Source: Paludibacteraceae bacterium
GTDB taxonomy: Bacteria > Bacteroidota > Bacteroidia > Bacteroidales > Paludibacteraceae
Assembly: GCA_017448345.1 (NCBI GenBank)
Contig: JAFSLP010000016.1
Span: 1-54,636, forward strand
Length of the DNA: 54,636 nucleotides
Reading direction: 5' to 3'
In this document: positions 1-54,636 of the stretch, piece by piece
How positions within the stretch are numbered: the first letter of the stretch is position 1
How the letters are laid out: the number at the start of each line of letters is the position of its first letter
The notes under the pieces: model-generated
The model's database searches: none
What the model saw: only the letters and a program-made list of their open reading frames with translations
What the model was told of the DNA's origin: nothing
Position numbers and translations under genes: made by a program

Positions 1-111
1 GACAACTTTACAGATGAACAAATTTCTCAAATACAATATAAAATTAATCGTCGTCCAAGAAAAAAATTAAACTTTTATGACCCAAAAACTTGCTTCTTTC
101 AATTTTTTTAA
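1..111 (+). mobile_element. IS30-family transposase, C-terminal end (partial)
   Basis: The frame open from base 1 encodes 36 residues ending in a TAA at 109-111. The stretch with TDEQISQIQYKINRRPRKKL followed by FYDP resembles the C-terminal end of IS30-type transposases, where the last helix leads into an N-x-RPRK-x-L motif. The rest of the element lies off the left edge. The DNA is much more AT-rich than the gene that follows, which fits a mobile element. The right inverted repeat should lie between about 112 and 160, but I cannot place it without the left end. Confidence 0.72.
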
Positions 112-120
112 CTAACTTTG
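89..120 (+). promoter_or_regulatory. Promoter at the end of the IS30 element, reading outward
   Basis: TTG at 90 and TAACTTTG at 113-120 have the same 23-bp spacing as the other promoters in the window. The -33 part lies inside the last transposase codons, so the insertion sequence would carry an outward promoter pointing at the carboxyltransferase gene. Confidence 0.45.
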
Positions 121-164
121 CACTTGCTATTTGAATCTACATTTTGACAAAAAACGGGCATATA

Positions 165-196
165 TTTGCATATATGCAAATTTTTTTGTACCTTTG
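165..196 (+). promoter_or_regulatory. Promoter of the carboxyltransferase gene
   Basis: TTTGCA at 165-170 and TACCTTTG at 189-196, TTG-to-TA distance 23. The predicted transcript starts near 203, giving a leader of about 33 nt. Confidence 0.8.
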
Positions 197-235
197 TACC
201 CGAAATAGATATAGACTTAAATAATACACGATATA

Positions 236-1903
236 ATGGCTAAGAAAGAAATTCAATTCAGTCTCGTTTACCGTGACATGTGGCAGAGTAGCGGCAAGTA
301 TGTGCCGCGTAAGGACCAGTTGGCGCGTGTGGCACCTGTGATTATTGACATGGGCTGTTTCGACCGCGTCGAGACCAACGGCGGTGCAAGCGAGCAAGTG
401 AACCTCCTCTATGGCGAGAACCCCAATCTGGCGGTGCGCACTTTTACCAAACCCTTCAACGAGGCGGGTATCAAGACCCATATGCTCGACCGCGGCTTGA
501 ACGCACTGCGAATGAACCCTGTGCCTGCCGATGTACGGCAGTTGATGTATAAGGTGAAGCACGCGCAGGGAGTGGACATCACACGTATCTTCTGCGGACT
601 CAATGACCCGCGCAACATCATCCCGTCCATCAAATGGGCGAAAGCGGCGGGAATGACCGCGCAGGCTACGATGTGTATCACCTTCTCGCCCGTGCACACC
701 GTCGAATACTATGTCAACCTTGCCGAGGAGCTGATTGCCAACGGCGCACAGGAAATCTGCCTCAAGGATATGGCGGGCATCGGACGCCCGACGATGCTGG
801 GTAAGATTGTGGCTGCCATCAAGGAGAAACACCCGGACATCATCATCCAGTATCACGGGCACACGGGACCCGGTTTCTCCGTCGCTTCGATGCTCGAGGT
901 GGCGAAAGCCGGTGGCGATGTGCTCGATGTAGCCATAGAGCCGCTCTCTTGGGGAATGGTGCACCCGGATGTCATCACCATTCAGGCGATGCTCCGCGAA
1001 GCGGGATTCCTTGTCAAAGACATCAACATGAAGGCATATATGGAGGCGCGCAAACTCACACAGGAGTTCATCGACGACTTCCTCGGTTACTGGATCGACC
1101 CGCGTAACTCCAAGATGACCTCGCTGCTTGTCGGCTGCGGCTTGCCCGGTGGAATGATGGGCTCGCTCATGGCGGACCTCAAAGGTATGCACGCCGCTAT
1201 CAACGCCAACCTCAAGAAACGCGGAGAGCACACTCTCAGCGAGGACGAACTGCTCGTCGAGCTCTTCCAAGAGGTACAGCGCGTATGGCCCATGCTCGGT
1301 ACGCCCTGTCTCGTCACGCCCTTCTCACAGTACGTCAAGAACGCCGCCCTCATGAACCTCTTCAGCCGCTCTATGGGAGAGAAACCCTTCACGCGTATGG
1401 ACCCGGCTATGTGGGGAATGATCCTCGGCAAGTCCGGCAAACTGCCCGGCACCCTCGCGCCGGAAATCATCGAACTGGCGAAGGAGAAGAACTTTGAGTT
1501 CTACACCGACGACCCGCAGAAACTCTATCCGGACGTGCTCCCGCAGTACATCAAGGAGATGAAAGAGCTCGGCTGGGACCGGGGGCAGGACGACGAAGAG
1601 CTCTTCGAGTTCGCTATGCACGACAAGCAGTACCGCGAGTATAAATCGGGCTTGGCTAAAGAGCAGTTCAACAAAGACCTTGCCGAGCGTATCCTGAAGG
1701 CGGGCAAGGAACTGCCCGGGAACCTGCGGCAGTACGTGCAGGCTCCGGCTGCCACGGAGCAGAAAACCGGAGCTGCGGATGACCTCGCTGCCGTAGCTAT
1801 GGCGCTCCATCTGGCGCAGGGCAAGCAGCACAAGGAAGGTATCATCGAGCTGCCGCGTATCCGACCGACCGCGTGGAATAACAAATACTATGTGTTGAAA
1901 TAG
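236..1903 (+). CDS. Oxaloacetate decarboxylase alpha / pyruvate carboxylase subunit B-type carboxyltransferase
   Basis: A 555-residue cytoplasmic protein of the biotin-dependent carboxyltransferase family, which moves a carboxyl group between a 2-oxoacid and biotin. The N-terminal TIM barrel shows the metal and substrate motifs: ICLKDMAGIG (K177, D178) and the HGH pair (H207, H209). The conserved post-barrel domain follows (about 300-480). Family members that carry their own biotin end in an AMKM lipoyl-like domain. This one ends without it, so the biotin carrier must be a separate protein, and none is encoded nearby. It is transcribed alone from the promoter at 165-196. The family is certain; which decarboxylase or transcarboxylase complex it serves is not. 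Oxaloacetate decarboxylation or a methylmalonyl-CoA/pyruvate exchange are both possible. Confidence 0.85.
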   Translation: MAKKEIQFSLVYRDMWQSSGKYVPRKDQLARVAPVIIDMGCFDRVETNGGASEQVNLLYGENPNLAVRTFTKPFNEAGIKTHMLDRGLNALRMNPVPADVRQLMYKVKHAQGVDITRIFCGLNDPRNIIPSIKWAKAAGMTAQATMCITFSPVHTVEYYVNLAEELIANGAQEICLKDMAGIGRPTMLGKIVAAIKEKHPDIIIQYHGHTGPGFSVASMLEVAKAGGDVLDVAIEPLSWGMVHPDVITIQAMLREAGFLVKDINMKAYMEARKLTQEFIDDFLGYWIDPRNSKMTSLLVGCGLPGGMMGSLMADLKGMHAAINANLKKRGEHTLSEDELLVELFQEVQRVWPMLGTPCLVTPFSQYVKNAALMNLFSRSMGEKPFTRMDPAMWGMILGKSGKLPGTLAPEIIELAKEKNFEFYTDDPQKLYPDVLPQYIKEMKELGWDRGQDDEELFEFAMHDKQYREYKSGLAKEQFNKDLAERILKAGKELPGNLRQYVQAPAATEQKTGAADDLAAVAMALHLAQGKQHKEGIIELPRIRPTAWNNKYYVLK

Positions 1904-1984
1904 ACCGCTACGCTCAAAGTAGAAAAACAAAATGTGTGATATATTAAATCCAAAATATTAATAACGGAAAGTAGAGGGCTTTGA

Positions 1985-2010
1985 GTAGCCGAAGGCTACG
2001 GTCTTTTGTC
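1985..2010 (+). terminator. Hairpin downstream of the carboxyltransferase gene
   Basis: GTAGCC (1985-1990), loop GAA, GGCTAC (1994-1999), followed by a T-rich stretch. Perfect 6-bp stem; a weak but plausible terminator. Confidence 0.45.
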
Positions 2011-2060
2011 TTTCGACTTTTTACTAAAAAAAATAGTAATTCGTAATTTTTAATTTTTAG
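2000..2060 (+). repeat. AGTCGAAA-type and AATTACG-type short repeats
   Basis: The stretch 2000-2025 contains tandem GTCTTT/CGACTTT words and 2034-2060 contains TAATTCGTAATTTTTAATTT words. Both belong to families seen repeatedly elsewhere in the window, including inside coding regions. Just before them, GACCGCTACGCT at 1902-1914 matches the complement of a word near 23509. Confidence 0.5.
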
Positions 2061-2068
2061 TTGATATC

Positions 2069-3145
2069 ATGAAGTATAATTTCAATGCAGGACCGAGTAT
2101 CCTGCCGCAAGAAGTAATCAAACAGACGGCGGAAGCTGTACTTGATTTTCAGGGAGAAGGACTGTCTGTCTTGGAAATCAGCCACCGTGCCAAGTATTTC
2201 CAGCCGGTCATGGACGAGGCGGAAGCGCTGATGAAAGAGCTGCTGAATGTGCCGGAGGGCTATCGGGTGCTCTTCCTCGGGGGCGGTGCAAGTTTGCAGT
2301 TCTGTATGGTCCCCTTCAATATGCTGGAGCACAAAGCAGCGTACCTCAACACGGGCGTCTGGTCCAAGAAAGCTATCAAAGAGGCGAAAGGCTTCGGGGA
2401 AGTGGTAGAGGTCGCTGCAAGCACCAACTCCATTCCGACGGACTATGATATTCCGCAGGATGCTGACTATTTCCACATCACCACGAACAACACCATCTTT
2501 GGTACCGAAATCAACGATGCCAAGCTGGCTCAGATTTACAAGAAACGTGGCAATGTGCCTTTGGTTGCGGATATGTCGTCCGACATCCTCAGCCGTCCGA
2601 TAGATGTCAGCCAATACGACATCATCTACGGCGGTGCGCAGAAGAACCTCGCGCCTGCCGGTGTGACTTTCGTCATCATCAAAGAGTCCTGCCTCGGACG
2701 TGTCAGCCGTTATATACCGACGATGCTGAACTATCAGACGCACATTGACGGCGGTTCGATGTTCAACACGCCTCCCGTGCTGCCTGTCTATACGGCGCTC
2801 CTGACGCTCCGATGGCTCAAAGCCAACGGCGGCGTACAGTGGATTGAGGCGCGCAACAAAGCCAAAGCGGACCTCCTCTATAAATGCTTGGACGAGTCAA
2901 AGCTCTTCACGCCGACAATCCTTGACAAAGAAGACCGCAGCCGTATGAATATCTGCTTCGTCTTCAAGCCGGGCTACGAGGACTTGCAGGACGATTTCTT
3001 CAAGTTCGCCACGGCGAAAGGCATGGTCGGTATCAAGGGGTACCGTCTGGTGGGCGGTTTCCGCGCTTCCTGCTACAACGCCATGGACCTCGAAGGCGTG
3101 CAGGCGCTCGTCGATTGCATCAAGGAGTACGAATCCCTCCATTAA
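2069..3145 (+). CDS. serC: Phosphoserine aminotransferase
   Basis: A 358-residue, PLP-dependent class V aminotransferase that converts 3-phosphohydroxypyruvate and glutamate to phosphoserine in serine synthesis; the family also acts in pyridoxine synthesis. The start [13 protein letters not shown] is the family signature, and the lysine of [12 protein letters not shown] is the PLP Schiff-base residue. Length is as usual. serA follows 200 bp downstream on the same strand, so the two first steps of serine synthesis sit together, although each may have its own promoter. No clear promoter is visible directly upstream. Confidence 0.96.
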
Positions 3146-3178
3146 GGAGCACGTATCCCTCCATGAAAGAGTGCAAAT
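3124..3178 (+). repeat. Tandem duplication of the serC 3' end
   Basis: The last serC codons (GAGTACGAATCCCTCCAT, 3125-3142) recur right after the stop codon as GAGCACGTATCCCTCCAT (3148-3165), and a third decayed copy begins near 3170. It reads as a short tandem duplication spilling past the stop. Confidence 0.6.
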
Positions 3179-3210
3179 CATGGTAGCAGAGTAACAGGGG
3201 ATTGGCTATG

Positions 3211-3345
3211 GAATCTTAATAATCGTACACTTTTTAAATACCGGTGAAACGAATACCCTTGCTATACCCTTGCGCTACCCTTGCGTTACCTTTGCGCTGA
3301 CTTTGTAAAAACGGAAATCTTAATAATCGTACATTTTTATATACC
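3211..3345 (+). repeat. Duplicated serA leader with an array of -7-like words
   Basis: ATCTTAATAATCGTACA at 3213-3229 recurs at 3317-3333, each followed by a T-run and ATACC; the second copy ends one base before the serA start codon. Between the copies, TACCCTTGC occurs three times (3254, 3264, 3276) and TACCTTTGC once (3287). The last is a consensus -7 element. No TTG lies 23 bp upstream of it, so the promoter call here is weaker than elsewhere. Confidence 0.6.
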
Positions 3346-3346
3346 T

Positions 3347-4267
3347 ATGAAAATCTTAGTAGCAACAGAAAAGCCTTTCGCGAAGGTGGCTGTGGACGGC
3401 ATTCGCGAAGTGGCGGAGAAGGCGGGTTATGAACTCGCGCTCTTGGAGAAATATACGGACAAACAGCAGCTGCTGGACGCCGTGGCGGATGCCGATGCAC
3501 TGATCATCCGTTCGGATGTGGTGGACGCTGCCGTGCTCGATGCCGCCAAGCACCTGAAGATTGTCGTCCGTGCCGGAGCTGGGTACGACAATATAGACCT
3601 TGCGGCGGCTACCGCACACCATGTGGTAGCGATGAACACGCCCGGACAGAACAGCAACGCAGTGGCGGAGCTGGCGCTCGGGCTTATGGTTTATGCCGTG
3701 CGCAACCTCTACAACGGCACTTCCGGAACGGAGCTGAAGGGCAAGAAACTCGGTATTCACGCCTTCGGCAATGTGGGACGCAACGTCGCACGTATCGCGC
3801 AGGGCTTCGGTATGGACTGCTATGCATACGATGCCTATTGTCCCGATGAGGTGATGCTGGCTGCGAACGTGAAACCCCTTCACTCGGCGGAAGAACTGTA
3901 CAGGACCTGCGACATCGTCTCGCTCCACATCCCTGCTACGCCGGAGACCAAAGGAAGCATCAACCATGACCTTGTCAACCTCCTTCCAAAAGGCGGTATA
4001 TTGGTCAACACCGCGCGCAAGGAAGTCATCGACGAAGAAGGACTAATCGCACTCATGCAGGAGCGCACTGACATCAGGTACATGACGGACATCATGCCCG
4101 TGGCGGACGCCAAGTTCCGTACGCTCTTCGAGGGACGCTATTTTGCCACACCCAAGAAGATGGGCGCACAGACCGCTGAGGCGAATATAAACGCAGGCAT
4201 CGCTGCGGCTAAGCAGATAGTGGATTTCCTTGAGAACGGCAATACCCGCTTCCAAGTTAACAAATAA
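3347..4267 (+). CDS. serA: D-3-phosphoglycerate dehydrogenase
   Basis: A 306-residue NAD-dependent 2-hydroxyacid dehydrogenase, the first committed enzyme of serine synthesis. The start MKILVATEKPFAKVAV (3347) is chosen because the open frame upstream to 3281 has no recognisable content and overlaps the leader duplication. The Rossmann motif is GIHAFGNVGRNVA. The region that in most family members reads PHIGAST is here KKMGAQT, a form I know from Bacteroidota enzymes. There is no C-terminal ACT domain, so the usual serine feedback domain is absent. Pairing with serC supports the assignment over other hydroxyacid dehydrogenases. Confidence 0.92.
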   Translation: MKILVATEKPFAKVAVDGIREVAEKAGYELALLEKYTDKQQLLDAVADADALIIRSDVVDAAVLDAAKHLKIVVRAGAGYDNIDLAAATAHHVVAMNTPGQNSNAVAELALGLMVYAVRNLYNGTSGTELKGKKLGIHAFGNVGRNVARIAQGFGMDCYAYDAYCPDEVMLAANVKPLHSAEELYRTCDIVSLHIPATPETKGSINHDLVNLLPKGGILVNTARKEVIDEEGLIALMQERTDIRYMTDIMPVADAKFRTLFEGRYFATPKKMGAQTAEANINAGIAAAKQIVDFLENGNTRFQVNK

Positions 4268-4298
4268 CATCGTCATGACGACGTGACGTCATAACGAA

Positions 4299-5633
4299 AT
4301 GAACAAGAGAACATTTTTTATACTGACGGCTCTCCTCACCCTCCTTTTCGGGAGGGCGGGGGTAGGCTGTCTCTGTGCAATGCCTGTCGAGTGTGTAGGC
4401 AAAGCGGCGCAGCGCGTCAACGGAACGGATACCCTCTTTTTCTTCCGCGATGAGATACAGTTGCACTCGCTCATAGGCGAGGCGGACTGGTACGCTACGG
4501 CTACGGGAGCGGTTGTGCAGACGGCGGCGGAGGATTTCTTTCCGGAGGAGGGGGGCTACTTCTTGGTGAAGGACGAAGTGGAGTACAGTCCGTTTTATGT
4601 CTTCCGGCTCAAGCAGGCGGATATAGCCATGACGGCGGAACTCAACTGCGACAACACCGTGCTCTCACTCACAGGCGACGTGGAGCCCTATACATACACG
4701 CGGCGTAATGGCACGAGAGGCACCTACGCGCGCACGTGTTCCTTGGATTATAATGCGCTTGCGTGGAATACGGAGGAGTGGGCGGATTCCGCTGCTACGG
4801 AGCACCCGAGCCTTGCACACACTGTTACGCTGCCCTTTGCGCTCTATGGTCCTACCGAACTCAAGCTCTGCTATGACGCCGGGCTGAGGGACACACTGGA
4901 GGCGGAGCCTGCCTGTGCCTCGCTTGCCGTGAACCCGGAGGACATTAAGGCGGTCAAGATGCAGCTCGTCACGCTCGGGACTGCCAAAGAGAACGACCCC
5001 TTGGGGAACAATGAGCTGGAGAGACTCGTTGAGCAGAAGATAGAGGAGGGGAAGAGTTACAGTGGAGCACTCGAAGTGGCGTTCTATTCGAACCCTACCC
5101 CTGCCGCGCAGTTCTACCACTGGACCATTTACAAATCCACGGAGGTGATTGCCACGCGCAATGACAAGGACATCCGTTATACCTTCTCGGACCCCGGCGC
5201 GTACCGTGTCGTCTGCAAGGTCAATAACGCCTTTTGCACCTCCGATTCGGCGGAGCAGATAATCAATATCTCCGAGTCCTACTTGCGCGTACCCAACGTC
5301 TTCACGCCCAATGGCGATGGTATTAACGACGAGTTCCGTGTGGCATACAGGTCGCTCAGGGAGTTCCACTGCTGGGTGTACAATAGGTGGGGGCATCTGG
5401 TATATGAGTGGACCGATCCCGCAAAGGGATGGGATGGCAACATTTCCGGCAGACCGGCGGCGGAGGGCGCTTATTTCTACGTCATACGCGCCTTGGGAAC
5501 CGATGCGCCCAAGAATGCGGCATACATCGGGCTGAAAGCCGTGTACAAAAAGAAAAAGCTCAATGCCGATGAGGCGGTCATTGGAGTGTACCAGCTCTCG
5601 GGAGACATAAACCTCCTGCGAGGCAAAAAATAA
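4299..5633 (+). CDS. T9SS type B-sorted PKD-domain protein (CHU_C / gliding motility-associated C-terminus)
   Basis: A 444-residue secreted protein with an N-terminal hydrophobic signal (about 1-28). The middle (about 230-320) contains a PKD-like beta-sandwich with SDPGAYRVVCKV. The C-terminal 100 residues are a textbook CHU_C domain: VPNVFTPNGDGINDEF, then VYNRWGHLVYE, WDG and AAEGAYFYVI. This domain directs cargo through the type IX secretion system to the cell surface. The first 200 residues have no domain I recognise. It lies 31 bp after serA and 24 bp before the peptidase gene. The short gap before it contains the small palindrome CGTCATGACG. Confidence 0.85.
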   Translation: MNKRTFFILTALLTLLFGRAGVGCLCAMPVECVGKAAQRVNGTDTLFFFRDEIQLHSLIGEADWYATATGAVVQTAAEDFFPEEGGYFLVKDEVEYSPFYVFRLKQADIAMTAELNCDNTVLSLTGDVEPYTYTRRNGTRGTYARTCSLDYNALAWNTEEWADSAATEHPSLAHTVTLPFALYGPTELKLCYDAGLRDTLEAEPACASLAVNPEDIKAVKMQLVTLGTAKENDPLGNNELERLVEQKIEEGKSYSGALEVAFYSNPTPAAQFYHWTIYKSTEVIATRNDKDIRYTFSDPGAYRVVCKVNNAFCTSDSAEQIINISESYLRVPNVFTPNGDGINDEFRVAYRSLREFHCWVYNRWGHLVYEWTDPAKGWDGNISGRPAAEGAYFYVIRALGTDAPKNAAYIGLKAVYKKKKLNADEAVIGVYQLSGDINLLRGKK

Positions 5634-5657
5634 TAACTCACTAATATTCAACCACCA

Positions 5658-7802
5658 ATGAGAAAATTACTGACTATGGCTCTTGCCACTACTGTTTTGG
5701 CGGCTACTGCCGCTACCAACCCGTTCTTTGACTATCAGAACTGGAAGACGCCGCACGGCACGTACCCCTTCAATGAGATACATGCCGAGCACTATATGCC
5801 TGCTTTCGAAGAGGCGTTCAAACGCGGTCTGCAGGATATAGACGACATCGTTAACAACCCTGCCGCACCGACATTCGCCAATACCATCGAGGCGTACGAA
5901 GCTTCCGGAGAGATGTTAGGTATCGTTGCCGGCTGTTTCTTCAACCTCACCTCTGCCGAGACCAATGACACACTCCAGCAGATAGAAATGGAACTGAGCC
6001 CGAAGCTCTCCGAGTACTCCTCTACCATCCGCCTCAACGAGAAGCTGTTCCAACGTATCAAGGCGGTCTATGACAACCGCAGCAAACTCAAACTGAACAA
6101 GGCACAGGCGAAGTTGCTGGACGACATCTACGAGTCCTTTGCCAATAACGGTGCAAACCTCTCGCCGGAGGACAAACAGACCTATCGGGAACTGTCCGCG
6201 AAACTGTCCAAACTGACACTCCAATACGGACAGAACGTGCTCAAAGCCACCAACGCATGGACGATGCTCATCACCGATGAGGCGTTGCTTTCAGGACTGA
6301 ATGACGACACCAAGGCTATGCTCCGCGCCAATGCGGAGAAGAAGGGCTTGGACGGATGGCTCCTCAACCTCAAACCCACCACTACCATCCCCGTGATGAA
6401 GGACCTCGACAACCGTGACATCCGCCGCGAGTTATACATGGCGAACGCTGGCAAATGCGTAGGCGGAGAGTTTGACAACACGGCGATTATCGTCGAGATT
6501 GTCAACACGCGTCTGGCGCTGGCGAACCTCTTCGGCAAGAAGACCTATGCAGAGAAGTCGCTTTACAAGACCATGGCGGAGACGCCTCAGAATGTCTATC
6601 GCCTCTTGGACCAGCTGCGTGACGCCTATATGCCTGCCGCACGCGAGGAGGTGAAAGAGCTGGAGGACTATGCACACGCCCACGGACTCTACGCTGCGCA
6701 TCTGCAGCCGTGGGACTTCAGTTACTATTCCAAGAAACTCAAACAGGAGAAGTATGCTATCTCTGACGATGACCTCCGTCCGTACTTTGAGCTGGAGAGC
6801 GTGAAACGTGGCGTGTTCGGCTTGGCAGAGCGGCTCTACGGGCTCAAATTCAAAGAGAACAAGAAGATTCAGGTCTATAACCCCGAGGTGACGGCATACG
6901 AAGTCTTTGACGAAAAGGGCAGGTTCCTCGCCGTCTATTATGCGGACTTCCATCCGAGGGACGGCAAACGCGGCGGTGCATGGATGAATGACTTCCAGCC
7001 CCAGTATATAAAAGGAAAGAAAGACCATCGTCCGCACATTGTCAATGTGATGAATTTCACAAGACCGACGGCAGACAAACCCGCGCTCTTCACATACGAT
7101 GAGGTGCGTACCTTCCTGCATGAGTTCGGGCATGGCTTACACGGTATGCTGACGCGCTGCCAGTATTCCGCACAGAGCGGAACGAATGTACCACGCGATT
7201 TCGTGGAGCTGCCCTCGCAGTTCAACGAGAATTTCATTGACGAGAAGGAGTTCTTGGACACCTTTGCCAAACATTACAAGACAGGCGAACCGCTGCCTCA
7301 GGAACTGCTGGACAAGATGCATGCCTCGCAGACCTTCCACGCTGCCTACGCCTGTGCGCGCCAACTCAGTTTCGGTTACCTCGATATGGCTTGGCATACG
7401 ATAGACAAACCTTTCGAGGTCAATGAGTCTATCGGAACAGTGGAGTCCGTCTGCCGTTTCAGCGACGAGGCGATGGAGCAGGTGCAGGTGCTGCCTACCG
7501 TGCCCGGCACGCAGATGGCTACGGCGTTTACCCATATCTTCTCAGGAGGATACGCCGCCGGTTATTACAGTTACAAGTGGTCGGAGCTGCTGGATGCCGA
7601 TGCGTTCTCCGTCTTCAAGGAGGCGCAGAAGAAGAACGGCTCAATCTTTGACAAGAAAGCCGCCAAACGTTTCCGCGAGAACATCCTTGAGCGCGGTGGC
7701 ACCGAGAAAGCGATGGACCTCTACATCCGTTTCCGTGGCGGCGAACCGACCATCAACGCTCTCCTTGAGCGTGACGGCATCAAAGCCCGCAAGATAAAAT
7801 AA
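5658..7802 (+). CDS. dcp: M3-family zinc metallopeptidase (peptidyl-dipeptidase Dcp type), exported
   Basis: A 714-residue M3 peptidase cleaving short peptides, probably dipeptides from C-termini as in Dcp. The zinc motif HEFGH is at residues 488-492, with the third ligand E517 in ELPSQFNE 25 residues later, the M3 spacing. The N-terminus (MRKLLTMALATTVLAATAA) is a signal peptide, so the enzyme acts in the periplasm. Length and architecture match the family. It ends the plus-strand run that starts at serC and is followed by a strong bidirectional hairpin. Confidence 0.92.
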   Translation: MRKLLTMALATTVLAATAATNPFFDYQNWKTPHGTYPFNEIHAEHYMPAFEEAFKRGLQDIDDIVNNPAAPTFANTIEAYEASGEMLGIVAGCFFNLTSAETNDTLQQIEMELSPKLSEYSSTIRLNEKLFQRIKAVYDNRSKLKLNKAQAKLLDDIYESFANNGANLSPEDKQTYRELSAKLSKLTLQYGQNVLKATNAWTMLITDEALLSGLNDDTKAMLRANAEKKGLDGWLLNLKPTTTIPVMKDLDNRDIRRELYMANAGKCVGGEFDNTAIIVEIVNTRLALANLFGKKTYAEKSLYKTMAETPQNVYRLLDQLRDAYMPAAREEVKELEDYAHAHGLYAAHLQPWDFSYYSKKLKQEKYAISDDDLRPYFELESVKRGVFGLAERLYGLKFKENKKIQVYNPEVTAYEVFDEKGRFLAVYYADFHPRDGKRGGAWMNDFQPQYIKGKKDHRPHIVNVMNFTRPTADKPALFTYDEVRTFLHEFGHGLHGMLTRCQYSAQSGTNVPRDFVELPSQFNENFIDEKEFLDTFAKHYKTGEPLPQELLDKMHASQTFHAAYACARQLSFGYLDMAWHTIDKPFEVNESIGTVESVCRFSDEAMEQVQVLPTVPGTQMATAFTHIFSGGYAAGYYSYKWSELLDADAFSVFKEAQKKNGSIFDKKAAKRFRENILERGGTEKAMDLYIRFRGGEPTINALLERDGIKARKIK

Positions 7803-7823
7803 ACCAGATTGCAAAAATTACAG

Positions 7824-7858
7824 AAAAATGATGTGCGCTCTTGCGTATGTCATTTTTT
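7824..7858. terminator. Bidirectional intrinsic terminator after the M3 peptidase gene
   Basis: AAAAATGA (7824-7831) pairs with TCATTTTT (7850-7857); the inner TGTGCGC and GCGTATG continue the stem to about 15 bp (with G-U pairs) around a TCTT loop, followed by T6. It can act on either strand. Confidence 0.8.
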
Positions 7859-8120
7859 GTTGATTCTTTGCACTAAGATGTTTCAACTCATTTATGTAAA
7901 GCAAATCCCGTCACTTGGAAGAGTAGGCGGGATTTGTTATCGCAAAGAGAAAAGTCGTGAGTAAGAGTGTGCCTTTCTAAAAGCGAAAACAGCCGTCCTC
8001 GCGACGTCTGTTTTTCTAAGGTATTAGTCTGTTTATTTAAGGTACAAAAAAGATTGGTTTCGTTTGGTAGTGATTCTCAATGACCCCCATTTTGCTAACT
8101 GTAGTTGTCATTTTCAAATC
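7858..8120 (-). ncRNA. Candidate leftward small RNA between converging genes
   Basis: No gene covers 7803-8268. A consensus promoter at 8126-8157 points left into this space, where no reading frame follows. The RNA it would make contains three perfect or near-perfect hairpins. They are AATGAC/GTCATT (8079-8084 with 8107-8112), CGTC/GACG inside AAAACAG/CTGTTTT (7986-7992 with 8008-8014), and CAAATCCCG/CGGGATTTG (7902-7910 with 7928-7936). It would end at the hairpin 7824-7857, about 295 nt in all. The 7986-8014 hairpin is followed on the plus strand by a T-run, so it could instead be a second terminator for the peptidase gene. I do not recognise an Rfam family. Confidence 0.35.
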
Positions 8121-8125
8121 CGGTG

Positions 8126-8157
8126 CAAAGGTACTGCTTTTTTTTTATATGGCAAAA
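8126..8157 (-). promoter_or_regulatory. Orphan leftward promoter
   Basis: On the minus strand TACCTTTG (8126-8133) is preceded by TTTTGCC with an A-tract between; spacing is 22 rather than 23. No protein gene follows before the converging peptidase gene ends at 7802. Confidence 0.6.
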
Positions 8158-8193
8158 TATTTTTTTATGTTATATAACATATTTGAAAAAAAA

Positions 8194-8260
8194 TGAGAGT
8201 TGAGAGAAGTTTAGAGTTGATAGTTGAAAGTTGATAGAAGTCGGATAGTTTGTAGTTGAG
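8194..8260. repeat. Tandem AGTTGATAG/AGTTGAAAG repeat
   Basis: Five or more near-copies of GAGTTGAGA/AGTTGATAG/AGTTGAAAG lie between an AT-rich block and the stop codon of the phosphodiesterase gene (8269). It is one of the short tandem families found at gene ends in this window. Confidence 0.6.
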
Positions 8261-8268
8261 TCCATTGT

Positions 8269-8763
8269 CTATAGTCTTTGAAGTTCTATTACTTCCAGAT
8301 TGTCAATCTTCTCCCCGTCGATAGTGAGCCGGACGAGTGTCTGGCATGGTTGCCAGCCCTGTTTGCCGGCGGCGCCGGGGTTGATGGTCAGGAAGTTGAA
8401 AAGCTTGTCGTATTGGACTTTCAGAATATGGCTGTGTCCGCATACGAAGAGGTCAGGCGGCTCTTTGCGGAACATTGGTATAAGCCACGGGTTATAATGT
8501 CCGGGGTAACCTCCTATGTGGGTCATGAGGACCTTGACCTCCTCCACCCGGAACCGGTAGAACTCGCTCAGCGTCCATCGCACATCTCCGCTGTCCATGT
8601 TTCCATAGACGGCGCGTGTGGGCTTGAACTCCCGCAGGCGCTGCAGCACCTCATTGCCACCTATGTCGCCTGCGTGCCAGATCTCGTTCACATCCTTGAA
8701 ATGCTCAAAGACGCGTTGGTCCAGCAGACCGTGGGTATCCGATAAAATGCCGATTCGGGTCAT
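8269..8763 (-). CDS. YfcE/MJ0936-family metallophosphoesterase
   Basis: A 164-residue calcineurin-like phosphodiesterase. All metal-binding motifs of the family are present: GILSDTHG (D8, H10), HAGDIGG, GNMD, a TH pair (MTHIGGYPG) and CGHSH. Members hydrolyse phosphodiesters such as bis-p-nitrophenyl phosphate in vitro; the cellular substrate is unknown. It is a compact single-domain cytosolic enzyme of usual length. It lies downstream of the gldF-like gene with 40 bp between, which contain GTAGAAAGTAGAAAGAC repeat words. Confidence 0.9.
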   Translation of the reverse strand: MTRIGILSDTHGLLDQRVFEHFKDVNEIWHAGDIGGNEVLQRLREFKPTRAVYGNMDSGDVRWTLSEFYRFRVEEVKVLMTHIGGYPGHYNPWLIPMFRKEPPDLFVCGHSHILKVQYDKLFNFLTINPGAAGKQGWQPCQTLVRLTIDGEKIDNLEVIELQRL

Positions 8764-8803
8764 GGTAAATTACGATTTTTTTAGTAGAAAGTAGAAAGAC
8801 AGT

Positions 8804-9469
8804 CTATTTTCGGGTGAGGCGGTCGATGGTGACGACCGCCGATCCGATGGCAAGCACGGCAACCGTGACAAAACAAACGACGTCCAGCAGGTCAATCACG
8901 CCGCGCGAGAGGGCGGAGTAGTGCTCTTGCAGTACCACCCAGTAGAGGATGAAACAGCTCAGTGCGCCGAGGATGAAACAGACTATCTGGCTCTTGCTGA
9001 CAGTGGCGCACAGCAATCCGACAGCCATGAATGTGCCGCTGAGCAGAATCAGCCCGATGAACGAACCGATGAACGCACCGCTGTCCAAGTTACCCATCGG
9101 TTCTGCCATATATGCCACCACGAAATAATGTACGAAACAGGGCAGCAGCCCGATGAGGACCAGTGTCCACGCCGCGAGATACTTGCCGAGCATAATCCGT
9201 GCAAGCGGTACGGGCTTGGTGCGAATCAAATCCCAGATGCCGGACTGGCGTTCTTCTGACAGCAGCCGCATCGTCAGCGCAGGGCACAGGAGCATCATCA
9301 GCCACGGGCTCAGCAGGAACAGTCCGTCCACTTGGGCGTAACCCGAATCGATAATATTCCATTGACCGGGAATGACCCACAGGAACAGACTGACAGCCAG
9401 CTGATACAAGCCGATGACGATATACGCTATCGGGCTCGAGAAATAATATCGCAGTTCCTTACAATACAT
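8804..9469 (-). CDS. gldF: ABC-2 type permease, gliding motility GldF-like
   Basis: A 221-residue membrane protein with about six transmembrane segments. The N-terminus (MYCKELRYYFSSPIAYIVIG) and the SEERQSGIWDLIRTKPVPLARIMLGKY segment are typical of GldF and related ABC-2 permeases of Bacteroidota. GldF works with GldA (ATPase) and GldG in gliding species. Here neither gldA nor gldG is next to it, and many non-gliding Bacteroidales keep GldF-type permeases, so a motility role is not implied. It is slightly short (family about 240). Confidence 0.78.
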   Translation of the reverse strand: MYCKELRYYFSSPIAYIVIGLYQLAVSLFLWVIPGQWNIIDSGYAQVDGLFLLSPWLMMLLCPALTMRLLSEERQSGIWDLIRTKPVPLARIMLGKYLAAWTLVLIGLLPCFVHYFVVAYMAEPMGNLDSGAFIGSFIGLILLSGTFMAVGLLCATVSKSQIVCFILGALSCFILYWVVLQEHYSALSRGVIDLLDVVCFVTVAVLAIGSAVVTIDRLTRK

Positions 9470-9470
9470 C

Positions 9471-9524
9471 TACCATTTGGTCATTTACCATTTGGTCATT
9501 TACCATTTACCATTTGGTCATTTA
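9471..9524. repeat. Tandem ACCATTTGGTCATTT repeat over the transporter stop codon
   Basis: Four near-copies of ACCATTT(GGTCATTT) fill the gap between the MFS stop codon (9522-9524, inside the repeat) and the GldF start. The complement, AAATGACCAAATGGT, is the same word found at 21686, 50220 and 53940. Confidence 0.75.
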
Positions 9525-10820
9525 GTGCTTCACTTCGATATCCTTGTTGACGGGTGTTTTGGGGAAGAAAATCCAGAACAGTACAGCTACAATGAGGGCG
9601 AAGCCGGCGAAGATATACCAAGCACTTTTCCAACCGTCCCAGACAGCCATCGGACCTTGAGCCACTACATCCTCTGCCATCACCAGTCGGTTGACGATAG
9701 CTTGGGCGGATAGCGTGCCGATGGTGGCACCCAGGCCGTTGGTCATCATCATAAACAGCCCCTGCGCGGAGGAGCGCTGCGCCGGTTCGGTCTCCTGATC
9801 CACATACAAGGCACCGGAGATATTAAAGAAATCGAAGGCGAAGCCATAGACAATACAGCTCAGTACGAAGAGGAGCACGCCCGGGAAACCGGGGTTACCC
9901 GCACCGAAGAAACCGAAGCGGAACACCCACGCAAACATGGCCATAAGCATGACATTCTTGATGCCGAACCGCTTGAGGAAGAACGGGATAGCAAGAATAC
10001 AGAGAGCCTCGCATATTTGGCTGATGGAGATGAGGATATTAGCGTGCTGTACGCCGAAGGTGTTGACAAACTCGTCTATCGCGCCGAAAGAGGTGATGAA
10101 GGGGTTGGCATACGAGTTGGTCACCTGCAGGCACATGCCCAACATCATTGAGAAGATGAAGAACAGAGCCATTTTCTTTTGCCTGAAGAGCGTGAAGGCT
10201 TTCAGTCCTAATGCTTCCACAAGGTCCACGGAGCCTTCGGTCTCCTTAATCTCGCACGCCGGCAGCGTGAGCGAATAAACGGCTAACAGAATACTCAGAC
10301 TGCCGCTGACCACAAACTGCCACGGGGTGGCTTGGAACCCCAAGAGGTCAATGCACCACATCGTAACGATGAACCCCACCGTACCGAACACACGGATGGG
10401 CGGGAAATCCTTGACGGTGTCCATTCCGGCTTTGACTAGTGCGTTGAAGGCAACGGAGTTGGTCAGCGCTATCGTCGGCATAAAAAACGCTACGGAGAGG
10501 GTGTATAAGGTGAACAGCGTGCCGAACTGCACGTCGGCAGCCGTGTAGGCGTATATACCCGCCGCACACATGAACAGACCTGCCAGCGCGTGGCACAGAC
10601 TCAAGGTCTTCTGCGCCTGAATCCACCGGTCGGCTACGATACCCATCAGCGCAGGCATAAACAGGCTGACTACGCCCTGAATGGAGTAGAACCATCCGAT
10701 GTGCTGACCCATCCCCTGCTTGAACAGATAGGTGCCCATTGAGGTTAAGTACGCGCCCCAGACGGCGAACTCCAAGAAGTTCATTACAATGAGGCGGAAT
10801 TGAAGTGTTCTGTTTTTCAT
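9522..10820 (-). CDS. Nucleoside:H+ symporter-like MFS transporter
   Basis: A 432-residue inner-membrane protein with 12 predicted transmembrane helices. The start (LQFRLIVMNFLEFAVWGAYLTSMG) and the pattern of the first three helices resemble the NupG/XapB nucleoside:H+ symporter family. In Bacteroidales these are annotated as nucleoside permeases or sugar MFS transporters, so the substrate is uncertain. It lies just downstream of prfC on the same strand with 56 bp between, filled by a short tandem repeat. Its stop codon falls inside another repeat. Confidence 0.75.
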   Translation of the reverse strand: MKNRTLQFRLIVMNFLEFAVWGAYLTSMGTYLFKQGMGQHIGWFYSIQGVVSLFMPALMGIVADRWIQAQKTLSLCHALAGLFMCAAGIYAYTAADVQFGTLFTLYTLSVAFFMPTIALTNSVAFNALVKAGMDTVKDFPPIRVFGTVGFIVTMWCIDLLGFQATPWQFVVSGSLSILLAVYSLTLPACEIKETEGSVDLVEALGLKAFTLFRQKKMALFFIFSMMLGMCLQVTNSYANPFITSFGAIDEFVNTFGVQHANILISISQICEALCILAIPFFLKRFGIKNVMLMAMFAWVFRFGFFGAGNPGFPGVLLFVLSCIVYGFAFDFFNISGALYVDQETEPAQRSSAQGLFMMMTNGLGATIGTLSAQAIVNRLVMAEDVVAQGPMAVWDGWKSAWYIFAGFALIVAVLFWIFFPKTPVNKDIEVKH

Positions 10821-10840
10821 AATAGTATGGTTGTTTTATA

Positions 10841-10875
10841 GTTTGCCGGTTTGCCGGTCCGTCAGTTGACCGGTC
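10841..10875. repeat. Tandem GTTTGCCGGT repeat beside the prfC stop codon
   Basis: Copies of GTTTGCCGGT, TTGCCGGTCC and GTTGACCGGTC lie between prfC (stop at 10877) and the MFS gene. It is one base away from the stop codon. Confidence 0.65.
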
Positions 10876-10876
10876 T

Positions 10877-12412
10877 TCAAAATTCCGACGTGAAGTGGAA
10901 CGTAATATGTTTGTAGTCCTGCTGTGCCATGGAGAGCACGTAGGCGCTGTCAGCCATGAAAACATCCCGTCCGTCTTTGTCGGTTGCCATATATTGCGCT
11001 TTGCGTTTCTTGAACATATCGAGTTCGGCATCGTCGTCGCTCTCTATCCAGCAGGCTTTGTACATCTGCAGCGGCTGCCATTTGCATTTGGCTTGGTACT
11101 CATGCTCCAAGCGGTATTGGATGACCTCGAACTGCAGTTGTCCCACGGTGCCGATGATTTTTCGTCCGTTCATCTGGTTCACGAACAACTGTGCCACACC
11201 CTCGTCCATCAGCTGCGAGACGCCTTTGTCTAGCTGTTTCTGTTTCATCGGGTCGGCGTTGTCGATATATTTGAACATTTCCGGCGAGAAGGAAGGCAGA
11301 CCTTTGAAATGCAGTTTCTCTCCGGCGGTGAGCGTGTCTCCTATCTTGAAATTGCCGGTGTCCGGCAGCCCCACAATGTCGCCGGCAAAGGCTTCATCGA
11401 CGGTCTCTTTCTTCTGCGCCATGAAACATGTCGGCGCCGCGAAACGCATCTGCTGGTCCTTGCGCACGTGATAATAATAGGTGTTGCGGAGGAACTTGCC
11501 GGAGCAAATCTTGAAGAACGCAATGCAGCTCCGGTGATTCGGGTCCATATTGGCGTGTATCTTGAAACAGAAGGCGGTGAACTTGTCCTCCATCGGCTCC
11601 ACCTTGCGTTCCTCGGCTTGTACGGGGCGTGGCGAGGGTGCGTTCCTGACGAAGAAATCCAGCAGTTCCTGCACGCCTATGGTCTTGTATGCCGAGCCGA
11701 AGAACACCGGTGCAAGGTCTCCGCGAAGGTACGCCTCGCGGTCGAAAGAGGGGTACACGCCGTCAATCATCTCCAAGTCCTCCTGCAGTTTTGCGCTCAG
11801 TTCCGAGGGGCGGTTATCCAGCGCAAAGACCGATTCGAACTTCAGTCCCTGTCCGTTAGCCCACGTCACAGGCGTGCAATGGATACCGAGTTCTTTCTCC
11901 GCCTCGTCCATCAGGTCGAACGGGTCTTTGCCCTCGCGGTCCATCTTGTTCATGAATACCATCACGGGTGTCTTGCGCATTCGGCATACCTCCATCAGCC
12001 GGCGGGTCTGTGTCTCCACACCTTTGGCGCTGTCGATGACCACAATGGCGGAATCCACGGCTGTCAGGGTACGGAACGTGTCTTCTGCGAAGTCTTGGTG
12101 CCCCGGAGTGTCGAGGATGTTGATATGATAAATGGTGTCATCCAGCTGCGTATGGCTGTCCCCGGCGACGCGCCGGTAGTCGAAACCCATGACCGATGTG
12201 GCTACAGAGATGCCGCGTTGTTTCTCTATCTCCATCCAATCAGAGGTAGCAGTCTTGCGTATCTTGTTGCTCTTGACGGCACCTGCCACATGGATAGCAC
12301 CGCCGTATAGCAGCAGTTTCTCGGTCAGCGTTGTCTTTCCCGCATCCGGGTGGGAGATAATCGCAAAGGTGCGACGCCTTAATATCTCGTTTTGGTCGCT
12401 TGTATTTAACAT
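10877..12412 (-). CDS. prfC: Peptide chain release factor 3
   Basis: A 511-residue translational GTPase that recycles RF1/RF2 after termination. The G1 motif is [14 protein letters not shown]2/G3 follow ([18 protein letters not shown]), with G4 NKMDRE. The RF3-specific insertion [19 protein letters not shown] separates it from EF-G. The C-terminal domain keeps [15 protein letters not shown]. Length is near the usual 525. The start [16 protein letters not shown] is as in relatives. Its neighbours pheT and the MFS gene are on the same strand. Confidence 0.96.
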
Positions 12413-12414
12413 TC

Positions 12415-12450
12415 TTAAAGGTTTAACAATTTAACAGTTTAACGTTTAAC
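12415..12450. repeat. Tandem TTTAACG/TTTAACA repeat over the pheT stop codon
   Basis: Five near-copies of GTTTAACAA/TTTAACAG/TTTAACG; the pheT stop codon (12446-12448) is part of the last copy. The same word recurs at 24251-24312 and 34398-34410. Confidence 0.7.
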
Positions 12451-15010
12451 GCAGCGTGGCGCCAAACTTCTCCTCAAAGGTCTTTTTGAGACGGTTCATG
12501 ATATTCTCAATCTGCGTGTCTTTGAGGGTATTCTCTGTGTCTTGGAGGATGAACGAGAGGGCGTAGCTCTTCTTGCCGTTTTCGAGGTTCTTTCCCTCAT
12601 AGACATCAAATAGATAGACATTCTTGAGTAGTTTCTTCTCTGTGGCGAATGCCGCCCGTGCGAGGTCGGCGAACTCGATGCTCTTGTCCACTAATAGGGC
12701 GAAGTCCCGCTTGACCTCCGGATATTTGGGCAGGTCGCTGATGACGGCTTTGTATTGCTTGTTCTGCTTGAGCAGGCGCTGCCAGTCGAGGTCGGCATAA
12801 TAGACCTCTTGGTCGATGTCGAAAGACTTGAGCACCTTGCGTGCCACGATACCGATGAAGCCGAGTGCTTTGCCGCCCTCGGCTTTGAGCACCAGACCGT
12901 CGGAGAACAGCTCGTTCTCCAGCCGTTCGATGGTCAGCCGACTGATATCCACGCCCAGACGGACGAAGATATTGTTCACGTATGCGTGCAACTGGTAGAA
13001 GGTCGTCTTCTCCTCCTTGCGCACCCAGCTCTGCGCCGTCTTGTTGCCCGTCAGCCAGAGACCTAAATGCGGTTCCTCGGAATACGCTGCTAAAGGTTCT
13101 GCTTCGATGCCTTTCGACTTTTGGCTTTCGACTTTCGACTTATTATAGTGATAGCAGTTGCCGAACTCGTAGAACTTGAGGTCGTTGTTCTTTCTGTTGG
13201 CATTGCGTGCGATGGACTCCAGTCCGCCGAAGAGCAGTGTCTGTCTCATCACGCCGAGGTCGCTGCTCAGCGGGTTCATGATTTTCACGCACGCCTCCAG
13301 TGGCAGTTGCTGCAGGGGCTCGTAGTAGGAGACTTTGGTCAGCGAGTTATTGAGTATCTCGTTGAAGCCTTGTGCCGTCAGTTGTTCGGCTATACGGCGG
13401 CGCAGCTGTTCCGCATCGGGTTTGGTGCTGTAGGCAAGGCTGGTATTGAGTTTGTCGGGAAACTCCACGTTGTCGTACCCGTAGATACGGAGGATATCCT
13501 CTACTATGTCGCACTCGCGCTGCACATCCACGCGGTAGCGCGGCACACGGAGTTCCCAGCAGCCGTCATGCTTGGCGACTATCGCTATCTCCAGCGCGTT
13601 GAGGATGGTCTCGATGGTCTCTGTGCCGATTGCTTTGCCAATCAACGCATTGACACGCTCAATGTCGATGGTCACTTCCCACGGAGCAAACGGCTCCTTT
13701 GTACTTTGTACATTGTCCCTTTGTACATTTGCAATGGTGTCGGTGACATCCATTGCAATAGTGCCTCCTGCCACTTCCTGAATCAGGAGCGCTGCCCGTT
13801 TGAGCACATAAAGTGTGTTGTTCGGGTCACATCCGCGCTCGTAGCGGAAGGACGCATCGGTTTGTAACTGGTGGCGGCGGCTGGTCTTGCGGATAGTCAC
13901 GGGGTCGAAATAGGCGGATTCGAGGAAGATGTTCTTCGTCTTCTCCGTCACGCCGCTCTCCAAGCCTCCGAAGACGCCGGCGATGCACATCGCTTCCTCG
14001 GCGTTGGCTATCATCAGGTCGTGTGCGTCCATCTCGCGCTCTACGCCGTCGAGGGTGACGAATTTCTCGCCTTGACGGGCATAACGGACGTGTATAGCGT
14101 TGCCTTGTATCTTGTCAGCGTCGAAGGCGTGTAGCGCCTGTCCGCACTCATGAAGCACGAAATTGGTGACATCGACCACGTTGTTGATGGGTCTCAGCCC
14201 GATGGCGAGAAGGCTGTTCTTGAGCCATTCCGGGCTCTCTTTGATCTCCACACCGCGAATGCTGACGCCCGTGTATCTTGGACACGCGTCCGGAGCGTCC
14301 ACCTGCACGCTTATCTCCAGCGAATGGCTGTCCGTCTTGAATGCGCTCACATCGGGCTTACGTAATTCGTAATTATTAATTTTCAATTCTGCACTATGTG
14401 CAGCATAGTACGCGTATAGGTCTCTTGCCACGCCGTAATGGCTGCAGGCGTCGGAGCGGTTGGGGGTTATATCGACCTCGATGACTGTGTCATCCTCCAC
14501 GTGGTAATAGTCGCGTGCACTTATGCCCACCGGGGTATCGGCAGGCAGCACAATGATTCCGTCATGGTCGGTACCCACACCAATCTCGTCCTCGGCGCAA
14601 ATCATTCCGCAGGAGTCCTCTCCGCGCAGTTTGCCTTTCTTGATGGTAAAACTCTCATCGCCGTCATACAATACGGTGCCGATAGTGGCAACAATGACTT
14701 TCTGTCCGGCAGCCACGTTGGGTGCGCCGCACACAATGGGCAGAATGTGATTTCCCGCTTCGTCCGTGGAAGCGCCTTGGGCGTCCACTGCGCCCACATT
14801 GACGGTGGTCAGGTGCAGGTGGTCGGAATTAGGGTGTGGAACACAACTCAGCACCTCGCCGACCACCAAGCCTCTCAAACCGCCGCGAATGGTCTCTATC
14901 CTCTCTACTGTACCTACCTCCAAACCGATAGAGGTCAGGATTTTAGCTACGGTCTCTGCATCGTCCTGCAGGTTGATGTAGCGTTTTAACCAATTGTATG
15001 ATATATTCAT
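12446..15010 (-). CDS. pheT: Phenylalanine--tRNA ligase beta subunit
   Basis: An 854-residue beta subunit of the alpha2-beta2 PheRS. In order: an EMAP-like tRNA-binding domain (about 40-150), B3/B4 editing domain, B5, the catalytic-like core and the C-terminal FDX-ACB anticodon domain. It is somewhat long for the family because three unrelated short repeats are inserted in frame: ELKINNYELRK (coded at 14360-14391), NVQRDNVQSTKEP (13697-13733) and KSKVESQKSKG (13110-13141). All fall at loop positions between conserved blocks. It is transcribed from the promoter at 15083-15114; pheS is not in the window. Confidence 0.95.
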   Translation of the reverse strand: MNISYNWLKRYINLQDDAETVAKILTSIGLEVGTVERIETIRGGLRGLVVGEVLSCVPHPNSDHLHLTTVNVGAVDAQGASTDEAGNHILPIVCGAPNVAAGQKVIVATIGTVLYDGDESFTIKKGKLRGEDSCGMICAEDEIGVGTDHDGIIVLPADTPVGISARDYYHVEDDTVIEVDITPNRSDACSHYGVARDLYAYYAAHSAELKINNYELRKPDVSAFKTDSHSLEISVQVDAPDACPRYTGVSIRGVEIKESPEWLKNSLLAIGLRPINNVVDVTNFVLHECGQALHAFDADKIQGNAIHVRYARQGEKFVTLDGVEREMDAHDLMIANAEEAMCIAGVFGGLESGVTEKTKNIFLESAYFDPVTIRKTSRRHQLQTDASFRYERGCDPNNTLYVLKRAALLIQEVAGGTIAMDVTDTIANVQRDNVQSTKEPFAPWEVTIDIERVNALIGKAIGTETIETILNALEIAIVAKHDGCWELRVPRYRVDVQRECDIVEDILRIYGYDNVEFPDKLNTSLAYSTKPDAEQLRRRIAEQLTAQGFNEILNNSLTKVSYYEPLQQLPLEACVKIMNPLSSDLGVMRQTLLFGGLESIARNANRKNNDLKFYEFGNCYHYNKSKVESQKSKGIEAEPLAAYSEEPHLGLWLTGNKTAQSWVRKEEKTTFYQLHAYVNNIFVRLGVDISRLTIERLENELFSDGLVLKAEGGKALGFIGIVARKVLKSFDIDQEVYYADLDWQRLLKQNKQYKAVISDLPKYPEVKRDFALLVDKSIEFADLARAAFATEKKLLKNVYLFDVYEGKNLENGKKSYALSFILQDTENTLKDTQIENIMNRLKKTFEEKFGATLR
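13110..13141. repeat. AGTCGAAA-type repeat inside pheT
   Basis: TTTCGACTTTTGGCTTTCGACTTTCGACTT-type tandem words, in frame, encode KSKVESQKSK. The same family occurs in uvrA (46391-46421), in rsgA (22019-22060) and between genes (2000). Confidence 0.75.
13697..13733. repeat. GTACAAAG-type repeat inside pheT
   Basis: Tandem TTTGTAC words (complement GTACAAAG) code for NVQRDNVQSTKE within the PheT core. The family is shared with korA, korB, rsgA and uvrA. Confidence 0.75.
14360..14391. repeat. AATTACGAATT-type repeat inside pheT
   Basis: CGTAATTCGTAATTATTAAT and following AATTTTCAATTC words encode LKINNYELR in PheT. The same AT-rich word occurs between genes at 2034, 39574 and 51050. Confidence 0.75.
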
Positions 15011-15082
15011 TATAGTTTGTTTTTGATTTCAGTTTCACTATTCATTTTTCACCATTTCGCGCGTCTGCGCACAAATCCGCTG

Positions 15083-15114
15083 CAAATTTACTACTTTTTT
15101 TTGACATACGCAAA
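15083..15114 (-). promoter_or_regulatory. pheT promoter
   Basis: Minus strand TTGCGTATGTC-A8-GTAG then TAAATTTG (15083-15090); spacing 23. It overlaps the tail of the terminator of the preceding operon. Confidence 0.78.
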
Positions 15115-15141
15115 AAAAAACGCCCCGGAGGACGTTTTTTC
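15115..15141 (-). terminator. Terminator of the sigma factor operon
   Basis: AAAAAACG (15115-15122) pairs with CGTTTTTT (15133-15140) with CC/GG inside. On the minus strand the U-run lies right after the stop codon at 15142. Confidence 0.75.
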
Positions 15142-15459
15142 TTATTCGTAGAGTTCCAAGAAGATGTCGGCTTCGGCGAAGCGTGTCCACTCGTTGCCGT
15201 CGTTGGAGGGGCGGTGCAGTCCGTCGTTGCCGGATGAATAGACCGGTGTGCTGCCCGGAGAGGGTGGGATTGCGGGTGTGAGCCACCGGCTGACGCCGTA
15301 GATACCGGCAGCGAGGATGAGCGATGCGGCAGTGGCGGTGCTCCAACGCCGGAGAGAACGCACGCGTGTCTTGTGCGCGGCACGGATGGCTGCCTTGAGA
15401 CGGTATTCCTCGTCGGGGAAGAAACCGTCGGGTGTACGAAAAGGGGAGGCGGGTTTCAT
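15142..15459 (-). CDS. Probable anti-sigma/sigma-associated single-pass membrane protein
   Basis: A 105-residue protein. The N-terminus has the PFRTPDGFF motif that I associate with Bacteroidota proteins encoded after ECF sigma factors (the PFKVPEGYF type). A basic helix follows, then one transmembrane segment at about 43-60 and a polar periplasmic tail. It starts 45 bp after the sigma factor gene and is followed at once by a terminator, so it closes the operon. A role holding or sensing for the sigma factor is inferred from position and topology; there is no recognisable zinc anti-sigma motif. Overlapping frames on the same strand lack this N-terminal motif and were set aside. Confidence 0.6.
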   Translation of the reverse strand: MKPASPFRTPDGFFPDEEYRLKAAIRAAHKTRVRSLRRWSTATAASLILAAGIYGVSRWLTPAIPPSPGSTPVYSSGNDGLHRPSNDGNEWTRFAEADIFLELYE

Positions 15460-15504
15460 AATGCAAAGTGATGTAGTTCTAAAATGCTGTAGTGCTATAG
15501 TTGT

Positions 15505-16011
15505 TCAAGCTTCTATCAGTTTCATTATTCGTTGTTTGGCATAATGGTAATTTGTTTTGGCAGCGGCGACCGATGAGCCGGTGACGGCGGCAATCTCCTC
15601 ATAACTGAGTTCGTCGAAATAGCGGAGGTTAAAGACCGTCCGTTGCATGGTAGGCAGAGCGAGTACGGCTTCTTGGAGCTTCATCGCCACGGAGTCTGCG
15701 GTGTCGGTGTAGGGGTCGGCAGCCAGCGTGTCGAGCAGGCCGGAGGCATCATCGTCTTCGAGGGAGAGGAAAAGATGCCTGTTTCTGAGCCACATAAGCG
15801 CTTCGTTGGTGGCGATACGGTACAGCCACGCACGTTCCTGCGAGGGGTCCCGCAAGCCGGACAGATGCAGATAGACCTGCATAAATGTGTTCTGTAGCAC
15901 GTCCTGAGCGTCTTCATGGCTGACCACCATCCGCCGTATATGCCAATAGAGCTGTTTGTGGTATTGCTCAATGAGTCTCTCCGTGGTGATATAAGATGCA
16001 AAAAGCCTCAT
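15505..16011 (-). CDS. ECF-type RNA polymerase sigma factor
   Basis: A 168-residue sigma-70 family protein with only regions 2 and 4. Region 2 runs over about 8-70 (ISHEDAQDVLQNTFMQVYLHL-like core, then RAWLYRIATNEALMWLRNR). Region 4 is at about 112-165 (LPTMQRTVFNLRYFDELSYEEIAAVTGSSVAAAKTNYHYAKQRI in part), with a clear helix-turn-helix. Its ATG overlaps the TGA of nothing upstream but its own start ATGA is shared with the end of the LTxxQ gene (16008-16011), implying coupled translation. Target promoters are unknown. Confidence 0.9.
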   Translation of the reverse strand: MRLFASYITTERLIEQYHKQLYWHIRRMVVSHEDAQDVLQNTFMQVYLHLSGLRDPSQERAWLYRIATNEALMWLRNRHLFLSLEDDDASGLLDTLAADPYTDTADSVAMKLQEAVLALPTMQRTVFNLRYFDELSYEEIAAVTGSSVAAAKTNYHYAKQRIMKLIEA

Positions 16012-16406
16012 CGCAGGTATTGCTGTCTCCGTGTCTTCTCATCCTCATAGAGGATGTTAATCTGCGTGGGTGTGAGCACGGTGCGGAACTCCTTATAATA
16101 CCGCTCGCGCGTATCCAATATCGCACGGGCCTGTGCAAAGGTGCGCAAGATACGCTGTTCCGTCTCGTCGTCGGTCATTGCCGCAGATGGTTGCGATGTG
16201 GGGTAGCGGTTACGGATAGCGTGCATATCTTTGCAGTAGGATTTGTAGATGTCGCCAAAACGGAGTGCGTCCTGTTGGTCCAAGGCAAAGAGGCTCACAT
16301 ATTGCTCCACCTGCCGTGCGATGCGCGCCCTGCCATCCGTGTGGCTCTCCCGGGCACAGACACCCGTTGCCGCCAGAATCATGATGAGGAAAAGGAATTT
16401 TTTCAT
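16008..16406 (-). CDS. Periplasmic LTxxQ (Spy/CpxP-like) protein
   Basis: A 132-residue exported helical protein. Start MKKFLFLIMILAATGVCA is a signal peptide; an upstream in-frame ATG (16424) would place six residues before it and is less likely. The mature part is helical and charged and ends with LTPTQINILYEDE, matching the LTxxQ motif of periplasmic stress/metal-sensor proteins. It sits between the UGSC-like gene and the sigma factor, overlapping the latter by 4 bp. Its signal peptide is nearly the same as that of the upstream gene, in protein and DNA. A sensing or chaperone role next to an ECF factor is inferred. Confidence 0.6.
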   Translation of the reverse strand: MKKFLFLIMILAATGVCARESHTDGRARIARQVEQYVSLFALDQQDALRFGDIYKSYCKDMHAIRNRYPTSQPSAAMTDDETEQRILRTFAQARAILDTRERYYKEFRTVLTPTQINILYEDEKTRRQQYLR

Positions 16407-16436
16407 ATATGTTTCAGTAAACAAAAACCGTGCCGT

Positions 16437-18542
16437 TTATTGTTTGATGATTTTGCATTCGCCTCTGACACCGGCGATACGCACCAGATAGACGCCGGCA
16501 GGCAGACTGCGCATATTATAGTCAGCAGTGGTAGCCGCCACCATTTTTCCCGAGGCGTCGAAGACCGCCATCTTGGCATGATGCTCGTTGACGAGGAGGT
16601 ATCCACGTTGTGTGACGGGCAGGTTATCGGTGTTGACGGATGTGATTCCGGCAGGTGTGTTGCCGCTGTTTTCTGTCAGGAAGAACGTCTCCAGCGGCGC
16701 GTAGCCTTTCTGTTCCATGAGTTCGTTCCAGTGCTCCGGCACCTCCACCGGATATATAGCGTGTGCACCTCCCGGCATCACCTGCACTTTGTTACGGGCG
16801 GTGTCGCCGGTGATGATAAAGACGGTGGAGTCCTTGCGCATGGTAGCAACGGTCTTCTGCGTGGCTTCCGTGCGGTCGTACCACGGCTCCGTAGGCGTAG
16901 CTTTTCCGCCCTCGGACTGCTCTATATGACGCGTATATTGGTTCATGGTATAGTCTTTCTGCCCTCCTGTGTTCGCGTAGAGGTTGGCAAAAGCACGCTC
17001 CTTGACAGGCCGGCGCGAATGGACAATCAGGCTGTCTTCCAGTTCCTCCAGCGTCTCGTATTCCTGTGCAAGTATCCGTGCGGTGGGTTCGGTCATGAGG
17101 ATGGTACGGGGAGTGAACTGCTGGCTGCTTCCCAAGGCACATTGCCCGCGTTCGGAACAGTCCCACGCGATGAGTTGCATGATTTTTTGCGGGTCCTGAG
17201 TCGAGACTGCCATGTTGTTTCCCCAGAGCAGTACAGAGGTGACCGTGACAGCTGATTCGTTGAGCCCCAGTCCTCGCTGTACATGGAAGGGTTCCCATCC
17301 GACGCGCACGCAAGCGGCATCATCCTCCACCAGACACCACGCCATCGGGTAACCGAAAGTGCCCATTCGGTTGGACTTGACATAATAACCCATCATATTC
17401 ATAACGGCGAGGTTGAGGAACCGCCCGATGGTCATGTTCGCCCGTTCGTTGATTTGCCCCTGCCCGTTATCCAGCCCCAGCTGTCTCGCTATGGGTCCGT
17501 TGATGATGCAATAGGGCACCCATCCGTGCGTGGATAGGAGGGTTCTGCGGAACTCCGGTCCTGCCATGGCTTTTGTCATGGCGATGAGCAGCGGCATATA
17601 TTCGGGCTTGCACCCCGCCATGACCGCATTGACCGCAACGTGCCACGCCGTGACGTTCCGGTACGCTCCGGGCATAACCACCACCGTCTCATGCCAATCG
17701 TAGCCGGAATATTCAAGGAAACGGTTCGCCTCTTCATAGGTAGGCGGCACAAAAGGCAGACCGTCCGACCACTGCATCGAGACGAAGAAAGAGTCAATCT
17801 GGTGAATGTCTCCCCAGAAGACATCGTCTCTGATGTCGCCGTGGTCGGCGTTTTTGGACTCGTCAATCTCCTCCTGCGTGATGGGTTTTGTCAGTCCATC
17901 GACGAGTTGTGGCCAGACCACCTCGCGCGTGTTGGCGATGAGCTGCTCTTCAGTATGTGTAGCGAAAGCTCCCGGGTACTCGGCTGTCCGGAGGACGGCA
18001 ATGCCGTTGTTATAGGCGGTGTACCTTGCTTGGTCGGTGAAGCCGGGTCCGGCAATCACCACTGCAGGAATGCCCAGATACTCTGCGGCAATAGCCGACC
18101 CCGTCTCTTTGGGCGTGCAGATGCCGCATCCGCCGTTTCCGGCAATGACGGCGTCCACGTGGTGTTCAATCAGTTTCTGCTTGAATTCTTTCGCTTGCTG
18201 ACGGTCTATACCCATCCCCGGATAAGGTCCCGCGTAGCCCATCTCGTCCGTCAGGAGGACGGTGACATCTTTGTAGTTCTCCTCCAGCAGGCGCTTGATT
18301 TCCGGATGGGTCACATGAGCCATGAAACTGACCCCGACGACGGCTATCGTCTTGCCGTCCAAGGTCTCCAGACGCGGAGCCTGCTGAATATGCGTCACCA
18401 TGCTTCGCCCCACCGGGGAGACTACTGCGAAATTACGGTACTCGTCTTCCGGCGCATGGCAGGCGGTATCGCAAATCACCCGCCCGAAAACAGACACACC
18501 GGTGCTTGCCAGAAGCATCAAAAGGAAAAGGAACTTTTTCAT
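16437..18542 (-). CDS. Secreted UGSC-like redox protein with T9SS type A C-terminal sorting domain
   Basis: A 701-residue protein. Residues 1-20 are a signal peptide. Residues about 35-200 resemble the UGSC (seleno)protein domain: VVSPVG, a LDGKTIAVVGVSF strand, then GNGGCGICTPKETGSA, where Cys139-Gly-Ile-Cys142 replaces the U/C-G-S-C redox motif. Residues about 260-560 follow the second domain that I associate with this family (DGLPFVPPTYEE, AVNAVMAGCKPEYMPLLIAM). The last 75 residues are a Por-type T9SS tail (VFDASGKMVAATTADYNMRSLPAGVYLVRIAG). So a domain usually thought cytosolic is here exported to the surface. It leads the operon with the LTxxQ protein and the ECF sigma factor. Family assignment is from memory of motifs; substrate unknown. 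Confidence 0.65.
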   Translation of the reverse strand: MKKFLFLLMLLASTGVSVFGRVICDTACHAPEDEYRNFAVVSPVGRSMVTHIQQAPRLETLDGKTIAVVGVSFMAHVTHPEIKRLLEENYKDVTVLLTDEMGYAGPYPGMGIDRQQAKEFKQKLIEHHVDAVIAGNGGCGICTPKETGSAIAAEYLGIPAVVIAGPGFTDQARYTAYNNGIAVLRTAEYPGAFATHTEEQLIANTREVVWPQLVDGLTKPITQEEIDESKNADHGDIRDDVFWGDIHQIDSFFVSMQWSDGLPFVPPTYEEANRFLEYSGYDWHETVVVMPGAYRNVTAWHVAVNAVMAGCKPEYMPLLIAMTKAMAGPEFRRTLLSTHGWVPYCIINGPIARQLGLDNGQGQINERANMTIGRFLNLAVMNMMGYYVKSNRMGTFGYPMAWCLVEDDAACVRVGWEPFHVQRGLGLNESAVTVTSVLLWGNNMAVSTQDPQKIMQLIAWDCSERGQCALGSSQQFTPRTILMTEPTARILAQEYETLEELEDSLIVHSRRPVKERAFANLYANTGGQKDYTMNQYTRHIEQSEGGKATPTEPWYDRTEATQKTVATMRKDSTVFIITGDTARNKVQVMPGGAHAIYPVEVPEHWNELMEQKGYAPLETFFLTENSGNTPAGITSVNTDNLPVTQRGYLLVNEHHAKMAVFDASGKMVAATTADYNMRSLPAGVYLVRIAGVRGECKIIKQ

Positions 18543-18634
18543 ATAAACAAATAATATTTCTCATTTGTAATGATGCAGCAATCATGCAAAAGTTAAAACA
18601 AAGGGTGGAAATTTTTAAAAATATGCCCGGAAAA

Positions 18635-18666
18635 TTTGCGTATGTCGAAAAAAAACAGTACTTTTG
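18635..18666 (+). promoter_or_regulatory. korAB promoter
   Basis: TTTGCG at 18635, A-tract, TACTTTTG at 18659-18666; spacing 23. Start codon 27 bp further on. Confidence 0.8.
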
Positions 18667-18693
18667 CAGCGAAATTGGTAAAATCTAATACTG

Positions 18694-20577
18694 ATGAAAA
18701 ATATCGTAGTACGATTCTGTGGAGACTCGGGCGACGGAATGCAGCTGACAGGGAACATGTTCGCCCAGTTGGCGGCAGAATCGGGTCATGAGATTTCCAC
18801 GTTGCCGGATTTCCCGGCAGAGATACGCGCGCCGCAAGGCACATTGGGCGGCGTGAGTGCTTTCCAAGTAGAGTTAGGACAGGAGGTTTATACCTCGGGT
18901 GACAAGGCAGATGTGGTGGTTGCGATGAACGCTGCCGCTCTGAAAGTGTGTACTTTAGGTTCGCATTTCAACCATCCGCAGGCGCATTTTGACGAGGAGT
19001 TTTCCATGTATCACAGGCACGCGATTGTGCTTGTCGATACCGATTCGCTGACGGAGAAGGATTTGGAGAAAGCGCAGTTTCACACGCCCAACCCCTTTGA
19101 GGAGTTAGGCATCCCCGAGAGCGTACAGATAGTGCCGGTGGCGCTGACAACGCTGACCAAAGAGGCACTGAAAGAGAGTGGGATGGACAACAAGGCCGTG
19201 CTCAAATGCCGGAACATGTTCGCGCTGGGACTGATATATTGGCTGTTCGACGAGCCGATGGAAAAAGCGATTCATCTTCTCGAAGAGAAATTCAAGAAGA
19301 AACCGGCGCTCGTAGCTCCGAACACCAAGGTCATGGTCGATGGCTATAACTACGGGCAGAACCTTGCTCTCAATGTGCAGCAAGTGCACATTGAGAATGT
19401 ACAAGGGGGTAATGTACAATGTGCAAAGGGCAACTTCACATCTATTGCCGGTAACAAAGCTACGGCGTGGGGACTGATTGCAGCGGCAGAGAAAGCCGGG
19501 AAGCGGCTGTTCCTCGGTTCGTACCCGATTACACCGGCTACGGATATCCTGCACGAGCTGGCTGCGCGCAAAGACATGAACGTCATGGCCATTCAGGCGG
19601 AGGACGAGATAGCGGGTGTCTGCACGGCTATCGGAGCGGCTTTTGCAGGCGACTTGGCTTGCACCAGCACTTCCGGTCCCGGTCTGAGCCTGAAGAGCGA
19701 GGCTATCGGTCTGGCGGTGATGGCGGAGTTGCCGTTAGTGGTGATTGACGTGCAGCGCGGCGGACCTTCGACAGGGCTCCCTACCAAGACCGAACAGACA
19801 GACCTGCTGCAGGCTCTCTACGGACGTAACGGCGAGTGCCCGGCGGTGGTGATTGCCGCTTCATCGTCCGCCAACTGCTTTGATTATGCCTACGAGGCTT
19901 GCAAGATAGCGCTGGAGAACATGACGCCGGTCATTCTGATGACCGATACGTATCTGGCGAACGGCACGGCTCTCTGGCGGATTCCCAAGTTAGCCGAACT
20001 GCCGGAAATAAAACCGCAGAGCGTACCCGAAGAACTGAAAGGACATTATAATCCCGCGTTACGCGACGAGCGCGGCGTGCGTTACTGGGCGTACCCGGGC
20101 ATGGAAGGGTACGAGCACCGTAATATAGGCTTGGAGCGCGATGCCGAGCGTGGCACCATCTCCACCAACCCCGAGAACCATGAGCAGATGGTGCTTGCAC
20201 GCAAACACAAGATAGAACAGATAGCCAACTCCATTCCTGACCTGAAAGTCATCCATGGGGAAGTACCAAGTGACCAAGTACCAAGTACCAAGGAGACTTT
20301 GCTGGTAGGTTGGGGCTCTACCGAAGGTCATCTGCACGCGGCGGCGAATGAGTTGGGATGTGACCTCGCGCATTTCAATTATATATGCCCGCTGCCGAAG
20401 AACACGCAGGAGGTGCTCAGCCAATATAAGCGAATCATCGTCTGCGAGCTCAACACCGGTCAGTTCGCAGCGTACCTGCGCGCCAATTTCCCCGGTCTGA
20501 ATATCGAGCAATACAACGAGATTCAAGGGCAACCGTTTGCGGTAGAACGAATAGTTAACTTTGTTAAGAACAACTAG
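18694..20577 (+). CDS. korA: 2-oxoacid:ferredoxin oxidoreductase, fused gamma-alpha subunit
   Basis: A 627-residue subunit of an oxygen-sensitive 2-oxoacid:ferredoxin oxidoreductase (2-oxoglutarate type by similarity of layout). The gamma domain is N-terminal (RFCGDSGDGMQLTGNMFA; about 1-190). The alpha pyrimidine-binding domain follows (GSYPITPATDILHELA, TSTSGPGLSLKSEAIG, VDVQRGGPSTGLPTKTEQTDL). Two in-frame repeat insertions sit in linkers: a 60-bp NVQ-rich stretch between the gamma and alpha domains (19371-19432), and VPSDQVPSTKE (20261-20295). The stop codon lies in a CTAG-type repeat; korB begins 41 bp on. Confidence 0.93.
   Translation: MKNIVVRFCGDSGDGMQLTGNMFAQLAAESGHEISTLPDFPAEIRAPQGTLGGVSAFQVELGQEVYTSGDKADVVVAMNAAALKVCTLGSHFNHPQAHFDEEFSMYHRHAIVLVDTDSLTEKDLEKAQFHTPNPFEELGIPESVQIVPVALTTLTKEALKESGMDNKAVLKCRNMFALGLIYWLFDEPMEKAIHLLEEKFKKKPALVAPNTKVMVDGYNYGQNLALNVQQVHIENVQGGNVQCAKGNFTSIAGNKATAWGLIAAAEKAGKRLFLGSYPITPATDILHELAARKDMNVMAIQAEDEIAGVCTAIGAAFAGDLACTSTSGPGLSLKSEAIGLAVMAELPLVVIDVQRGGPSTGLPTKTEQTDLLQALYGRNGECPAVVIAASSSANCFDYAYEACKIALENMTPVILMTDTYLANGTALWRIPKLAELPEIKPQSVPEELKGHYNPALRDERGVRYWAYPGMEGYEHRNIGLERDAERGTISTNPENHEQMVLARKHKIEQIANSIPDLKVIHGEVPSDQVPSTKETLLVGWGSTEGHLHAAANELGCDLAHFNYICPLPKNTQEVLSQYKRIIVCELNTGQFAAYLRANFPGLNIEQYNEIQGQPFAVERIVNFVKNN
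19371..19432. repeat. Inverted/tandem GTGCA-GTACA repeat inside korA
   Basis: CAATGTGCA, GTGCACATTG, AATGTACA and TACAATGTGCA words alternate in direct and inverted order. In frame; encodes an N/V/Q-rich linker between the gamma and alpha domains. Confidence 0.65.
20261..20295. repeat. GTACCAAG-type repeat inside korA
   Basis: AAGTACCAAGTGACCAAGTA followed by CCAAGTACCAAGG; encodes EVPSDQVPSTKE. It is nearly identical to 21504-21540 in korB. Confidence 0.85.
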
Positions 20578-20612
20578 ATAAACTAGAACAACTAGTATAC
20601 TGGAAGAACTAT
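20572..20612. repeat. CTAG-type repeat over the korA stop codon
   Basis: Four AACTAG(A/T) words; the first supplies the TAG stop codon (20575-20577). The same family fills 24851-24898. Confidence 0.65.
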
Positions 20613-20618
20613 AATATT

Positions 20619-21689
20619 ATGGAAGCATCTCAATTTAAATCCGACCAATATGTACGTTTCTGCCCGGGTTGCGGCGACCACGCTATCTGCATGGCGCTTC
20701 AGAAAGCCATGGCGCAAATAGGCATTCCGACCCACCAAGTGGCGGTTATCTCCGGTATCGGTTGCAGCAGCCGTATGCCGCATTACCTGAACACGTACGG
20801 TTTCAACACCATCCATGGTCGCGGCGGAGCCATTGCTACGGGCGTGAAGACCAGTCATCCGGAGCTCACCGTCTGGCAGATGAGCGGTGACGGCGACTGT
20901 CTGGCTATCGGAGGCAACCATTTCATTCATGAGATCCGCCGCAATGTGGACCTCAATGTATGTATGTTCAACAACCGCATTTACGGTCTGACCAAAGGTC
21001 AGTACTCGCCTACCAGCCCCAAAGGTTTTGTGAGCAAGAGCAGTCCGTTCGGCACGGTGGAGAGACCTTTTGTACCGGCAGAGTTGGTGCTCGGCGCACG
21101 CGGTACATTCTTTGCCCGCACGCTGGATGTCGATGTACCGACAACGGTGGATTGCCTTGTGGCAGCGCAGCAGCATAAAGGTGCGTCCATTGTTGAGTGC
21201 CTTGTCAACTGCGTGATTTTCAATAACGGTACGCACGCGTGGATAGCCGACCGCGAGCAGCGCGCTGAGCACTCCATCATCCTAAAACACGGCGAGAAGA
21301 TGCTCTTCGGCAAGAATAACGACAAAGGTTTGGCTCTGAAAATAAATGACCGGATGGTAAATGGTCAAATGGAAAATGAGCAGCCGCTACTATCTTTGAC
21401 AGTAGTGGATGCGTCCGATCCGCGTGTGCTCGTTCATGACGCGCACCGTCAGGACCCGACACTCCATCGTCTCCTCGCGCTCATGGGACAGGAGAGAAAC
21501 TTGAAAGTACCAAGTGACCAAGTACCAAGTACCAAGGAGGAGTTGCCTATTGCTTTGGGTGTGATACGCGATGTAGAGGCGGAGACGTACGACCAAGCAG
21601 TAAACCGGCAGATAGCCGAGGTGCGCGGGAAAGCGAAGGCAAAGACCTTCGACGAACTGACAGCTACCTTGGAGCAATGGACGATGTAA
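20619..21689 (+). CDS. korB: 2-oxoacid:ferredoxin oxidoreductase, beta subunit
   Basis: A 356-residue thiamine-pyrophosphate-binding subunit, partner of korA. Motifs: FCPGCGDHA (C13xxC16), GIGCSSRMPHYLNTYGF, HGRGGAIATGVK and the TPP/Mg motif WQMSGDGDCLAIGGNHF, then NNRIYGLTKGQ. The first 230 residues hold all conserved features. The C-terminal third carries two in-frame repeats: MVNGQMENEQ (21342-21382) and KVPSDQVPSTKE (21504-21540). The second is almost identical at DNA level to the repeat in korA 1.2 kb upstream, so one may derive from the other. Confidence 0.94.
   Translation: MEASQFKSDQYVRFCPGCGDHAICMALQKAMAQIGIPTHQVAVISGIGCSSRMPHYLNTYGFNTIHGRGGAIATGVKTSHPELTVWQMSGDGDCLAIGGNHFIHEIRRNVDLNVCMFNNRIYGLTKGQYSPTSPKGFVSKSSPFGTVERPFVPAELVLGARGTFFARTLDVDVPTTVDCLVAAQQHKGASIVECLVNCVIFNNGTHAWIADREQRAEHSIILKHGEKMLFGKNNDKGLALKINDRMVNGQMENEQPLLSLTVVDASDPRVLVHDAHRQDPTLHRLLALMGQERNLKVPSDQVPSTKEELPIALGVIRDVEAETYDQAVNRQIAEVRGKAKAKTFDELTATLEQWTM
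21342..21382. repeat. ATGGTAAATGGTCAA-type repeat inside korB
   Basis: AAATGACCGGATGGTAAATG then GTCAAATGGAAAATG; encodes NDRMVNGQMENEQ. Same family as the intergenic repeat 21686-21746 and the N-terminus coded at 53945. Confidence 0.7.
21504..21540. repeat. GTACCAAG-type repeat inside korB
   Basis: Four GTACCAAG/GTGACCAA words, encodes KVPSDQVPSTKE. It matches the korA copy over about 34 bp. Confidence 0.85.
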
Positions 21690-21746
21690 AGGTAAATGAC
21701 CAAATAAATGGTACATGGTAAATGGTAAATGACCAAATGGTAAATG
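21686..21746. repeat. ATGGTAAATGACCAA-type repeat after korB
   Basis: AAATGACCAAATAAATGGTA and three further ATGGTAAATG words begin at the korB stop codon (21687-21689) and run up to the terminator. Confidence 0.75.
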
Positions 21747-21774
21747 AAAAACGACCCGTAGAGGTCGTTTTTTT
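21747..21774. terminator. Bidirectional terminator between korB and rsgA
   Basis: AAAAACGACC (21747-21756), loop CGTAGA, GGTCGTTTTT (21763-21772), T-run. It serves both converging genes; the rsgA stop codon starts inside the T-run. The stem sequence recurs at 49819-49846. Confidence 0.9.
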
Positions 21775-22741
21775 ATCGGTATTTGCTTTCCGTGCAGTCG
21801 TTGAGGATGGAGAGGTACGACTCGTACCGGCTGATAGCTATCTTACCGTGTTCGACGGCTTCGATGACTGCACAGCCGGGTTCGTTGGTGTGTGTGCAGT
21901 TGCCGAAACGGCAGTCCCTGCCCACCCGGAAGATGTCCGGGAAATAATGACTCACTTCCTCTTTCTCGAAATCAATCGTCCCGAAGCCTTTGATGCCCGG
22001 CGTGTCGATAACCCAACCTTTGCTTTCGACAGGCTCTGTCCCGTTTTGACTTTCGACTAACTCATACATTTCGCTGAACGTCGTGGTGTGCATTCCTTTG
22101 TCGTGTGCATCGGAGATTTTGCCGGTGCGCGTCATCTCTTTGCCGAAAAGGGCATTGAGCAACGTACTTTTGCCGACACCGGAGTTGCCGGAGAGAAGGG
22201 TGACCTTGCCTTGCAGCAAGGGGTTTATTGCTTCGCTGTTAAGATCTAAGGCACTGATTGCGAGAGTCTCATAGCCGATAGATTCGTACATTACCCTGAG
22301 TTGCGCCAGTTGCGCCTGTTCTTCGCTGTCGAGCAGGTCTGTCTTATTAAATATAAGTATTGCGCGCACGCGATAGGCTTCGCAGGTAGCGAGGAAACGG
22401 TCGATGAAAACGGTGCTGGTGACCGGGTGGTTCACCGTGACGATTAGCGCCACTTGGTCAATGTTTGCCGCTAAGATATGACTCTCTTTGCTCAGGTTTG
22501 TCGATCGACGGATGATATAGTTCCGCCGCTCCTCTACATCGGTTATCCAATAGACGCTATGCCCTTGGTAACTTGGTCCTTTGTCACTTTGTACTTCTAC
22601 ATAGTCTCCGACGGCAACAGGGTTGGTACTACGGATACCACGAATGCGGAAATTGCCTTTGATATGGCATTCCACACTCGTACCATCGTCCAAGCGGACG
22701 ATGTAACTGCTACCCGTTGACTTAATGACTAATCCTCTCAT
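21773..22741 (-). CDS. rsgA: Ribosome small subunit-dependent GTPase RsgA
   Basis: A 322-residue circularly permuted GTPase acting in late 30S maturation. OB-fold N-terminus (about 1-70), G4 NKTD before G1 (LSGNSGVGKSTLLNAL) and G3 (DTPGIKGFG), then a zinc finger (CRFGNCTHTNEPGC). Two repeat-derived peptides are present: VEVQSDKGPSYQGH in the OB fold (22563-22600) and VESQNGTEPVESKG before G3 (22019-22060). Both lie in surface loops. It is followed by frr upstream on the same strand with a 120-bp gap. Confidence 0.94.
   Translation of the reverse strand: MRGLVIKSTGSSYIVRLDDGTSVECHIKGNFRIRGIRSTNPVAVGDYVEVQSDKGPSYQGHSVYWITDVEERRNYIIRRSTNLSKESHILAANIDQVALIVTVNHPVTSTVFIDRFLATCEAYRVRAILIFNKTDLLDSEEQAQLAQLRVMYESIGYETLAISALDLNSEAINPLLQGKVTLLSGNSGVGKSTLLNALFGKEMTRTGKISDAHDKGMHTTTFSEMYELVESQNGTEPVESKGWVIDTPGIKGFGTIDFEKEEVSHYFPDIFRVGRDCRFGNCTHTNEPGCAVIEAVEHGKIAISRYESYLSILNDCTESKYR
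22019..22060. repeat. AGTCGAAA-type repeat inside rsgA
   Basis: TTTGCTTTCGACAGG and GTTTTGACTTTCGAC words, complement AGTCAAAAC/GTCGAAAG; encodes VESQNGTEPVESKG. Confidence 0.6.
22563..22600. repeat. GTACAAAG-type repeat inside rsgA
   Basis: CTTGGTAACTTGGTCCTTTG then TCACTTTGTACTTC; encodes EVQSDKGPSYQG in the OB-fold. Confidence 0.7.
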
Positions 22742-22756
22742 AATTGGGGCCCCCGA

Positions 22757-22779
22757 CGGGTGCTAACGTAGTGCACCCG
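22757..22779. other. Hairpin between frr and rsgA
   Basis: CGGGTGC (22757-22763) and GCACCCG (22773-22779), 9-nt loop. No T-run, so not a typical terminator. The 120-bp gap holds no gene. Confidence 0.4.
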
Positions 22780-22861
22780 GTGGGGAGAGCGGAGGCAATG
22801 GTCGCACTTGCCATTTAGCGGAGCGGTATGGCTCTTGCGATCCATTTGCCGAACGCGACGA

Positions 22862-23425
22862 CTATACCGTCATGATCTCTTTTTCCTTGGCGGCATAGAG
22901 GGCTTCCACTTTGGCGACGTACTTGTCGTGGGTTTTCTGGATTTCCTCTTCGGCGTCTTTCTCCACGTCTTCGCTCAGTCCGTTCTTGACGAGTTTCTTG
23001 AACTCCTCAATGGCATCGCGGCGTGCGTTGCGGATGGACATCTTTGCCTCTTCCATCTCGCCTTTGCATTGCTTGCAGAGGTCGCGGCGGCGTTCCTCGG
23101 TCAGCGGCGGAAGGATAAGACGGATGGTCTCGCCGTTGTTGGAAGGCGTGAGACCGATGTTGGAGTTGATAATGGCGCGCTCTATTTCGCCGATGAGTTT
23201 TTTCTCCCATGGCGTGATGGCAATCGTGCGTGCGTCAGGGGTGGTGACGGTGGCGCAATTGGTCAGCGGCGAGAGTGAACCATAGTAATCAATCTTGATC
23301 GGGTCCAGCAGACGCGGGTTGGCTTTACCTGCACGGATGTGCTGAAGGGTGTCGTCAAGGTGGGCGACAGCTGACTGCATTTGCTCTTCGGCGGCAGTCT
23401 CAAATAATTCGAGTTCGTCTTCCAT
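22862..23425 (-). CDS. frr: Ribosome recycling factor
   Basis: A 187-residue protein that with EF-G splits post-termination ribosomes. Family landmarks: the helical hairpin start ([26 protein letters not shown]), [54 protein letters not shown] and the C-terminal long helix. Length is standard. Order frr downstream of pyrH is the common bacterial arrangement. Here 120 bp separate them, occupied by a short repeat. Confidence 0.97.
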
Positions 23426-23448
23426 AATACTTTATTTAGATTGATGAC

Positions 23449-23545
23449 CGTTCGCTTCGCTCGCTAAAATGTCTTTGTTCTTAGCCTTTCGGCACGATTA
23501 TTTCTTTTAGCGTAGCGGTCTTTGTTCTTTCAGCGCAGCGGTCTA
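23449..23545. repeat. Tandem AGCGNAGCGGTCT repeat beside the pyrH stop codon
   Basis: TTTAGCGTAGCGGTCTTTGT (from 23505) and TTTCAGCGCAGCGGTCT are two clear copies, with more decayed ones toward 23449. The last copy abuts the pyrH stop (23546). Related GACCGCT words occur at 1902 and in hisS (38732). Confidence 0.6.
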
Positions 23546-24250
23546 TTACGGTTTTACTAAAGTTCCGATTTGTTCTCCGTCAATGACTTTTTCAAGGTTG
23601 CCTTTCTCGTCCATATTAAAAACATAGATGGGCATTCCGTTCTCCTTGCACATGACGGTGGCGGTCAGGTCCATCACTTTCAGTCCGCGGCGGATGACTT
23701 CGTCATACGTAATCTCGGTGAACTTGGTCGCTGTCGGGTCTTTCTCCGGGTCGGCGGTGTAGATACCGTCCACGCGCGTGCCCTTGAGCATCACATCAGC
23801 TTTGATCTCCAGCGCGCGGAGCGACGAACCGGTGTCAGTGGTGAAATAGGGTGCTCCTGTTCCGCCTGCGAGAATGACTACATTGCCTTTCTCCAGCAGC
23901 CGTTGTGCCTTGGCAGGGCTGTAGAAATCGCCAATCGGCTCCATGCGTATCGAGGTGAGGACCCGTACCGGCTGACCGATAGCCTCCAATGCCGAAGCCA
24001 ATGCCAGCGCATTGATGACAGTCGCTAACATGCCCATCTGGTCGCCTTTGACGCGGTCAAACCCCTGCTTGGCGCCGCTCAAGCCGCGGAAGATATTTCC
24101 GCCGCCGATGACGATACCGATCTGCACACCTTTCTCGGCGATGGCTTTCACCTGCTCGGCATAGTCGTTGAGACGTTCGGTGTCAATACCTTGTTTGTTG
24201 GCGCCCGCCAAGCTCTCGCCCGAGAGCTTTAATAAAATGCGTTGATACAT
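23546..24250 (-). CDS. pyrH: UMP kinase
   Basis: A 234-residue amino acid kinase-fold enzyme making UDP from UMP and ATP, hexameric. Start chosen at 24250 (MYQRILLKLSGESLAG), the family start; the open frame extends 9 residues upstream without conservation. Motifs: VIGGGNIFRG, the GxGxP loop ILAGGTGAPYFTTDTGSSLRA in part, and KGTRVDGIYTADP. The upstream gap is a TTTAACG-type repeat. Confidence 0.96.
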   Translation of the reverse strand: MYQRILLKLSGESLAGANKQGIDTERLNDYAEQVKAIAEKGVQIGIVIGGGNIFRGLSGAKQGFDRVKGDQMGMLATVINALALASALEAIGQPVRVLTSIRMEPIGDFYSPAKAQRLLEKGNVVILAGGTGAPYFTTDTGSSLRALEIKADVMLKGTRVDGIYTADPEKDPTATKFTEITYDEVIRRGLKVMDLTATVMCKENGMPIYVFNMDEKGNLEKVIDGEQIGTLVKP

Positions 24251-24312
24251 AAGTAACAATTTAACGTTTTTATGCAATAAAAACCATTTTAACTATTTAA
24301 CGTTTTAACGTG
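24251..24312. repeat. TTTAACG-type repeat between the carbonic anhydrase gene and pyrH
   Basis: AATTTAACGTTTTTATG and TTTTAACTATTTAACGTTT words, the latter ending 6 bp from the stop codon of the carbonic anhydrase-like gene. Confidence 0.6.
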
Positions 24313-24318
24313 ACGAAG

Positions 24319-24846
24319 TCACTCCTTGTACCAACTCGCGTACATCGCGTAGTTGTTGGCGATGGTCTTGTTGATTTCCTCGGTCTGTGCCGGGTCGGCT
24401 TTCTTGATGAATTTCGCCGGCACGCCTCCCCAAATCTCATGAGGACCTATCTGTGTGCCTTTGAGCACCAGCGCCCCTGCTGCTACAATCGCCCCTTCGC
24501 CTACGTGTGCGCCGTCGAGTAGGGTGGAACCCATGCCGATGAGCGCGTAGTCATCCACATCGGCACCGTGGATCGTCACGTTGTGTCCTACAGACACGTA
24601 GTCGCCTAATGTGATGGTGGATTTCTTGTAGAGTGTGTGCAGCACCGCGCCGTCCTGAATGTTACAATGCTTGCCGATGGTGATGGTGTTCACATCGCCC
24701 CGCAGAACGGAGTTGAACCACAGGCTTGTTCCTTCGCCCACCGTCACATCGCCGACGACGGTAGCATTCTCTGCCATGAATACGTCGTCAGCAATGCGCG
24801 GGGTGAGTATCTCACCGTTCCGATTGATGGTCTTTACAAGTGCCAT
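24319..24846 (-). CDS. Gamma-type carbonic anhydrase family protein (YrdA/PaaY-like)
   Basis: A 175-residue left-handed beta-helix protein of hexapeptide repeats, trimer-forming. Candidate zinc-ligand histidines lie in VLHTLY and VGHNVTIHG, in the pattern of gamma carbonic anhydrase-like proteins. Activity varies in this family, and many members have no measured carbonic anhydrase activity. It lies between tpiA and pyrH on the same strand; gaps to both neighbours are filled by short repeats. Confidence 0.88.
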   Translation of the reverse strand: MALVKTINRNGEILTPRIADDVFMAENATVVGDVTVGEGTSLWFNSVLRGDVNTITIGKHCNIQDGAVLHTLYKKSTITLGDYVSVGHNVTIHGADVDDYALIGMGSTLLDGAHVGEGAIVAAGALVLKGTQIGPHEIWGGVPAKFIKKADPAQTEEINKTIANNYAMYASWYKE

Positions 24847-24850
24847 AGTT

Positions 24851-24898
24851 TTCTAGTTTTACTAGTTATACTAGTTTACTAGTCGACTAGTTATCTAG
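24851..24898. repeat. CTAG-type repeat over the tpiA stop codon
   Basis: Six near-copies of ACTAGTT(A/T) with CTAG every 8-9 bp; the tpiA TAG stop (24891-24893) is in the last one. Confidence 0.8.
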
Positions 24899-25640
24899 CA
24901 GCGATGATGGCGAGGAATTTCTCTGCTACGAGAGCAGCACCGCCGATCAGACCGCCGTCGATATCCGGGCAGGCGAACAGCTCTGCTGCATTCTTCTCGT
25001 TGCAGCTGCCGCCGTAAAGAATCGTGGTGTCCTCGGCTGCCTCTTTGCCGTATTTCTCTGCTACGAGCGAACGGATATAGGCGTGAATCTCCTCTGCCTG
25101 TGCCGGGGTAGCGGTGAGTCCGGTACCGATAGCCCAAACCGGCTCGTAAGCGAGGGTGATGTTCTTCCACTCCTCTGCGCTCAGACCGAACACAGAGCCT
25201 TCCAGCTGTGCTTTCACTACCTCGTTCTGCTTGCCTGCCTCGCGCTCCTCTTTCACCTCGCCGATGCAGAAGATGACTTTCAGACCGTTAGCCAGCGCCA
25301 GACGCACTTTCTCAGCTAACATCTCATAGCTCTCTGCGTAGTACTGACGGCGCTCCGAGTGACCGAGGATGACGTACTCTGCGCCGGTCGATTTAACCAT
25401 CTCTGCGGAAACCTCGCCGGTGTAAGCACCCTTCTCGTGGTCTGCGCAGTTCTCTGCGGCTACTTTGATAGGCGAACCTTTGAACAACTCGGCTACGGTA
25501 GCCAAGTGGATAAACGGCGTGCCGATGACTACGGCGCATTTCGGTTCTTTTACTGCTTCTTTCAACTCGGTAGCCAGTGCTACGCCTTCCTGCAGGTTCT
25601 TGTTCATTTTCCAGTTACCTGCAACCATTTTTGTTCTCAT
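24891..25640 (-). CDS. tpiA: Triose-phosphate isomerase
   Basis: A 249-residue TIM-barrel enzyme interconverting DHAP and glyceraldehyde-3-phosphate. The start [15 protein letters not shown] (25640) is the family start; the frame reaches 25688 but that part overlaps the promoter. Catalytic lysine in GNWKMN, histidine in [10 protein letters not shown], glutamate in [11 protein letters not shown], and phosphate loop [10 protein letters not shown]. The promoter at 25678-25709 gives a short leader. Confidence 0.97.
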
Positions 25641-25677
25641 TGTCGTATTTATTTTTATGTTGTTGCAATTTTGCGTA

Positions 25678-25709
25678 CAAAGGTACAACTTTTTTTTGAA
25701 TTATGCAAA
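25678..25709 (-). promoter_or_regulatory. tpiA promoter
   Basis: Minus strand TTTGCATAATTC, A-tract, TACCTTTG (25678-25685); spacing 23. Confidence 0.8.
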
Positions 25710-25720
25710 TGTTTCCTTGC

Positions 25721-26857
25721 TTAATTAAGTAATTCTTGTAGTTTCTGTACAAAATGGCGTACATCGTCGCTGTAACGGCTCAGTTCGTTCCAAGCGCGGC
25801 GGAACTGGTCGCGGTTGTTCTTGGTGGTATAGTCTTTGGTCAACTCTTCGGTCATCCATCGCGTGATGTCTGTCATGGAGACTCCGCGGCGCACATACCC
25901 CATCTGCCGCATGGCATAGATGGCGGCGGAGAGGCACTTGAAATAATCCCACTCTTTCTCTTGGAGGCGCAGGTATTGGGTCAGTTGGCGCTGCCGCTCT
26001 TCGCTCGTTTCTTCGGTCCAGAAGCGTACAGGCCGTTGCGGTCGGAGATGCTTGGTGACGAACCGCTCCCAGTCGCACATCCATTGTGCAAAGAGCTGCT
26101 GCGAGTCTTCGCTCAGCGTCTTCACGTCGTCCATGACGTATTGCCAGTCGGTCTCTTGCTCCACTATATAGTTGCGGTGCTTGGGGGCACGAGGTTGCGA
26201 ACCCGGTATCTCGCGCAGCTGTGCCTGATAGGTTGTCCAGACCCACTTCAGGTATCGGTACATGATATCTTCCGCTCCTTCGCCTTCGAACACCAAAGTC
26301 GGTTGCTCCTGTTCGTTATTCTTGTCCGTCTCGTCTGCCAAGGCGGTGACTAACGCCGGGTCGGTCCAGTCTGTTTGCAGAAACCGCTGGCGGCGGGTCT
26401 CCACTTGCGCTGCGTTCAGCAGCCAAGCCGCAAAAGGTGTCTCCCACGGACAGCATTCCCATATATGTGCACGGAAAATTTCGGTACTCAGATACCGCAT
26501 ATAGCGGACGGTCAGTTGCATCGCCAGATCAAGAAGCAGGCTGTTCGGACAGATGTCCTCCATCCCCGTCTCTCCGGTAGCGATGACTATGTACGCCTCG
26601 CTCAGCAGGTGCAGTTCGACCGGCAGCATTCCCCAGCCCTCGCGCCGCACCTCGCGTTCGTAACGTGCTATCCACTGCCGCTGCTCCGCGTCGCTGTCGA
26701 TGGCGATGCCGCGGCGGTTGCCCTCCTCCGTATCCACTAACAACGCACACAGCAGCGCCGCGCCCAACACGCCGCCGATCTCCACTTCCTTCCCGCGAAC
26801 CACCAGACGGTGATTCGCGTATTCCATATCTTCGCTAAAACGGTAGGCTTCTAACAT
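25721..26857 (-). CDS. Uncharacterised Bacteroidales protein, 378 residues
   Basis: I do not recognise the family. The protein is soluble, rich in Trp, Arg and Glu, with no signal peptide or transmembrane segment. The first half alternates helices and strands (MLEAYRFSEDMEYANHRLVVRGKEVEIGG in the start region). The last 100 residues are helical and end in NRDQFRRAWNELSRYSDDVRHFVQKL. The start at 26857 is preferred over 26869, because the -7 element occupies 26867-26874; this leaves a leader of only a few bases. It is the first gene before tpiA but tpiA has its own promoter. Confidence 0.6.
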   Translation of the reverse strand: MLEAYRFSEDMEYANHRLVVRGKEVEIGGVLGAALLCALLVDTEEGNRRGIAIDSDAEQRQWIARYEREVRREGWGMLPVELHLLSEAYIVIATGETGMEDICPNSLLLDLAMQLTVRYMRYLSTEIFRAHIWECCPWETPFAAWLLNAAQVETRRQRFLQTDWTDPALVTALADETDKNNEQEQPTLVFEGEGAEDIMYRYLKWVWTTYQAQLREIPGSQPRAPKHRNYIVEQETDWQYVMDDVKTLSEDSQQLFAQWMCDWERFVTKHLRPQRPVRFWTEETSEERQRQLTQYLRLQEKEWDYFKCLSAAIYAMRQMGYVRRGVSMTDITRWMTEELTKDYTTKNNRDQFRRAWNELSRYSDDVRHFVQKLQELLN

Positions 26858-26866
26858 AATCGGCTG

Positions 26867-26898
26867 CAAAGGTACAACTTTTTGCGCATATATGCAAG
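26867..26898 (-). promoter_or_regulatory. Promoter of the uncharacterised gene
   Basis: TTGCATATATGCGC, A-tract, TACCTTTG (26867-26874) on the minus strand; spacing 23. The start codon is 9 bp downstream, so the mRNA may be nearly leaderless. Confidence 0.8.
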
Positions 26899-26916
26899 CG
26901 TTCGGGTATTTTGCAT

Positions 26917-26953
26917 CAAAAAAAACACCGCCACGCGGTTGAGACGTGGCGGT
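26917..26953 (-). terminator. Terminator after the ATPase stub
   Basis: ACCGCCACG (26927-26935), 9-nt loop, CGTGGCGGT (26945-26953); on the minus strand a U8 run follows. The stem is the same as at 36530-36560. Confidence 0.85.
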
Positions 26954-26959
26954 ATAGGA

Positions 26960-27130
26960 TTAGTTTTCACTAATTTTTATCAAACGCGACTTACCCATAC
27001 GACGTTCTGAGACCAGACATATGTTCTCACCTCCATGTATCCCCTTGACCAATCTGGCAGTCTCTTGTATGCGATCACAAAAATAGGGAGCAGGGATGTC
27101 GCCTATCAAAACAAAAGGATTGTTAATCAT
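26960..27130 (-). pseudogene. N-terminal stub of a Bacteroidota AAA ATPase
   Basis: 56 codons from MINNPFVLIGDIPAPYFCDR to a stop just after the P-loop region (SERRMGKSRLIK). The start matches the family of about 370-530-residue ATPases that begin NPFVL-x-G and carry the RRMGK(T/S) Walker A. Everything after Walker A is missing. A consensus promoter (27220-27251) precedes it and a perfect terminator follows 7 bp after the stop, so the stub is probably still transcribed. A real 56-residue protein is possible but unlikely to have ATPase activity. Confidence 0.65.
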
Positions 27131-27219
27131 AAACAGTTGACTATTACAGAGTTTCACACTACTAATGCAAAATAACCGGAAACCAATTACCAGAAATCAA
27201 TAATTTTGCAAATCCGCTG

Positions 27220-27251
27220 CAAAGGTACAATATTTTGCGCAGATATGCAAA
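27220..27251 (-). promoter_or_regulatory. Promoter of the ATPase stub
   Basis: TTTGCATATCTGCGC then TACCTTTG (27220-27227); spacing 23. Confidence 0.75.
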
Positions 27252-27361
27252 CAATTAAGCGAAAAAATGTGATTAGAGAGTGTTTTTGCCCAATGTGTTG
27301 CCCAATGCAAAGGACATATTTGTGCACATATTGTCCGATCCACGGTGCAAAGGTAGTACGT

Positions 27362-28144
27362 TTATTTTGAGACGTGCTTAGTAACGAGAATACTGACTTC
27401 GTATAACAAATACAACGGAATAGTAACAAGTACTAAGGTCATTAGATCCGGAGGAGTAATGATTGCTGCCACTATCATTATAATAATAAGAGCATATTGG
27501 CGGTATTTGGCGAGTGTTTCACTTTCTATGATTCCTAATTTCGCCAAGAAATAAGCGATTACCGGCAACTGAAAAACAACTCCCATAACCAGAGTAAGCG
27601 TCACGAAAGTAGAAATATAGCTATCCAGAGTAATGGTACTATGCACTTGTTCGGCGACGGAATATGTTCCTAAGAAACGAAAGGAAACAGGGAAAAGGAT
27701 ATAGTAACTCATCAGTACACCTACAATAAAAAGCGTATAGATGGTGAGCAGAACAGGGATTGAATACTTGCGCTCATTCTCATAAAGCGCAGGAGATATG
27801 AAACGGAATAGTTCAAACAAGATATACGGCGAAGCACAAAGCAACCCAAGATAAAGCGATGTGCTGATGTGCGTCATAAACTGACTGCTAAGGTCGGTAG
27901 CGATCAAATCCACTTCAAACGGGGCAAAATGGAAATCACTTCCTAACATAGCAAGAAATTGCTCTATCCACCGATAAAGGATAAAATCACTTTGGCTTGG
28001 CGCAAGGAGCAGGTCAAAAGTGGTGTCTTTGAAGCAAAAGATTGCACAAGCAAAAACGGCTGTCACGATCAACACCCGAAACAACATCCGGCGGAGCACC
28101 TCCAGGTGTCCGCCAAATGTCAGCATTTGGTTGTCATCACTCAT
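27362..28144 (-). CDS. tatC: Twin-arginine translocase subunit TatC
   Basis: A 260-residue polytopic membrane protein (six transmembrane segments), the receptor for twin-arginine signal peptides. Start MSDDNQMLTFGGHLEVLRRML at 28144 carries the conserved HLEVLR/ELR cytoplasmic motif. The frame upstream to 28231 reads through tatA and is not used. PPDLMTLVLVTIPLYLLYEV is the usual last helix pair. It overlaps tatA by 8 bp and is the last gene of the CXXX-peptide operon. Its base composition is lower in GC than the housekeeping genes, like the rest of the operon. Confidence 0.95.
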   Translation of the reverse strand: MSDDNQMLTFGGHLEVLRRMLFRVLIVTAVFACAIFCFKDTTFDLLLAPSQSDFILYRWIEQFLAMLGSDFHFAPFEVDLIATDLSSQFMTHISTSLYLGLLCASPYILFELFRFISPALYENERKYSIPVLLTIYTLFIVGVLMSYYILFPVSFRFLGTYSVAEQVHSTITLDSYISTFVTLTLVMGVVFQLPVIAYFLAKLGIIESETLAKYRQYALIIIMIVAAIITPPDLMTLVLVTIPLYLLYEVSILVTKHVSK

Positions 28145-28379
28145 TTTTCGGCTCTTGCGGAGTTTGTTGGGGCTGTTCTTGGTCAGAAGATTCCTGTGGC
28201 TGTTCTTCACCGTTGATTTCTTCCTTAACATCTTTCATGCCTTCTTTGAACTCTTTGACACCTTTGCCGAGACCGCGCATGAGTTCCGGCAGTTTCTTGC
28301 CGCCAAAGATAAGAAGTGCAATGCCACCGATAACGATAATCTCCGTTGTACCGATGAAGAGTAATACCATGTTCAGCAT
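28137..28379 (-). CDS. tatA: Twin-arginine translocase subunit TatA/E
   Basis: 80 residues: a short N-terminal transmembrane helix (about 4-22), FGGKKLPELMRGLGKGVKEFKEGM amphipathic helix in part, and an acidic Gln-rich tail. The FGxKKLPEL hinge is the TatA signature. It forms the translocation pore with TatC. It starts 12 bp after the small CXXX accessory gene. Confidence 0.95.
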   Translation of the reverse strand: MLNMVLLFIGTTEIIVIGGIALLIFGGKKLPELMRGLGKGVKEFKEGMKDVKEEINGEEQPQESSDQEQPQQTPQEPKNE

Positions 28380-28391
28380 AATTCTTTCCTT

Positions 28392-28670
28392 TTAGTTTTC
28401 AGGTGTTACGAGGTAAATCTCACAAGTCTCGAAGTTGATTTCCCAATGTCCGTTTTCGGTTCCTTCCCATTGGTATTTCTGCGCCATAGTGTCCCACCAG
28501 TTCTGGAACTTTGAACCGGTTTCGCCTAAATCTTTAACTAACTTCTCATACAAATCCGAATTGTCGGCTGTCAGAATTTTTGCCAACTCATTCAGACCAT
28601 TACGACGCTCAAAAAGCGCTAAAATTTCATTCTTTTCTTCAGGTGTAACCTGACCTACTAATTTTTTCAT
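28392..28670 (-). CDS. CXXX repeat peptide modification system small protein
   Basis: 92 residues, soluble, no Cys motif. It opens with MKKLVGQVTPEEKNEILALFERRNGLNELAKIL and ends with a WEINFETCEIYLVTPEN strand. I match it to the small accessory protein that accompanies CXXX-repeat peptide maturases in Bacteroidales. Its role is unknown; a leader-binding or scaffold role would be a guess. It sits 5 bp after the SPASM-domain gene and 12 bp before tatA, so it is clearly one operon. Confidence 0.75.
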   Translation of the reverse strand: MKKLVGQVTPEEKNEILALFERRNGLNELAKILTADNSDLYEKLVKDLGETGSKFQNWWDTMAQKYQWEGTENGHWEINFETCEIYLVTPEN

Positions 28671-28675
28671 AATTC

Positions 28676-29620
28676 TTAGAATTGTTCCCGTACAGCGAAC
28701 GGGTCAAGGTAATCTATTTGTTTTATTTCTTCTCCAGCACTAAACCCTGCTGCTTTTAGTTGTTGCTGTAAATTACGCGCTGCATTGCGCTCCAGATGAG
28801 CTATTACACATTGCTGATGTGACGGCGTATTATTGTCCCATGTCAATTTTTGATTCTGCCAAATACAGCGGTTGCAATGGTATGCATCGCAAATACGACA
28901 GAGTGGGGCATGGTCGAGTTTGAGCAACTGAGGATTAGGAATTTGCAGGCCTGTTTCCAAATCGCCAACACTCCTTTCAGAAGAAGGCTTGTGGTGATTG
29001 AGGCGATTACTAATCCCCATTTTCTCATCATAGTAGAATGCCGGACAAAGATAGAATTTGCCATTCGGGGCAAGTGTGATATTGCTGTCACCTGCTCCGC
29101 AGTTGTGCATCTCTTTCAGTTGCAAACGGTCCGTGAGGATATTCAGTTGTGGCTGTTTGCCTGACTTGTACAGATTTAGCAATACTGCATTGAGTGTAGC
29201 AAGTGCTTTCTTATAATCCTCTGCTTGCTCATCCTTGAAAGTTTCTATATCCGTCAAACAGATATTAAGTCGCGTCACTTGTGGCAACAGGGCTGCAATA
29301 TCATACTGCTTGGCAATAAATTCAGCAATGGAAAGACGCAGTACGGCGTTTTCAGCGGTGATGACTTTGGGCACATCATTATAGACCACTACCTCGCGAC
29401 CTATCTTCACATGGTCGATGGACTCAATGACTTCGTTATATTCCTCCGGCAATTCGTATTCGGGATAGACATACTGAATCATCAGATTCTCTTTCATACC
29501 AAAGAGAATGGCCTGTTTGAGCGTATCCAACGGAATGAGGTTGCGCTCCTTGAGCGGATTCTCTGCATGGCAATATGCCACGCTGGTATCGTCCAATAAA
29601 ATAACTAAGTATTGTAACAT
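28676..29620 (-). CDS. CXXX repeat peptide maturase (SPASM-only partner)
   Basis: 314 residues. Unlike its neighbour it has no CxxxCxxC radical-SAM motif; the N-terminal half keeps a degenerate barrel-like pattern (VILLDDTSVAYCHAENP, YVYPEYELPEEY). The C-terminal half has a SPASM-like Cys set: NCGAGDSNITLAPNGKFYLC then CRICDAYHCNRC and a final Cys. This matches the family annotated as CXXX repeat peptide maturase. It probably binds auxiliary Fe-S clusters and partners the true radical SAM enzyme, by analogy with pseudo-rSAM/SPASM proteins. The gene follows the rSAM gene after a 41-bp gap occupied by a repeat. Confidence 0.75.
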   Translation of the reverse strand: MLQYLVILLDDTSVAYCHAENPLKERNLIPLDTLKQAILFGMKENLMIQYVYPEYELPEEYNEVIESIDHVKIGREVVVYNDVPKVITAENAVLRLSIAEFIAKQYDIAALLPQVTRLNICLTDIETFKDEQAEDYKKALATLNAVLLNLYKSGKQPQLNILTDRLQLKEMHNCGAGDSNITLAPNGKFYLCPAFYYDEKMGISNRLNHHKPSSERSVGDLETGLQIPNPQLLKLDHAPLCRICDAYHCNRCIWQNQKLTWDNNTPSHQQCVIAHLERNAARNLQQQLKAAGFSAGEEIKQIDYLDPFAVREQF

Positions 29621-29621
29621 G

Positions 29622-29661
29622 AGACTATTTACTATTTATTCATTTACAATTTGTTCATTTA
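29622..29661. repeat. ATTTACTATTTATTCATTT repeat beside the rSAM stop codon
   Basis: Four near-copies of TATTTACTATTTATTCATTT/ACAATTTGTTCATTT; same family as the ATGGTAAATG words. It fills the gap between the rSAM and SPASM-only genes. Confidence 0.6.
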
Positions 29662-30882
29662 TCAGCATACCACACCGTCATTTGCCTTCCTATTGGCTTC
29701 AAACTCCTCGCGCTTGCCTTCCAATTCCAGTTTGCGGTATAGTTTGTTCCAATAATAATTGTTCGCACGCACGCGCGCCTTGTGCATTTTGCAAATAGCA
29801 GTAGCACGCTCAAAAACAGTGTGGGTCTGTGCAGCATCGAAATTCTCACCTTGACACCAAGCGCATCCCTCTGCTACCTCGCAATTCACACATTCCGGTG
29901 TAGATTGTGTGCAACGGTCAAGTGTCAAAAATGGACGGAGTTTGTTTTGGTCTATTCCTTCGTATACGTTTCCGATTATCCAGGCTTCTTTGTCGCGCAA
30001 GGAATACTGCGCAAAACGAGTACACGGATAGAAATTACCTTCTGCATCTACTGCAAGCATTTTACCTGCGCCACACCAATTGTTGTTTTGAAGTTTGCAG
30101 TTCATAGGTTTTCCCATATACTCCGAGAAGAACGAGCAGGCATAATCTTTGTACAAATCTCTATCAATGATGGCATCAGCCAACTGCATTAACTGTTCTT
30201 CAAATAGCTTGTCATCTCCTTCGTGCCAAACATCTTCAAAGACGCAGTTAATATTCACTTGATGAATTCCAAGGTCGTACAAATGCAATACCGACTCGCA
30301 GATATACGGAATATCCGCAGACGAGATAGTTACTTTCGTGCCTTCCCCGGGGAATTGTTCTTGCCAAAGTGGTATATTACGCACCACATCTTTGTATGAC
30401 CCACGCTCGGAATTTTTATATACACGGTTTAGATCATGTTTGCGCTCAGTACCATCAATGGTAATACCAATGGATAGATGGTGGCGATTTTTAGTTATAA
30501 ACCGCTGCACTTTCTCGCTATCGTAATTAATGCCATTGGTAGAGAACGAGAAACGATATGAGTTGAACCAATGATGATTACGAGCAAACAGTTCTTGTTT
30601 AATGTAGTCGCATATTTTATCAATAAGGTCGATTTCCAAGAAAGGTTCTCCTCCTATGAAATCCCATATCACAGACTCATAAGCAAAGTCAGAATCATTC
30701 TCATGGTCTAATACATAGTCGATTGCCGCTTTGGCAATATTCCATGGCATTCGTTCTTTCTCGTTCTTACCTACTAAATAGCAGTATTTACAAGCCAATT
30801 GGCAATCTTTTGTAACAATAAAAGTAATGTTCTTTGACATTCCTTCTTGCCACGACTTTCCATTTTCCTTTATTTCGCTCAT
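29662..30882 (-). CDS. Radical SAM/SPASM peptide maturase, CXXX-repeat target family
   Basis: 406 residues. The 4Fe-4S motif is C27xxxC31xxC34 (TKDCQLACKYCYL), followed by GGEPF and a SIGITIDGTERKHDLNR segment. The C-terminal SPASM region has WCGAGKMLAVDAEGNFYPC and CxxC-rich CVNCEVAEGCAWCQG. It resembles the radical SAM maturase family that acts on CXXX-repeat peptides; the expected product is a thioether-type crosslink from the repeated Cys, which is inference. Its ATG overlaps the TGA of the 56-residue precursor upstream (ATGA at 30879-30882), so enzyme and peptide are translationally coupled. Confidence 0.85.
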   Translation of the reverse strand: MSEIKENGKSWQEGMSKNITFIVTKDCQLACKYCYLVGKNEKERMPWNIAKAAIDYVLDHENDSDFAYESVIWDFIGGEPFLEIDLIDKICDYIKQELFARNHHWFNSYRFSFSTNGINYDSEKVQRFITKNRHHLSIGITIDGTERKHDLNRVYKNSERGSYKDVVRNIPLWQEQFPGEGTKVTISSADIPYICESVLHLYDLGIHQVNINCVFEDVWHEGDDKLFEEQLMQLADAIIDRDLYKDYACSFFSEYMGKPMNCKLQNNNWCGAGKMLAVDAEGNFYPCTRFAQYSLRDKEAWIIGNVYEGIDQNKLRPFLTLDRCTQSTPECVNCEVAEGCAWCQGENFDAAQTHTVFERATAICKMHKARVRANNYYWNKLYRKLELEGKREEFEANRKANDGVVC

Positions 30883-31049
30883 ACTTTAGATTTTCGATGT
30901 CCCTTTGCAGGTGTTCTTACATGAGTTCCAGCATGTTTTTCGCAGCCTGTCAATAATGTAGGCAGTATGGCTGCACTTAATATCGGAAGCGTTTTTAATG
31001 CGGCTTCTTTAAAAAACTCTCTACGAGTTTGTAATTCTTCTATTATCAT
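30879..31049 (-). CDS. Tat-signal short peptide, putative fourth precursor lacking CXXX repeats
   Basis: 56 residues. The leader ELQTRREFFKEAALKTLPIL is homologous to the leaders of the other precursors and has a twin-arginine motif. LLTGCEK forms a lipobox with Cys36, the only Cys. The remaining 20 residues are basic and contain HAGTHVRTPAKGHRKSKV. So the leader is conserved but the Cys repeat is absent. It may be a degenerate precursor, a Tat lipoprotein accessory, or a peptide modified differently. Coding is supported by the leader homology and by the ATGA overlap with the rSAM gene. Confidence 0.7.
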   Translation of the reverse strand: MIIEELQTRREFFKEAALKTLPILSAAILPTLLTGCEKHAGTHVRTPAKGHRKSKV

Positions 31050-31117
31050 TACAAATTTGATTCAATAAAAAGTGCTACACTCCTCTTTTTTTCAAAATAG
31101 GAATGCAGCACAACAAA

Positions 31118-31360
31118 TTACCTCTTGGAACTACCGGAGCAACTGCCCGAACAAGTGCTCTTGCAACCATAGTGGCAAGAACCATAACAATCATTTTGGC
31201 AACTGGTCTTACAAGTGTAGTCACAGCCTGTGCTTGCAACCGCATTCACAGCTGGTACATTTGCCAATACAACCGCCCCAATGATAGGCAGTGCTACTTT
31301 GGCTGCACTTTTAAAGAACTCACGACGTGACTGGAGTTCCTCGTTTTGGTTGGTTTTCAT
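31118..31360 (-). CDS. CXXX-repeat RiPP precursor (80 residues)
   Basis: The leader ELQSRREFFKSAAKVALPII has a Tat motif, with a hydrophobic stretch and likely cleavage near NAVAS. The core has eight cysteines at exactly four-residue spacing: 46, 50, 54, 58, 62, 66, 70 and 74 (CDYTCKTSCQNDCYGSCHYG and on to CSGSC). It is the cleanest precursor of the operon. A 42-bp element shared with the barrel gene lies 16 bp upstream of its start codon. Confidence 0.9.
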   Translation of the reverse strand: MKTNQNEELQSRREFFKSAAKVALPIIGAVVLANVPAVNAVASTGCDYTCKTSCQNDCYGSCHYGCKSTCSGSCSGSSKR

Positions 31361-31376
31361 TGTTATAACAATTATT

Positions 31377-31418
31377 AGTTTTCCCTACATCCTTTCCGTC
31401 GGCGATTCGGGTTTCTCC
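31377..31418 (-). promoter_or_regulatory. 42-bp shared leader element, copy 2
   Basis: Matches 32595-32636 at 37 of 42 positions, and both lie exactly 16 bp upstream of a start codon. On the mRNA it begins GGAGAAACCCGAA and ends GTAGGGAAAACT. There is no -7 element in it, so it is more likely an RNA-level control or binding site than a promoter. Confidence 0.65.
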
Positions 31419-31425
31419 TTTTATA

Positions 31426-31670
31426 TTACAATGCACCGTATGCTCCACCCTTACAACCCATTTTACATCCGGTATTGCACGCAGTACGGCAAGAGCCTGT
31501 ACATCCAGTGTAACATGAGTCACTACATGTGTTGCAACCTGTTGCGGTAGCATTCGCTGTAATAGGTATTTGCGAAAGGACAACAGTTCCTATCACAGGC
31601 AAAGTCGCCTTAACTGCTTTTTAAAGAACTCTCTTCTAGAGTGTAATTCATTATTTTGTTTCATTTTCAT
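31426..31670 (-). pseudogene. CXXX-repeat RiPP precursor with a one-base deletion in an A-run
   Basis: The leader reads MKMKQNNELHSRREFFK in frame, then a run of five A (T5 on the plus strand at 31618-31622) shifts the frame and a stop follows after eight codons. With one added A the frame gives 81 residues: a Tat leader like its neighbours, then GCNTCSDSCYTGCTGSCRTA and CNTGCKMGC, with Cys at 46, 49, 53, 57, 61, 65, 69 and 73, and a stop at 31426. No other lesion is present. It is a recent loss, a sequencing error, or a frame restored by slippage on the TTT-AAA-AAG site. Confidence 0.8.
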
Positions 31671-31696
31671 TATTTATTTAGTTAATACAGAAGTTT

Positions 31697-32029
31697 TTAT
31701 CTGCTAGCATTAGCATAACACGTACCACGGCATGAGCTTTGGCATGCATTTTTACAAGAAGTCAATGAACATCCTGATGGATGATAATATGAGTTACTTT
31801 TACATTGTGTGCGACAGTTTGCAGTACAATCAGAAGAACAAGTCTGTTGACAGGTATTTTTACATACTCCTCCGCAAGAAGTCGTACCTCCTGGAACATC
31901 GGGAACTTCTATCTCACAAGAAGTGAATACATTAGGTATAGTAAAAGCAGCAACACTCAATGCTGTTCCAGCTGCTTTCTTAAAAAATGAACGGCGAGAT
32001 AAAATCTCTTTCTGTATGTTATTTTCCAT
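31697..32029 (-). CDS. CXXX-repeat RiPP precursor (110 residues)
   Basis: The leader EILSRRSFFKKAAGTALSVA has a Tat motif, and VFTSCE gives a lipobox-like Cys38. The core has seven cysteines at four-residue spacing (52 to 76), a Tyr/Pro-containing spacer, then Cys87 and four more at 92, 96, 100 and 104. It is longer than the other precursors and has two repeat blocks. It starts 12 bp after the barrel gene, so the two share an mRNA. Confidence 0.88.
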   Translation of the reverse strand: MENNIQKEILSRRSFFKKAAGTALSVAAFTIPNVFTSCEIEVPDVPGGTTSCGGVCKNTCQQTCSSDCTANCRTQCKSNSYYHPSGCSLTSCKNACQSSCRGTCYANASR

Positions 32030-32041
32030 ATCATTTTGAAT

Positions 32042-32578
32042 TTAATAGTTATTAAAGCAAATACCAATTTTTGTAAAGAAAGTCGTTGATCCGTTTCCTG
32101 TCCCATTATTGTGTAAACCGAAACTCCAATCGAGCAACTTATACTGTAAACCAGTACCAAATTGACAGAAGAACTGCGCATTTTTTGTATCCATATGCAG
32201 AACACCATGACCAGCTCCTAACCCTAAATCGACATAAAGGCGAAAATTATCATTTATAGGGTAATAACCGCGTAAATCCACAAACTCATTCATGTACATG
32301 CGAAGCCCTGATATAGAGGCGTATATCCCTCTGTTCGGGTAATAGTGAGTCATAAAATTAACATCTACTCCTAAACCGACTTGCATCCATTTTCCAAGTT
32401 TAACACCCTGAATCGTACCAACACTTCCCCTCTGTTGGTAAGTATCCATCCCATTAGTAATGGATGTGGAACCATACCCGAGATGCATATCACCAACATA
32501 CTTAGGTGAGAAATCAACTTGGGCAAAACAACTCCAAATTGGCAAAAAAGCCATTAAAAAACATAACGTTTTTCTCAT
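32042..32578 (-). CDS. Small outer-membrane beta-barrel protein of the RiPP operon
   Basis: 178 residues with a signal peptide (about 1-20, ending FAQ). The mature part alternates short amphipathic strands with turns (LGYGSTSITNGMD, GVKLGKWMQVGLGVDVNF, LYVDLGLGAGHG, FQFGTGLQYKLLDWSFGL-like) and ends in F-N-N-Y. Pattern and length suit an 8-stranded outer-membrane barrel. It is the first gene of the operon, so it may help release, anchor or act as receptor for the peptides; that is inference. No family name is certain. Confidence 0.6.
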   Translation of the reverse strand: MRKTLCFLMAFLPIWSCFAQVDFSPKYVGDMHLGYGSTSITNGMDTYQQRGSVGTIQGVKLGKWMQVGLGVDVNFMTHYYPNRGIYASISGLRMYMNEFVDLRGYYPINDNFRLYVDLGLGAGHGVLHMDTKNAQFFCQFGTGLQYKLLDWSFGLHNNGTGNGSTTFFTKIGICFNNY

Positions 32579-32594
32579 AGTATTTATTTTATCA

Positions 32595-32636
32595 AGTTTT
32601 CCCTACTCCCTTTACGTTGGCGGTTCGGGTTTCTCC
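32595..32636 (-). promoter_or_regulatory. 42-bp shared leader element, copy 1
   Basis: See 31377-31418. It lies 16 bp upstream of the barrel start codon and downstream of the leader RNA terminator, so it is present only on read-through mRNA. Confidence 0.65.
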
Positions 32637-32693
32637 TATTTCTCTGTAAATTTCGGCTTACTCCGGTTAATATAATCAAGTATATATACACAA

Positions 32694-32990
32694 CAAAAAA
32701 GCGGGACTGCACTATTGCTGTTCCGCGATTCGAGGCTCTGGTATTGCCTTTTGTTCCAAACAACAACACTGAAGCCCACGCTGTATGCATCTATACGTAC
32801 GCATATGCGTACCTTATTATACATACCACAGGGCACCTTGTGCTGCAATGTTTTGGAACAGTGAATTTACCAGATTCCGAATCGCCAAAACAAAGCGCTT
32901 AAGACGCCTTTTTCAATATGTCCTGTATCTCACCCGCCCGAAAGACATATACCCTCAGCGTGGGCTCAATACGGCAAAACTTCCGTTTTG
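32694..32990 (-). ncRNA. Structured leader RNA of the CXXX operon
   Basis: About 300 nt between the promoter at 32996 and a terminator-like hairpin (GCGGGAC/GTTCCGC at 32701-32707 and 32720-32726, A6 on the plus strand giving U6). It is closed by an 11-bp perfect helix (32773-32783 with 32956-32966). Inside it lie hairpins TGTTTTGG/CCAAAACA (32849-32856 with 32885-32892) and ATATGTC/GACATAT (32916-32922 with 32944-32950), plus the 16-bp palindrome GTACGCATATGCGTAC (32797-32812). A hairpin GCAAAAC/GTTTTGC overlaps the start. No coding frame looks real. It could be an attenuating leader or riboswitch, or a free small RNA. No known class recognised. Confidence 0.6.
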
Positions 32991-32995
32991 CGCTG

Positions 32996-33027
32996 CAAAA
33001 ATACTACTTTTTTTTGATATATGCAAG
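32996..33027 (-). promoter_or_regulatory. Promoter of the CXXX RiPP operon
   Basis: CTTGCATATATC, A8, GTAG, TATTTTTG (32996-33003) on the minus strand; spacing 23. It is the only consensus promoter upstream of the nine-gene run down to tatC. Confidence 0.8.
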
Positions 33028-33068
33028 AGTAAACCGTATTTTTTTCGATTTTTTCTCATAAGTAGGCA

Positions 33069-33095
33069 TAAAAAAACGGACCGAAGTCCGTCTTT
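33069..33095 (-). terminator. Terminator of the DUF3990 cassette
   Basis: ACGGAC (33076-33081), CGAA, GTCCGT (33086-33091); as minus-strand RNA the loop is UUCG, followed by U7. Confidence 0.88.
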
Positions 33096-33140
33096 TATTC
33101 AATATGTTTTCCTGTCAAACGTTAGCGGGTGGCGGTAGTA

Positions 33141-33344
33141 TCATATCGTCTGATACAAAGACACCGGTCCTTCATGCCAGCGTTTGGTACTTTCCTGTTC
33201 CAATTGTTTATACATCGCAGAGGAATACACGCGGCGGATAGCTTCAATCGTACTGATATGCTCGTCCTCAGCCAACATGTCTGCCACCCAACTTACTTTG
33301 AACGGCAGAAGCAGATACAGATTTTGTTGTGTTATCTCGCTCAT
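33141..33344 (-). CDS. Small DUF3791-like protein of the DUF3990 cassette
   Basis: 67 residues: MSEITQQNLYLLLPFKVSWVADMLAEDEH and a helical rest ending GPVSLYQTI. Start at 33344 is set by the ATGA overlap with the DUF3990 stop codon; the longer frame to 33491 lies inside that gene. By size, position and helical pattern it is probably an antitoxin-side protein. The DUF3791 resemblance is weak. Confidence 0.6.
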   Translation of the reverse strand: MSEITQQNLYLLLPFKVSWVADMLAEDEHISTIEAIRRVYSSAMYKQLEQESTKRWHEGPVSLYQTI

Positions 33345-33826
33345 GGCAGAATCTCCTTTGCTTTTACAAATGTCAAGGCTTTGAGTGCCTGTTCGGTATG
33401 GAACAGATACTGGTCCACTAAATCGTAGGTGCGCAGTTCTACAAGCAAGTTCTCCTTGCTCATCACGCCTCCTTCGTACAACGTGAAGCACGCATATACA
33501 CGGTCGTTGGCTACCGGACCGTACACCACATCGTAGTTATGAGTAAAGGTGCGGTTCAAACGGTTATTCATGACGAACTCCAGCCACTCGTCTGTCGGTG
33601 AATCAAAAAGAGCGCAATGGAACTGTTTCAGGGTCTCCAAGTCCAATTCGTACTCATTGACATAGCCTTTTCGGGCACCGCTGTCCCTCATGCGTTTGCG
33701 CACCCAGTCTTCCGCTTGTTTGGCGGAAGTGGTGGTATAGAAGCCTGTTCCGTAATCCAATGTGCGGATGGCTTGGCGTATCTCCGGCGTCGGGACGCGC
33801 TCTAAACTGCCGTGATAGACTCTCAT
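33341..33826 (-). CDS. DUF3990 domain protein, probable ADP-ribosyltransferase-like toxin
   Basis: 161 residues. It opens with MRVYHGSLERVPTPEI, an H-G pair after a short strand as in ART folds, then DYGTGFYTTTSAKQAEDWVRKR, which fits the second conserved ART-type block. NDRVYACFTLY is in the C-terminal half. DUF3990 is found in small operons with DUF3791 proteins and is thought to act as a toxin. It overlaps its neighbours on each side by 4 bp (ATGA), so the three are translated together. Toxicity is inferred from family and context. Confidence 0.75.
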   Translation of the reverse strand: MRVYHGSLERVPTPEIRQAIRTLDYGTGFYTTTSAKQAEDWVRKRMRDSGARKGYVNEYELDLETLKQFHCALFDSPTDEWLEFVMNNRLNRTFTHNYDVVYGPVANDRVYACFTLYEGGVMSKENLLVELRTYDLVDQYLFHTEQALKALTFVKAKEILP

Positions 33827-34038
33827 TGCTTTCTTTTATTGATAAATTCGTCAATATCTTCCATAATCCACTGCGCACTTTGCGTATGCAACGGCTCGTA
33901 ACCAGCTTCCAGATATTCCAAGACACCGTATTGGTCAAGGATGCGCATGGATTGCTCCCCCGTCAAGTGATGACGTTGCTTGTATTGCTCAATGCAAAAA
34001 GCAAGGAACAGTGATATTTCGTTACTTCGCGTGGACAT
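33823..34038 (-). CDS. DUF3791 domain protein, probable antitoxin
   Basis: 71 residues, helical: MSTRSNEISLFLAFCIEQYK, then LTGEQSMRILDQYGVLEYLEAGYEPLHTQ in part. This matches the DUF3791 pattern of a short N-terminal helix, a Y/F-K-x(4)-L-T-G-x-E turn and a Leu-rich end. It is the first gene of the cassette, read from the promoter at 34092-34123, the usual order for an antitoxin. Confidence 0.72.
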   Translation of the reverse strand: MSTRSNEISLFLAFCIEQYKQRHHLTGEQSMRILDQYGVLEYLEAGYEPLHTQSAQWIMEDIDEFINKRKQ

Positions 34039-34091
34039 CTCTTTGCAACTTTCTTATATCCCTAAAGGGAACGAACTGCATGATTCGGCTG

Positions 34092-34123
34092 CAAAGATAC
34101 TGCTTTTTTTTGACATTTGCAAG
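34092..34123 (-). promoter_or_regulatory. Promoter of the DUF3791/DUF3990 cassette
   Basis: CTTGCAAATGTC, A8, GCAG, TATCTTTG (34092-34099); spacing 23. Confidence 0.82.
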
Positions 34124-34346
34124 AGGGTGGGGGATTTTTATGCGTTTTTTTTCTGGAGAATCCGGAAGAAAAAGCAACAAAGAATACAACAAATAAAAAA
34201 GCGACAGGATTTGCGGTGTTTTTTTTCTCCCCTTATTTTATAAGGGGTGAGAGGACAGATAAATGTCGCTACTCGGAGAGACACCCGAGAGAGAAGAAAC
34301 ACGCACTTTGCTACGGTGCTATGCCTAAACGCCCTAATAATAGAGA
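34124..34346. other. Gene-free stretch between diverging units
   Basis: No coding sequence I can support. It is AT-rich at first, then holds a hairpin CCCCTTAT-TTT-ATAAGGGG (34232-34250) without a clear T-run. No consensus promoter for the DUF3987 gene is visible. Confidence 0.4.
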
Positions 34347-34410
34347 GGGTCTTTAAGGTCTTTAAGGACTTTAAGGACTTTAAGGACTTTTCATGTTTAA
34401 CCATTTAACA
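34347..34410. repeat. AAGGACTTT tandem repeat plus TTTAACC words
   Basis: Five copies of GTCTTTAAG/GACTTTAAG with a 10-11-bp period (34347-34390), then GTTTAACCATTTAACA. It lies just before the DUF3987 start. The first family recurs in frame in uvrA (45979-46022). Confidence 0.75.
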
Positions 34411-34421
34411 CCTTAATTAGT

Positions 34422-35741
34422 ATGATGAACAAATTATCTATCCCGGCGAAGGAGGAGCAGGATCTCCACATCGCCAAACACATCGAGCCGGAAACACTAC
34501 CGGCAATCATCCAACCGGTTATGGCACTCGCGCAGACGGATGCCGAGAAAGACATGCTGCTGCTCGCGCTCCTCACCGCCGCAGGCAGCTGTATGCCCAA
34601 CCTCTATTTCCGCTACGGACTGACGGGCAAGAAGTATTTTCCCAATCTGCAATGTTTTATTGTAGGTTCTGCGGCTTGCGGAAAAGGTATCGCCAACCTC
34701 GCCTTGGAGTTAGTGAGCAAGGTGCACGAAGCGCAACCGCTCGTCATTGCCGGTGACTCGTCCTATCCGGGTTTTTACCGCCAATTAGCGAAACAGAACG
34801 GACGCGGGTATATCCACGAGTCCGAAGGCTCGGTCATCACCGACGTGTGGCGCTCGTCCGTGGCAAACTATAACACCGCCCTCCGCAAGGCTGCCGAACA
34901 CGAGCCCGTCACCCGCAACCGTGCGAACAACTCTTCCGTCATCGCCTGTCCGCAGCTCTCCGTCCTACTCACCGGCACCTTCAGCCAGTACAAAGCCCTT
35001 GTGCCGAGTATCGAGAACGGTTATTTCTCGCGCCTCCTGACCCTCATCATCAACGACCAGCAGGCGTTCAGCCACCGTTATGTAGAGCCGGGCAGCGGCA
35101 GAAACGGCGTGATGCGCGTGGCGGCGGAGCAGTTGTACGGACTGTACGAACACCTCTATTTCTGCAAGCCCGTGGAGTTTGCTTTGACCGCTGACCAGCG
35201 CACACGCCTCGGGCAGCACTTGGAGAACGCATACCCGATGCTCATGCAGCTCCTCGGGCAGAATTTCCACTCCGTCGTCCTCCGCATGGCGGTCCAGATA
35301 GAGCGGATAGCGATGATACTGAGCGCGTTGAGGTCCTGCTCTCCTCGGTATTCCGAGGATTCTCTTTCTTCTTTTACAGGCGAATCGGATTCGCCTCTCT
35401 CTCCGTCTGTTAGCCCGGAATTGAATTCCGGTACATTCCTCTGCTCCGACACCGACTATGCCACGGCGGAACTCATCGGCAACAAGCTCCTGCTGCATAT
35501 GGCTTCCGCTTATCGCCTCATCAACGGCGCAGAGCAACCCTCCGTCCCTGCCGTCCAACCCCTCGACCAGCGCCAAATGCTCCTCTCCCTCCTCCCATCG
35601 GAGTTCGCCTCCAAGACACTCGTTGCCGAAGCTGCCTCGCAAGGCATCTCACGACGTACGGCTATCAGGTGGAATGAAACTTGGCTGCAACATGGGCTGG
35701 TTCGGCAAATCAAATACGGAATATATAAAAAATTGGCATGA
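34422..35741 (+). CDS. DUF3987-like protein (mobile element-associated)
   Basis: 439 residues. The region FPNLQCFIVGSAACGKGIAN holds an atypical P-loop (GSAACGKG), as in DUF3987 proteins of Bacteroidota. Downstream are a Walker-B-like strand (PQLSVLLTGT), SIENGYFSRLL, and a C-terminal helix-turn-helix (SQGISRRTAIRWNETW). DUF3987 proteins are often found in integrated elements beside small proteins like the next gene. An insert at about 305-345, low in complexity (SPRYSEDSLSSFTGESDSPL), is coded by three short palindromes. Function unknown; DNA replication or primase-linked roles have been proposed for relatives. Confidence 0.7.
   Translation: MMNKLSIPAKEEQDLHIAKHIEPETLPAIIQPVMALAQTDAEKDMLLLALLTAAGSCMPNLYFRYGLTGKKYFPNLQCFIVGSAACGKGIANLALELVSKVHEAQPLVIAGDSSYPGFYRQLAKQNGRGYIHESEGSVITDVWRSSVANYNTALRKAAEHEPVTRNRANNSSVIACPQLSVLLTGTFSQYKALVPSIENGYFSRLLTLIINDQQAFSHRYVEPGSGRNGVMRVAAEQLYGLYEHLYFCKPVEFALTADQRTRLGQHLENAYPMLMQLLGQNFHSVVLRMAVQIERIAMILSALRSCSPRYSEDSLSSFTGESDSPLSPSVSPELNSGTFLCSDTDYATAELIGNKLLLHMASAYRLINGAEQPSVPAVQPLDQRQMLLSLLPSEFASKTLVAEAASQGISRRTAIRWNETWLQHGLVRQIKYGIYKKLA
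35343..35431 (+). repeat. Three short palindromes inside the DUF3987 gene
   Basis: CCTCGG-TATT-CCGAGG (35343-35358), GGCGAATC-G-GATTCGCC (35379-35395) and CCGGAATT-G-AATTCCGG (35415-35431), all perfect, in 89 bp and in frame. A decayed fourth, GGCGAATACGATTCACC, lies after the gene at 35827. Confidence 0.8.
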
Positions 35742-35803
35742 CACTCTTGGCACACTTGACACACTTCCGCTAAACTGTGCCAACTGTGTCAACTGTGCCA
35801 CTG
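35740..35803. repeat. GTGCCAACT tandem repeat over the DUF3987 stop codon
   Basis: GGCACACTTGACACACTT then GTGCCAACTGTGTCAACTGT and GCCAC; units of 8-10 bp. The rest of the gap to 36097 (356 bp in all) has no gene I can support. Confidence 0.65.
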
Positions 35804-36097
35804 CAAAAAATGCTTCGTTCTTTGCAGGCGAATACGATTCACCACCCCCTGAAATCGTTAGTTGTTCTTATCTATTCTTAGTGATCCGTTAACCATCATC
35901 GAGGGTACCAGCCACCCATATGCAGCCCATCCCCTCACAATCTAATAGTTTAACCCTTTTACCCCTCTCTTCTGGCTTAGAGGAGCCTTCTCTCCCTCGG
36001 GCAGTGAAATGTATTTCGCTGGCCGAAGAGCGGGGGCATCCGAGTAACTATCCTTAAAACGGAGTTTTGAGGCGCTTACGAGGATAGCCAGCGCGAC

Positions 36098-36502
36098 ATG
36101 GCACATTACCAACCTACTGCCGGTTTTGAGTCTTTCACCGGCGCAATCAGCAAAAAGAAAGACCAAGCCCATCGTTTAGTCACCCGTCTCAAATCGGTCA
36201 AGGACCCGCTTACGGGCGAAGTGGTAGGGCATGGACCGAAAGAGATCTACGCCCAGAACCCGTGTGATTATAAGGAGCACCCGCTAACGCAGGGCGAGCA
36301 GACCCAGCGCAGCAAATGGCGTGAAGCCTGCCGCGAGGCGAGTGCTATCGTCCGCGACAAGAGTCATCCGCGATATATGGAGATGTACGAGCGGTGGCGC
36401 GAGCAACTGACGGACAAAGAGCCCGCCAACTCCTCTGCCGCTCCCTGCATGCAGTTTCCTAATTTCGTGCGGGCGGTGCTGGTGAAGGGATTGCAGGAGT
36501 AG
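36098..36502 (+). CDS. Conserved small protein, DUF3987 companion
   Basis: 134 residues, basic, no signal. The start MAHYQPTAGFESFTGAISKKKD and the middle KEHPLTQGEQTQRSKWREA resemble a family of small Bacteroidales proteins of unknown function that I recall as beginning with a Y-x-L/P-T-x-x-F/L-x-(S/T)FTG-x-(I/L)SKKK pattern. The C-terminal 30 residues differ from what I recall of the family. A possible relative's C-terminal remnant is at 49733-49816. Confidence 0.6.
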   Translation: MAHYQPTAGFESFTGAISKKKDQAHRLVTRLKSVKDPLTGEVVGHGPKEIYAQNPCDYKEHPLTQGEQTQRSKWREACREASAIVRDKSHPRYMEMYERWREQLTDKEPANSSAAPCMQFPNFVRAVLVKGLQE

Positions 36503-36529
36503 TATTATTTATGTCCGGAACACATAAAA

Positions 36530-36560
36530 ACACCGCCACGTTTCAGTTGCGTGGCGGTGT
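36530..36560. terminator. Hairpin between converging genes
   Basis: ACACCGCCACG (36530-36540), 9-nt loop, CGTGGCGGTGT (36550-36560), A-run on the left giving a U-run for the minus-strand gene. The stem repeats the one at 26927-26953. Confidence 0.85.
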
Positions 36561-36566
36561 GGATTA

Positions 36567-37682
36567 TTACATATTCCGGAGGTTATGCTTGGCGATGACG
36601 GTGCCGTTTTGGACGACAAACATGCCCGGGTTGGCGCGGACGATGGTCTTGAGCGTCACAGGGTCGATGGTACAGAAGACCTGTTCTGCCGTCTCCGCAT
36701 CCATTCCTATTTCTTCCGCAAAGGCGTAGATGTCATCTTCGCCGGAGCCGGTGAGGAAATAGCATTTCTCGCCGTGCAGCGTACAGTCGGCATAGAGACG
36801 CAGCAGTTTGTCGGTCTGCTTGCGGTCGGTCTTATGCAGGTCGTACATCGTCACAAGCGTCACGGGCTCTTCGGATTCGAGAACGTCGTAAGTGATATCG
36901 TCAAACTCCATCGTCAGGATTTCGAAGTCATGAATCGGTGCTTCATAGCCTTTCTTGACGAGGACGGAGCGCTGATCGACAAAGGTCCATGTGCTGTCGC
37001 CTTTGGGGTAGTTCTCCAAGGTGAACTCCTGCTGCACGCCGTCTTTCTCGTAGATAAGGGTCGTCTCATAGACGTCCGGTTCGGCGTCTTCGGGAATCTC
37101 CATGAGGGCAGGGATGTTATTGCCGATTTTATAGGGCCGGAAATCGAGCGGCGGCAGGTGTGTGTAGCTGTAGCCCATGATAACTCCTCCGGAGACGAGC
37201 GCCAGCAACGCGATGACCAGTTCCGCCCACCAAGAGAAAGTCTGCGGGATGGCTTTGCGGCAGACGAGCAGTACGATGACCAAGCAGAGGAGGACGATAT
37301 TTTTCCAGAATGTCTGCCAGTTGGTGAGCACCAGTGCGTCTCCGAAGCAGCCGCAGTCCGAGACGGGGTTAGTGAGCGCAATCCAGAGCGTGAGAGGTGT
37401 CATCACGAGATAGAAGAGGAGGGATAACCATGCCGTCCAGTTTGTACGGATATTAAAGAGCATGCATATGCCTAACAGCCATTCCGCAGCAATCAGACAT
37501 ACAGCAGCTGTTCCTGCCAACGGCAGCAAGTCTGTGAAGAGCCCGCCGAAGGCTTTGAGGTAATCCTCTATTTTATAGACGGTGCCTAACGGATCCACGG
37601 CTTTGACGAAACCGGAGAAGATAAAGGTCAGAGCCAGCAGTGTGCGTGCCACGGAGCCGATGATATGTTTAGTCTTTCTCAT
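36567..37682 (-). CDS. DoxX/MauE-like membrane protein, BT_3928 family
   Basis: 371 residues. The first half is a four- to five-helix DoxX/MauE-type membrane domain (LLALTFIFSGFVKAVDPLGTVYKIEDYL; DCGCFGDALVLTNW, the Cys pair of MauE-type proteins). The second half (about 175-371) is a periplasmic thioredoxin-fold-like domain without a CxxC. I know this architecture as the BT_3928 family of Bacteroidota. Electron transfer or disulfide handling is likely but untested. It overlaps the DUF1599 gene by 14 bp, a conserved pairing. Confidence 0.78.
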   Translation of the reverse strand: MRKTKHIIGSVARTLLALTFIFSGFVKAVDPLGTVYKIEDYLKAFGGLFTDLLPLAGTAAVCLIAAEWLLGICMLFNIRTNWTAWLSLLFYLVMTPLTLWIALTNPVSDCGCFGDALVLTNWQTFWKNIVLLCLVIVLLVCRKAIPQTFSWWAELVIALLALVSGGVIMGYSYTHLPPLDFRPYKIGNNIPALMEIPEDAEPDVYETTLIYEKDGVQQEFTLENYPKGDSTWTFVDQRSVLVKKGYEAPIHDFEILTMEFDDITYDVLESEEPVTLVTMYDLHKTDRKQTDKLLRLYADCTLHGEKCYFLTGSGEDDIYAFAEEIGMDAETAEQVFCTIDPVTLKTIVRANPGMFVVQNGTVIAKHNLRNM

Positions 37683-38217
37683 AATGAATAAGGTCGAATA
37701 TTGCGTAATTGATAATATCGAAATAATTGCCTTCCACGCCCTCGGAGGCGATGGTTTTTCCTTCGTGGGTGAGAATAGTCTTGATGCGAATGATTTTAGC
37801 GAGAATCATATCCACAATACCTTCTTTTGACATCTCTCTCCAAGCCTCGCCGTAGTCATGGTTCTTGCGCATCATCAGTTCTTTGGCTTCGAATAACACG
37901 GCGTCGTATTGTCCGGCGGCTTCTTCGTTCGTCATATCCACCCCGTCCGCAAACCCTTTGCGTGCTTGGATGATAGCCGTAATACCATAATTGACAATCG
38001 CGCGCAGGTTCCCTTCTATATCGTCGCCCACCAGACTCACGCCGGTCTCTTGCCGCTGCCGGATATTGCAGGCTTTGATATACAACTGGTCTGTTATTCC
38101 GTGCAACCGGAAAATGCGCCATGAAGCACCGTAATCCTGCATCTTATCGACAAAAATCTGCCGGCATTTGGCGGTCACTTCATCAAACTGGCGTTCAGTA
38201 TTTTCGCATTTACTCAT
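37669..38217 (-). CDS. DUF1599 domain protein
   Basis: 182 residues made of two similar helical halves, each with a K-x-x-DYG-x(0-1)-(S/A)W motif: [19 protein letters not shown] and [22 protein letters not shown]1599 is the nucleotide modification-associated domain found in all-alpha NTP-pyrophosphatase-like proteins. No enzyme activity is established for this form. It overlaps hisS by 4 bp (ATGA) and the BT_3928 gene by 14 bp. Confidence 0.88.
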
Positions 38218-39569
38218 TTTCGTATTTTCTCATTTATTATTTCGTCCAGAGATACGAGTTGCTGTTCTCCGGTGGTCATGTTTTTGAGCATGACTTTGTT
38301 CTGCGCCATCTCGTCGCCGCCTACGATGGCTACAAACGGAATATTCTTGTCGTTGGCGTAACCCATCTGTTTCTTCATTTTAGCAGGTTCGGGATAGACT
38401 TCTACGGCAATGCCGTTAGCGCGGAGCTCTTTTGCCCAGCGGAGCGCATAACGCAGTTCGTCCTGCCCGAAGGTGGCAAAGAGCACCCGGGTACTTGATT
38501 GTAATTCTTGCGGGAACAGATTCAGTTCGGTCAGCACATCGTAAATGCGGTCGGCGCCAAAAGAGATGCCCACGCCGGAGACATTGGGCAGACCGAAGAT
38601 GCCCGTCAGGTTGTCATAACGTCCGCCGCCGGTGATGGAGCCTATCTGTGCATCCAATGCTTTCACCTCGAAGATGGCACCGGTGTAGTAGTTCAATCCG
38701 CGTGCAAGGCAGAGGTCGAGTTCTATTGTCAGACCGCTCCGCTGTTGGACCGCTCCGCTGTTGGACCGCTCCGCTGTTAGACCGACTGCGTCTGTAAGGT
38801 TAAAGATTTCCTCCATCTCTGCTACACCTTTCAGACCGATTTCGCTGGAAGCGAGGATGGTACGCAGGGCGGTGAGTTTGTCCGCCGTAGAGCCGCTGAG
38901 ATTAAGAATCGGTTGCAGTTTGGCTACTTGCTCGTCGCTCAAGCCGCGTTCAAGGAGCTCGTTGTTCACCGCATCGACACCGATTTTGTCGAGTTTGTCG
39001 ATGGCTACGGTGATGTCAATGATTTTGTCCGGAGCACCGATGACTTCGGCGATACCGGCAAGTATCTTGCGGTTGTTGATATGCAGGCACACGTTGATAC
39101 CGAGCCGGCGATAGACCTCTTCGACAATCTGTATCAGCTCCAGTTCGCCGAGCAGGCTGTCCGAACCGATGACGTCCACGTCGCACTGGTAGAACTCGCG
39201 GTAACGCCCTTTCTGCGGTCTGTCCGCACGCCAGACAGGCTGAATCTGGAACCGTTTGAAGGGGAACGAAATCTCCTCGCGGTGCTGTACTACATATCGC
39301 GCAAAGGGCACGGTGAGGTCATAGCGCAAGCCTTTCTCCGGAGCCAAGGCGGCTTTCTCGCCGCTGTTCTGGATACGGAAGAGCAGTTTGTCACCTTCTT
39401 CGCCGTACTTGCCCATCAGGGTGCCGATATTTTCCATCGCAGGCGTCTCAATCTGCTGGAAACCGTAGAGGGAGAAGACACTCCGGATGGTGTCGAAGAT
39501 ATAATTGCGTCGTGCCATTTCGAGTTGTCCGAAATCACGCGTGCCTTTGGGTATGCTTGGTTTTGTCAT
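38214..39569 (-). CDS. hisS: Histidine--tRNA ligase
   Basis: A 451-residue class II synthetase. Landmarks: start [12 protein letters not shown], motif 2 [17 protein letters not shown], the HisA motif [18 protein letters not shown], and [12 protein letters not shown]-terminal anticodon-binding domain follows. Between motif 2 and HisA the linker carries [16 protein letters not shown], coded by three tandem copies of a 16-bp unit (48 bp, so the frame is kept). The length is close to normal. Confidence 0.96.
38732..38785. repeat. Three tandem 16-bp units inside hisS
   Basis: GACCGCTCCGCTGTTG at 38732, 38748 and 38764 (last base A in the third), then a partial fourth (GACCG). 3 x 16 = 48, a multiple of three, so the reading frame is intact though each copy is read in a different frame. 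Confidence 0.88.
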
Positions 39570-39573
39570 AAGA

Positions 39574-39600
39574 TAATTAAAAATTACGAATTACGAATTG
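39574..39600. repeat. AATTACGAATT repeat over the waaA stop codon
   Basis: AATTAAAAATTACGAATTAC then GAATTG. The stop codon of waaA (39591-39593) is within it. Confidence 0.7.
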
Positions 39601-40856
39601 CCGAATAATTCGGTATAAATCCTGTCCGTTGCACCAAGCTCGGACTGCACGTACGCAGCGGCTTTGGCACCCATCTCTTCATGGCGGTCGAGCGCCGTAT
39701 TCAGGGCGTTTTCCAGCTCACTGAACCGGCTCACGCTGCGCGCCGCACCGGCATCGATGAGTCCCTGCGCCTCGCGGAAGGTGTGGTAATTGGGACCGAA
39801 GACCACCGGCAGACCATAGACAGCCGCTTCGATGGTGTTATGGATACCTTCTCCGAACCCTCCGCCGACATATGCCGCCTGCCCGAACCGATAGACGGAA
39901 GAAAGCAGTCCGACGGTGTCTATCAGCAGAACCTGTGCGCGTCCGAGGAGGTTTCTGCGGCTCACGGCAGACGTCATCCGGCTTACATCCGAATAGCGCA
40001 CAAAACGTCCCTTGAAGAGGTTGAAGATAAAATGCAGATGCGCCTCGTCCGTCTCGTGCGGCACGAGAATGAGTTTGGCAGGCAATGGATAATTGGCAGC
40101 GGACATGTATCTTGCCAATAACTGCTCGTCTTTATGCCACGTGCTGCCTGCCACTATAAGCCGTTGGCAACCCTCGGCAAACTCCGCTACGGGTGCCAGC
40201 CGCTCGTCCAGCCCTGCTTGGGAAGCGAGTGAGCGGGTAATGCTCTCTACGCGGTCGAAACGCGTGTCACCGGCAACGGAAGCGTTGTGCACACCGTGCC
40301 CGGCAAGCAGCCTCCGCGACGCCTCGTCCTGTACGTACAGGCGGGTGAAAGCCCGCAGCAGACGCAGTTGCCCTTTGCCCCAGAGACGGAAGAAGACCTG
40401 CCCGGGACGGAAGATAGAGGAGACGGAATAGAAGGGAATATCGCGTTTCTTCAGCTCTCGTATATACGCGGGCCAGAACTCATATTTGATGAAGAAAGCC
40501 ATGCGCGGCTGCAGGGCGTTGAGAAAACGCTTGGCGTTGCGCCGCGTGGCAAAAGGCAGGTAATAGACACCGTCCGCCAAACCGTAATCCTTGCGCAGCT
40601 CATAACCCGAAGGGGAGAAGAAAGTGACGACAATCTTCTGCTGCGGGTGCTGCGCTTTGATGCGCTCAATCAGCGGTCGTGCCTGCTCGAACTCTCCGGC
40701 AGAGGCGGCGTGAATCCAGACAGGTCCTTTGCCCGCCGCCGGTTGGCTCTGAGCCGCCAGCGCGGGAATAGTCTCAGCCTGCCCGCGAACCAGCAGACGC
40801 GCCTTCCGATGACCGAACAGAGCGGCGATACGTATAAAGAGAAAATAGAAAATCAT
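39591..40856 (-). CDS. waaA: 3-deoxy-D-manno-octulosonic acid (Kdo) transferase
   Basis: A 421-residue GT-B glycosyltransferase that adds Kdo to lipid A precursors at the inner membrane. It has one N-terminal membrane-anchor helix (IFYFLFIRIAALFG). Motifs: WIHAASAGEFEQARPLIE, FFSPSGYE, FIKYEFWPAYIRELKK, and the C-terminal GGGFGEGIHNTIEAAVYGLPVVFGP in part. Its last residues (FGNS) and stop come from a short repeat. Divergent from tsaD with back-to-back promoters. Confidence 0.94.
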   Translation of the reverse strand: MIFYFLFIRIAALFGHRKARLLVRGQAETIPALAAQSQPAAGKGPVWIHAASAGEFEQARPLIERIKAQHPQQKIVVTFFSPSGYELRKDYGLADGVYYLPFATRRNAKRFLNALQPRMAFFIKYEFWPAYIRELKKRDIPFYSVSSIFRPGQVFFRLWGKGQLRLLRAFTRLYVQDEASRRLLAGHGVHNASVAGDTRFDRVESITRSLASQAGLDERLAPVAEFAEGCQRLIVAGSTWHKDEQLLARYMSAANYPLPAKLILVPHETDEAHLHFIFNLFKGRFVRYSDVSRMTSAVSRRNLLGRAQVLLIDTVGLLSSVYRFGQAAYVGGGFGEGIHNTIEAAVYGLPVVFGPNYHTFREAQGLIDAGAARSVSRFSELENALNTALDRHEEMGAKAAAYVQSELGATDRIYTELFGNS

Positions 40857-40878
40857 TGTTTCTTGTCCAAAAATCGCG

Positions 40879-40910
40879 CAAAGTTACGAAAAAAAAATGA
40901 CATGAGCAAA
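40879..40910 (-). promoter_or_regulatory. waaA promoter
   Basis: TTTGCTCATGTC, T-rich tract, TAACTTTG (40879-40886); spacing 23. Confidence 0.75.
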
Positions 40911-40915
40911 AAAAT

Positions 40916-40947
40916 CTTGCATAATTGCAAAAAAATGCGTACCTTTG
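40916..40947 (+). promoter_or_regulatory. tsaD promoter
   Basis: CTTGCATAATTGC, A-tract, TACCTTTG (40940-40947); spacing 23; start codon 18 bp further. Confidence 0.82.
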
Positions 40948-40965
40948 CACCCGATTTTGCTGAAA

Positions 40966-42033
40966 ATGGGAAAAGAAACAGTTATATTGGCGATAGAGAG
41001 CAGCTGCGACGATACGTCAGCGGCTGTTATCATCGACGGCGTGCTGCGCAGTAATGTCACAGCGAGCCAGAAAGTGCATGAGGAGTTCGGCGGCGTAGTG
41101 CCGGAGTTAGCGAGCAGGGCGCACCAGCAGAATATTCTGCCGGTGGTGGACACTGCTCTGAAACGTGCCGGGGTAGGGAAAGAAGCCCTCTCGGCTATAG
41201 CGTTCACCCGAGGTCCCGGTTTGCTGGGGTCGCTGTTGGTGGGCACTTCGTTTGCCAAAGGGTTGGCGCTGGCGCTGAATATACCTCTGATAGATGTCAA
41301 CCACCTGCAGGGGCACGTCATGGCGCATTTCGTAGAGGACGGCACGGGACTTCCTCACCCGGACTATCCTTTCCTCTGCCTGCTTGTCAGCGGCGGAAAC
41401 AGCCAGATAGTGTTAGTAGAAAGCCCAAAGTCCGGCGCTGCACATATGCCGCAGATGAGGATCATCGGTCAGACAATCGACGATGCGGCGGGCGAGGCGT
41501 TCGACAAATGCGCCAAAGTCTTGGGGCTGCCTTATCCGGGCGGACCGTGGATAGACAGACTCGCCAAACTGGGCGACGCCGCCAAGTACCCGTTCGCCAA
41601 ACCCAACCTGCCGGGATACGATTACTCGTTCTCGGGACTGAAGACGTCGTTCCTTTACACACTGCGCGATATGTTACGCGAACGCGGGCTGGAGACGATA
41701 GACCAACTGGCAGAGGCGGTGCCTGACCTGCGGGAGGACTTCTGCGCCTCGCTGCAAGCCACCGTGGTGGATATCCTGATGCGCAAACTGAAGAAAGCCG
41801 CCAAGGACCTGAACATCAGCCATGTGGCAGTAGCCGGCGGCGTGAGTGCCAACAGTGCGCTCCGACAGGCGTTCATCGACTACGGCAAACGCTACCATTG
41901 GCAGGTGTACATCCCGCCTTTCGCATTCACTACGGACAATGCCGCGATGATTTGTCAGGCGGGTTATTTCAAATACTTGGACCATGATTTCTGTGCGATA
42001 GACGAGGTGCCTTTCGCCAAGACGACCATCTGA
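40966..42033 (+). CDS. tsaD: tRNA N6-adenosine threonylcarbamoyltransferase
   Basis: A 355-residue ASKHA-fold enzyme that forms t6A37 in ANN-decoding tRNAs together with TsaB/TsaE. Start at 40966 (MGKETVILAIESSCDDTSAA); a longer frame would need a TTG inside the promoter. Metal ligands lie in VNHLQGHVMAHF (the HxxxH). LLVSGGNSQIVLV and the C-terminal AGGVSANSALR and TDNAAMI motifs are present. Usual length. Confidence 0.96.
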   Translation: MGKETVILAIESSCDDTSAAVIIDGVLRSNVTASQKVHEEFGGVVPELASRAHQQNILPVVDTALKRAGVGKEALSAIAFTRGPGLLGSLLVGTSFAKGLALALNIPLIDVNHLQGHVMAHFVEDGTGLPHPDYPFLCLLVSGGNSQIVLVESPKSGAAHMPQMRIIGQTIDDAAGEAFDKCAKVLGLPYPGGPWIDRLAKLGDAAKYPFAKPNLPGYDYSFSGLKTSFLYTLRDMLRERGLETIDQLAEAVPDLREDFCASLQATVVDILMRKLKKAAKDLNISHVAVAGGVSANSALRQAFIDYGKRYHWQVYIPPFAFTTDNAAMICQAGYFKYLDHDFCAIDEVPFAKTTI

Positions 42034-42047
42034 AGTACGAAGGACAA

Positions 42048-42641
42048 ATGTACGGTGTACAAAAAATAAGAGAGCAGGTGGAACCCTATCTGGACATCAT
42101 CATTTTCATGGTGACGCTTTTCGTGGCTAACTACTGCTGGAAATTCACCTTTACGGGCGATGAGAACGGCGAGATAGTAACATGGCTCGGATGGGACGTG
42201 ACGGCACCTTTCGAATGGATGTCGTGCCATATTGCCGCTGCGGTCTATTGGCTGGTCTCGCTCTTCCGCGACACGGTTTATATGGTGGGTGACCATGTCA
42301 TCCGCTTTGAGTCGGGGGCGGGCTCCAACATCATCTGGGGCTGTTCCGGGCTGAAACAGATGTTTATCTGGCTGTGCCTCATCCTCACGGTGCGCGGCGG
42401 ATGGAAGCACAAACTGTGGTTCATCCCCTTCGGCTGGCTCTGCTGCCATGCGTTCAACATCCTGCGTATCTTCCTCATCACGCTGTTTATGGAGTTCCAC
42501 CCGGAGTGGTTCCATGTGCTGCATGATTTCCTCTTCAAATATCTCTTCTACGGAATGATGTTCGGGCTTTGGGTCTGGTTTGTGGAGGGAGTCCGCGGAC
42601 CTCTTCCTCCGGTCACGTCGTCTGCTGAAAACGCTCAATAA
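42048..42641 (+). CDS. Exosortase family protein (XrtF-like)
   Basis: A 197-residue integral membrane cysteine protease-like protein with about five transmembrane segments. The exosortase triad is visible: C99 (WGCSGLKQ), R140 (HAFNILRI) and H159 (VLHDF). Exosortases cut C-terminal sorting signals of exported proteins. XrtF is the Bacteroidota form usually encoded next to one small membrane partner. No partner is seen here: the gene follows tsaD by 14 bp and its last 29 bp overlap the converging antiporter gene. Its target proteins are not in the window as far as I can tell. Confidence 0.82.
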   Translation: MYGVQKIREQVEPYLDIIIFMVTLFVANYCWKFTFTGDENGEIVTWLGWDVTAPFEWMSCHIAAAVYWLVSLFRDTVYMVGDHVIRFESGAGSNIIWGCSGLKQMFIWLCLILTVRGGWKHKLWFIPFGWLCCHAFNILRIFLITLFMEFHPEWFHVLHDFLFKYLFYGMMFGLWVWFVEGVRGPLPPVTSSAENAQ

Positions 42642-44484
42642 GCTTCACCAACCGGTTTTTCACGCCGCTGACAATCTTCCACGTCTTGCTGGCTTGCGTC
42701 CGGTCTCCTGTCAGGAGGTCGGGTACCGTGTTGCCGGTCTCCTGTTCGGGGTACACCAGCAGGTAACTGTGTCCGCTGAAGAAACGGTTCAGCATGTCCG
42801 GCACTTGTTCGAAAAGCGGGTTGTAGGATGGGGTGGAAGGACGGGCGTTGATCATAATAATCATGTCGTCAGGAGCCATCTGTTTGGCTATCATCAGCAC
42901 GTCTTCCCAGTCTTCCATCTCTCTGTACGACGCGCGCAGGTATTTGCCTTTCCGCCGGCAGAACGCCTGCAGCGCTTTCTGGGTCTCGCTGTTGGTGAAG
43001 AACACCACTTTGGCGCCTATCTGGCTGCTGAGGCGGCGGATGAGACCGAAACAGGAGATGAAATCGTGTTCTTTCTCCGCGTATCGTGGCACCGCTACAA
43101 GGAGCCGGGAAATAGTGTTGAGCGGTTGGTAAGGATGATAGATGATAGCGGCTTTGCGCTGGCTGTTGACCAGCCGGACGGCTTCCGTCCAGTCGCTCTC
43201 GCTGGAGAACTCCGGCTGGTGCAGTTCGCTCAACTTGCCCAACTCCTGCAACTCGTGTTGTCTGTTTTCCGCTACGGTGAGCATCAGCCATGTCTCATCG
43301 CTCTTGTCGGCTTCCAGCCGTGCCTCTTCCTGAAGCGCAAGCCGTTTGGCGGCATATTCGGTTATGAAAGAGGCGGTGGAGCACAGCACCAAGATCATCA
43401 GTACGGCGGCATTGAGGATGGCGTTGTCAAAGACGCCCGTCTCATAACCGATGGTCACTATCGCCAAGGTGCCCGCCGCTGTTGCATGGGTCAGACCGAA
43501 CATCAGCTGCCGTTCCACAGGCTGCAACGCGAAACTCTTCTGCGCCAGCCATGCGGCGAACCATTTGCCTGCCATCTTGGTGGCAATCATCACTGCGGCG
43601 ATGACAATCGTCGTCCAGCCGCTCCAGAACACGGACACGTCTATCAGCATTCCTACGCCTATCAGGAACAGCGGCACGAAGAGGTTGTTTCCCACGAAGT
43701 TGATATGTTGCATTACGGGGCTGAGGTTCGGCACGTGTTTGTTCATCGCCACGCCGCACATGAACGCGCCGAGGATACCCTCAAGCCCTGCCCAGTCAGC
43801 CAAGAGCGCAGAGCCCACCATCATCGTCATGACGATGAGGAAACCGCTTGTGGCGTCCTGCCATCGCTTGAAGAACCGCTGTGCCAGCCACGGGAAAACG
43901 GCAAGGATGAGGAACAGTGTCACCACGACACGCCCCAAGACTATCCATTGGGATTGCTGCTGGAGGTCTGCCGCTGCAGACTGCCTGTTGATGACCGCCA
44001 GCACCAGCAGCGAGAGAGTGATGGAGAGCATTGTGCCTCCGATGGCGATGTTCGCCGCTGCGTTTTTCTGCACGCCGTAACGGCTCACTATAGGATAGGT
44101 CATCAGCGTGTGGCTGCCGTACATAGCCCCTAACAGCGTGCTCGTTACCCAGCCGTAGCCTAACAGACGGCTTGTCAGCAGACCTAACAGCAACGGAAAG
44201 ACAAACGAATACAAGCCGAAGACCACCGCGCGGCTGCGTTGCTGGCGGAAATCGTTGACGTCCACCTCGATACCCGCCTGCAGCATAATATAGAGCATTC
44301 CTATCTTGCCCAGCGTCTGTATGGTATCGCCCTCGCTGATGAGGGCAAGACCGTTCGGACCAGCCAAGATACCCACGATAATAAAGCCCACGATACTCGG
44401 TACACGTATCTTGCGGCACACCATCGGCACGAGAAGGATGGTGCCTAATATCAGCGCAATTATGCCAAGCGGGTTGGTTATCAT
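42613..44484 (-). CDS. CPA2-type cation:proton antiporter
   Basis: 623 residues: about 12 transmembrane helices (1-390) of the Kef/NapA-like CPA2 family (GFIIVGILAGPNGLALI, LYIMLQAGIEVDVNDF, GAMYGSHTLMTYPIV), then a 230-residue cytoplasmic domain. That part has VAVPRYAEKEHDF and ARPSTPSYNPLFEQVPD, resembling a USP-like fold rather than the TrkA-N domain of KefB/C. Sodium or potassium for proton exchange is expected; the ion is not known. The 3' end overlaps the exosortase gene from the other strand. Confidence 0.85.
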   Translation of the reverse strand: MITNPLGIIALILGTILLVPMVCRKIRVPSIVGFIIVGILAGPNGLALISEGDTIQTLGKIGMLYIMLQAGIEVDVNDFRQQRSRAVVFGLYSFVFPLLLGLLTSRLLGYGWVTSTLLGAMYGSHTLMTYPIVSRYGVQKNAAANIAIGGTMLSITLSLLVLAVINRQSAAADLQQQSQWIVLGRVVVTLFLILAVFPWLAQRFFKRWQDATSGFLIVMTMMVGSALLADWAGLEGILGAFMCGVAMNKHVPNLSPVMQHINFVGNNLFVPLFLIGVGMLIDVSVFWSGWTTIVIAAVMIATKMAGKWFAAWLAQKSFALQPVERQLMFGLTHATAAGTLAIVTIGYETGVFDNAILNAAVLMILVLCSTASFITEYAAKRLALQEEARLEADKSDETWLMLTVAENRQHELQELGKLSELHQPEFSSESDWTEAVRLVNSQRKAAIIYHPYQPLNTISRLLVAVPRYAEKEHDFISCFGLIRRLSSQIGAKVVFFTNSETQKALQAFCRRKGKYLRASYREMEDWEDVLMIAKQMAPDDMIIMINARPSTPSYNPLFEQVPDMLNRFFSGHSYLLVYPEQETGNTVPDLLTGDRTQASKTWKIVSGVKNRLVKLIERFQQTT

Positions 44485-44487
44485 GGC

Positions 44488-47157
44488 TTAAATGAATCTT
44501 CCTGTAATGCTTTTCTTGTTCTTCCTGATATCCTCCACCGTACCTTCCGCCACAACGGTACCGCCGCCTCTGCCTCCTTCGGGTCCCATGTCGATGAGCC
44601 AGTCGCAGGCGCGGATGACATCGGTGTTGTGCTCGATGATAACAACGGTATTGCCTTTCTCCACCAGTCTCCGTAATACGCCTAACAGCACGCGTATGTC
44701 TTCGAAATGCAGACCGGTGGTGGGTTCGTCAAGGATATAAAGGGTCTTGCCCGTGGACGGACGGGACAGTTCGGTAGCCAGTTTGATGCGCTGGCTCTCT
44801 CCTCCGCTGAGGCTGGTGGAGGACTGCCCTAATTTGATGTAACCCAACCCCACGTCCTGTATCGTCTTGATTTTACGTAGGATGGCGGGCTGGCTCTCGA
44901 AGAACTCCACGGCTTGGTTGACGGTCATGTCAAGGACGTCGGCTATCGTCTTCCCTTTGAACCGCACTTCGAGTGTCTCGCGGTTATACCGTTGTCCGCC
45001 GCACACCTCGCACGGCACATATACGTCGGGCATGAAATGCATCTGTATGGTCTTGTAGCCGTTTCCTGCGCATTCTTCACACCGTCCGCCTTTGGCGTTG
45101 AAGGAGAACCGTCCGGCTTTCCAGCCGCGTATCTTGGACTCCGGCAACTGGGCGAACAGCTCGCGGATGTCGTTGAAGACGTTCGTGTAGGTGGCAGGGT
45201 TGCTGCGCGGGGTTCTGCCGATGGGAGACTGGTCCACATTGATGATTTTGTCAATATACTCGACTCCTTCTATTTTCTTGTACGGCAGCGGAGTCTGTTT
45301 GGAGCGGTAGAACTTCCGGCTCAGGATGGGGTAGAGTGTCTGGTTGATGAGCGAGCTCTTGCCGCTGCCGCTCACACCGGTGACGCACACCATTTTTCCT
45401 AAAGGAATACGCACGCGCACGTTTTTGAGGTTGTTGCCCGTACATCCGCTGAGGGTGAGGTATCGTTCGTCGTCAGCGGTCTTACCGTTGCTTTGCGAGG
45501 GTTCTGTTGTGCCGCCTGTCACGGTCTTTTCGCCCTTCAGGTAGAGAGCGGTCATCGTGTCCGTTTTCAGCAGGTCGCTTGGCGTTCCGCTGAAGAGCAC
45601 TTTTCCTCCCAGCCGTCCGGCTTTGGGACCTATATCGACTATCCAGTCGGCTTCGCGCATCATCTGTTCGTCGTGCTCCACCACGATGACGGAGTTGCCC
45701 ATGTCTCGCAGCTCTTTGAGGCTGTTGATGAGCCGTTCGTTGTCCCGCTGGTGCAGACCGATGGACGGTTCGTCGAGTATATAGAGCACGTTGACCAGCC
45801 GGCTTCCTATCTGGGTCGCCAGACGGATGCGCTGGCTCTCTCCGCCGCTCAGGCTCTCGCTGCTGCGGCTGAGGCTCAGATAACTCAACCCCACCGCCTG
45901 CATGAACCGCAGACGCGCACATATCTCTTTCAGTATCGGCTCCGCGATGGCTTTTTGCTTGGAGGAAAGGCTGTTATTGTCCTTAGGGTCTTTAGGGTCC
46001 TTAAGGTCGTTAAGGACTTTCAGCAGCTCGTCAATGTCCATCTCCGCCAGTTGGGCGATGTTATACGGACCGATTTTGTAGCTCAGTGCCTCTTTGCTGA
46101 GTCGTTTGCCGTGGCATTCCGGGCACTCGCACCATTCTTCTTTGTTCTCTTCTTCCTCCTCCGGTGTGCTGAGTGCCTGCAGCTCCTCCCACCAGTTGTC
46201 CTCACGGATGGCTTCGTCAATGTCCTCCTTTGTACTTTGTACCTCGTCCCTTTGTACCTTTCCGAGTCCTTTGCATCGCGGACACCAGCCGGACGGGCTG
46301 TTGAAGGAGAAGGTGTGCGGCGCGGGGTCCTGATAACTGAGACCGGTCTCCGGACACATCAGGTTCCGGCTGAAATACCGGACAGGGCTTTCTTCTTTCG
46401 ACTTTTGACTTTCCACTTCAGCTATCATCATCAGCCCGTTGCCCTGCGTCATCGCCCGGTCCACGCTCTGACGCATACGCCGCGTGTCTGTCTCCTTCGT
46501 ACTTGGTACTTCGTCACTTTGTACTTTTAATTTATCAACCACCACCTCGATGCTGTGTACTTTGTACCGGTCCAGTTTCATTCCGGGCACAAGGTCGCGA
46601 ACCTCGCCATCGACGCGGACCGTGGCGTAGCCTTTCTTGCGGATGGTTTCGAACAGTTCCTTGTAATGTCCTTTGCGACCGTTTACCATCGGAGCCAGCA
46701 GCAGTATTTTCTTTCCGGCGTACTCCCGGACGATGAGGTCGATGATTTGTTCGTCGGTATAATGCACCATCTTCTTGCCCGAGAGGTACGAGTACGGTTC
46801 TCCCGCGCGTGCAAAGAGCAGACGCAGGAAGTCATATACCTCGGTCACCGTGCCCACGGTCGATCGTGGGTTCCTGCTCGTCGTCTTCTGGTCGATGGAG
46901 ATGACGGGGCTCAGCCCGGTTATCTTGTCCACGTCCGGGCGTTGCATCTGACCGATGAAACCGCGCGCATAGGAGGAGAAAGTCTCCATATACCGCCTCT
47001 GACCCTCGGCAAAGATAGTGTCGAATGCCAGCGACGACTTACCCGAACCGCTCAGTCCGGTGATGACAGTCAGCCGTTTGCGGGGGATGGATACGCTGAT
47101 ATTCTTCAGGTTATGCACCCTCGCCCCTATAATTTCTATGTTCCCTTCGTTCTTCAA
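44488..47157 (-). CDS. uvrA: UvrABC system protein A
   Basis: About 889 residues, damage-sensing ABC ATPase of nucleotide excision repair. Two NBDs: Walker A TGLSGSGKSSLAFDT and TGVSGSGKSSLINQT, each with an LSGGESQRI signature and ILDEP Walker B. Zinc-type Cys pairs are at CPRC/CECPECHGKRL and CEECAGNGY/CEVCGGQRY. No ATG suits the start; the first conserved residues (NIEIIGARVHNLKN) follow a TTG at 47157, just after the upstream stop, which I take as the start. Four in-frame repeat peptides are inserted in the linkers: KVQSDEVPSTKE, EVESQKSKE, KVQRDEVQSTKE and LNDLKDPKDPKDNN. Confidence 0.9.
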   Translation of the reverse strand: MKNEGNIEIIGARVHNLKNISVSIPRKRLTVITGLSGSGKSSLAFDTIFAEGQRRYMETFSSYARGFIGQMQRPDVDKITGLSPVISIDQKTTSRNPRSTVGTVTEVYDFLRLLFARAGEPYSYLSGKKMVHYTDEQIIDLIVREYAGKKILLLAPMVNGRKGHYKELFETIRKKGYATVRVDGEVRDLVPGMKLDRYKVHSIEVVVDKLKVQSDEVPSTKETDTRRMRQSVDRAMTQGNGLMMIAEVESQKSKEESPVRYFSRNLMCPETGLSYQDPAPHTFSFNSPSGWCPRCKGLGKVQRDEVQSTKEDIDEAIREDNWWEELQALSTPEEEEENKEEWCECPECHGKRLSKEALSYKIGPYNIAQLAEMDIDELLKVLNDLKDPKDPKDNNSLSSKQKAIAEPILKEICARLRFMQAVGLSYLSLSRSSESLSGGESQRIRLATQIGSRLVNVLYILDEPSIGLHQRDNERLINSLKELRDMGNSVIVVEHDEQMMREADWIVDIGPKAGRLGGKVLFSGTPSDLLKTDTMTALYLKGEKTVTGGTTEPSQSNGKTADDERYLTLSGCTGNNLKNVRVRIPLGKMVCVTGVSGSGKSSLINQTLYPILSRKFYRSKQTPLPYKKIEGVEYIDKIINVDQSPIGRTPRSNPATYTNVFNDIRELFAQLPESKIRGWKAGRFSFNAKGGRCEECAGNGYKTIQMHFMPDVYVPCEVCGGQRYNRETLEVRFKGKTIADVLDMTVNQAVEFFESQPAILRKIKTIQDVGLGYIKLGQSSTSLSGGESQRIKLATELSRPSTGKTLYILDEPTTGLHFEDIRVLLGVLRRLVEKGNTVVIIEHNTDVIRACDWLIDMGPEGGRGGGTVVAEGTVEDIRKNKKSITGRFI
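45979..46022. repeat. AAGGACTTT-type repeat inside uvrA
   Basis: GTCCTTAGGGTCTTTAGGGT then CCTTAAGGTCGTTAAGGAC; encodes LNDLKDPKDPKD. Same family as 34347-34390. Confidence 0.75.
46226..46262. repeat. GTACAAAG-type repeat inside uvrA (1)
   Basis: CTTTGTACTTTGTACCTCG and CCCTTTGTACC; encodes KVQRDEVQSTKE. Confidence 0.8.
46391..46421. repeat. AGTCGAAA-type repeat inside uvrA
   Basis: TTCTTTCGACTTTTGACTTT then CCACTTC; encodes EVESQKSKE. Confidence 0.7.
46494..46529. repeat. GTACAAAG-type repeat inside uvrA (2)
   Basis: CTTCGTACTTGGTACTTCG and TCACTTTGTAC; encodes KVQSDEVPSTKE, almost the same peptide as in korA and korB. Confidence 0.8.
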
Positions 47158-47168
47158 TTCCTGATTGC

Positions 47169-47363
47169 TTATGTCTTTTGTCTTTCTACTGATAAACTGT
47201 CTTCCACTTTCTCTTGGTCTTCCTGAAACGCCGGCTCGTCCTGCCAGTGTCTCTCTGGCGGAGGACCGTAGCATGCTGCCATGGTGAACGCCACCCCTGT
47301 CAGCAAGACCGCTTTGATGCCTCTGCGGCATACGTAGTCAAACAATTTCCGTAACATATGCAT
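47169..47363 (-). CDS. Small lipoprotein upstream of uvrA
   Basis: 64 residues: basic start, a hydrophobic stretch, and the lipobox AFTMAAC (Cys31) followed by YGPPPERHWQD and an acidic tail. Short lipoproteins with YGPPP tails are common in Bacteroidota; function unknown. Its promoter (47388-47419) also drives uvrA, whose start lies 12 bp after this stop. An ATG two codons in is an alternative start. Confidence 0.75.
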   Translation of the reverse strand: MHMLRKLFDYVCRRGIKAVLLTGVAFTMAACYGPPPERHWQDEPAFQEDQEKVEDSLSVERQKT

Positions 47364-47387
47364 TTGCGATTTTCATAATTTTGCATG

Positions 47388-47419
47388 CAAAGGTACTACT
47401 TTTTTTGCACATATGCAAA
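47388..47419 (-). promoter_or_regulatory. Promoter of the lipoprotein-uvrA unit
   Basis: TTTGCATATGTGC, A7, GTAG, TACCTTTG (47388-47395); spacing 23. Confidence 0.85.
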
Positions 47420-47454
47420 TTTTCATCGTGTTTGAGTTAATTTTTCATTTTAAA

Positions 47455-47486
47455 TTTTGAATTTCGAATTATTTTTCGTACCTTTG
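47455..47486 (+). promoter_or_regulatory. Promoter upstream of the methyltransferase stub
   Basis: TTTTG at 47455-47459, TACCTTTG at 47479-47486, spacing 22. The 172 bp from here to the stub start contain no gene. Confidence 0.6.
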
Positions 47487-47658
47487 CAGCCGCAAAGCCG
47501 CAAATGCTTCTGCCACCCCAACCGATGAATTATTGAGTAAGATGTAACCTGTACCATGAAAGAAAATCTTGCGTGAGGAATACCACATGCTCTGGCGCAT
47601 TCCCCAAGACCTCAACCCCGAATGTTGTTTTGATTAAAGAAGAATAAAAATATCGTGT

Positions 47659-47832
47659 ATGGATATAAAAGAATACATCAGCACCGTTAATCAGAAGTTC
47701 CGCGCAGGTAATGCTACCGAGCATACATATAGGGGAGCACTGGAACTGTTAATGAAAACGCTCCTTCCAAAACTAGATATAGTGAATGAGCCGAAACGCC
47801 CTTGCTCGCGTTCCGAAACTAAAAATTGGTAA
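47659..47832 (+). pseudogene. N-terminal stub of an N6-adenine DNA methyltransferase/type ISP-like protein
   Basis: 57 codons beginning MDIKEYISTVNQKFRAGNAT, then EHTYRGALELLMKTLLP and NEPKR. This is how large Bacteroidota restriction-methylation proteins start (IxxYxxxVxxxFxxGxATEHTYR...xLxxL...xNEPKR). The match ends at NEPKR and a stop follows nine codons later, so more than 90% of the gene is gone. Promoter and start are intact. Confidence 0.7.
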
Positions 47833-48002
47833 TTATTCATACTATTTTTGTTTTTTGCTCAATATTATACAAAAACAGCATGAAAAATACTAATTGCATC
47901 CGATTACTCGGCTATTTTCACTAAAAATAACACAATTTAGCCCACCAATCATTTATTATTCGGCTATTTTTAATAGAAATCTTCAAAAAAAGCCCGCAAA
48001 TA

Positions 48003-48034
48003 TTTGCGTACTTCAATTTTTTTTAGTACCTTTG
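48003..48034 (+). promoter_or_regulatory. Promoter of the ATPase/DUF234 gene
   Basis: TTTGCG at 48003, T-rich spacer, TACCTTTG at 48027-48034; spacing 23. Confidence 0.82.
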
Positions 48035-48058
48035 CCACCGATTTTAATTAGCACTATT

Positions 48059-49483
48059 ATGGATGAGTTGTTTGGAAGAAAAGCGGAATTGAAACAATTG
48101 GATGAGTATGTCAATTCTGGCAGACCAGAGTTTGTCGCCTTATATGGTCGCAGACGCGTGGGGAAAACCTTTCTGATTGATGAGTATTTCCAACGGCAGT
48201 ACGCTTTTTCGGCAATCGGAGTGATTGACGGAGAACGTAACGAGCAGATGTCGGCTTTCATGCAGGGTCTTCGTAATATCGGCTATAAAGGAGGAAAACC
48301 AAAGTCATGGATGGATGCTTTTTATGAACTTTCCAAACTGTTGGAACCTCAATTAATATCCGGTAGTCGTTGTGTCATATTCATAGACGAACTGCCCTGT
48401 TTTGATACGCCCAAAGCCGGTTTTGTACGCGCTTTCGGACATTTCTGGAACTCATGGGCTTCTAAACACAAGGAGGTGATGCTTGTCGTTTGCGGCAGTG
48501 CCACATCATGGATGATAGAAAATATCATTGACAGCCACGGCGGGCTGCATAACCGGATTACCCATGAAATGCACCTGCAACCTTTTACGCTCAGCGAGAC
48601 GGAGCACATGATCCACTCTATGAAAATAGGATGGGACAGGCTGGCTATTTTGCAAATGTATATGGCTGTTGGCGGTATTCCATACTACCTCAGTCTGCTG
48701 CAACGCGGTGAGAGCGTGGCACAAGCTATTGATCGGCTGTTCTTTGCCAGAAATGCACCCTTACGAGATGAGTACGAACGGTTGTTCGCATCACTTTTCC
48801 GTAAGCCGGAACCTTATTTGGAAATACTGAAAGTCTTATCATCTTGTCGCCAAGGAGTCACGCGGGAAGAAATAGCCAAGGCTGTCGGTACCTATGAGAA
48901 CGGACATCTTTCTGACTACCTCAAAAACCTGATACGATGCGATTTTGTGCGGTATTACTATACCCGTTCTACCAAAATTAAGAAGACAGACGGACTATAC
49001 CAACTGACGGATTTCTTTGTCATTTTTTACAATACTTTTGTCAAGAATGCCACCACAGACGAGCATTTCTGGACGAATCATCTGCTTTCTCCGACACTCA
49101 ACATTTGGTTTGGTCTTGCTTTTGAACGTGTGTGCATGGCGCATATCCCGCAAATTAAAAAGGCATTGGGCATAGATAGGATTGGCACGGAGTATTATTC
49201 ATGGCGCAGTAGGGAAAGTGCAAACGGCGCACAAATTGATTTGCTCATCGAACGAGCTGACCGTATCATTAACCTCTGCGAAATCAAGTATAGTGCCGGA
49301 CAATATACGATTAGCAAGGACGAAGATATCAAGATTCGTAATCATCAAGCCGATTTTGTTTCTGAAACGAACGCACGATACGCGGTTGTACCGACTATGA
49401 TTAGCACGTTTGGCTTGAAAGCGAATAATTATTCAGGAGGCATCCAGTCTCAAATTACCATGGACGATTTGTTTAAGGAATAA
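48059..49483 (+). CDS. AAA ATPase with C-terminal DUF234 nuclease-like domain
   Basis: 474 residues. Start MDELFGRKAELKQLDEYVNS at 48059 is the usual one; the frame open from 47894 covers the promoter. ATPase domain: Walker A YGRRRVGKTFLIDEY, Walker B CVIFIDELPCFD, sensor VVCGSATSWM. A winged helix follows (VTREEIAKAVG). The C-terminal DUF234 part has IDLLIERADRIINLCEIKYS, which gives the D...E-x-K of PD-(D/E)xK nucleases. These proteins are common in Bacteroidota and archaea, of unknown function; defence or mobile-element links are suspected. It lies between two restriction-modification stubs. Confidence 0.88.
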   Translation: MDELFGRKAELKQLDEYVNSGRPEFVALYGRRRVGKTFLIDEYFQRQYAFSAIGVIDGERNEQMSAFMQGLRNIGYKGGKPKSWMDAFYELSKLLEPQLISGSRCVIFIDELPCFDTPKAGFVRAFGHFWNSWASKHKEVMLVVCGSATSWMIENIIDSHGGLHNRITHEMHLQPFTLSETEHMIHSMKIGWDRLAILQMYMAVGGIPYYLSLLQRGESVAQAIDRLFFARNAPLRDEYERLFASLFRKPEPYLEILKVLSSCRQGVTREEIAKAVGTYENGHLSDYLKNLIRCDFVRYYYTRSTKIKKTDGLYQLTDFFVIFYNTFVKNATTDEHFWTNHLLSPTLNIWFGLAFERVCMAHIPQIKKALGIDRIGTEYYSWRSRESANGAQIDLLIERADRIINLCEIKYSAGQYTISKDEDIKIRNHQADFVSETNARYAVVPTMISTFGLKANNYSGGIQSQITMDDLFKE

Positions 49484-49499
49484 ATGAAAAAATATCATT

Positions 49500-49766
49500 A
49501 TGACCCCGATACAACAACAAAAAGCAGCCAAAGACTTTGCCGCCCACTGGGAGGGCAAAGGTTATGAAAAAGGCGAGAGCCAGATTTTCTGGACCACGCT
49601 CCTCAACCAAGTCTTCGGTATTGAGCACCCCGAGACCTTCATCATCTACGAGCACCAAGTCAAGCTCGACCACACCTCTTTCATCGACGGCTTCATCCTG
49701 ACCACCAAAGTGATGATTGAGCAGAAGTCGCACAGAAGAACCTCCCCGGAGGCAAGAAAACCATGA
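49500..49766 (+). pseudogene. N-terminal stub of an MmeI-like type IIG restriction-modification protein
   Basis: About 77 residues match the start of MmeI-like proteins (MTPIQQQKAAKDFAAHWEGK, then GYEKGESQIFWTTLLNQVFG and the FIDGFILTTKVMIEQKS strand). It then runs out of homology into HRRTSPEARKP and a stop. The catalytic nuclease Asp-Glu-Lys region and the methyltransferase are missing. It begins 16 bp after the ATPase/DUF234 gene. Confidence 0.78.
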
Positions 49767-49816
49767 AAGCCTACCTCTGGAAAATCTGTGGAGACATCTA
49801 CGATGCCAACCACTAA
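49733..49816 (+). pseudogene. C-terminal remnant of another small gene, fused in
   Basis: A second frame reads QKNLPGGKKTMKAYLWKICG and DIYDANH before a stop at 49814. I recall GGKKTM(K/R)xYLW near the C-terminus of small Bacteroidales proteins related to the one at 36098, so a deletion may have joined two genes here. Weakly supported. Confidence 0.3.
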
Positions 49817-49818
49817 AC

Positions 49819-49846
49819 AAAAAACGACCTTCACGGGTCGTTTTTT
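49819..49846. terminator. Bidirectional terminator before hxlR
   Basis: AAAAAACGACC (49819-49829), loop, GGTCGTTTTTT (49836-49846). Same stem as the korB/rsgA terminator. The T-run overlaps the stop codon of the HxlR gene. Confidence 0.9.
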
Positions 49847-50210
49847 ATGCCTCGAACTGCTGACGGTGCTTCATGATCGTCGGCAGGTTCTTGGATGCCC
49901 ATGCTGTTAGCTCCTGCACAATAGGCACTAACTCTGCGCCGATGGGCGTGAGACTGTATTCCACGCGCGGCGGAATTTCCGGATACACCTTGCGGACGAT
50001 GAGGTCGTCCGCTTCGAGCGTGCGCAGCGTACCGCTTAAAACGCGCGTGCTAATATCCGGTATAGCGCGGCTCAGTTCGCTAAAACGGATTGTGCCGTGT
50101 TCGCTGATGACAAGCAACACTAAGAAACCCCATTTATTACCGAAACGGGCTATTACATTGCGCACCGGGCACATCTCAAACATGGAATTCTGACTGTCTT
50201 TCTTTCGCAT
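49845..50210 (-). CDS. HxlR-family transcriptional regulator
   Basis: 121-residue winged-helix regulator. It opens with a Cys typical of redox-sensing members (FEMCPVRNVIARFGNKWGFLVL), followed by IRFSELSRAIPDISTRVLSGTLRTLE and IVRKVYPEIPPRVEYSLTPIG. HxlR proteins often control a divergent oxidoreductase, and here the divergent gene is a nitroreductase. Confidence 0.93.
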   Translation of the reverse strand: MRKKDSQNSMFEMCPVRNVIARFGNKWGFLVLLVISEHGTIRFSELSRAIPDISTRVLSGTLRTLEADDLIVRKVYPEIPPRVEYSLTPIGAELVPIVQELTAWASKNLPTIMKHRQQFEA

Positions 50211-50216
50211 AAAGGC

Positions 50217-50275
50217 ATTTACAATTTAATCATTTACCATTTACCATTTATTTGGACATTGAGCCAATTGGTCAT
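50217..50275. repeat. ACCATTT/GGTCATTTT repeat upstream of hxlR
   Basis: ATTTAATCATTTACCATTTA, CCATTTATTTGG and CCAATTGGTCATTTT words lie between the hxlR start and its promoter. It would be in the hxlR 5' leader, the only member of this family found at a gene start rather than an end. Confidence 0.65.
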
Positions 50276-50284
50276 TTTCGACGG

Positions 50285-50316
50285 CAAAGGTACGACTATT
50301 TTCCCATTTGTACAAT
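50285..50316 (-). promoter_or_regulatory. hxlR promoter
   Basis: TTG at 50315, TACCTTTG at 50285-50292 on the minus strand; spacing 23. Confidence 0.65.
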
Positions 50317-50418
50317 ACTTTCAAAAAAAAAGTAACTTTTTTATCAAAATTTTATGTCTGAGATGCAAGTTATTTCCAAAATGGCGGAATAGGTTACTAA
50401 CTAATCTATTTTACCTCT

Positions 50419-50450
50419 CTTGCGTATTTCAAAAAAAAGCAGTAATTTTG
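50419..50450 (+). promoter_or_regulatory. Promoter of the nitroreductase-ACGX unit
   Basis: CTTGCGTATTTC, A8, GCAG, TAATTTTG (50443-50450); spacing 23. Confidence 0.8.
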
Positions 50451-50471
50451 CAGCCGAAAAATCATCTCTTT

Positions 50472-51050
50472 ATGAATTTCTTTGAATTAGTCAAATACCG
50501 TCGGTCGATACGCAAGTACGAGGACAAGCAGATTCCCCGTGAAGACTTGGAACGTATCATCGAAGCCGGTTCGTTTGCGCCGAATGCAGGCGGCGGACAG
50601 CGCAGTATGATTGTGGCAATCCGCGACCGCGAGGTGTCCGAGAAACTGGGCAAACTGAATGTGGCGAGCCTGCGGCGTGACCATCTCATCGGCGGCAATG
50701 TGTCGGCTGAGCAGCCCAGCATCATTGATGACCCGACCATCAAAAGCGGTTTCTACGGTGCCCCGACGGTGGTGGTAGTGTTTGCGCAACATAACTTCCT
50801 CTACAGCGTGCCGGACGCTTTCTGCTGTGCGGAAAACATGGTTCTGGCGGCAACGGAATTGGGCATAGCATCGTGTATTATCGCCCGTGCGGAAGAGACC
50901 TTCTACAACGACTACGGCAAGTCGCTCATGGCACAATGGACCGTGCCCGATAACTACGCGCCGAGGTGCTTTGTGCTGCTCGGTTACTGCAAAGGCGAGT
51001 ACCCGAAGATCAAACCTCGCAGAGAAAACAGAACACTCATTGTTGAGTAA
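50472..51050 (+). CDS. Nitroreductase family FMN-dependent oxidoreductase
   Basis: 192 residues. Start MNFFELVKYRRSIRKYEDKQ at 50472; the frame open from 50259 runs through the promoter. FMN-contact motifs: RRSIRKY, APNAGGGQRS, and AATELGIASCIIAR near the C-terminal half. It begins a unit with the ACGX precursor and radical SAM gene (33 bp gap), under a divergent HxlR regulator. Flavin-dependent redox chemistry on the peptide is possible but a housekeeping or detox role is as likely. Confidence 0.9.
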   Translation: MNFFELVKYRRSIRKYEDKQIPREDLERIIEAGSFAPNAGGGQRSMIVAIRDREVSEKLGKLNVASLRRDHLIGGNVSAEQPSIIDDPTIKSGFYGAPTVVVVFAQHNFLYSVPDAFCCAENMVLAATELGIASCIIARAEETFYNDYGKSLMAQWTVPDNYAPRCFVLLGYCKGEYPKIKPRRENRTLIVE

Positions 51051-51083
51051 ATATTCATTATTCATTATTAATTATTCATTATT
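51046..51083. repeat. ATTCATTATT tandem repeat after the nitroreductase stop
   Basis: ATATTCATTATTCATTATTA then ATTATTCATTATT, 10-11-bp period, beginning at the stop codon and ending at the precursor start. Confidence 0.7.
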
Positions 51084-51287
51084 ATGAAACGTGTAAACGA
51101 TTTGTATGTTCCCCACAGCGCACAAGGTATGCTGTGCGAGGAGAAACCCGCTGCTTGCGGCAGTGCATGTGGTACAGGTGACAAACCCGAAGAGAAACCG
51201 GCAGCTTGCGGTAGTGCTTGCGGCGCAGGTGACAAACCTGAGAAACCCGCTGCTTGCGGTGCTTCCTGCGGAGCCGGAGACAAGTAA
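51084..51287 (+). CDS. ACGX-repeat RiPP precursor peptide
   Basis: 67 residues. A 20-residue leader (MKRVNDLYVPHSAQGMLCEE) is followed by three tandem copies of a 13-17-residue unit: KPAACGSACGTGDKPEE, KPAACGSACGAGDKPE and KPAACGASCGAGDK. Cys pairs are C25/C29, C42/C46 and C58/C62. I match it to the ACGX-repeat family, paired with a dedicated radical SAM enzyme, whose gene starts 2 bp after this stop. There is no Tat or Sec signal, unlike the CXXX peptides. The product structure is not known to me. Confidence 0.9.
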   Translation: MKRVNDLYVPHSAQGMLCEEKPAACGSACGTGDKPEEKPAACGSACGAGDKPEKPAACGASCGAGDK

Positions 51288-51289
51288 GC

Positions 51290-52318
51290 ATGGAGTATTT
51301 TGCCTTTCAGTGGCATATAACCGACGAGTGCGACCAGCGGTGCAAACACTGCTATATCTTCGCAGAGGGACACCCTGCGTTGATAGAAACGCCGTGGGAA
51401 CGGCTGGTCAGTACTCTCGATAACATCTGTCGTATGGCACAGCGGATGAACCGTGTGCCATACCTCTATATCACCGGCGGCGATCCTATTCTGCATCGCC
51501 GTTTCTGGGACTTGCTGGAACTGGTACACAGCCACGGAATACCCTTCACGATCATGGGCAATCCCTTTCACCTCACGCCCGAAGTGTGCCGGAGGATGCA
51601 CTCACTTGGCTGCCGCAAGTACCAACTCTCGCTGGACGGTCTGAGAGAGACGCACAATCGTTTCCGCAAACCCGGTTCGTTTGATGCGACCTTGGCGGCA
51701 ATCCCTGTCATCCGCGAAGCGGGTATGCATTGCGCTATCATGTCCACCATCAGCGCAGCGAACATAGACGAGATTCCCGAACTGATTGACATCATCGTCG
51801 CCCACCACGCGGACATCTTCGCTTTCGGCCGTTACTGCCCCACAAGCGAGGACAAAGCCCACAAAGAGACATGGCATATCGAGCCTCAGAGGTACCGCGA
51901 TTTTCTTGACCGCTGCTGGCATAAGTTCGAGCAATACAAGGATTCCGAAACCACCTTCAACCTCAAAGACCATCTCTGGACGCTCTATCTCTACGAGCGC
52001 GGTCTTTGGACAATCCCGGATAACTTAGACCCCGATACCATCTACGACGGTTGCAACTGCGGCAACTGCCATTTCACTATTTCTGCTGATGGACAGCTCA
52101 TGGCGTGCCGCCGTTTCGAGAGTTATGTCGGCACTGTGGCGGAAGAGATGTACGATGTCTATCACGGTGATAAGATGAACGCGTACCGCGAGCACGAGCG
52201 CTTTGAGAAATGCGCGAAGTGCGAGTTGCTGCGTTTCTGCCGCGGCTGTCCCGCTGTAGCGTTCGGCTACACCCATAACTTCTACGCCCCCGACCCGCAG
52301 TGCTGGAAAGAGGGGTGA
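51290..52318 (+). CDS. Radical SAM/SPASM protein, ACGX system
   Basis: 342 residues. Start at 51290 (MEYFAFQWHITDECDQRCKHC in part), two bases after the precursor stop. Radical SAM motif C14xxxC18xxC21, then YITGGDPILH and KYQLSLDGLRETHNRFR. SPASM domain: DGCNCGNCHFTISADGQLMAC, then CAKCELLRFCRGC and a final Cys. It is expected to install crosslinks or other radical modifications on the ACGX peptide. No exporter or protease gene follows. Confidence 0.9.
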   Translation: MEYFAFQWHITDECDQRCKHCYIFAEGHPALIETPWERLVSTLDNICRMAQRMNRVPYLYITGGDPILHRRFWDLLELVHSHGIPFTIMGNPFHLTPEVCRRMHSLGCRKYQLSLDGLRETHNRFRKPGSFDATLAAIPVIREAGMHCAIMSTISAANIDEIPELIDIIVAHHADIFAFGRYCPTSEDKAHKETWHIEPQRYRDFLDRCWHKFEQYKDSETTFNLKDHLWTLYLYERGLWTIPDNLDPDTIYDGCNCGNCHFTISADGQLMACRRFESYVGTVAEEMYDVYHGDKMNAYREHERFEKCAKCELLRFCRGCPAVAFGYTHNFYAPDPQCWKEG

Positions 52319-52340
52319 GTCGCTTTTTTTTGCCCCGGCT

Positions 52341-52372
52341 CTTGCATATGTCAGAAAAAAGCACTACCTTTG
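52341..52372 (+). promoter_or_regulatory. Promoter of the small membrane protein gene
   Basis: CTTGCATATGTC, A6, GCAC, TACCTTTG (52365-52372); spacing 23. Confidence 0.85.
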
Positions 52373-52388
52373 CACTCGCTTTTGAAAA

Positions 52389-52754
52389 ATGAAACGGCGC
52401 ATATATGTCATAATATTTTTGCTGACCGCATTGATAGCGGTTATAGGCGGTAGTGTCAACTTCCATCCGCAGAATAGGGTGGAGAGCCGCGCTGCTGTTC
52501 CGGCTCCGCAGCAGATCAGTTATATTGTTTCAAACTCTGACTGCGCTATCCCTGTGCAGATTGCGAAGATCCAACTGACGGTCATTCATCTCTCTGCACG
52601 CCAGCAACTCAAACGCCTCTCACAGTCCGTTTTCGGGCTGCCGGCAAATATCGCCGTTTCTTATTCTGCCGCGCAAACCATCTATCGTTCGCGCACGTTG
52701 CTCCGAAGCCTTGAGACCTACGACATAGGCTTCCCGTTCTCCGCTTTTTGGTAA
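52389..52754 (+). CDS. Small exported or membrane-anchored protein, unknown
   Basis: 121 residues. An N-terminal hydrophobic helix (about 5-22) after basic residues suggests export or anchoring. The rest is polar with one Cys (NSDCAIP) and no domain I recognise. Own promoter 17 bp before the start. It begins just after the ACGX radical SAM gene but is transcribed separately. Confidence 0.6.
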   Translation: MKRRIYVIIFLLTALIAVIGGSVNFHPQNRVESRAAVPAPQQISYIVSNSDCAIPVQIAKIQLTVIHLSARQQLKRLSQSVFGLPANIAVSYSAAQTIYRSRTLLRSLETYDIGFPFSAFW

Positions 52755-52767
52755 TTTACAATTAAAA

Positions 52768-52872
52768 GCCTTCAGCTTTCAGTATTCAGCCTTCAGATGC
52801 TTTCTGACGGCTGTGCGGTCGTATACCGCAATAAATGATAAAATTGTAAATGACTAAATGAGTAAATGATTT
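52768..52872. repeat. CTTTCAG/CCTTCAG and AAATGACTAAATG repeats, with a hairpin
   Basis: AGCCTTCAGCTTTCAGTATT then CAGCCTTCAG (52772-52798) is a further tandem family. A hairpin TGCGGT/ACCGCA follows (52814-52830), then AAATGACTAAATGAGTAAATG (52848-52868). Confidence 0.6.
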
Positions 52873-52873
52873 T

Positions 52874-52984
52874 ATGAATACAACAACAATTATTGTTGCC
52901 GTTGTGCTGTTAGCACTCGGCATCATACCTGTTCTTATCCTCAACAAATACGGTAAAGGCAACAAACACGACGACGCGAAATGA
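52874..52984 (+). CDS. Very small membrane protein overlapping the antiporter gene
   Basis: 36 residues: MNTTTIIVAVVLLALGIIPV, then LILNKYGKGNKHDDAK. One transmembrane helix and a basic tail. Its TGA overlaps the ATG of the antiporter gene (ATGA, 52981-52984), which supports real translation and coupling. It may be a small subunit or regulator of the antiporter. Confidence 0.6.
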   Translation: MNTTTIIVAVVLLALGIIPVLILNKYGKGNKHDDAK

Positions 52985-53928
52985 CAGCCTTGGTTATCGT
53001 ATTCGGATTTGTTTTCCTTTTGTTAGGCGCAGAAGGGCTGGTGGACGGCGCTTCGGGTTTGGCAAAACGCTTCGGTATCAGCAATCTGGTTATCGGCATG
53101 ACCGTCGTGGCTTTCGGCACCTCGATGCCTGAGTTTGTGGTCAACATGCTCTCCGTGGCGGAAGGACAGACAGACCTCGCATTGACCAATATTGTAGGTA
53201 GCAATATCATCAATATCTTTGTCATCCTCGGTCTGACAGCACTGGTCTATCCGATAGCCTCTGCCCGCTCCGCAAGGGTCTTTGATATTCCGATGAACAT
53301 CCTTGCCGGCGTCGTGGTACTGGTTGCAGTACTCGTTACCCTGCCTTTTGAGTCCACACCGGGAATGTCCCGTCTGAGCGGTGGCATTCTTCTGCTGATT
53401 TTCGGTATCTTCATGTACCATAGTGTCAAAACAGCGAAAGCGGAACCGGACAGCACAGAAGATTTCAAACCTATGCCGCTTGCCAAATCCCTGATATATA
53501 TCGTCTTGGGGCTTGCAGGATTGATTGTAGGAGGCGAGATGATTGTCCGCGGTTCTGTCCGTGTGGCTACCGAATTAGGCGTGCCGGACGCTATCATCGG
53601 GCTGACTATCGTAGCACTCGGAACTTCATTGCCCGAACTGGCTACGTCGGTCGTGGCGGCAACCAAGCACAACTGCGACTTGGCATTGGGAAATATCGTA
53701 GGCAGCGTGTCGTTCAATGTGTTCTTTATCTTGGGCACATCCGCGCTGCTTAGACCCCTTCCCGCCTACGAAGGAATTATTTTGGACGGTATCATGGCTA
53801 CGCTGGGAGCCGTGCTGGTCTGGCTGGGAGTCATCTCCAACCGCCAACACCAACTCAAACGCTGGCATGGTGCCCTGTTATTAACCGTCTATGCAGCATA
53901 CCTGACGTATAGACTAATGAATGTATAA
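52981..53928 (+). CDS. Calcium/sodium antiporter, YrbG-like
   Basis: 315 residues, CaCA superfamily, with ten predicted transmembrane segments in two inverted halves. The two alpha repeats carry VAFGTSMPEFVVN and VALGTSLPELATS, each with the NIVGSN/S element (NIVGSNIINIFVILGL and NIVGSVSFNVFFILG). K+-independent Ca2+/Na+ or Ca2+/H+ exchange across the inner membrane is typical. Translationally coupled to the 36-residue protein. Confidence 0.93.
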   Translation: MTALVIVFGFVFLLLGAEGLVDGASGLAKRFGISNLVIGMTVVAFGTSMPEFVVNMLSVAEGQTDLALTNIVGSNIINIFVILGLTALVYPIASARSARVFDIPMNILAGVVVLVAVLVTLPFESTPGMSRLSGGILLLIFGIFMYHSVKTAKAEPDSTEDFKPMPLAKSLIYIVLGLAGLIVGGEMIVRGSVRVATELGVPDAIIGLTIVALGTSLPELATSVVAATKHNCDLALGNIVGSVSFNVFFILGTSALLRPLPAYEGIILDGIMATLGAVLVWLGVISNRQHQLKRWHGALLLTVYAAYLTYRLMNV

Positions 53929-53931
53929 TTA

Positions 53932-53994
53932 AATAAATGAAAAAATGGAAAATGAACAAATAAATGACCAAATGGTAAATGGTCAAATGGTAAA
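53932..53994. repeat. ATGGTAAATGACCAA-type repeat forming a gene start
   Basis: AATAAATGACCAAATGGTAA, ATGGTCAAATGGTAAATG words run from the antiporter stop into the next frame and supply its first 16 codons and several ATGs. Confidence 0.75.
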
Positions 53995-54349
53995 TGAATT
54001 GGTTGCTCGCAAAAGCTCGTTCTTCGGGCTGTTTCACCACTTGGTATATACGCCGACTAACAGCCGTATTACCGACTATGCCCGCTATTACGGGCACATC
54101 GTGCGTGATGAACTGCGGGATTTGTTCTCGTTGGAGGATGACAAGTTCGTGCAGCGTCTGTCCAAACTCACGACCTACGAAGAAGCGGTCAACGGAAACG
54201 TGCTGGTCGAAGGTCATATCTCCGCCGACAAGCAGTTTGTTTCTCTGCGGTTGTACCTCTATGAGCAGATCGACTACCGCCCTGCAAGCAAAACCTATTT
54301 CCTGCAAGGCGACGCGGCGCAGCAAGCCGTCCGGGTCTTCAAACTATAA
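53945..54349 (+). CDS. Uncharacterised protein with repeat-derived N-terminus
   Basis: 134 residues from the first ATG, but the opening MENEQINDQMVNGQMVNE is coded by the repeat. Starting at the third ATG (53987) would give MVNELVARKSSFFGLFHHLV and 120 residues. The remainder is soluble, mixed alpha/beta (TPTNSRITDYARYYGHIV; NGNVLVEGHISADKQFVSLR). No family recognised. Followed by a terminator. Confidence 0.55.
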   Translation: MENEQINDQMVNGQMVNELVARKSSFFGLFHHLVYTPTNSRITDYARYYGHIVRDELRDLFSLEDDKFVQRLSKLTTYEEAVNGNVLVEGHISADKQFVSLRLYLYEQIDYRPASKTYFLQGDAAQQAVRVFKL

Positions 54350-54374
54350 ACCGCAAGACTTCCTTTCTGCCAAG

Positions 54375-54406
54375 GCGGCTCACAGCAGTGTGGGTCGCTT
54401 TCTTTA
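54375..54406 (+). terminator. Terminator after the last gene
   Basis: GCGGCTCACA (54375-54384), GCAG, TGTGGGTCGC (54389-54398), 10-bp stem with two G-U pairs, then TTTCTTT. Confidence 0.82.
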
Positions 54407-54414
54407 TCTCAAAA

Positions 54415-54446
54415 CTTGCACAGGTCGGAAAAATGTTATACCTTTG
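54415..54446 (+). promoter_or_regulatory. Promoter at the right edge (1)
   Basis: CTTGCACAGGTC, TACCTTTG at 54439-54446; spacing 23. No gene begins before the edge; an AT-rich repeat (ATTAATTATTAATT) follows at 54478-54504. Confidence 0.75.
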
Positions 54447-54594
54447 CACCCGAAAAAGAAAGCACCCGCCTAACGAGATATTAATTATTAATTATTAATT
54501 AATAATGCGAATCAGCAGTTGAGACAACCTCAAACAGTCTTCGCTTTTAAGTTAATTTTATGTGTTATTTTTATTAAAAATAGTTGCTCAAAAA

Positions 54595-54626
54595 CTTGCA
54601 TATCTCGTTGATTTTTAGTAACTTTA
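54595..54626 (+). promoter_or_regulatory. Promoter at the right edge (2)
   Basis: CTTGCATATCTC, TAACTTTA at 54619-54626; spacing 23. It would drive a gene beyond the window. Confidence 0.55.
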
Positions 54627-54636
54627 CAGTCTAATA

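Follow-up and report, generated by a model that had tools for sequence, protein, structure and literature searches.

We describe an operon of a Paludibacteraceae bacterium, described as a gut-type organism, that probably makes cysteine-repeat peptides, modifies them in the cytosol and exports them through a dedicated twin-arginine translocation (Tat) system; this reading is built on sequence comparison. The operon occupies the minus strand of a 54,636-nucleotide stretch (contig JAFSLP010000016.1 of assembly GCA_017448345.1), referred to here as the window. Open reading frame coordinates and family matches confirm the gene order proposed in a first-pass annotation, which runs from a barrel protein through the peptides, a radical SAM enzyme, its partner and a small accessory protein to tatA and tatC. 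The operon corresponds to the already known NCBIfam "CXXX-repeat peptide" system (TIGR04115, TIGR04119 and TIGR04116), followed by the two Tat genes.

The first gene (32042–32578) encodes an outer-membrane beta-barrel-like protein of 178 residues that matches PF13505 at 28.4 bits, just below the cut-off of 28.7. Across the 81 loci examined (the window and the best 80 of 177), this gene accompanies one lipoprotein-type precursor, marked by SCEI[DE], in five of five cases. The radical SAM/SPASM peptide maturase (29662–30882), which carries the motif CQLACKYC, scores 628.6 bits against TIGR04115 (cut-off 350), the CXXX repeat peptide maturase that we call the partner (28676–29620) scores 215.1 bits against TIGR04119 (cut-off 150) and the CXXX modification system accessory protein (28392–28670) scores 102.2 bits against TIGR04116 (cut-off 50). 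TatA (28137–28379) matches TIGR01411 at 66 bits (cut-off 53.9) and PF02416 (TatA_B_E) at 63.9 bits, and TatC (27362–28231) matches TIGR00945 at 170 bits (cut-off 132.7) and the Pfam TatC model at 215.3 bits. The start of TatC is most likely at 28144, giving an 8-nt overlap with the tatA stop. Median gaps across the 57 loci that have every gene of the set (the window among them) are 4, 6, 6 and −22 nt, so a chance placement of the tat genes is not plausible.

Two of the four peptides first annotated with Tat-type leaders, P1 and P3, are intact CXXX precursors. P1 (31697–32029) has a lipobox-like cysteine followed by acidic residues, and P3 (31118–31360) has no lipobox. P2 (31426–31670) is broken or misassembled because its RR leader (31670–31593) and its cysteine core (31602–31426) sit in different frames; a further comparison recovered this match, interrupted by stops. 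P4 (30879–31049) combines a Tat-type leader and a lipobox with no CXXX core and is probably a decayed precursor; a pattern search of the best 80 of 177 relatives returned no counterpart. The motif RRxFFK is present in the leaders of P1, P3 and P4. Only P3 reaches the TIGR04117 cut-off of 50 (50.2 bits), with P1 (10 bits) and the P2 core (20.5 bits) both falling short. The Tat-signal model TIGR01409 (TAT_signal_seq) gives 15.0 bits for P1 against a cut-off of 16.7 and no match for P3. The broken P2 and the core-less P4 would fit an operon that is decaying in the source genome, with the Tat genes as leftovers, but this is highly improbable: the reading frames of P1 and P3 and of all five maturase and Tat genes are open, the latter five share 90–98% identity with their counterparts in a related locus (L006), and the source assembly consists of 120 draft contigs at 80.6% completeness.

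The leaders are conserved well beyond the window. A set of 107 loci that includes overlapping and duplicate stretches, and that reduces to 91 base loci, contains 171 CXXX open reading frames, 160 of which have the RR pair (duplicates included); three base loci without RR (L019, L026 and L072) are truncated where the locus ends. The precursor leader consensus is ELQSRREFFKKAAKKALPILGAV, with leucine at +12 in 91% and proline at +13 in 94% of 140 distinct leaders. A lipobox-like cysteine occurs in 34 of 145 distinct RR precursors, as judged by a simple pattern in which about three cases are doubtful.

The partner had been annotated as a SPASM-only protein; instead, it looks like a full radical-SAM/SPASM fold that lacks the CX3CX2C motif. 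None of 86 partner open reading frames has CX3CX2C within the first 160 residues, and seven invariant cysteines, SPASM-like in character, lie within a region that matches SPASM weakly. The best structural matches of the predicted model are 5wgg and 5why, with 5why at the top of the Foldseek search at a TM-score of 0.44 by query length for an AF2 model whose mean pLDDT is only 73.5. Natural fusions join the enzyme to the partner in one relative (L222) and the partner to the accessory protein in two others (L223 and L224).

To place the Tat linkage in a wider context, we used the best 80 of 177 loci, picked by likeness to the radical SAM enzyme of the window; near-duplicates remain among them (for example L075 and L077). 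How often tatA and tatC lie at CXXX maturase loci can be read from the 76 loci, window included, that extend at least 4 kb downstream: both genes follow the maturases in 57, tatA only in three and neither in 16. Draws not made by likeness give 5 of 11 CXXX genomes with linked Tat genes, the source genome included, and many rumen and gut Bacteroidales seem to carry the CXXX system together with tat. Linkage is not required: of the 16 loci that lack tat, 12, including that of Bacteroides congonensis, retain RR leaders, and three further loci have tatA only. No tatC remnant is found within 1.5 kb after tatA in L027, L073 and L082.

The source genome has a second tatC, distant from the operon and adjoining a protein with another RR leader. 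The operon copy is thus not the only tat locus, and the conserved linkage shows that its position is not peculiar to one genome. Two TatCs are present in four of seven CXXX genomes in an order sample, vs 10 of 288 others (counted by eye; p = 1e-4). Among the genomes of 78 relatives, 46 have both a linked and an unlinked TatC, 18 have a linked TatC only and 14 have none linked. Both kinds occur in a named isolate, Xylanibacter rarus (locus L048, genome G408). The figure of 14 is an upper bound because L084 is cut and the TatC L154, classed as "other", may be a linked copy severed from its operon by a contig end; the locus L008 of the same genome (G437) is also cut. These counts bear on the alternative that the operon tat is simply the general Tat of the cell, placed there for convenience, and that the peptides use it as they would a distant Tat elsewhere. 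The 18 of 64 genomes in which the linked TatC is the sole one found fit this reading, and in them it may also serve as the general Tat; so do the 12 RR-leader loci, each with at least 4 kb downstream, that have no linked tat. Against it stands another TatC in 46 genomes and in the source genome.

In the TatC tree, 56 operon-linked copies form one clade with an SH-aLRT of 100, and their own signature residues are G40/G41 and Q221, where other TatCs have W, D/E and E; the protein of the window belongs to this clade and reads FGGHLE with Q221. We rejected a change of HLxE to V as a further mark of the clade, as V is also present in 38% of other TatCs. Eleven linked TatCs from Paludibacteraceae and allies group with the general TatCs, which favors a general Tat, but the tree calls for five changes of linkage, with three forced by well-supported branches, and suggests further separate linkages of TatC to the operon beyond the main clade. 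With the signature clade and the second TatCs set against the evidence in its favor, we consider a conveniently placed general Tat unlikely, and a dedicated Tat remains the preferred reading. Tight co-evolution of the radical SAM enzyme with TatC was expected and was not found: pairwise distances of the enzyme and the linked TatC correlate weakly, at rho 0.24 (n = 65), falling to 0.03 when only the 30 genomes that have a further TatC are compared. For comparison, rho is 0.54 for the enzyme and its partner, 0.33 for the enzyme and the unlinked TatC in those 30 genomes, and 0.57 for linked and unlinked TatC. The evolution of the enzyme is therefore not tightly tied to that of TatC, which counts against the dedicated reading.

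Clear non-Tat precursors occur in three operons only (L222, L225 and L226), and each has an MsbA-like ABC exporter, vs none within 6 kb of the 85 RR-leader loci among the 91 base loci. The Fisher p for this exporter swap is 6e-6 with 97 RR loci, a number that is 96 in the 107-locus table and 85 among base loci. Two of the three (L225 and L226) were scored "noPrec" by the filter for having too few CxxxC units, and their precursors were seen separately. That a genome without Tat would have no Tat leader proved false as an explanation, as genomes G129 and G040 have TatC. Kinship between the leaders of the non-Tat precursors and the others is only suggestive, with 1 and 8 of 2000 shuffles reaching the score. 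The L222 operon also has a QhpE-like protease (111 vs 165 bits) beside its ABC exporter.

The order of events is a separate matter. Tat could export an unmodified, folded or metal-loaded precursor while the radical SAM complex acts elsewhere, or the RR leader could be mainly a membrane anchor; neither the leader nor the Tat genes, by themselves, reveal the order, and a cysteine-rich core could bind metal without modification. Radical SAM enzymes act in the cytosol, however, and maturases and candidate precursors adjoin in 101 of 107 loci under one filter. Furthermore, in the non-Tat members the maturases persist and an ABC exporter serves for export, as in the Qhp system, where modification comes before ABC export (PMC7876137). 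Both alternatives are improbable, and modification ahead of Tat export is the order that we favor.

Upstream of the genes, a structured 5′ leader RNA (32692–32782, minus strand) is predicted to form three stems and a covarying pseudoknot and ends in an intrinsic terminator. The window copy scores 57.3 bits (E = 9.6e-10) against the R1 model, being itself among the 19 sequences that build it, and covariation is found in 36 cells vs 9.6 in shuffled alignments. Rfam gave no match at E ≤ 1 between 30800 and 33150. We rejected the idea that this RNA is specific to CXXX operons, as 18 matches at E ≤ 1 in its own genome mark it as a genome-wide element. Two copies of a 46-nt repeat, 87% identical, lie on the minus strand upstream of the barrel gene (32595–32640) and of P3 (31377–31422); its 22-nt core is found nowhere else in the source genome with up to three mismatches allowed.

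The system resembles the NCBIfam description in that all three maturase proteins and P3 score above curated cut-offs. It differs in that P1 lies far under the TIGR04117 cut-off and in that tatA and tatC belong to the operon in the window and in most relatives with enough sequence downstream, Tat being named in none of the one-line NCBIfam model descriptions. The nearest other named maturase is the ranthipeptide maturase PapB (NF047865; 201.2 bits, under the cut-off of 340), which links Cys to Asp or Glu (PMC9413430); in 2718 CxxxC units, Asp accounts for about 4% and Glu for at most 2% of each X position. In the Qhp system (QhpD, QhpE and QhpF; quinohemoprotein amine dehydrogenase γ-subunit), radical SAM modification in the cytosol likewise precedes periplasmic export (PMC7876137). 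Qhp relies on an ABC exporter together with a suicide protease; in the window their places are taken by Tat and, presumably, signal peptidases, and a scan of ten window proteins found neither a QhpE protease nor an ABC exporter. A survey describes Cys-rich precursors for bufferins and other MNIO RiPPs that are exported by Sec, in which N-terminal signal peptides replace ordinary leaders, and some of which are lipoproteins (PMC12452194); these systems pair Sec with MNIO where the window pairs Tat with radical SAM, and "Tat" and "twin-arginine" have no matches in the survey text. RiPP–lipoprotein hybrids such as DybA place a lipobox behind the signal peptide of a modified peptide (PMC12636315), with MNIO chemistry at the C terminus, unlike the radical SAM system of the window; Tat has no matches in that text. 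An engineering paper speculates that Tat could be helpful and reports that preliminary attempts failed (PMC5686179). Tat and twin-arginine have no matches in PMC10352776, PMC10885120 or PMC8939145. Among the matches listed from the open-licence literature, export of the CXXX system is treated nowhere, and none describes a natural Tat-exported peptide of the CXXX kind.

Tat as the export route of CXXX peptides is well supported at the level of sequence; we infer the chemistry, the sequence of modification and then export, the lipidation, the display at the surface and what the product is for, and the pathway would run as follows. The leader would first be bound by the maturase complex of radical SAM enzyme, pseudo-radical-SAM partner and small accessory protein, and this complex would modify the CXXX array while it is still in the reducing cytosol. 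The operon's own TatA and TatC would then recognize the leader as a twin-arginine signal and move the finished, folded or crosslinked core over the inner membrane. For precursors of the P3 type, signal peptidase I would free a periplasmic peptide, and for those of the P1 type, signal peptidase II would yield a lipoprotein whose Cys is followed by an acidic tail and which may go to the outer membrane or the cell surface near the barrel. The core idea of the first-pass annotation, a peptide-modification operon with its own Tat exporter, is thus borne out by the linkage in 57 of 76 loci, the extra TatC, the TatC clade and the exporter swap, even as the four peptides and the SPASM-only partner gave way.

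Signal-type leaders create a timing problem for the peptides that carry them, as these must be modified ahead of export; the MNIO survey holds that a timing mechanism must exist for Sec-exported RiPPs and only speculates on its nature (PMC12452194). A dedicated Tat seems to be nature's answer, and a private Tat would explain how unfinished peptides are kept in. We tentatively propose, as a possibility that we hold less firmly than the dedicated Tat itself, a natural Tat-proofread RiPP pathway in which the leader is read by the radical SAM complex and then by a specialized TatC (FGG/Q), only finished cysteine arrays leave the cell, and Tat and ABC exporters are swapped as cassettes with the leader type. 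The ABC-type operons constitute a matched natural control with which the timing idea becomes directly testable, and the findings suggest that TatC is tunable to one substrate class.

The CXXX/Tat operon runs from 32782 to 27362 on the minus strand and carries a leader RNA, a small outer-membrane-barrel-like protein (32042-32578, minus strand), four candidate precursor peptide genes (P1-P4), the radical SAM/SPASM maturase (TIGR04115), its pseudo-radical-SAM partner (TIGR04119), an accessory protein (TIGR04116), tatA and tatC. The three maturase proteins belong to the CXXX-repeat peptide system by NCBIfam, from which the maturase family is already known, and they score above their respective cut-offs, as do TatA and TatC. 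Natural fusions join the enzyme to the partner in one locus (L222:8101-10266) and the partner to the accessory protein in two others (L223:6436-7968 and L224:6726-8258). The first-pass annotation had counted four peptides in the operon; all four genes are present, but two are intact, one is broken and one is core-less. The two intact CXXX peptides, P1 (110 aa) and P3 (80 aa), each carry an S-RR-x-FFK leader. In P2 (31426-31670, minus strand), the twin-arginine (RR) leader ORF (31670-31593) and the Cys core (31602-31426) are out of frame with one another, and this break between the Tat leader and the core would reflect either a pseudogene or an assembly error in a draft genome. P4 retains a leader and a lipobox and lacks the CXXX core; a pattern search of 80 relatives returned no P4-like ORF, and in two of those relatives, the near-duplicate loci L075 and L077, the last peptide is a different one that bears an RR leader and almost no CXXX. 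A 46-nt repeat precedes both P3 (31377-31422) and the barrel gene (32595-32640) on the minus strand, the copies being 87% identical. Its 22-nt core has no other copy in this genome with up to three mismatches allowed, and a similar string sits ahead of one precursor in L016.

The leader RNA (32692-32782, minus strand; about 90-100 nt) comprises three stems, a covarying pseudoknot and an intrinsic terminator, with 36 double changes compared with 9.6 in shuffles and 4-8 when slid. Rfam searches at E≤1 of the window stretch and of four relatives gave no match on it, and the five Rfam matches found in relatives' stretches lie outside it. The window's genome holds at least 18 matches at E≤1 (the window copy and 17 others, the weakest at 0.08), and each of 12 other genomes has at least 2-11 at E≤0.001, all lower bounds from 150 candidates scored per genome. 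Matches at E≤0.001 occur in 56 of 98 sources, including 19 that built the model. Many of the copies in this genome precede genes read as secreted or surface proteins; across the Bacteroidales tested, the element is genome-wide and often ahead of secreted-, surface- or polysaccharide-looking genes, and it is a candidate for a new regulatory RNA. In L217, a SAM-II riboswitch match (11088-11147, plus strand; 52.8 bits, gathering score 44) lies about 460 nt away from the leader RNA, on the opposite strand.

RR leaders are present on 160 of 171 CXXX ORFs near a maturase (107 loci, duplicates counted). The 11 exceptions are four ORFs truncated by the locus end (L019, L026, L072 and L177), the broken P2, three spurious-looking ORFs (L012 and two in L066), one with a displaced RR (L066), one without RR (L048) and one genuine non-Tat precursor (L222). 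The 140 distinct leaders share E-L-Q-S-R-R-E-F-F-K-K-A-A-K, followed by Leu at +12 (91%) and Pro at +13 (94%). The RRxFFK motif appears well suited to Tat, although P1 falls under the cut-off of the Tat-signal HMM and P3 has no match. A fixed LP inside the hydrophobic stretch is not known to belong to the Tat motif; it may serve the maturase, and one leader would be read twice, first by the maturase and then by Tat. The precursors of L225 and L226 keep K-T-L-P and have lost the RR and the hydrophobic run. Their leader score is equalled in 1 and 8 of 2000 shuffles, which is only suggestive of kinship with the RR leaders.

To gauge linkage, we assembled 91 base loci (the window, the best 80 of 177 relatives and ten more that came from the order and phylum draws; RR leaders occur in 85) and restricted the count to the 76 with at least 4 kb beyond the enzyme gene. 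Same-strand tatA and tatC are found in 57 of these, tatA alone in 3 and neither in 16. The alternative raised in the first-pass annotation, that these Tat genes are the genome's only ones and stand beside a CXXX system in this genome alone, is contradicted by that count and by another TatC on contig C89, where it adjoins an aldo-keto-reductase-like protein (named by reading its sequence) with its own RR leader. Twelve loci with RR leaders and enough sequence lack any tat and three more have tatA alone; Tat linkage is therefore common but not needed. L027, L073 and L082 have tatA with neither tatC nor a remnant of it within 1.5 kb, and the single TatC of each genome is located elsewhere. Eleven CXXX genomes were drawn rather than picked by likeness (7 of 295 in the order, the window's included, and 4 further among 392 in the phylum): five are Tat-linked (G000, G618, G524, G639 and G508), three ABC-linked (G506, G129 and G040) and three have neither exporter linked (G724, G039 and G259). 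In the midpoint-rooted enzyme tree, which has modest support, the crown group is mainly Tat-linked and the deeper branches are variable.

Because 243 of 295 order genomes have TatC, its mere presence says little; two TatCs, however, occur in 4 of 7 CXXX genomes versus 10 of 288 others (p 1e-4). Among 78 relatives' genomes searched (43 + 35; TatC found in 77), 46 have linked and unlinked TatC, 18 linked alone and 14 no linked copy, counting contigs of at least 3 kb in genomes that are often drafts and scoring the ambiguous G439 as one linked and one unlinked. In a tree of 145 TatCs (72 linked and 73 other), 56 linked sequences form one clade (SH-aLRT 100) drawn from records titled Paludibacteraceae, Prevotellaceae, Bacteroidaceae, Muribaculaceae, Rikenellaceae and Porphyromonadaceae, plus one titled Clostridia that is probably misbinned. 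L060 is a Bacteroidales-like CXXX/Tat operon in a record titled Clostridia, probably through a binning error. The 16 linked TatCs outside the clade are 11 from Paludibacteraceae and allies, the trio L026, L190 and L213, and L219 and L221; the tree requires five linkage changes, three of them forced by well-supported branches. In window numbering, the clade has Gly at position 40 (98%, versus Trp in 80% of others), Gly at 41 (91%, versus Asp in 52% and Glu in 36%) and Gln at 221 (96%, versus Glu in 89%), and is also set apart at 49 (Met) and 71 (Thr), among others. In TatC, the twin-arginine motif is touched by the N-terminal HLxE region, and a glutamate in transmembrane helix 5 is close to TatA/TatB. 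If these contacts hold, the clade's changes at these two places would lie in substrate- or partner-recognition sites.

Distances of the enzyme and linked TatC correlate weakly (rho 0.24, n = 65; 0.03 in 30 genomes with another TatC), below enzyme–partner (0.54), enzyme–unlinked TatC (0.33) and linked–unlinked TatC (0.57). TatC was therefore replaced or followed the host, in agreement with the two TatC lineages held by Paludibacteraceae operons in the trees.

A simple pattern search finds a lipobox-like Cys 20-40 residues past the RR in 34 of 145 distinct RR precursors (about three doubtful), in many cases with acidic residues next. The barrel gene occurs in 5 of 81 loci (the window, L054, L058, L064 and L065), and exactly these five encode an SCEI[DE] lipoprotein-type precursor, the two forming a sub-module; lipobox peptides would be lipidated and displayed at the surface. 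The CXXX unit is mainly C-[STK]-[GSNT]-[SGT]. PapB joins Cys to Asp/Glu, whereas these residues are rare in the 2718 units of this family, so PapB-type chemistry is unlikely.

Among the open-licence literature matches listed, no study addresses export of the CXXX system and none describes a natural Tat-dependent RiPP; CXXX and Tat go unmentioned, by term search, in a Bacteroidales RiPP survey (PMC10352776). Other work terms Sec signal peptides on RiPPs rare and calls for a mechanism against premature export (PMC12452194), or speculates on Tat for lanthipeptides, with preliminary attempts reported as unsuccessful (PMC5686179).

Only three operons, L222, L225 and L226, have clear non-Tat precursors, and each contains an MsbA-like ABC exporter (PF00664 and PF00005). 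Such an exporter is absent from all 85 base loci with RR leaders (same strand, within 6 kb; some loci are cut). Beside its ABC exporter, L222 also encodes a QhpE-like subtilisin (7381-8088; 111 bits, below the cut-off of 165), an arrangement that would give another peptide family an export route of the Qhp kind. In the Qhp system, a radical-SAM-crosslinked peptide is cut by the protease QhpE and then exported by the ABC transporter QhpF (PMC7876137), a pairing that L222 parallels. Given the ABC exporters of the non-Tat operons, their absence from RR-leader loci and the Qhp parallel, Tat fills the place of the ABC exporter in the other branch of the family, and we regard this exporter swap as the strongest argument for Tat export of CXXX peptides.
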